From positions 1 through 20,326 of the IMG/VR virus record IMGVR_UViG_3300009499_000028: a DNA stretch of 20,326 nt, one strand, 5' to 3'. Source of the stretch: a virus. The notes under the pieces were generated by a model that was not told where the DNA came from, searched no databases, and worked only from the letters and a program-made list of their open reading frames with translations. Positions 1 through 20,326 of this stretch are shown here, piece after piece. Both the position numbers and the translations under genes were made by a program. Within the stretch, counting starts at the first letter, position 1. Each line of letters begins with the position of its first letter.

Positions 1-1134
1 AAATCGGTCCCCACCATCAGGCTCAGCCATCTCTCCAGTACTCAGCTCAAGGCTTTTGCTATCGCTGACAACAAGACTGGTGAGCTCTCCGAATGGGAAG
101 AAGAGAAACTCTCTGAGATGCTTCAGGAGCTCGACATCGAAGGCTTCGACCTCGAGCTTACCGGTTTCTATGATCAGGAGCTCGACAGCCTGTTGGCCGG
201 ACTCAAAGGCGATTCCTTACCCGGGGCCGAAGCGGAACGAGAAGATACGGTCCCGGAGAAACCAACGAAGCCCCTTACCAAGCCGGGCGACCTTTGGATC
301 CTCGGGGAGCATCGGCTTCTCTGTGGCGACAGCTCGAACGAAGCTGATGTGAAGCGGCTCATGGACGGCAAGCGATTCGACCTCTTAGTTACCTCGCCTC
401 CCTACAACATCGGTAAGACTTACTCCAAATACCGAGACGACAAGGAATACCGGGAGTATCTAGCCTTCATCGAGAAGGTCTTCGCCCTGGCCTATCGGCA
501 CATGAAAAGCCACAGATACGTCTGTGTAAATATCGGCCGCGAAGCCACTGTCAACACATCGGCTCACTACGCCTACGTCCTGGAGGGTATTGGATATCAC
601 TTTTTCAGGAACATTTACTGGATAAAACCCTTCGGTGCCGGGAAACCCACAGCCACTTTGAGGTTTCCGTTCCCACGCTACTACAATCCTAAGCTGATCA
701 CCGAAAAGATTGTCATCTACACCAATGAGCTGGAAGGGGCGCTGCCGCAGGAAGCGGAGATAATGTTAGTCTACGACAAGGACTATGTCCGTGGATCCAG
801 ACCACCGAAATCGGAGAAGATCCCGATGGAGCTTCTTTCGGGCTATATCGGGAATGTCTGGTACATGCAGCCCGAGACGCAGGCCTTTCAATTACACCCG
901 ACACCCTTCCCGGTTCTGCTAGTCGAACTCTGCTCACGATTTTTCGCCTTCGAGGGGGAAATCATCTACGAGCCCTTCGTGGGATCCGGCACCGCCATTA
1001 TTGCAGCTGAGAAGACCGGGCGCCGCTGCTACGGCATGGACATCGATCCCAAATACTGTGACGTCGCGGTGAAACGCTGGGAGGAATACACTAGCAGCAA
1101 AGCCAAACGCTTCAAAAAGGGAAGGGTGGCTTGA
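1..1134 (+). CDS. ParB-like / DNA methyltransferase fusion (5' partial)
   Basis: Transfers a methyl group from S-adenosylmethionine to an adenine N6 or cytosine N4 in DNA. In phages this class protects viral DNA or marks it for packaging. Frame 1 is open from the first base, so the gene starts upstream; ATG 118 is only an internal methionine. The first ~75 codons match the end of a ParB-like nuclease domain (FAIADNKTGELSEW, then LELTGF), a domain often fused to phage methylases. The catalytic motif TSPPYN lies at 391-408 and the SAM-binding FVGSGT at 976-993. The order catalytic-then-SAM is that of the beta class (PF01555 family). The stop TGA (1132-1134) touches the next gene, which suggests translational coupling. 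Target base and sequence cannot be read from the protein. Confidence 0.92.
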   Translation, partial: KSVPTIRLSHLSSTQLKAFAIADNKTGELSEWEEEKLSEMLQELDIEGFDLELTGFYDQELDSLLAGLKGDSLPGAEAEREDTVPEKPTKPLTKPGDLWILGEHRLLCGDSSNEADVKRLMDGKRFDLLVTSPPYNIGKTYSKYRDDKEYREYLAFIEKVFALAYRHMKSHRYVCVNIGREATVNTSAHYAYVLEGIGYHFFRNIYWIKPFGAGKPTATLRFPFPRYYNPKLITEKIVIYTNELEGALPQEAEIMLVYDKDYVRGSRPPKSEKIPMELLSGYIGNVWYMQPETQAFQLHPTPFPVLLVELCSRFFAFEGEIIYEPFVGSGTAIIAAEKTGRRCYGMDIDPKYCDVAVKRWEEYTSSKAKRFKKGRVA

Positions 1135-1135
1135 T

Positions 1136-1603
1136 GTGGGACGCAAAGTATCTCAGCAGAAACGGACACGGATGTTTAAAGTCTGGTCTCGAAGTCGGGC
1201 TGAGTCATTTGTCTCACAATTATGTAAGGTTCAAATCAGGACTGTTAAAAGATACCGCAAACTCGACAATTGGGATAAACGGCTAAAGGAGATAGAATTA
1301 AAGGTTCAAAAGAAAGTTGATTATGACATTCAGAAAGAGCATGAAAGGAACCTCCGACTTATCCTAGCTGGGAAAAACTATATCATCCGCGAAATGACTA
1401 GCGGTGATATTAAAGCCAAGCTGGGAGATATTTCGGAGCTGATACGAACCGAGCAATTATTGGTTGGGAAGCCGGATACTTCGATCAATTTACAGATTTC
1501 AGATGAGCGAATTGCCGAAGCCTTAGAGTTACTTCGGGCCTTTGGTGGAAAGGGTATTAAATCCCTTGCTGACCAAATAGCAAAAGATGAAAAAGCGAAG
1601 TAA
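1136..1603 (+). CDS. Terminase small subunit (probable)
   Basis: Probable DNA-recognition subunit of the packaging motor, acting with the large subunit encoded next. The 155-residue product has an N-terminal helix-turn-helix-like stretch around residues 20-48 (FVSQLCKVQIRTVKRYRKLD, then NWDKRLKEI). This is the pattern of small terminases and phage HTH proteins that read a site and then oligomerise. The remainder is helical and charged. Start GTG 1136 has a Shine-Dalgarno run AAGGGAAGGG (1117-1126) about 9 bases upstream. ATG 1172 is a possible later start. The gene is much more AT-rich (one sampled 60-base line is about 35 % GC) than both neighbours, so it may have been acquired separately. 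Family assignment rests on the HTH plus the position directly before the large subunit. Confidence 0.75.
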   Translation: MGRKVSQQKRTRMFKVWSRSRAESFVSQLCKVQIRTVKRYRKLDNWDKRLKEIELKVQKKVDYDIQKEHERNLRLILAGKNYIIREMTSGDIKAKLGDISELIRTEQLLVGKPDTSINLQISDERIAEALELLRAFGGKGIKSLADQIAKDEKAK

Positions 1604-3176
1604 GATCGGCAGAGGCCTGCAGGCCTGCGCCACGCTTTTCATGGCATTCCCCGAGACCCGGCGGAAGCTGGCCGACCATAGCATCCGCTTCTTTGCCTGG
1701 TACTACCTCGGATTCGACCTGTCCGAATGCCAGGAGCGGTGGATCTACGAGATGATAAGGACCCGCCGAGGCTTGGTCCTGGCCCCCGCCGGGCACGGCA
1801 AGACCGAAGCGATCGCCCGCGTGCTGGTCCTGTGGCTGGTAGCCAGGAACCGGAACTTGCGCATACTCATAACCATGAAATCCGAGGACCTTGCGATCAA
1901 GAGCATCAAAGTCATCAAGCAGGAGCTGGAGACCAACCAGCGCCTGATAGCCGATTACGGATCCTTCTACGATCCCGCCAACGTCTGGCAGGCGCGGGCG
2001 ATCACCGTCCGGCGGGACGCCAATCTCAAGGATTCGACCGTGGAGGCCGTGGGGATGCTTGGTGCCATCACCGGTAGCCGATTCGATGTCATAATATTTG
2101 ATGACATCATCGACGTTCTGTCGGTACAGTCTGAGTCCGTAAGGGCCAAAACGGAAGATTATGTCGACGGCACCCTCATACCAAGATTAGAGCCTGACGG
2201 GGTTGTCTGGGCCATAGGCACCAGAAAGCACTACGACGATATCTATAACCATTTCCTGAAGAATCCCACCTGGGTTTGTGTTGAGGAAAAAGCCATCATC
2301 CGAGAACCCGCAAAATGGGATATCGTCAAACGTGAAGAACCGATTGTCCTGGATGACGGCACCGAGCAGTGGTATGAACCGGTTATCTACAGCGATGACC
2401 AGGGTGAATGCCTATGGGATGACCGATGGTCGATGAAGCTTCTGCTTCTCCATCGCTTCACTATTGGCACTGTTGTATTTGACCGAGAGTATCAGAACAA
2501 GATAGTCAGTGATGAAACTGCTTTGTTCAAATTAGCATGGCTGGAACAGTGTCGGGATGAGACCCAAAGTTATGTGTCGGGTCAGTTGTCTGCCAATCAA
2601 AAGTCCCAATATGTAGCTATCATTCAAGGGGTGGACCCGTCATTGATAGCTTCCAAAAAGGAGGCTGAGGCGAAGGACTCCGACTATATGGTGATAGCCA
2701 CTATCGGCCTTCGCTCTAATGGCAAGAGAGACTTGCTTCATCTATTTAGAGATAGGGGTCTATCTCCCGCTATGGTGGAGAATATGATAAAGGTAGTCTA
2801 TCATCAGTTTGACCCCGAGTATTGTTTCATAGAATCGAACTCCTTTGGAGCCATTCACGCTCATAATCTGATAGAGAATACAGGGATGAGATTGGTCCGC
2901 CATCATACGGGAGTTCTCAAACAGGACCTGTATAAGGGAGTGCCTTCGCTGTCGGTCCTGTTCGAGAATGTCAAGTTTGGCCTCCCCTATGCCACGCCCA
3001 AAGACCAACAATTGACCGATATTTTTATCAATGAATTCTACCGTCTGGGGAGTGAGGCTCACGATGATATTGTTATGGCGATGTGGATTGCCGAGTCCGG
3101 AATTGCTCGGTTTCTAACCTCCCAGGCGGCCAGAAGAAGGAACATTCAGAGAGTAAGATCAGCAAGAAGAAGATAG
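1587..3176 (+). CDS. terL: Terminase large subunit
   Basis: ATP-driven DNA translocase and endonuclease that cuts concatemeric phage DNA and packs it through the portal. The 529-residue length is normal for the family. The ATPase domain shows Walker A APAGHGKT (residues ~66-73), Walker B DVIIFDDI (~167-174, acidic pair D172/D173) and a coupling-type segment WAIGTRKHYDDIY. The C-terminal RNase H-like nuclease shows QGVDPS, FIESNSFG and AHDDIVMAMW (~491-500), which carry the expected metal-binding acids. The start overlaps the small subunit by 17 bases and has no clear Shine-Dalgarno; ATG 1641 is an alternative. Composition changes inside the gene: sampled lines of the ATPase half reach 65-68 % GC, while lines after ~2100 fall to 37-47 %. 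This suggests a mosaic gene. Confidence 0.95.
   Translation: MKKRSKIGRGLQACATLFMAFPETRRKLADHSIRFFAWYYLGFDLSECQERWIYEMIRTRRGLVLAPAGHGKTEAIARVLVLWLVARNRNLRILITMKSEDLAIKSIKVIKQELETNQRLIADYGSFYDPANVWQARAITVRRDANLKDSTVEAVGMLGAITGSRFDVIIFDDIIDVLSVQSESVRAKTEDYVDGTLIPRLEPDGVVWAIGTRKHYDDIYNHFLKNPTWVCVEEKAIIREPAKWDIVKREEPIVLDDGTEQWYEPVIYSDDQGECLWDDRWSMKLLLLHRFTIGTVVFDREYQNKIVSDETALFKLAWLEQCRDETQSYVSGQLSANQKSQYVAIIQGVDPSLIASKKEAEAKDSDYMVIATIGLRSNGKRDLLHLFRDRGLSPAMVENMIKVVYHQFDPEYCFIESNSFGAIHAHNLIENTGMRLVRHHTGVLKQDLYKGVPSLSVLFENVKFGLPYATPKDQQLTDIFINEFYRLGSEAHDDIVMAMWIAESGIARFLTSQAARRRNIQRVRSARRR
1613..1626. repeat. 14-bp perfect palindrome near terS/terL junction
   Basis: AGGCCTGCAGGCCT is its own reverse complement. 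It lies just after the end of the small terminase gene, in the first codons of the large subunit, where composition jumps from AT-rich to GC-rich. It could be a packaging or recombination site, or chance in GC-rich coding DNA. No function is shown. Confidence 0.35.
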
Positions 3177-3180
3177 GGAT

Positions 3181-4755
3181 ATGGCTGAAGCCACAAAACG
3201 AAAGAAAGCCAGAGAGGGAGGCCGAATGGTCCTCAACATCAGGACCATAGGCCAAATCCTAAAGGCAGAGGAGCCTGTCTCCAGAATCCAAGACCCTTTC
3301 TCAGATCTCTATGGTGGGCGGGACGCTATTATCAGCCCGCCTTACAGCCCTCTCCAATTGGCCCAAATGGTCGAGATCTCGGACATACTCCAGCAGTGTA
3401 TCTCCGCAATGGCCACCAACGTTGATGGATTTGGCTATGAGCTGGTCAAGCCGGAGTTTCTGAAGGAAGAAGCGGTAAATGAAGCGGAGGCAGAGGAGGA
3501 GAAAAAGAGACTTGAGGGATTGTTCGACTACTGCAATCCTGGGGAGAACTTCACTATCCTTCGCCAGAAACTGCGGGTGGACTTGGAGGCTACAGGGAAT
3601 GGCTATATTGAGGTAGTCCGCAATCGGCGTGGTGAGGTTTCCGAGTTCTATCTTCTACCGGCCTACACGGTCAGGATGACTCAGACTGATAAGGAATGGA
3701 CTCCGTTTACTCAGCGGGTGATGGATTCGGAGACAGGTCAATATGAGGAAGTGAGCAGAAAGAAAAAGTTCCGGCGTTATGTTCAGGTTCTGTCGGGAGC
3801 CAGAAAAGTATTTTTTAAGGAGTTCGGTGACCCTCGAACTATAAGTGCCAAGACCGGTGAAGAGATTCAAAGAGGAGATCTAGCTAATGAAGCATTGGCT
3901 TTCAAGATTTACTCCCCCTACAGCGTCTATGGGCTGCCCCGTTGGCTGGGGACTTTACTTGGCCTGATTGGCTCCCGGAAGGCGGAGGAGATCAACTACC
4001 TCTATTTCGACAACAAGACCATTCCACCTTTGGTTATAACAGTTTCTGGAGGCGCCCTCACTGGAGAGACCATAGACAAATTGGAAGATATCATCAACAA
4101 GCAGATAAGAGGGACTCGGAACTTCCATAGTGCCCTGATTCTGGAAGCGGTTCCCCATAGTGCCTCAGTGATTGAAGGAGAGAAGATCACGCCGGTCAGA
4201 ATTGAGGTCAAGCCTCTGACCCAGTTCATCCAGAAGGATGCCCTATTTGGTCAGTATAGAAAAGACAACAGTGCTGCCACTCGATCAAGCTTCCGTCTCC
4301 CGCCTTTATATGTGGGAAAGGCAGAGGACTATACTCGAGCCACGGCGATGGAATCTGCCCGGGTGGCGGAGGAACAGGTATTTGAGCCAGAGCGAAGGGC
4401 TTTTGACTATGCTATCAACCGAACACTCCTTGCCGATATGCAAATCAACTACTGGAGATTCAAAAGTCTGGGTGGAAAGACCAGCGACGACGCTGACATA
4501 GTTAAGGGGATGGCTGGAGTCAAGGAGGCCATTCCTATTGGTATCATCCTTGAGGCGGTGGCTGATATGCGGAACGTTCCGGTGGGAGATATTCCCCAGG
4601 AGCTGTATCACATTCCGCTTGGAGCTTTGATGTCAGGGATGGCCGAACTCCCGGAATGGGGAGAGGAAGCCACTGAAAAATCGGTCCGTTATCTGATGAA
4701 GGTGAGAGAGAGGTTGTCCAGCTATATAGAGAAGAGCCGTCAGGGGGGAGAGTGA
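3181..4755 (+). CDS. Portal protein
   Basis: Forms the dodecameric ring at one capsid vertex through which DNA enters and to which the neck attaches. The 524-residue length fits. The conserved C-terminal region SSFRLPPLYVG followed by AEDYTRATAMESARVAEEQV is typical of PBSX/HK97-type portals, where the xFRxPP block precedes a long crown helix. The N-terminal part has the expected WLGTLL and YFDNKTIPPL segments before the clip and stem. ATG 3181 follows terL by 4 bases with a weak ribosome site. In-frame ATG 3226 has a better one (GGGAGG at 3216-3221) and could be the true start, shortening the protein by 15 residues. The stop overlaps the next gene as TGATG. Confidence 0.93.
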   Translation: MAEATKRKKAREGGRMVLNIRTIGQILKAEEPVSRIQDPFSDLYGGRDAIISPPYSPLQLAQMVEISDILQQCISAMATNVDGFGYELVKPEFLKEEAVNEAEAEEEKKRLEGLFDYCNPGENFTILRQKLRVDLEATGNGYIEVVRNRRGEVSEFYLLPAYTVRMTQTDKEWTPFTQRVMDSETGQYEEVSRKKKFRRYVQVLSGARKVFFKEFGDPRTISAKTGEEIQRGDLANEALAFKIYSPYSVYGLPRWLGTLLGLIGSRKAEEINYLYFDNKTIPPLVITVSGGALTGETIDKLEDIINKQIRGTRNFHSALILEAVPHSASVIEGEKITPVRIEVKPLTQFIQKDALFGQYRKDNSAATRSSFRLPPLYVGKAEDYTRATAMESARVAEEQVFEPERRAFDYAINRTLLADMQINYWRFKSLGGKTSDDADIVKGMAGVKEAIPIGIILEAVADMRNVPVGDIPQELYHIPLGALMSGMAELPEWGEEATEKSVRYLMKVRERLSSYIEKSRQGGE

Positions 4756-4949
4756 TGCCGATACCGAAGCCAGGCAAGAAGGAAAAGAAGAATGACTTTA
4801 TGAGCCGCTGTATGGGGGATGATGTTATGAACAGGGAGTATCCCCAAGCCAAGCAGCGGTTCGCCATCTGTAATCGGCAGTGGGAGAATAAGAGCAAGTC
4901 GACTCTTGGGGACTTGATAAAAGCCACTGCCTTCTCTGTGGAAAAATGA
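4755..4949 (+). CDS. Small Cys-containing phage head-region protein
   Basis: A 64-residue basic protein with the segment FMSRCMGDDVMNREYPQAKQ then RFAICNRQW. I recognise this as a small motif (SRCM..E......QR.A.C..QW) recurrent near portal and protease genes in phage genomes, with no function known to me. The two cysteines and the conserved Trp suggest a compact fold. ATG 4755 overlaps the portal stop (TGATG) and follows GGGGGGAGAG; GTG 4752 would add one residue. Its last ~15 residues (TLGDLIKATAFSVEK) resemble the C-terminus of the probable scaffold at 8219-8587, suggesting a shared docking partner. Confidence 0.8.
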   Translation: MPIPKPGKKEKKNDFMSRCMGDDVMNREYPQAKQRFAICNRQWENKSKSTLGDLIKATAFSVEK

Positions 4950-4959
4950 GGACTAAAGG

Positions 4960-6120
4960 GTGTCTGAGGTTTTAACCAGACAGACAAGACGACTAAATAT
5001 ACTGCCAGGGGCGTTGGCGTTAAATCTACACCCGTTAGGTCTGACCGTTGATGAGGCATTGGCGGCTCGAGAGGCTCTCGAGGGGACTTTAGAGGCAATT
5101 CTGGGCTGCGAGATATGTAAGGCTGGCGAAGGAAATCCCCTCCCATTCGAGAGGGCTATGGTTGAGCTTCTCTTCAGTGAGTGGGGAAAGGCAACAAAGA
5201 AGGGGACCGCTGTGGCAGTCGAGGGATTGATGGCCAGAAGTGGCGATCTGAGCCCGGAGGAGATGGAAGGCATACTGGACATACTCGACAATACCATAGA
5301 GGAGAGTTTCGGTAGAGGAGTAGAGGGTGAGACCTACAAGATATTCAATGGAGCCTACAGAAAGGGAAAGACAGATATCTACCACAGATTCAGAATGGAG
5401 AATGTCTTAGACTGGGATGCTTTCGATAGCCACGCTATAAACTGGCTGGACAAACATCATCTCTATTGGATTGGAGGTTATTATGACAAGACGATCTCTG
5501 GCAAGATAGGCAGGGCGATCGGTGACGGGATGAAGGAAGGATTGGGACGGGAGGCCATCGGGGAACGTCTCAAGGGCTTCTTCCAAAAATATCCTGGCAT
5601 CTCCAATAAACCTGATGTCTACTGGAGAGGATTGGCGGCGAATGGAATGAATCGAGCCCGCAACTTTGGAATGATAAAAGGCTATCAGGAGTTAGGTATA
5701 GAATACTTGGAAGTCCTGGCGGTGATGGATGAGCGGACTTCTGAAATATGTAAGATGATGAATGGCAGAATCATTCCGGTGGCCAATGCTGCTGGCCAGA
5801 GAGACGCTATGATGGCAGCCGAGAGTCCGGAAGATGTGAAGACTATTTCTCCTTGGCTCAAACCAGCTCAACTCAAGGGACTGGACACTAAAGGCATTAT
5901 GGGCAAAGGAGTGATTATGCCACCTTACCACTTTCACTGCCGAACCACAGTGGTCGAGAAGCGCGGTCAGACACCCAATGTCTTTGCCTTGTCTGGAAGT
6001 GCCTATATCAAATGGCAGTATCCTAAGGATATTGTGACTCCTCAAGAGAGAAAGCGATATAGAGCCAAAATGAGAAGGGAGTATAAGCGGAGAGGGATAT
6101 TGCCTGGGATGAAGCCCTGA
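4960..6120 (+). CDS. SPP1 gp7 / Mu F-type head morphogenesis protein
   Basis: Minor head protein of the Mu gpF/SPP1 gp7 family (PF04233). In characterised phages it binds the portal, is present in few copies, and affects DNA retention and ejection. The C-terminal half carries the family hallmarks: VMDERTSEICKMMNGRIIP (~residues 254-272) and YHFHCRTTVV (~323-332), where the H-x-H-C-R-T block is diagnostic. The N-terminal ~100 residues include C-x2-C (ILGCEICKAGEG), which may bind metal. The start GTG 4960 has an AGGACTAAAGG ribosome site. It sits directly downstream of the portal, the usual order in Mu and SPP1. Length (386) is normal. Confidence 0.88.
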   Translation: MSEVLTRQTRRLNILPGALALNLHPLGLTVDEALAAREALEGTLEAILGCEICKAGEGNPLPFERAMVELLFSEWGKATKKGTAVAVEGLMARSGDLSPEEMEGILDILDNTIEESFGRGVEGETYKIFNGAYRKGKTDIYHRFRMENVLDWDAFDSHAINWLDKHHLYWIGGYYDKTISGKIGRAIGDGMKEGLGREAIGERLKGFFQKYPGISNKPDVYWRGLAANGMNRARNFGMIKGYQELGIEYLEVLAVMDERTSEICKMMNGRIIPVANAAGQRDAMMAAESPEDVKTISPWLKPAQLKGLDTKGIMGKGVIMPPYHFHCRTTVVEKRGQTPNVFALSGSAYIKWQYPKDIVTPQERKRYRAKMRREYKRRGILPGMKP

Positions 6121-6131
6121 GGAAATAAAAG

Positions 6132-6755
6132 ATGGCTGACTATGGCGACATTGTAACTCGACTTGCGGTAGACTCGAACATCCTGCGAATCTACCCTAAC
6201 GCTCTGGTTCAGATATATGAATCTGGGACCAGCAACCTCATCTGGGAGGGAACAGCTGACGCTAATGGCAACTGGGATGTTCCTACTCTGACCACAGGCA
6301 AGTATGACATCAAGGTAGATGGCCAGATAAGACGAACCGTTCACCACGTCAAGGCTGACCATACTCACATTCCTCCTGAGTCCTGGATGTGTTTCAAAGG
6401 AGGAGGCATCACATCCGACCAGGATGAGTCCAATGCTGTGATGGTTTATGGTAGTGAGGTAGGTGGGACCATCACCAAAGTGATAGTCTTGGTTCAAACT
6501 GTAAGTGCCACTGGGGATATGTATGTTCATATCCTGAAAGGTGTCAGTGAGGGTGGGGCTATTCTAACAGTGGCCAGTGATTCGGTCTGGAATCATAGAG
6601 TGTATCCTGGCAGTGCCTGTTATAGGTATATGCACGAGGATGACAACCCTGGCATAGATGTGGCGGCAGGTGAGGCCGTGACTATTGGGATTGACTTCGT
6701 CGCCACTCAGGTTCAGGGATTGACAGTTTTGATGGTGTTTGAACCCAGCTCTTAA
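6132..6755 (+). CDS. Two-domain beta-rich structural protein (possible head decoration/fibre)
   Basis: A 207-residue protein of unknown function, probably in the virion. Residues ~20-75 look like a small transthyretin/carboxypeptidase-regulatory-like beta-sandwich (ALVQIYESGTSNLIWEGTAD then ANGNWDVPTLTTGKYDIKV). Residues ~90-207 form a second beta-rich domain homologous to the whole of the next protein: both have GG-x-IT, a TG-x6-LKG-xS block, a V-x-PG-xA-x2-R block and a final F-x-P. The start ATG 6132 follows TGAGGAAATAAAAG. It lies between the head morphogenesis and protease genes, so a head surface or accessory role is likely. No signal peptide or membrane segment is seen. Confidence 0.75.
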   Translation: MADYGDIVTRLAVDSNILRIYPNALVQIYESGTSNLIWEGTADANGNWDVPTLTTGKYDIKVDGQIRRTVHHVKADHTHIPPESWMCFKGGGITSDQDESNAVMVYGSEVGGTITKVIVLVQTVSATGDMYVHILKGVSEGGAILTVASDSVWNHRVYPGSACYRYMHEDDNPGIDVAAGEAVTIGIDFVATQVQGLTVLMVFEPSS

Positions 6756-6770
6756 AAGAAAGAGATAGTT

Positions 6771-7181
6771 ATGAATTGGAAGAGAGCTTTTCGCTTGGCT
6801 CAAAGAGAGCCTGTTGCCTACGTTTTTTTCAGTGGGGGGAACATCACAGGGGATGTCACCGAGGGTGTGCAGTCTATGATTTATTGTCCTGGTAAAAAAG
6901 GACGGATTGTCAGACTGGAGTTGGCAGCGCAAGCTGTGAACTCCACTGGGAATGTTGTCATTCACCTTTTGAAGGGCAACTCCTACGGGTCGACAGCTTT
7001 GGATTTGACTGCCTCTGCTGCCTCAATCACAGTCAATCCGGGTGCTGCTTGTAAGCGGTTCGTTCAGCAAAAGAAGGTGGACATTCCCGTCGACGCCAAC
7101 GACTGTTTTCTTCTGGGGGCAGCCTTCACTGCTACTGCTGTCGGAGGTGTCACTCTGATTGCTCACTTTGTCCCTGATTGA
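6771..7181 (+). CDS. Single-domain paralogue of the preceding beta-rich protein
   Basis: A 136-residue beta-rich protein aligning with the C-terminal domain of its upstream neighbour: SGGNITGDVTEG against GGGITSDQDES, NSTGNVVIHLLKGNSYGS against SATGDMYVHILKGVSEGG, and VNPGAACKRF against VYPGSACYRY. It lacks the neighbour's N-terminal small beta domain. This is an old tandem duplication, since DNA similarity is weak while the protein pattern is clear. Function is unknown. Position among head genes suggests a capsid surface or accessory protein. ATG 6771 lies 15 bases after the previous stop behind a purine-rich AAAGAAAGAGATA leader. Confidence 0.75.
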   Translation: MNWKRAFRLAQREPVAYVFFSGGNITGDVTEGVQSMIYCPGKKGRIVRLELAAQAVNSTGNVVIHLLKGNSYGSTALDLTASAASITVNPGAACKRFVQQKKVDIPVDANDCFLLGAAFTATAVGGVTLIAHFVPD

Positions 7182-7206
7182 AGGTAGGAAGAAAGTTACT
7201 ACGGAA

Positions 7207-7224
7207 CCTTATAAATATATAAGG
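7207..7224 (+). promoter_or_regulatory. AT-rich inverted repeat before protease gene (possible promoter or hairpin)
   Basis: CCTTATA-AATA-TATAAGG is a perfect 7-bp inverted repeat with a 4-base loop in one of the longer gaps (56 bases) of the operon. It directly abuts the ribosome site AAGGAAGGAAAG of the protease gene. It could be a -10-like promoter element (TATAAG with TTACTA 16 bases upstream), a translation-tuning hairpin, or chance AT-rich sequence. Confidence 0.25.
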
Positions 7225-7237
7225 AAGGAAAGTTGTA

Positions 7238-8203
7238 ATGGGTGATAAAATCAAACCTGAAGCAAAATACAAGCTGATCAATGTGAATGTGTTTGAGATG
7301 ACCCTCACGGGTTCTCCTGCAGTCCCGGCGGGAACATTTCTTCTTCTGAAGTCAACCACCATTCCCGATGGTGAAGAGGCTTTCATAAAGCCTACTCTCT
7401 TCAAGGCTATCGATAAGACCAAGAGGCAGGTGTTCGGTTATTGCCTTGTTCCCGATCAGCCAGACTATCAAGGAGATGTTGTTTCCGCTGAGGAAGTGGA
7501 AAAAGCCTGCCACTCCTTTATGCGGAACCTGTCCTATAACGAACAGCACGCTACAGGTGGAGGCCTCGAACATTCGATGTTCGCAGATGTGGGCTATCCC
7601 GTCCAGAGCGTGGTGGACACTAATGGCTGCCTCGGGGAGGGGGTCAGTAAAGGTGGAGGTATCAAAGGGGCGTGGTGGATTGGAATGCAAGTCACCAATG
7701 GAGATATCTGGGAGGCCATTGAAAAGGGAGAGATTAAGGGCTTCTCTATCGGGGGAACTGGCAAGCGAATCCCCATTGGCGATAAGGAAACGTCTGGGGG
7801 CTTGGCCAAGATTTGGGGGGCGATGAAAAAGGTGGTTGGCGAAGCCCGAAAGGACGAAGAGGGGCCTATTTCATATCTGGAGGCCTATCAATCCACCAGA
7901 GTTCGTGATGACCTCTATGATATGTTCTCCGCCCTTACCAGAAGTATCTTCAGCATTCTGGACACGGACAAGCTTGAGCAGCCTGCGAAGTTGGAGGCAA
8001 TAGCCACCACAGTGGACCAGTTCAAAAACGCTATGGTCTCATTCATCCAGGTGATAAAGGCTGGTCGAGAGCTGAGCACCGCAAATGTCGCCACCATAAG
8101 TGAGGCAGAGAGGGCTTTGGCAAGTGCCTTAGAGGGACTCCAGTCTATTCTGAGTCGGATTCAGGATAAGGAGGATAAAGGTAAAAAGAAAACCTCCAAA
8201 TGA
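7238..8203 (+). CDS. XkdF-type prohead protease
   Basis: Serine protease of the PBSX XkdF family (PF14550-like) that processes scaffold and capsid proteins during head maturation. The short leader VFEMTLTGSPAVPAGTFLLL (residues 18-37) is of the kind often found on these proteases. The catalytic domain follows: VFGYCLVPDQPDYQGDVVSA (~65-84), EHSMFADVGYPVQS with candidate catalytic His112, GAWWIGMQV (~144-152), and GFSIGG with candidate nucleophile Ser170. Residues ~200-321 are helical and charged and end in a Lys-rich tail, resembling a built-in scaffold segment. The ribosome site AAGGAAGGAAAG is strong. The gene precedes the scaffold and major capsid genes, the normal order. Confidence 0.87.
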   Translation: MGDKIKPEAKYKLINVNVFEMTLTGSPAVPAGTFLLLKSTTIPDGEEAFIKPTLFKAIDKTKRQVFGYCLVPDQPDYQGDVVSAEEVEKACHSFMRNLSYNEQHATGGGLEHSMFADVGYPVQSVVDTNGCLGEGVSKGGGIKGAWWIGMQVTNGDIWEAIEKGEIKGFSIGGTGKRIPIGDKETSGGLAKIWGAMKKVVGEARKDEEGPISYLEAYQSTRVRDDLYDMFSALTRSIFSILDTDKLEQPAKLEAIATTVDQFKNAMVSFIQVIKAGRELSTANVATISEAERALASALEGLQSILSRIQDKEDKGKKKTSK

Positions 8204-8218
8204 GAAGGAGAAAACCGA

Positions 8219-8587
8219 ATGACCGAAGAGCAAGAAAAGCAGTTGGCTGAGACTCTCAAAACCCTTTCCGAATCCTTTGAGAAGTTCGATGGGCGACTCA
8301 AGGAGATGGAGGAGAAGGTTAGTAAGATGGACGCCAAGCCCGACCCCAATGATGGTGAGGGTGGGGGAAAGAAGGAGGACCTGAAGGAGTTGACGAAAAT
8401 TGTCGCCGATCTGAAAGGTCAGTTTGAGCAGATTGAGAAGAAGCTCAAAAACCTCGAGGACACTCCTTCTACCAGAAAAGGAGATGAGGAACCACCCGAC
8501 ACCACAGGGACTGTGAAGAAGGAAGACGTGACTCTCAGTGAGAAGCTGAAAGGCACGGCATTCTCCTTCCAGAAGGTCAAAGAATAA
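8219..8587 (+). CDS. Probable scaffold protein
   Basis: A 122-residue, highly charged, almost entirely coiled-coil protein: heptad-like LAETLKTLSESFEKFDGRLK (~9-28) and LKELTKIVADLKGQFEQIEK, split by a Gly/Asp/Pro-rich linker. No enzymatic motif is present. Its place between protease and major capsid protein is the classic scaffold position, where such proteins organise capsid subunits and are later degraded. The C-terminal tail (TLSEKLKGTAFSFQKVKE) would be the capsid-binding end by analogy with other scaffolds. It shares K-x-TAFS-x2-K with the small protein at 4755-4949. The function is inferred from composition and position only. Confidence 0.7.
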   Translation: MTEEQEKQLAETLKTLSESFEKFDGRLKEMEEKVSKMDAKPDPNDGEGGGKKEDLKELTKIVADLKGQFEQIEKKLKNLEDTPSTRKGDEEPPDTTGTVKKEDVTLSEKLKGTAFSFQKVKE

Positions 8588-8647
8588 GCGGAGGCAATCA
8601 CTCGCTGATAGCGAACAAACCCTTAACTAAATAGGAGGAAAGCACGA

Positions 8648-9910
8648 ATGGACAATCAGGAAATCCTGGCTCTGTTCAATCAATGGGCGGAGAAGCGAGG
8701 CATTGTTTCCAAGGCAGAGGGAGGTGTCCTTGACCTGACCACTATGAACTTTGGTGGTCTTCTTCCTCGAGAAGTCGTGGAGGACTTAATCGTTCTGACC
8801 CGAAAACAGAGCGATTGGCTGGCGGCATTGGACACCAAGGTTCGGACTCAAGCCGCTGGAACAGTTCCCATCTTCGACCTGAATGAGCCGGTGACCGAGT
8901 ATGTGGGTGAGCACGACCCCACCCCGATCACCACCCGGCCGACTTCTGCAGTGGCTCCTTACTCCTGCAAGAAGTTCCGTAGTGACCTCTACATCACTAC
9001 TGAGGACTTGCGGGAAGCAGTGGCCGCTGGGATTCCGAACTTCGAACAGAAGCTGACCGAATCTTGGGCGATTCAACTTGGCAACGATGTCGCTGATGTC
9101 GTTATCAATGGAGATAAAACCCTGGATTCGCTCACCCGTCGGAATCGGCTCCGTAGGGGGATAAACGGACTGGCGAAGCAGTCTGACCTTGCGAACATCT
9201 ACAATGCCTTGGGGCAGGCTTGGGGTCAGGGAATCTTTGCCGCTATGCTGGACAAAATGCCTGACCGGTTCGCCAACGACCCCAATCTGAGGTGGCTCTT
9301 CAATCGGAGGTTGAACATAAACTGGCACGCCTCTCTGACCAACGTCAACACCACCGAGAGAATGAGGTCCGGGTTGGGGGATCAAGTGATCTCTACTTCG
9401 ATCAACGTTCCCCCGTTGGGAGTCAGCCAGCTTATCGTTCCCCAGATTTCTTCCAATGAGGGAATCTCGGCAGCTCCGGATACCATCGTCGACAACACGA
9501 CCTACCTCACCGCCAGGGTAAACTCTATTCTCGTCGACACCACCGACTCTACCGGTAGAAAGGTGAAGATAACCTATAAGCCTACGGGTTTGTCGGAGAT
9601 CTTGACTGTCTACTATACCTCCACCCAGAACACGATTAAGACCGTTGGCCTGCTGGGTCAAACCACCGTCGACACCACTGCTGCTAACTATGTGGTTCAA
9701 ATCTACGACGAGACCCACCTCTATCTGATGAACCCCAAATCTCTGACTCTGGTCTATTGTTCTGAGTGGCGGTCCTACCGGGAATTCAACAAGGACTACG
9801 ATCGGTTCGAGATCACGACCTACTTGGAGCTCGATGTTCTTCTGCCCACCGCAGATGCCGTCGTCAAGTTCAAGCGGGTTCTAGTGGCCCCCATCACCTC
9901 CTGGTCTTAA
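8648..9910 (+). CDS. Major capsid protein with inserted beta-rich module
   Basis: Main shell protein, HK97 fold inferred. Features of the family: the N-terminal GLLPREVVEDLIVLTRKQSD region, FRSDLYITTEDLREA before the spine helix, and the C-terminal LYLMNPKSLTLVYCSEWR followed by an ITTYLELDVL strand. The 420-residue length exceeds the usual ~320-340. The excess is residues 272-356 (GISAAPD ... IYDET), inserted between VPQISSNE and LYLMNPKSL; this module recurs twice in the protein at 11774-12688. Without it the length is ~335. The ribosome site AGGAGGAAAGCACG is strong. Codons favour C-ending forms compared with neighbours, as expected for the most abundant virion protein. Confidence 0.9.
   Translation: MDNQEILALFNQWAEKRGIVSKAEGGVLDLTTMNFGGLLPREVVEDLIVLTRKQSDWLAALDTKVRTQAAGTVPIFDLNEPVTEYVGEHDPTPITTRPTSAVAPYSCKKFRSDLYITTEDLREAVAAGIPNFEQKLTESWAIQLGNDVADVVINGDKTLDSLTRRNRLRRGINGLAKQSDLANIYNALGQAWGQGIFAAMLDKMPDRFANDPNLRWLFNRRLNINWHASLTNVNTTERMRSGLGDQVISTSINVPPLGVSQLIVPQISSNEGISAAPDTIVDNTTYLTARVNSILVDTTDSTGRKVKITYKPTGLSEILTVYYTSTQNTIKTVGLLGQTTVDTTAANYVVQIYDETHLYLMNPKSLTLVYCSEWRSYREFNKDYDRFEITTYLELDVLLPTADAVVKFKRVLVAPITSWS
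9461..9715 (+). repeat. Copy of shared structural module inside the capsid gene
   Basis: Codes capsid residues 272-356. By hand alignment about 62 of its first 80 residues match, without gaps, the second copy in the head-closure-like gene (12296-12535). The core TGRKVKITYKPTGLSE is identical. Shared exact DNA includes CCTACGGGTTTGTCGGAG and GCTGCTAACTATGTGGT. Confidence 0.9.
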
Positions 9911-9947
9911 TCTGACGGGAGACTGAAATAAGGAGGAATGAGAGACT

Positions 9948-10358
9948 ATGTCAAAACAAGCATACCGGTTCGATCTTATAGCGGCTACCTACAGCACCGC
10001 TGGGGCCAGCTATACCAAACCCTGGTCTGTAACTCTTGAGGAGGGAGACCCACGGATTTCTGAGTTCAGAAACAACGGGTGTTTCAAGGAGACTCCGGTG
10101 ATGTTGCCGGAGCCTCCTCCTCCCAAAGAGGAAACCCTCTCCTTTACCAAAGAGTCTCCTACTGGGGACATCCCCAATATCGCCTCCAAAACCAAAGAGG
10201 CTTTGATTGAGGCCGGTTATGAAACCATTGGGGAGATCTTGGATGCCTCTGAAGAGGACCTGACGGAGATAGAAGGCATTGGCGGAAAGACTGCTGATGC
10301 CATCATCTTTGCCTGTCAGGAAGCTCTGGGTTTGGTAAAGGAAGAGGAAGAAGAGTAA
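9948..10358 (+). CDS. Virion-region protein with C-terminal helix-hairpin-helix
   Basis: A 136-residue protein. Residues ~1-50 are unrecognised (YRFDLIAATYSTAGASYTKP). A Pro/Glu-rich linker (PEPPPPKEE) follows, and then a helix-hairpin-helix pair at ~75-125: IPNIASKTKEALIEAGYETI followed by ILDASEEDLTEIEGIGGKTA. The GIGGKTA hairpin is a non-specific DNA-backbone binding motif known from RNA polymerase alpha CTD, NusA and repair proteins. An acidic tail (VKEEEEE) ends it. The ribosome site AGGAGGAATGAGAG is good. Position right after the capsid gene suggests a head-associated protein, possibly contacting packaged DNA or another virion protein. Function is inferred. Confidence 0.8.
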   Translation: MSKQAYRFDLIAATYSTAGASYTKPWSVTLEEGDPRISEFRNNGCFKETPVMLPEPPPPKEETLSFTKESPTGDIPNIASKTKEALIEAGYETIGEILDASEEDLTEIEGIGGKTADAIIFACQEALGLVKEEEEE

Positions 10359-10394
10359 ATCGTTCACCTCACTATAAAAGATAGGAGAAACTAA

Positions 10395-10910
10395 ATGCCT
10401 GGAGTTGGCAGATTTGGATTCGGAATCGTTGGCGGTGTGGGAGTAGAGTCCCAGATATTCCAGAACCGAGTGATCGAGGGAATGTTGGTTGGAGTCCCTA
10501 CCACCCCTTCCTCTCAGGTGACGGGAGCTGGAGCCTACGACTTCAATGCCGACATCGCTACGGGTCTATTGGCCGTTGATGGCACTGTGAAAGAGTACGC
10601 CGTTCAGGCTGACTATGATGTAGGAAGCGGCGCCGCCGCTATTCTCATCGTAGGTCAGTCGGTAGTCTACTCCATCATCGCTTACAAGAGTAAGGGTGAT
10701 GGGGTTGTCTATATGAAGTCGGTTCAGGGTGTGGTGGCAACTACGGGACTCCAAGTGGCTCCCACTGATGCCGCCATTGAGGCAAACCTCGCCGACGGGA
10801 CCTTCTGGTATAGGTTGGCGAATGTGACTGTCAACAGGACTGGTGACACTACTGTCACTCAGTCTCAAGACAACACCGTTCGTCCTACTCTTATCATCAC
10901 CAGAGCCTAA
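10395..10910 (+). CDS. Probable capsid accessory/decoration protein
   Basis: A 171-residue, beta-rich, weakly charged protein. The N-terminus is glycine-rich (VGRFGFGIVGGVGVESQIFQ). The middle and C-terminal parts alternate hydrophobic and polar residues (AAILIVGQSVVYSIIAYKSK, then FWYRLANVTVNRTGDTTVTQ), as in virion surface proteins. I do not recognise a named family. It lies two genes after the capsid protein and before the connector, where accessory shell proteins are common. It has an ATAGGAGAAACTAA ribosome site. No signal peptide is seen, although the first ~20 residues are rather apolar. Confidence 0.72.
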   Translation: MPGVGRFGFGIVGGVGVESQIFQNRVIEGMLVGVPTTPSSQVTGAGAYDFNADIATGLLAVDGTVKEYAVQADYDVGSGAAAILIVGQSVVYSIIAYKSKGDGVVYMKSVQGVVATTGLQVAPTDAAIEANLADGTFWYRLANVTVNRTGDTTVTQSQDNTVRPTLIITRA

Positions 10911-10919
10911 GGAATCACG

Positions 10920-11540
10920 GTGGCCTACATCACTGTTGCGGATTTAAGAGCTGAGGGTGTTACAGACCCGCCATACGATGATGAGTATGTGGCGGTCCGT
11001 ATCGCCCTCGCTCAATCCTTAATAGAGGAGTTGACTGGTCGCTTCTTTGAAAAGAAAGCGGCCTATGTAGTTACTCTGGATGGCACTGGCCACGATTTGT
11101 TATGGTTGCCTGTCCCGCCTACCGGTGCCGATTCGATAACCAAAGTAGAAGTAGGTGGGGACGAATTGGACACTGATGATTATGAACTACTTATGCCGGC
11201 CGTTCCCGATGGAAGATTCAATCCCAAGCTCCGTCTTTTGAGCGGATACTGGCCCATTGGCAAAAGCAATATAGTTATCACAGGGGATTTTGGCTTTGTC
11301 GATCCAGGGGAGACCCCGACCACCCCTGTCAATATACAACACCTTTGCAAAAAGATCGCCGTTTGGGGATTGCCTATGGTCGGCGACCCCGAGGCTCAAC
11401 GCGGAGGACAAATCATCCAAGAGTCCTTAGGGGACTACAGCTACAGACTTTCCGAAGTTGGCCAAAGGGGTTTCTTTGGTGACTCTACAATTGATGGCCT
11501 TTTAGCGATGTATAAAACCAAGAGAATAAGAAGAGTCTGA
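10920..11540 (+). CDS. Head-tail connector protein (gp6/YqbG-like)
   Basis: Adaptor ring protein that docks under the portal and receives the tail, of the HK97 gp6 / SPP1 gp15 / YqbG type. The N-terminal half has the characteristic pattern ITVADLRAEGVTDPPYDDEY, then IALAQSLIEELTGRFFEKK: a helix bundle starting with a short acidic segment and the ..I..A...IE..TGR.F signature. The C-terminal part is beta-rich with a helical end. Length (206) is on the long side but fits the YqbG-like subgroup. Start is GTG 10920, ten bases after the previous stop; the ribosome site (TAAGGAATCACG) is modest. Confidence 0.8.
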   Translation: MAYITVADLRAEGVTDPPYDDEYVAVRIALAQSLIEELTGRFFEKKAAYVVTLDGTGHDLLWLPVPPTGADSITKVEVGGDELDTDDYELLMPAVPDGRFNPKLRLLSGYWPIGKSNIVITGDFGFVDPGETPTTPVNIQHLCKKIAVWGLPMVGDPEAQRGGQIIQESLGDYSYRLSEVGQRGFFGDSTIDGLLAMYKTKRIRRV

Positions 11541-11543
11541 AAG

Positions 11544-11765
11544 GTGATAGTAGAGGTTATAGCTACAGGAGCGATTGGATTCTGTGGGGGGATTGGAGTC
11601 GCTTATCTCGGAAGCATAAGAAAGGTGGTTCGCCACTGCGTGGACATAGAACATCTCAGTGAGGCGGTTAGGGTCAATGCCGAGAACCATACCAAAACTC
11701 TGGGTCTTCTCACGAAAGTAGTTGACCAGAACAACCTTCTAATTCAGAAGATAATAGCGGAGTAG
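11544..11765 (+). CDS. Small single-pass membrane protein
   Basis: A 73-residue protein with one hydrophobic segment at residues ~2-25 (IVEVIATGAIGFCGGIGVAY) followed by a basic patch (RKVVRH). An amphipathic helix follows (ENHTKTLGLLTKVVDQNNLL). This gives a predicted N-out or N-in anchored protein with a coiled-coil tail. Start is GTG 11544, three bases after the connector stop, so translation is probably coupled. I do not recognise a family. Candidates are a holin-like or membrane-anchored assembly factor, but the position inside the connector genes is unusual for lysis functions. Confidence 0.65.
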   Translation: MIVEVIATGAIGFCGGIGVAYLGSIRKVVRHCVDIEHLSEAVRVNAENHTKTLGLLTKVVDQNNLLIQKIIAE

Positions 11766-11773
11766 TAGTCCTG

Positions 11774-12688
11774 ATGCCAAGCCTTTTTTTGAAGGACCGC
11801 TATAAGACCTTCTTTAGAGAAGTGGCGGGTCTCACTACAGTCGGCTACTATGCCTTCACAGAAGGTGGGGGGATAGATGAGCTGACAGGGGATATGCTTG
11901 ATGAGAGTCAAGCCTATGCTGAGACTCCCATTTCCCTTTCTGCCCTTATAGTTCACAGTCCCTCCCAGGCGGTTCGAGAGAAGATAGGCCTCGAGATAGA
12001 GTTTGACTCTTTAGTCAGATTGTCTCAACAGCAACTCGCAGAAAAATCGGTGGCAGTTAAGATTGGAGACGCTTTTATTCTGCCTGGGGATCTCCAACCT
12101 CCTACCTTTATCGTTGATCAGACCACTTACATCACTGCCAGAGTCCACTCTATTCTTGATGATGCTGTAGATTCTACTGGTAGGAAAGTGAAGATCACTT
12201 ACAAACCTACGGGTTTGTCGGAAATCTGCACCGTCTACTACGAATCCAGTCAGAACAAGATTGACACGACTGATCTCTTGGGTCAGGAGACTTCTGGAAT
12301 CTCCGGAGCTCCCACTTCCATTGTTGACCAGACTACCTACCTCACTGCCAGAGTTCATTCCATCCTCGATGATGCCACGGATTCTACCGGTAGGAAAGTG
12401 AAGATCACTTACAAACCTACGGGTTTGTCGGAGGTCTGCACCGTCTACTACGAGTCCAGTCAGAACAAGATTGACACCACCGGTTTGCTGGGTCAGACTA
12501 CCGTCGACATCATCGCTACTAACTATATGGTTCAGATGGTTGACATCACCGCTGCTAACTATGTGGTCCGGATATACGATGAGACCCAATGGCACTATGC
12601 GAAGAAACTGGTTTTGGGGAAACAATTTGAGAATGAATTTTTAGACTTAACAGTAGCTGTGAAGAGGGGGGTTGGTAGGCGTGGCTAA
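11774..12688 (+). CDS. Head-closure-like protein with two tandem copies of the shared module
   Basis: Probable neck protein next to the connector, judged by position and by the flanking parts. Residues 1-109 contain VREKIGLEIEFDSLVRLSQQ and VAVKIGDAFILPGD; residues 272-304 contain HYAKKLVLGKQFENEFLDLT. Joined, these would make a ~142-residue beta-barrel-like closure protein of normal size. Between them lie two 70-codon tandem copies of the module also found in the capsid protein: copy 1 residues 110-179, copy 2 residues 180-249 plus a tail to 271. By hand count, 55 of the first 60 residues agree between the copies. Exact family membership of the host protein is uncertain. The stop overlaps the next gene by 8 bases. 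Confidence 0.75.
   Translation: MPSLFLKDRYKTFFREVAGLTTVGYYAFTEGGGIDELTGDMLDESQAYAETPISLSALIVHSPSQAVREKIGLEIEFDSLVRLSQQQLAEKSVAVKIGDAFILPGDLQPPTFIVDQTTYITARVHSILDDAVDSTGRKVKITYKPTGLSEICTVYYESSQNKIDTTDLLGQETSGISGAPTSIVDQTTYLTARVHSILDDATDSTGRKVKITYKPTGLSEVCTVYYESSQNKIDTTGLLGQTTVDIIATNYMVQMVDITAANYVVRIYDETQWHYAKKLVLGKQFENEFLDLTVAVKRGVGRRG
12101..12520 (+). repeat. Tandem 210-bp direct repeat (two copies) encoding the shared module
   Basis: Copy 1 is 12101-12310 and copy 2 is 12311-12520, a period of exactly 210 bases (70 codons). A 44-base stretch (12179-12222) is identical to 12389-12432, and the following ~45 bases differ at only about three positions. The last ~30 bases of each unit diverge. 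Confidence 0.92.
12503..12574 (+). repeat. 36-bp tandem micro-duplication in module tail
   Basis: Two 12-codon units, VDIIATNYMVQM and VDITAANYVVRI, lie head to tail. The capsid copy of the module has only one such unit (VDTTAANYVVQI), so the connector copy carries an extra 36-base duplication that has since diverged. Confidence 0.8.
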
Positions 12689-13331
12689 ACATCTCTATGG
12701 TGATTGGGATAAGGCACTCGGTCGTCTCAAAAATATGAACAGCCTTATGGCGAAGAATATCCGAGTGGCCACTAAGGAGAATGCCATTGGTCTCAGGGAC
12801 GAAATTAAGAGGACCATCCGGGATGGCAGAAGTGAATGGCCTTCATTATCGGGAATCACTGTTAAGGTTAAGGGTAGTTCCAAACCTTTGATTGGCCACG
12901 GGGATTTGATGAACAGTGTGACCGCTCAAAGTCTTGGTTCTTTTGGTTTCTTTGTAGGTGTGCCTCGAGCAGTAAAGAACTCCGAAGGGGTGGAGATGGT
13001 GAACATCGCCCGGGTCCAGGAGTTTGGAGCTAAGATCAAACCCAAAGTGGCCAAAGCCTTGACCATTCCTGCTACCAGAGAAGCCCAAGTCTTAGCTCAC
13101 CGAAATAGGGGAGTTAGAAATATCCCCGGCCTCTTTCGACCAAAAGGGACCAGAGTACTGGCCAGAAAGGGAGCCAAAGGATTTGAGGTTATGTTCATCT
13201 TGATGAGTCAGGTAGAGATTCCCCCCAGACCCTTTGTTGGACCTACCTTTGAGGACAATAAGGACGCTATGAAGAAGAGATGGCGACGGGCCGCCAAAGA
13301 TGCCCTGCAGGGGAGGGTATATTTTGGCTGA
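12681..13331 (+). CDS. Phage virion morphogenesis protein (Mu gpG / HK97 gp10-like)
   Basis: Member of the virion morphogenesis/HK97 gp10-type group (PF05069-like), acting in tail completion or head-tail joining. It shows EWPSLSGITVKVKGSSKPLI followed by GHGDLMNSVTA, the W-x-L-S / L-x-x-TG-x-L-x-x-S-like signature of this family. A later RVQEFGAKI and a C-terminal EIPPRPFVGPTFEDNKD (P-x-R-P-F) are hallmarks. GTG 12681 is preferred because GAGGGGGG (12663-12670) is spaced about 10 bases upstream. TTG 12672 would sit right against that sequence. It overlaps the previous gene by 8 bases (GTGGCTAA), which implies coupling. Length is ~216 residues. Confidence 0.82.
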   Translation: MAKHLYGDWDKALGRLKNMNSLMAKNIRVATKENAIGLRDEIKRTIRDGRSEWPSLSGITVKVKGSSKPLIGHGDLMNSVTAQSLGSFGFFVGVPRAVKNSEGVEMVNIARVQEFGAKIKPKVAKALTIPATREAQVLAHRNRGVRNIPGLFRPKGTRVLARKGAKGFEVMFILMSQVEIPPRPFVGPTFEDNKDAMKKRWRRAAKDALQGRVYFG

Positions 13332-13923
13332 ACTATTGCGGGATGTATTCAAGAGCCTCCGGGACTACTTTCAGACCAATCTGACGGCTGACAGAGTAGT
13401 CCTGGGTTTTCGAGATGAGCGCTCTGAGGCTGAACCGGAGCGCGACTATCCTGAGGTGACCGTCACTTTGTATGATGCCCGCCTTGATAATGCCGGTAGG
13501 TATGGTGGCCTGTTCAGAACTGTTGCCGTAAATCCCGACGGCAAGACAGCCAAGATAGGAAGAATTCCCTCCCCTCTTAATCTTTACTTTCAACTGGATA
13601 CCTTCTGTGAGAAGAGAGAGGATGATTGGATTTTGTCCCGGGAGGCTATGGGACTGTTGGGAGACCGATATACTAAAATCACTACCGATGATGGTAGGGT
13701 TCTTCACTTTTTCCCCGTCTCTATGGATGTGCTCGATACCTTGACCGCTGATGTTATATGGAGAAAGGCGTATAGGTTTTTTGTTCAAGTCTGGCTTGAC
13801 AGTCCAGCCGCCGCTGAAGATGCCTACCTGGTCTTAATTCGGCGACTGAAGATGGAGGGAGAAGTCTGGGATATGGATTCGTCACCTTCTGTTCTGTCTT
13901 GTGGCAAAATCTACGGTGCTTAG
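13324..13923 (+). CDS. Tail terminator / tail completion-like protein
   Basis: About 199 residues, probably the protein that caps the tail tube and sheath and joins the head. Supporting points are gene order (after the gpG-like gene, before sheath) and an overall pattern common to this group: an N-terminal helix (LLRDVFKSLRDYFQTNL), then DYPEVTVTLYDARLD, then a beta-rich region with FQLDTFCEKREDDW. No diagnostic motif is seen, so this is inference. TTG 13324 is the likely start because GGGGAGGG (13310-13317) precedes it by 6 bases. The in-frame ATG 13300 would overlap the previous gene by 32 bases without a ribosome site. Confidence 0.7.
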   Translation: MAELLRDVFKSLRDYFQTNLTADRVVLGFRDERSEAEPERDYPEVTVTLYDARLDNAGRYGGLFRTVAVNPDGKTAKIGRIPSPLNLYFQLDTFCEKREDDWILSREAMGLLGDRYTKITTDDGRVLHFFPVSMDVLDTLTADVIWRKAYRFFVQVWLDSPAAAEDAYLVLIRRLKMEGEVWDMDSSPSVLSCGKIYGA

Positions 13924-13931
13924 GAGTAGTT

Positions 13932-14981
13932 ATGGCAACTGACTTGGAAAAAGCTTTGTGGGCCGCTCGAAATTGTTCTCTCGTGATCACCTTCGAAAAA
14001 ATAGACCAATTTGTTGGTCGAATGAAGGAAGCCAATTCTCGTCTGAGACTTCTTAGATATTCTCGTCCAGCTCTCACCACTGAGGAGTCAATGGAGCCAT
14101 TTCCCGGTTCTGTAGTTCCCATTGGGAATTTGAAGACTGCTCACGATGACTGGTTCTGGAAAACAGAGGGTGGGGAGTATATACATCCCACCGTGGCTCC
14201 CCATCAGAGTGAACGCTATCTTATGGACCCCGCGGCGGCGTTAAATGGTTTTTGTGACTATTGGGTCACCGAATTTCTCAAGTTCGCCGACGCTGGTTTT
14301 TATAATGGTATTATGGCCGACCTGACCTGTATTAGAATTCAGAAGATGGAACAATACTATCCTGGTTGTTCCTGGAAATATCCCACTCAGGCGGAGTTCG
14401 AGGTCGTTCAAGAGGCTTTCCTGGCAAAGCTAAAGGGGGTTCTTAATGAACACGGAATGCTTCTTGTTCCTAACAGTCCCAACATTGATTCGCCCACAGA
14501 CCCAGACTATTTGGTGAATGTCTGGAAGGACATTGTTGATGGCTGGAACAGGCAATGGTTTATGATGAAGGCTAAGAATGAACCTGGAGACCCATTTATG
14601 ACCAAGGTCAATTGCGAAAGATTTATGACTATCTGTGACGCCTATTCTGCTGATGGCAAGTTGGTCGTAGCTCAAGTCTCTCCCCGATATATGGAACAGG
14701 GGTTTTCAGAGGACCAAGTTCGAGCTGACATTCTCTATTGTATTCGCGGTTATCTTCTCATCAAAAATGACCCTTGGGTATATATGACTGTCGATTGGAA
14801 TGGCGCCTTTGCTAAGATGGAAGACCTGTTCAATATCTTCGGGGACCTATTTGAATACAAATATGGAAATCCGGTTGGCGATCGATTCGAAGAGGGGGGA
14901 GTTTGGAAAAGACGGTTTGAGAACGGGATGATAGTTGAGGTAGATATGGCAGCTCAGACTTCATCCTTCGGTCCAGAATAA
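13932..14981 (+). CDS. Glycoside hydrolase-like (GHL15-type) TIM-barrel protein
   Basis: A 349-residue protein resembling putative glycosyl hydrolases of the GHL15 type (PF14885). It has DDWFWKTEGGEYI (substrate-side loop after strand 2), LNGFCDYWVTEFLKFADAGF followed by YNGIMADLT (family pattern of a helix then a strand ending in a catalytic-position Asp), LVPNSP, and GKLVVAQVS. The diagnostic C-terminal GVWKRRFENGMIVEV corresponds to the family's R-x-FENG strand. No signal peptide is seen. ATG 13932 has AGGAG 6 bases upstream; the longer frame from TTG 13899 lacks this. It sits between tail-terminator and sheath genes, so it may be virion-borne and act on host surface glycans. Activity is inferred and the family match is from memory. 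Confidence 0.7.
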   Translation: MATDLEKALWAARNCSLVITFEKIDQFVGRMKEANSRLRLLRYSRPALTTEESMEPFPGSVVPIGNLKTAHDDWFWKTEGGEYIHPTVAPHQSERYLMDPAAALNGFCDYWVTEFLKFADAGFYNGIMADLTCIRIQKMEQYYPGCSWKYPTQAEFEVVQEAFLAKLKGVLNEHGMLLVPNSPNIDSPTDPDYLVNVWKDIVDGWNRQWFMMKAKNEPGDPFMTKVNCERFMTICDAYSADGKLVVAQVSPRYMEQGFSEDQVRADILYCIRGYLLIKNDPWVYMTVDWNGAFAKMEDLFNIFGDLFEYKYGNPVGDRFEEGGVWKRRFENGMIVEVDMAAQTSSFGPE

Positions 14982-14994
14982 AAGGAGAGAAGAT

Positions 14995-15303
14995 ATGGCA
15001 TTTGAGATAATCAATCGTCAGCCTACCTTTCTGACGATCAGGCTGAAATCAACTGAGGTTGTCATTGGACCTAAAGCCACAAAGGGTCCTTACGCTGACC
15101 AAGAACTCTCAGCTGACATTAGGCTGAGAGAGAGTAGAGGGGACCTAAGTCTTCGTTATATAAAGAAAGAGATTCCCCAAGAGGAGGTTCCCCAAGAGGA
15201 GATCTCCAAACTGACAGAGGAGGCGGAAGATCTCCAAAGGGAGGAAGGAACAGATATTTTAAGCGAATCTAAACCGAGAAGGAGGAAAAGAAGAGATGAG
15301 TAA
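14995..15303 (+). CDS. Small pre-sheath protein, charged C-terminus
   Basis: A 102-residue protein. Residues 1-55 form a small beta-rich domain (FEIINRQPTFLTIRLKSTEV, then LSADIRLRESRGDLSLRYI) with an L-x-x-RGDL ending common to short proteins encoded just before tail sheath genes. The remaining half is acidic (EEVPQEEISKLTEEAEDLQR) and ends with a very basic SKPRRRKRRDE. The ribosome site AAAAGGAGAGAAGAT is strong. It overlaps the sheath gene by 8 bases, so the two are probably co-translated. The function is unknown. A role in sheath assembly is inferred only from coupling. Confidence 0.72.
   Translation: MAFEIINRQPTFLTIRLKSTEVVIGPKATKGPYADQELSADIRLRESRGDLSLRYIKKEIPQEEVPQEEISKLTEEAEDLQREEGTDILSESKPRRRKRRDE
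15173..15202 (+). repeat. 15-bp tandem repeat (two units)
   Basis: TTCCCCAAGAGGAGG is followed directly by TTCCCCAAGAGGAGA (one mismatch). It encodes part of (I/V)PQEE repeated twice in the acidic linker of the small pre-sheath protein. Confidence 0.8.
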
Positions 15304-17011
15304 TTACAATGTGGGTGTGAACTTGGTAGAAGGCCAGAGCCTATCCCCTATTGGGGGAGTCACCACTGGAATCTGTGGTCTGATGGGGAACTTCGTCAAG
15401 GGTCCTCTTCACGAGGCCACCTTGGTGACCAACCTCAGTCAAGCTCAGGGGATATTCGGAATCAAGCCTCCTACGGGGTGCACTTCCGCGTATTCGGTTA
15501 AGGCCTTCTTTGCCAAGGTAGGCTCCGGTCGACTCTACATAGTTAGAGTGGCCAGCTCTGCCGCCGCCAAAGCCTTCAAGACCTTTCAAGACCGTCAAGG
15601 CGGTCCAGCGGACACTCTGAAGGTCTACGCCAAAAATGAAGGGATATGGGGAAACGCTCTCCAGGCGGACATCGACGACTACAGTATCCTCTCCACTGAA
15701 CCCGAAGTCACCATTCCTGTTGAGGCTGAAAGTGGCCGGCTGGTTTCTATAGAGGGCTTGGAAGTGGGCTCCGATCTCGAACTTGACAATGGGACCAATC
15801 AGGAGTATGTGCGAATCACCCAGATTGACGCCGCCAACAAGACAGTCTATTGGACTGGGGGATTGACTTACTCCTATCCTACCGAGACTTCCACCGTCAA
15901 ATCGATGGAGTTCTCCCTCAAGATCTACGACACCAGCCTTCTGGTGGAGACCTGGGATGGTCTGTCGATGAACGACGCCGTGACTTTCCACTGTGAGAGG
16001 GTGATTGCTGGCAACAGCAACTATATCACAGTGGAGGACCTCAAGACCGTCGACACCGACTACACAGATCTCCCGGCTGTCACTACTCCGCAAGCTCTAA
16101 CGGGTGGGGCCGACGGTCTTTCGGATGTGACCAAGGATGACTACGTCGGAGTCGAGGCCAGTAAGACAGGCAAGTATGCTTTCGACGCCGTTGAGGGACT
16201 GTTCCGTTTTGACTGTCCCAATCCTCTGCTGACCAATGGCGACCTTGAGGTCGCTTACAAGGCTTTGGTTCAGGACCTCCTGGACTACGCCAACACCAGA
16301 GTTCTGACCCACTTCATTGGAGATGTGCCCTATGGCAAAATCCCGACTGAGGCGGTGACTTTCCGGAACAACTTCGCAGGGAGAAGGCTCACTTGCTGGT
16401 ATCCCTGGATGAAAGTCCTTGAGGAGAAAGTAGAAGTCTTTCTCCCCCTCTCCAGCTTCGTTCTTGGGTGTTCGGTCGAGAAGGACTATCGGAGGGGCGT
16501 CCATAAGAACATCGGCAACGAAGCGATTCCCTACGCCATCGACGTCGAGTATCCCGTCTCAGTTCCGGAGGGGGAGGTCCTGAATGACGCCGGAGTCAAC
16601 GTCGCCAGAAAGTTCCGGGGCAGAGGGATAAGGACCTATGGTGGAAGAACCTGTAGCGCCTTGACGCTATGGAGATTCAACCACTACGCGGAGCTCTGGA
16701 GCTACATCGGGAGAAGCCTGATGGAAGGCTTGGCCGATGTTCCCTTCGAACCTCACGATCAATTCCTCTGGAAGTCGGTCATCCGTCGGGTCGAGGCTTT
16801 CCTCGCCAACGAGCAGAGTAAAGGAGCACTATTCGACGCCTCCAATCCCACCGGAAAAGCCTATCTGGTGAAGATGGACTCCTTCAATAACCCCAATGAC
16901 CAGATAGCTCTGGGAATCGCTATGGTGGAGGTTGAGTATGTCCCTGTGGGAACCGCGGAGAAGTTCGTCATCAAGCTGACCAGCTCTCCTACGGGTCTCT
17001 CCGTAGCCTGA
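15296..17011 (+). CDS. Contractile tail sheath protein
   Basis: Forms the outer contractile cylinder of the tail. The 571-residue length is typical of myovirus sheaths. The N-terminus (VGVNLVEGQSLSPIGGVTTG, then GLMGNFVKGPLHEATLVTNL) matches the usual start, an outward strand then a small domain ending in F-V-G/N-F-x-KGP. YIVRVASSAAAK and YAKNEGIWGNAL precede an inserted protruding domain (~residues 130-240). The C-terminal conserved part contains GRGIRTYGGRT, WRFNHYAELWSYIGRSL and a final VEYVPVGTAEKFVIKL strand. GGAGG 11 bases upstream supports ATG 15296. Codons are strongly C-ending, like the capsid gene, consistent with high expression. Confidence 0.95.
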   Translation: MSNYNVGVNLVEGQSLSPIGGVTTGICGLMGNFVKGPLHEATLVTNLSQAQGIFGIKPPTGCTSAYSVKAFFAKVGSGRLYIVRVASSAAAKAFKTFQDRQGGPADTLKVYAKNEGIWGNALQADIDDYSILSTEPEVTIPVEAESGRLVSIEGLEVGSDLELDNGTNQEYVRITQIDAANKTVYWTGGLTYSYPTETSTVKSMEFSLKIYDTSLLVETWDGLSMNDAVTFHCERVIAGNSNYITVEDLKTVDTDYTDLPAVTTPQALTGGADGLSDVTKDDYVGVEASKTGKYAFDAVEGLFRFDCPNPLLTNGDLEVAYKALVQDLLDYANTRVLTHFIGDVPYGKIPTEAVTFRNNFAGRRLTCWYPWMKVLEEKVEVFLPLSSFVLGCSVEKDYRRGVHKNIGNEAIPYAIDVEYPVSVPEGEVLNDAGVNVARKFRGRGIRTYGGRTCSALTLWRFNHYAELWSYIGRSLMEGLADVPFEPHDQFLWKSVIRRVEAFLANEQSKGALFDASNPTGKAYLVKMDSFNNPNDQIALGIAMVEVEYVPVGTAEKFVIKLTSSPTGLSVA

Positions 17012-17055
17012 GCGGGATTGAACAGTTAATTCTTAAAATAGGATAGGAGAAAGAT

Positions 17056-17514
17056 ATGCCAAAAGAATACGGGAAAGCGGCTCCCGACGCCAACTATGAG
17101 ACCAACGCCAAGTTCCTTTTGGAGATTGAAGGGATCGCCGTGATGGCTTTCGAAAAGATAACCACAGGCGACTCCGAGTGGGGAGTCATCGAAGGCAGAA
17201 CAGGTATCGATGAGCTGGTCAAAGGAACCTCTTCAGGACTGAAGAAGCCAATGACTATCACCATCGAAAAACACCTTCGGGTGGGGGGAGTCGACGATAT
17301 AAAGGAGATCGTCGACTGGCACAATGCCGGCTCCAAAGACCGGAAGAGTGGGGCAGTGGCCCATTTGGACCGTGATGGAGCTGAGACCATAAGGTTCAAT
17401 TTCCGGAACGCCTGGGTTCCAAAGATGACCGTGCCCGAATTGGACGCCAGTCAGGACTCCAACCCGACGGTCTTCGTCTTTGACCTGAGTATCCCGGAGA
17501 TAACTTTAGGCTGA
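17056..17514 (+). CDS. Tail tube protein (T4 gp19-like), first of two
   Basis: Inner tube subunit of the contractile tail. The 152-residue protein follows the sheath directly. It has the gp19-fold pattern: FLLEIEGIAVMAFEKI, IDELVKGTSSGLKKPMTITI, VDWHNAG, and a late FRNAWVPKMTVPELDASQD strand-loop equivalent to the W-P-x-K...L-x-A segment of tube proteins. The ribosome site ATAGGATAGGAGAAAG is strong, suggesting high production. Its stop overlaps the next gene's ATG (TGATG). Of the two tube-family proteins this one, adjacent to the sheath and better signalled, is the more likely main tube subunit. Confidence 0.82.
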   Translation: MPKEYGKAAPDANYETNAKFLLEIEGIAVMAFEKITTGDSEWGVIEGRTGIDELVKGTSSGLKKPMTITIEKHLRVGGVDDIKEIVDWHNAGSKDRKSGAVAHLDRDGAETIRFNFRNAWVPKMTVPELDASQDSNPTVFVFDLSIPEITLG

Positions 17515-18077
17515 TGTCTCTAATATCCGCTCCAGAGCAAATCATTGAAGCTCTTGATGTCCTCGGCTTAGAGAGGCTCAAGGGTTTCAACTTTGCCGTC
17601 CAGATAGATGGCCAGTTCACTGGGAGCCAATTTGTCCTTGGTTTCGAATCTGTTGATGGCCTCAGTGAGACTCTGGATGTAAAAGAAGTTCTGGAGGGAG
17701 GTTATCCTGGGAGACACAAATTCCCTCGGAAGGCCAGACAGAATGCCATCACCTTAGTTCGAGGTATGACTTTCAGTAGGTCTTTTTGGAATTGGCATCA
17801 AGAGGTGCTCAACTGGACTAAGGGTCAGCCTGACTACAGAAGAACGATGTCCATTTATATGTTGGACCAGATTGTCAAAGTTGGGATGACTGTGAAGTTT
17901 GAGGCTTGGCGATGGGATTTGTTTCAGACTTGGCCTTCAGAGTGGCTTGGGCCACCCCTAAAGGCCAATGAGGAGAAGGCGGCATTTGAGGCCATAGTCA
18001 TTCAGCATAGTGGAATCTCCGAAGCCGAAGGAATTTTTAGTGGGACTGCTGGAGAAATTTTAGGCGTATTTCAATAG
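17514..18077 (+). CDS. Second tail-tube-family protein (TIGR02241-like)
   Basis: A 187-residue protein of the phage tail-tube group also found in extracellular contractile injection systems. Seen are FNFAVQIDGQFTGSQF, GGYPGRHKFPRKARQNAITL, VRGMTFSRSFWNWHQEVLNW and the late WRWDLFQTWPSEWLGPPLKA segment, the family's W...P..W.GP.L.A block. It is coupled to the preceding tube gene by TGATG. Two tube paralogues side by side suggest a main tube plus an initiator or adaptor ring where the tube meets the baseplate, as known for injection systems; that role is inferred. The C-terminal tail (~20 residues, Gly-rich) is extra. Confidence 0.82.
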   Translation: MSLISAPEQIIEALDVLGLERLKGFNFAVQIDGQFTGSQFVLGFESVDGLSETLDVKEVLEGGYPGRHKFPRKARQNAITLVRGMTFSRSFWNWHQEVLNWTKGQPDYRRTMSIYMLDQIVKVGMTVKFEAWRWDLFQTWPSEWLGPPLKANEEKAAFEAIVIQHSGISEAEGIFSGTAGEILGVFQ

Positions 18078-18088
18078 GAGGCGGGACG

Positions 18089-18478
18089 ATGGAACTAACC
18101 AGAGAATGTGAACTCCCCATTGGTTATGAGGATGGTCAAGGGACAGTTCACAAGTCGGTCCAGATGAGGAGAGTCAAGAACTCCGACATCATCGGTCTTA
18201 ACAAGGACATCCGAATGAAGGCTCTGTCTGAGGATAACTTAGACATAGAGAGTGGCAATCCTGTAGTCTCTATGAGGGCCACCGGAGCCTTACTGGAGAT
18301 GTTCTCCATCATCTTCGGGAGGGTGGTGACAAAGTTGGGGGAGATGACAAATCCTCCCGCTAAGGTTTTCCAGGATATGTATCAGGAGGACTTTCAGGCT
18401 TTAATAACAGTCTACAACGACCTGAACAAAGTTCCGGGAGTAGAAACGACCCGCCCTTTTCTTTCCGAGAAGGAGTAA
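18089..18478 (+). CDS. Tail assembly chaperone, short form
   Basis: A 129-residue cytoplasmic chaperone expected to bind the tape measure protein during tail assembly, equivalent to lambda gpG. It is assigned by position between tube and tape measure genes, by the start pattern (RECELPIGYEDG then VHKSVQMRRVKNSDI) seen in phage tail assembly proteins, and by the frameshift arrangement at its 3' end. The ribosome site AGGAGGCGGGACG is strong. The zero frame ends at TAA 18476-18478, just after a slippery C CCT TTT. Confidence 0.82.
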   Translation: MELTRECELPIGYEDGQGTVHKSVQMRRVKNSDIIGLNKDIRMKALSEDNLDIESGNPVVSMRATGALLEMFSIIFGRVVTKLGEMTNPPAKVFQDMYQEDFQALITVYNDLNKVPGVETTRPFLSEKE

Positions 18479-18675
18479 AGAACTTTCCATATCCCATAGA
18501 TCAGCTTTATGAGGAGATGTTCCTTCTGGTCTATGGTCTGGGGTTTGGCTATGACGAGGTGACGGAGATGGAGCATACGGAAAGAATTAAATGGGTTGAG
18601 ATGATGGCCAAACATAATAAGGAACTCGCTCAACGATTAAGGGACGTCCCTCGAGGAGGATCTCGGGTATTTTAG
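18089..18675 (+). CDS. Tail assembly chaperone, -1 frameshift form
   Basis: Long chaperone form equivalent to lambda gpGT. The zero frame (18089-18460) joins the -1 frame, which is open from 18364 to the TAG at 18673-18675. The extension reads SFREGVKNFPYPIDQLYEEM, then FLLVYGLGFGYDEVTEMEHT, then ERIKWVEMMAKHNKELAQRL. This is the usual T-domain pattern: a short aromatic helix, D/E-x-x-x-E, then W-x-E. Its first ATG (18517) has no ribosome site and would give a fragment of only ~52 residues, so production by frameshifting is far more likely than independent initiation. Predicted total is ~195 residues. Confidence 0.75.
18454..18460 (+). promoter_or_regulatory. Programmed -1 frameshift slippery site C CCT TTT
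   Basis: The heptamer CCCTTTT is in register X XXY YYZ: zero-frame codons are CCT TTT and after slipping are CCC TTT. It lies 15 bases before the zero-frame stop. A Shine-Dalgarno-like GGGAG (18436-18440) about 13 bases upstream could stimulate slippage. Confidence 0.7.
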
Positions 18676-18691
18676 CCCTGTAGATCCGCCT

Positions 18692-18911
18692 ATGTGTAAA
18701 AAAGGCTGGGGTTTCGGCGCCGGGGAGGACTGGGGGGTCTGAGATCTGTGAATTTGGCAAAAAGTGGTATTGCGACACAATGAGTTACGAGTGCTATAAG
18801 ACCGACCCTTTGTCTGGGGGGATGGACTACGGCAAAAACGGGGAGATCGTCGCTCAGAGGCGCTCTGAGAGCTTCGTTGAGTCGGAGGCAAGAATGTCTC
18901 CCTGGACCTAA
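18692..18911 (+). pseudogene. Frame-disrupted small Cys-rich reading frame
   Basis: ATG 18692 opens a 16-codon frame (MCKKGWGFGAGEDWGV) that stops at TGA 18740-18742. The next frame is open to TAA 18909-18911 and reads SEICEFGKKWYCDTMSYECY then KTDPLSGGMDYGKNGEIVAQ. Removing one G from the G6 tract at 18732-18737 joins them into a ~72-residue protein with four cysteines (possible metal site). No ribosome site precedes ATG 18692. The first frame is also open back to 18641, overlapping the chaperone extension. It could be a sequencing indel, a true pseudogene, or recoding. I do not recognise a family. Confidence 0.45.
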
Positions 18912-18928
18912 GGGTAGTAGGTTTAATT

Positions 18929-20326
18929 ATGCTGGCAGAACAGTTAGGTTTAGGTGTTGTCCTTCAATGGAAGGATAAGATGTCCCGCCAGGTCAAATCG
19001 GCTGAGGGGAATCTTCGGAATCTTCGAAGGACCGCTAAGGGGACCACTGAAAGTATAGAGGAACAGGCTCATCGGGCGGGGCTGGCAATGCAACGCTACC
19101 AACAGGGACTTCGGATGAGCCTTAAGGTGGCGGCGGCAGGAGCAGTTTTAGCGGCTCCTTTTTTGATTAGTTCCAAAGCCGCTGCCGAATCCCAACAGAG
19201 ATTAGCCGATGTGAAATCTCTGTTGGTAGGCACTATGGATGTAGCTGAGGCTGACAAACAGATAAGAGGATTGAAGGAAGCCATACTGGGTATGGCTGGG
19301 GATACGATGATTCCTCTGGCAGACTTGGAGACGGCTACCTATGATTTGGTCTCAGCAAATCTGACAGCAGCAGAGGCTCAAGGGGCGTTGAAGCCTACCG
19401 CAGATTTGGCAGTGGCGGGTATGGGTTCTATGAAAGAAGCCGTAGAAACTATGGCAGCTCTCCTGAATACTTTCGCTCTCCGATGGGATGTCACTCTTAC
19501 CCCAATGGAAAAGGCCAATAGGATAGCTAACATCTTAGCCGGAACAATAGGTGAGTTCAAGACCACCTTGCCTGAATTATCTCAAGCTATGCAGTATGCT
19601 GCTGGGCCAGCGAATGTTTTAGGAATCGAATTAGAGGAAACTGCCGTAGCGATAGGACTTCTTCAAACTAAAGGTCTTAAAGGGACTCTTGCCGGGACAG
19701 CCTATTCTGCTTTTTTGAGACAGGTTACTCAGCTCCAGAATAGATTCGGAGAGTCCCTTGATGCTTCTACTATGTCGATGGATGAATACTTGGAACTTGC
19801 CACCAGTGGGAAAACGAAGGGAGGGACCAGCAAAAAAGCTGCTGCCGCTGCCAAGATAGTTGGCATTGACATAGTGGACGCTCAGAAGAGAATAAGACCC
19901 ATCTATGACATCTTGGAGGAGATAGAGAAGAGATTCGGCATAACCTCTGAGGACATAGCGGAGGGCCAGAAAAAAATAGTGGACGAGACTCTGGATGGGG
20001 CTGCTTCCTTTCAAGCTTTTGGTTTGGCAATGGAAGATTCGGCAGCTCTTCAGGCGGCATTCGGAGATGAAGGTTCTCGAGCGATCGCTATGTTGTTAGG
20101 CCAGAGTCAAGCTCTCAGGGAATCCATAGAAATCATCAGAGAAAGCGATACTCTTCAGGCCAGGGTGACAGCCAGGCAGGAAACCCTTAATGCTCAGTGG
20201 CTAATCACGAAAAATAGAATAAAGGCTATAACTATCACTATAGGAGACTTTGCTCTACCTATGCTGGAGGCTTTACTTGGGCAGGTAAAGCGGGTAGTAA
20301 GTTGGGTAGGAAAGTTGATTGAGGCT
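18929..20326 (+). CDS. Tail tape measure protein (3' partial)
   Basis: The N-terminal 466 residues of the protein that sets tail length and is ejected ahead of the DNA; the frame is open to the window end. The start MLAEQLGLGVVLQWKDKMSR is followed by a helical region and a hydrophobic segment (VAAAGAVLAAPFLISSKAAA, ~residues 60-79). The TMP core domain then follows (TIGR01760/PF10145 type): SQQRLADVKSLLVGTMDVAE, MIPLADLETATYDLVSANLT, TLPELSQAMQYAAGPANVLG, and LEETAVAIGLLQTKGLKGTL. Long helices with Ala/Leu periodicity continue afterwards. ATG 18929 has only a weak GGTAGTAGG leader. It follows the chaperone gene, the standard order. Confidence 0.92.
   Translation, partial: MLAEQLGLGVVLQWKDKMSRQVKSAEGNLRNLRRTAKGTTESIEEQAHRAGLAMQRYQQGLRMSLKVAAAGAVLAAPFLISSKAAAESQQRLADVKSLLVGTMDVAEADKQIRGLKEAILGMAGDTMIPLADLETATYDLVSANLTAAEAQGALKPTADLAVAGMGSMKEAVETMAALLNTFALRWDVTLTPMEKANRIANILAGTIGEFKTTLPELSQAMQYAAGPANVLGIELEETAVAIGLLQTKGLKGTLAGTAYSAFLRQVTQLQNRFGESLDASTMSMDEYLELATSGKTKGGTSKKAAAAAKIVGIDIVDAQKRIRPIYDILEEIEKRFGITSEDIAEGQKKIVDETLDGAASFQAFGLAMEDSAALQAAFGDEGSRAIAMLLGQSQALRESIEIIRESDTLQARVTARQETLNAQWLITKNRIKAITITIGDFALPMLEALLGQVKRVVSWVGKLIEA

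Follow-up and report, generated by a model that had tools for sequence, protein, structure and literature searches.

In a tailed phage for which metagenomes are the only source, the major capsid protein (MCP) contains one copy of a protein module of about 80 residues and a neck protein contains two tandem copies of it. We think it probable, if by no means assured, that this module is an accessory domain of an MCP loop, which was copied together with its linker into a loop of the head-closure protein, was duplicated there, is displayed on the particle surface and has been kept under purifying selection. The window (i.e. the whole stretch of DNA analysed, 20,326 nucleotides) corresponds to the 20.3-kb virus record IMGVR_UViG_3300009499_000028. 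It comes from a contractile-tailed phage and spans the genes for packaging, head and neck together with the first tail genes. Its gene set comprises TerL, portal, a Mu-F-like protein, an XkdF-type protease (PF14550, E 6e-25), MCP, an HHH protein, a head-tail adaptor, the neck protein, Neck1, sheath and tube (Table 1). A gene for an N6/N4-type DNA methylase (118-1134; PF01555, E 3e-33) lies immediately upstream of the packaging genes.

Table 1. Coordinates in the window of the module copies, the genes that carry them and the genes used as anchors
Feature	Position	Strand	Basis
Major capsid protein (MCP), HK97 fold, 420 aa	8648..9910	+	phrog_1623, TIGR01554, ~70 homologues
MCP module copy, linker GISAAP through IYDET	9461..9717	+	DNA repeats, BLASTP, alignment
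Head-tail adaptor, gene order anchor	10920..11540	+	phrog_442 E 3e-24; homologue in L100
Neck protein (head-closure position), 304 aa, two tandem modules	11774..12688	+	Gene order, L100 homologue
First neck module copy, without C-terminal tail	12098..12295	+	DNA repeats, BLASTP, alignment
Second neck module copy, linker GISGAP and tail	12296..12586	+	DNA repeats, alignment
Neck1 / tail completion protein, gene order anchor	12672..13331	+	phrog_222 E 4e-26; homologue in L100

The repetition is evident in both proteins and DNA. BLASTP aligns the MCP with the neck protein at E 6e-40 (gapped, second neck copy) and with the first neck copy at E 3e-26 (70% over 70 residues), and the MCP module is 78-81% identical to the second neck copy and 70-76% identical to the first. 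The initial annotation, made from the sequence letters, had already proposed one copy in the MCP and two in the neck protein and had counted 62 matching residues out of 80 by hand, which agrees well with the computed 78% identity to the second neck copy. The DNA-level similarity it had noticed corresponds to 242-nt repeats (9461-9702 versus 12086-12327, 62%, and versus 12296-12537, 77%) and to a repeat of the module tail (9668-9717 / 12539-12588, 84%). The sizes it had predicted after removal of the module (~335 and ~142 residues) were likewise recovered, as about 335 residues are left in the MCP and 139-142 in the neck protein, and a naturally module-free homologue of the latter, described below, is 139 aa long. 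The tandem has to be qualified in one respect: there are indeed two copies, but the first one stops short of the module's C-terminal tail. The second copy ends with a 12-residue duplication (12503-12538 / 12539-12574). In the MCP, the module is preceded by the linker GISAAP, and the two neck copies are separated by its counterpart GISGAP, suggesting that linker sequence of the MCP was part of the transferred segment. Gene conversion between the neck copies was considered and is not claimed (longest shared run, p 0.025, uncorrected for 15 pairs). The genome is incomplete, and additional module copies might exist in tail genes beyond the window.

Only one other pair of window genes has a common segment at E <= 0.01, namely two adjoining small genes (6132-6755 and 6771-7181), which share a domain of ~124 residues (34% identical, E 5e-18) and thus contain the second duplicated domain of the head operon.

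Identification of the capsid gene relies on a match to phrog_1623 (E 7e-28, residues 25-409), accompanied by a match to TIGR01554 slightly under the cut-off (E 8e-6, 25.2 bits for a cut-off of 27.5). The alignment with the module-deleted core places the module between 'LGVSQLIVPQIS' and 'LYLMNPKS'. This core gives a clean alignment with relatives lacking the module ('LGVSQLIVPQI' facing 'FGIPIVEVPLL', and 'LYLMNPK' facing 'IHLTFPNN'), which locates the module in the intervening loop. Correct placement was obtained only with module-deleted or selected sequence sets, as MAFFT often matched the module itself with the loop of relatives that lack it. The MCP alignment also matches the solved MCP of phiRSA1 (7oz4, E 1.6e-6), in which A-domain helices 239-261 are located near the capsomer centre and residues 304-307 form a P-domain loop (PMC8538268). 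The insertion point is equivalent to about residue 279 of phiRSA1, as read from a second alignment stretch which alone is not significant, and would thus fall beyond the A-domain helices and before the P-domain loop. These landmarks fit an insertion in the A domain, between a conserved G-x-P...P strand and an L-x-N-P strand.

The same loop seems prone to acquire other sequences. About 70 distant MCP relatives from viral contigs (about 350 aa, range ~330-390 aa) have a short loop at the module site, and a further scan with an alignment of the window MCP and that of another relative, L100, yielded 19 other relatives (L126-L144), at least 15 of which carry a different domain of ~120 residues in this loop (MCP residues about 255-390). 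This marks the loop as a hot spot for insertions. The longer domain is weakly Flagellin_IN-like, a single member matching that family slightly under the cut-off (E 1.5e-4); the domain was not found in any neck protein. The module could be a shortened descendant of this Flagellin_IN-like domain, an origin that we regard as possible but doubtful. The insertion site is identical, a 'D..GR.v.i...TG.S' pattern looks alike by eye and the Flagellin_IN match of the one long-domain member points the same way, but the profile comparison by hhalign without flanks gave an E of 0.49 and shuffle tests gave no consistent signal. Homology between the two, promising by eye, was therefore not retained, and the site is all that they certainly have in common.

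At the receiving end, the neck protein gene lies between the adaptor (phrog_442) and Neck1 (phrog_222) genes, and its two modules are located between 'FILPGDLQ' and 'WHYAKKL'. No convincing match to a closure family was obtained among PHROG and Pfam profiles for the module-deleted protein; its designation as a head-closure (stopper-like) protein thus follows gene order rather than family membership. The deleted core does match the 139-aa homologue in L100 (E 1.4e-14). As regards the neighbouring adaptor gene, homologues in four of the relatives from the further scan (L128, 10939-11916; L130, 9666-10625; L138, 9765-10793; L140, 9592-10545) encode 318-343 aa versus 206 in the window, each apparently with two inserted stretches.

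Only three module-bearing lineages are known, two of which are closely related. Two contigs from other metagenomes (L003 and L004) show the same three-copy arrangement, with 94% identity to the window in the MCP and 86% in the neck protein, so that an assembly chimera can be dismissed. The more distant L100, a 62-kb record found via its portal protein, contains a whole head operon. Its MCP (16790-18052) is 43-46% identical to that of the window in the core and has a diverged module at the same site (36% identity), which is detected at E 1.9e-6 by an HMM built without L100 and aligns with a score of 110, a value reached in none of 2000 shuffles (maximum 70). Its neck homologue (20075-20494, 139 aa) contains neither the module nor any remnant, and the full record holds a single module copy. 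Two further observations concern these relatives. L100 has a similar-looking 208-aa gene (14861-15487) at the position of the window's pair of adjoining small genes, and two overlapping window ORFs (13300-13923 and 13899-14981) correspond to a single continuous 557-aa ORF in L003 (7327-9000) and in L004, which reflects either a fusion in L003/L004 or a frameshift in the window.

As L100 has the module in its MCP and not in its neck protein, the direction of copying is read as MCP to neck. In the simplest history compatible with these sequences, the module is old in the MCP, being already inserted in the loop of the HK97-fold protein in the ancestor shared with L100; after the L100 split, in the line leading to both the window phage and L003, module and linker recombined into a near-C-terminal loop of the head-closure protein, and the neck copy was then duplicated in tandem before these two separated. 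Copying from the neck to the MCP, or a loss of neck copies in L100, appears highly improbable: a tree built from the copies does not resolve them (support 59/98 for the neck group) and leaves room for it, but the L100 neck protein shows no trace of a module while the MCP of the same phage has one.

The age of the copying can be gauged from divergence at synonymous sites. Between MCP and neck copies, dS is about 1.1 or more, or saturated, versus 0.3-0.6 for the orthologous core regions of the window and L003; orthologous module copies themselves show values of ~0.4-0.5 (MCP and second neck copy) and 0.95 (first neck copy). As dN reaches only 0.14-0.26 between MCP and neck copies, and 0.06-0.26 over all module comparisons, the copies appear older than the window-L003 split and under purifying selection. 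This bears on the idea of a neutral spread, in which a tolerated insertion occupies two permissive loops and has no dedicated function. The MCP loop does take inserts, from short ones to about 120 residues among relatives, but all copies have been under purifying selection over a long divergence and the MCP module has been retained since the L100 split, which makes such a spread very unlikely.

The initial annotation had also described the module as a portable domain copied between structural genes, not recognised as Ig-like or any other named domain. At the level of sequence the second part stands, as six module copies gave no match to Ig-like families (Big, I-set, FN3) at E up to 10 and nothing in Pfam, PHROGs, NCBIfam, the PDB or a phage collection matched the module; weak profile matches, such as that to Saf-pilin, were discarded as chance. 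Copying is upheld, with a direction added, but portability applies only within this lineage: viral contigs, genome contigs, phages and plasmids yielded no copy other than those of these phages, and scans of genome contigs with either the module or the MCP returned no relative. Module-free versions of both genes, which it had proposed to look for, do exist (MCPs in the ~70 relatives, neck protein in L100). AlphaFold2 models of both proteins were of very low confidence and too poor for use, with a pLDDT of 27 for the neck protein and of 35 for the MCP (from 39 aligned sequences selected to leave the module as a clean gap); the latter model retrieved mostly capsid proteins at the top of a Foldseek search against the PDB, none of them significant. 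The module would presumably fold separately.

Accessory domains carried by structural proteins of phages often protrude from the virion, and binding to cell surfaces or virion stabilisation has been proposed for them (PMC9022992; PMC9230969). By this analogy, and judging solely by where it is inserted, the module is most likely exposed on both the shell (on capsomers) and the neck, where it would point outward in hundreds of copies and in a ring of tandem copies, respectively. It may function in adhesion or stability, through weak surface contacts (with cell-surface or particle material) or by stabilising the particle. Another reading, attractive but in our view unlikely, is that the neck copies bind MCP modules around the portal vertex, in which case the duplication would lock the neck to the shell instead of displaying an adhesin. 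Within the window, the module is indeed found only in these two proteins and the neck copies remain close to the MCP copy, but L100 manages without neck copies and the closure ring normally lies past the adaptor, farther from the shell. Proteins of the neck region can nevertheless touch the shell, as does the attachment domain of the RcGTA adaptor, which binds capsid proteins (PMC7296036). It seems quite unlikely that we are dealing with a new family of virion-surface domains in which a capsid domain is reused at the neck for homotypic contacts at the shell/tail joint; if true, the same binding surface would be employed on two rings of different symmetry.

With the favoured explanation, a copied and displayed MCP-loop domain, the phage would offer an unusually clear example of the reuse of a capsid part at a second site of the particle. 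Donor, recipient and an outgroup without the copy together indicate how a domain taken from a phage's own capsid gene may, once copied into a neck gene, give rise to a new structural feature. They also mark one MCP loop as a site of domain turnover, of use to studies of how capsids come to be decorated.

Several known systems can be compared with this one. PBSX/skin-type head regions have an XkdF protease and YqbF/G/H/I-like genes in a characteristic order; the window resembles them in its XkdF-matching protease and in the succession of MCP, HHH protein, adaptor, closure and Neck1, and differs in having the additional modules and further small structural genes. The I-domain of the P22 coat protein is longer than about 80 residues. 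It interrupts the A domain of an MCP with the HK97 fold and is not conserved (PMC9965877). Sequence landmarks would put our module in the A domain too; it is set apart by its shorter length (about 80 residues) and by having a copy in another protein. The Flagellin_IN-like domain of the L126-L144 relatives (~120 aa) shares the insertion site in homologous MCPs, whereas the module is shorter, has no significant sequence similarity to it and is also present in a neck protein. According to PMC9022992, which cites Fraser et al. 2006, Ig-like domains of tailed phages are small additional beta domains, occur on several kinds of structural proteins including MCPs and are exchanged between phages. The module is similarly a small extra domain on structural proteins, among them the MCP, but it lacks any Ig-family match, its recipient is a neck protein, outside the five classes listed in that text, and it was copied within one genome in a direction that can be read. 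Movable accessory domains are already known from the structural proteins of phages, and the capsid-to-neck copy adds a variant to them.
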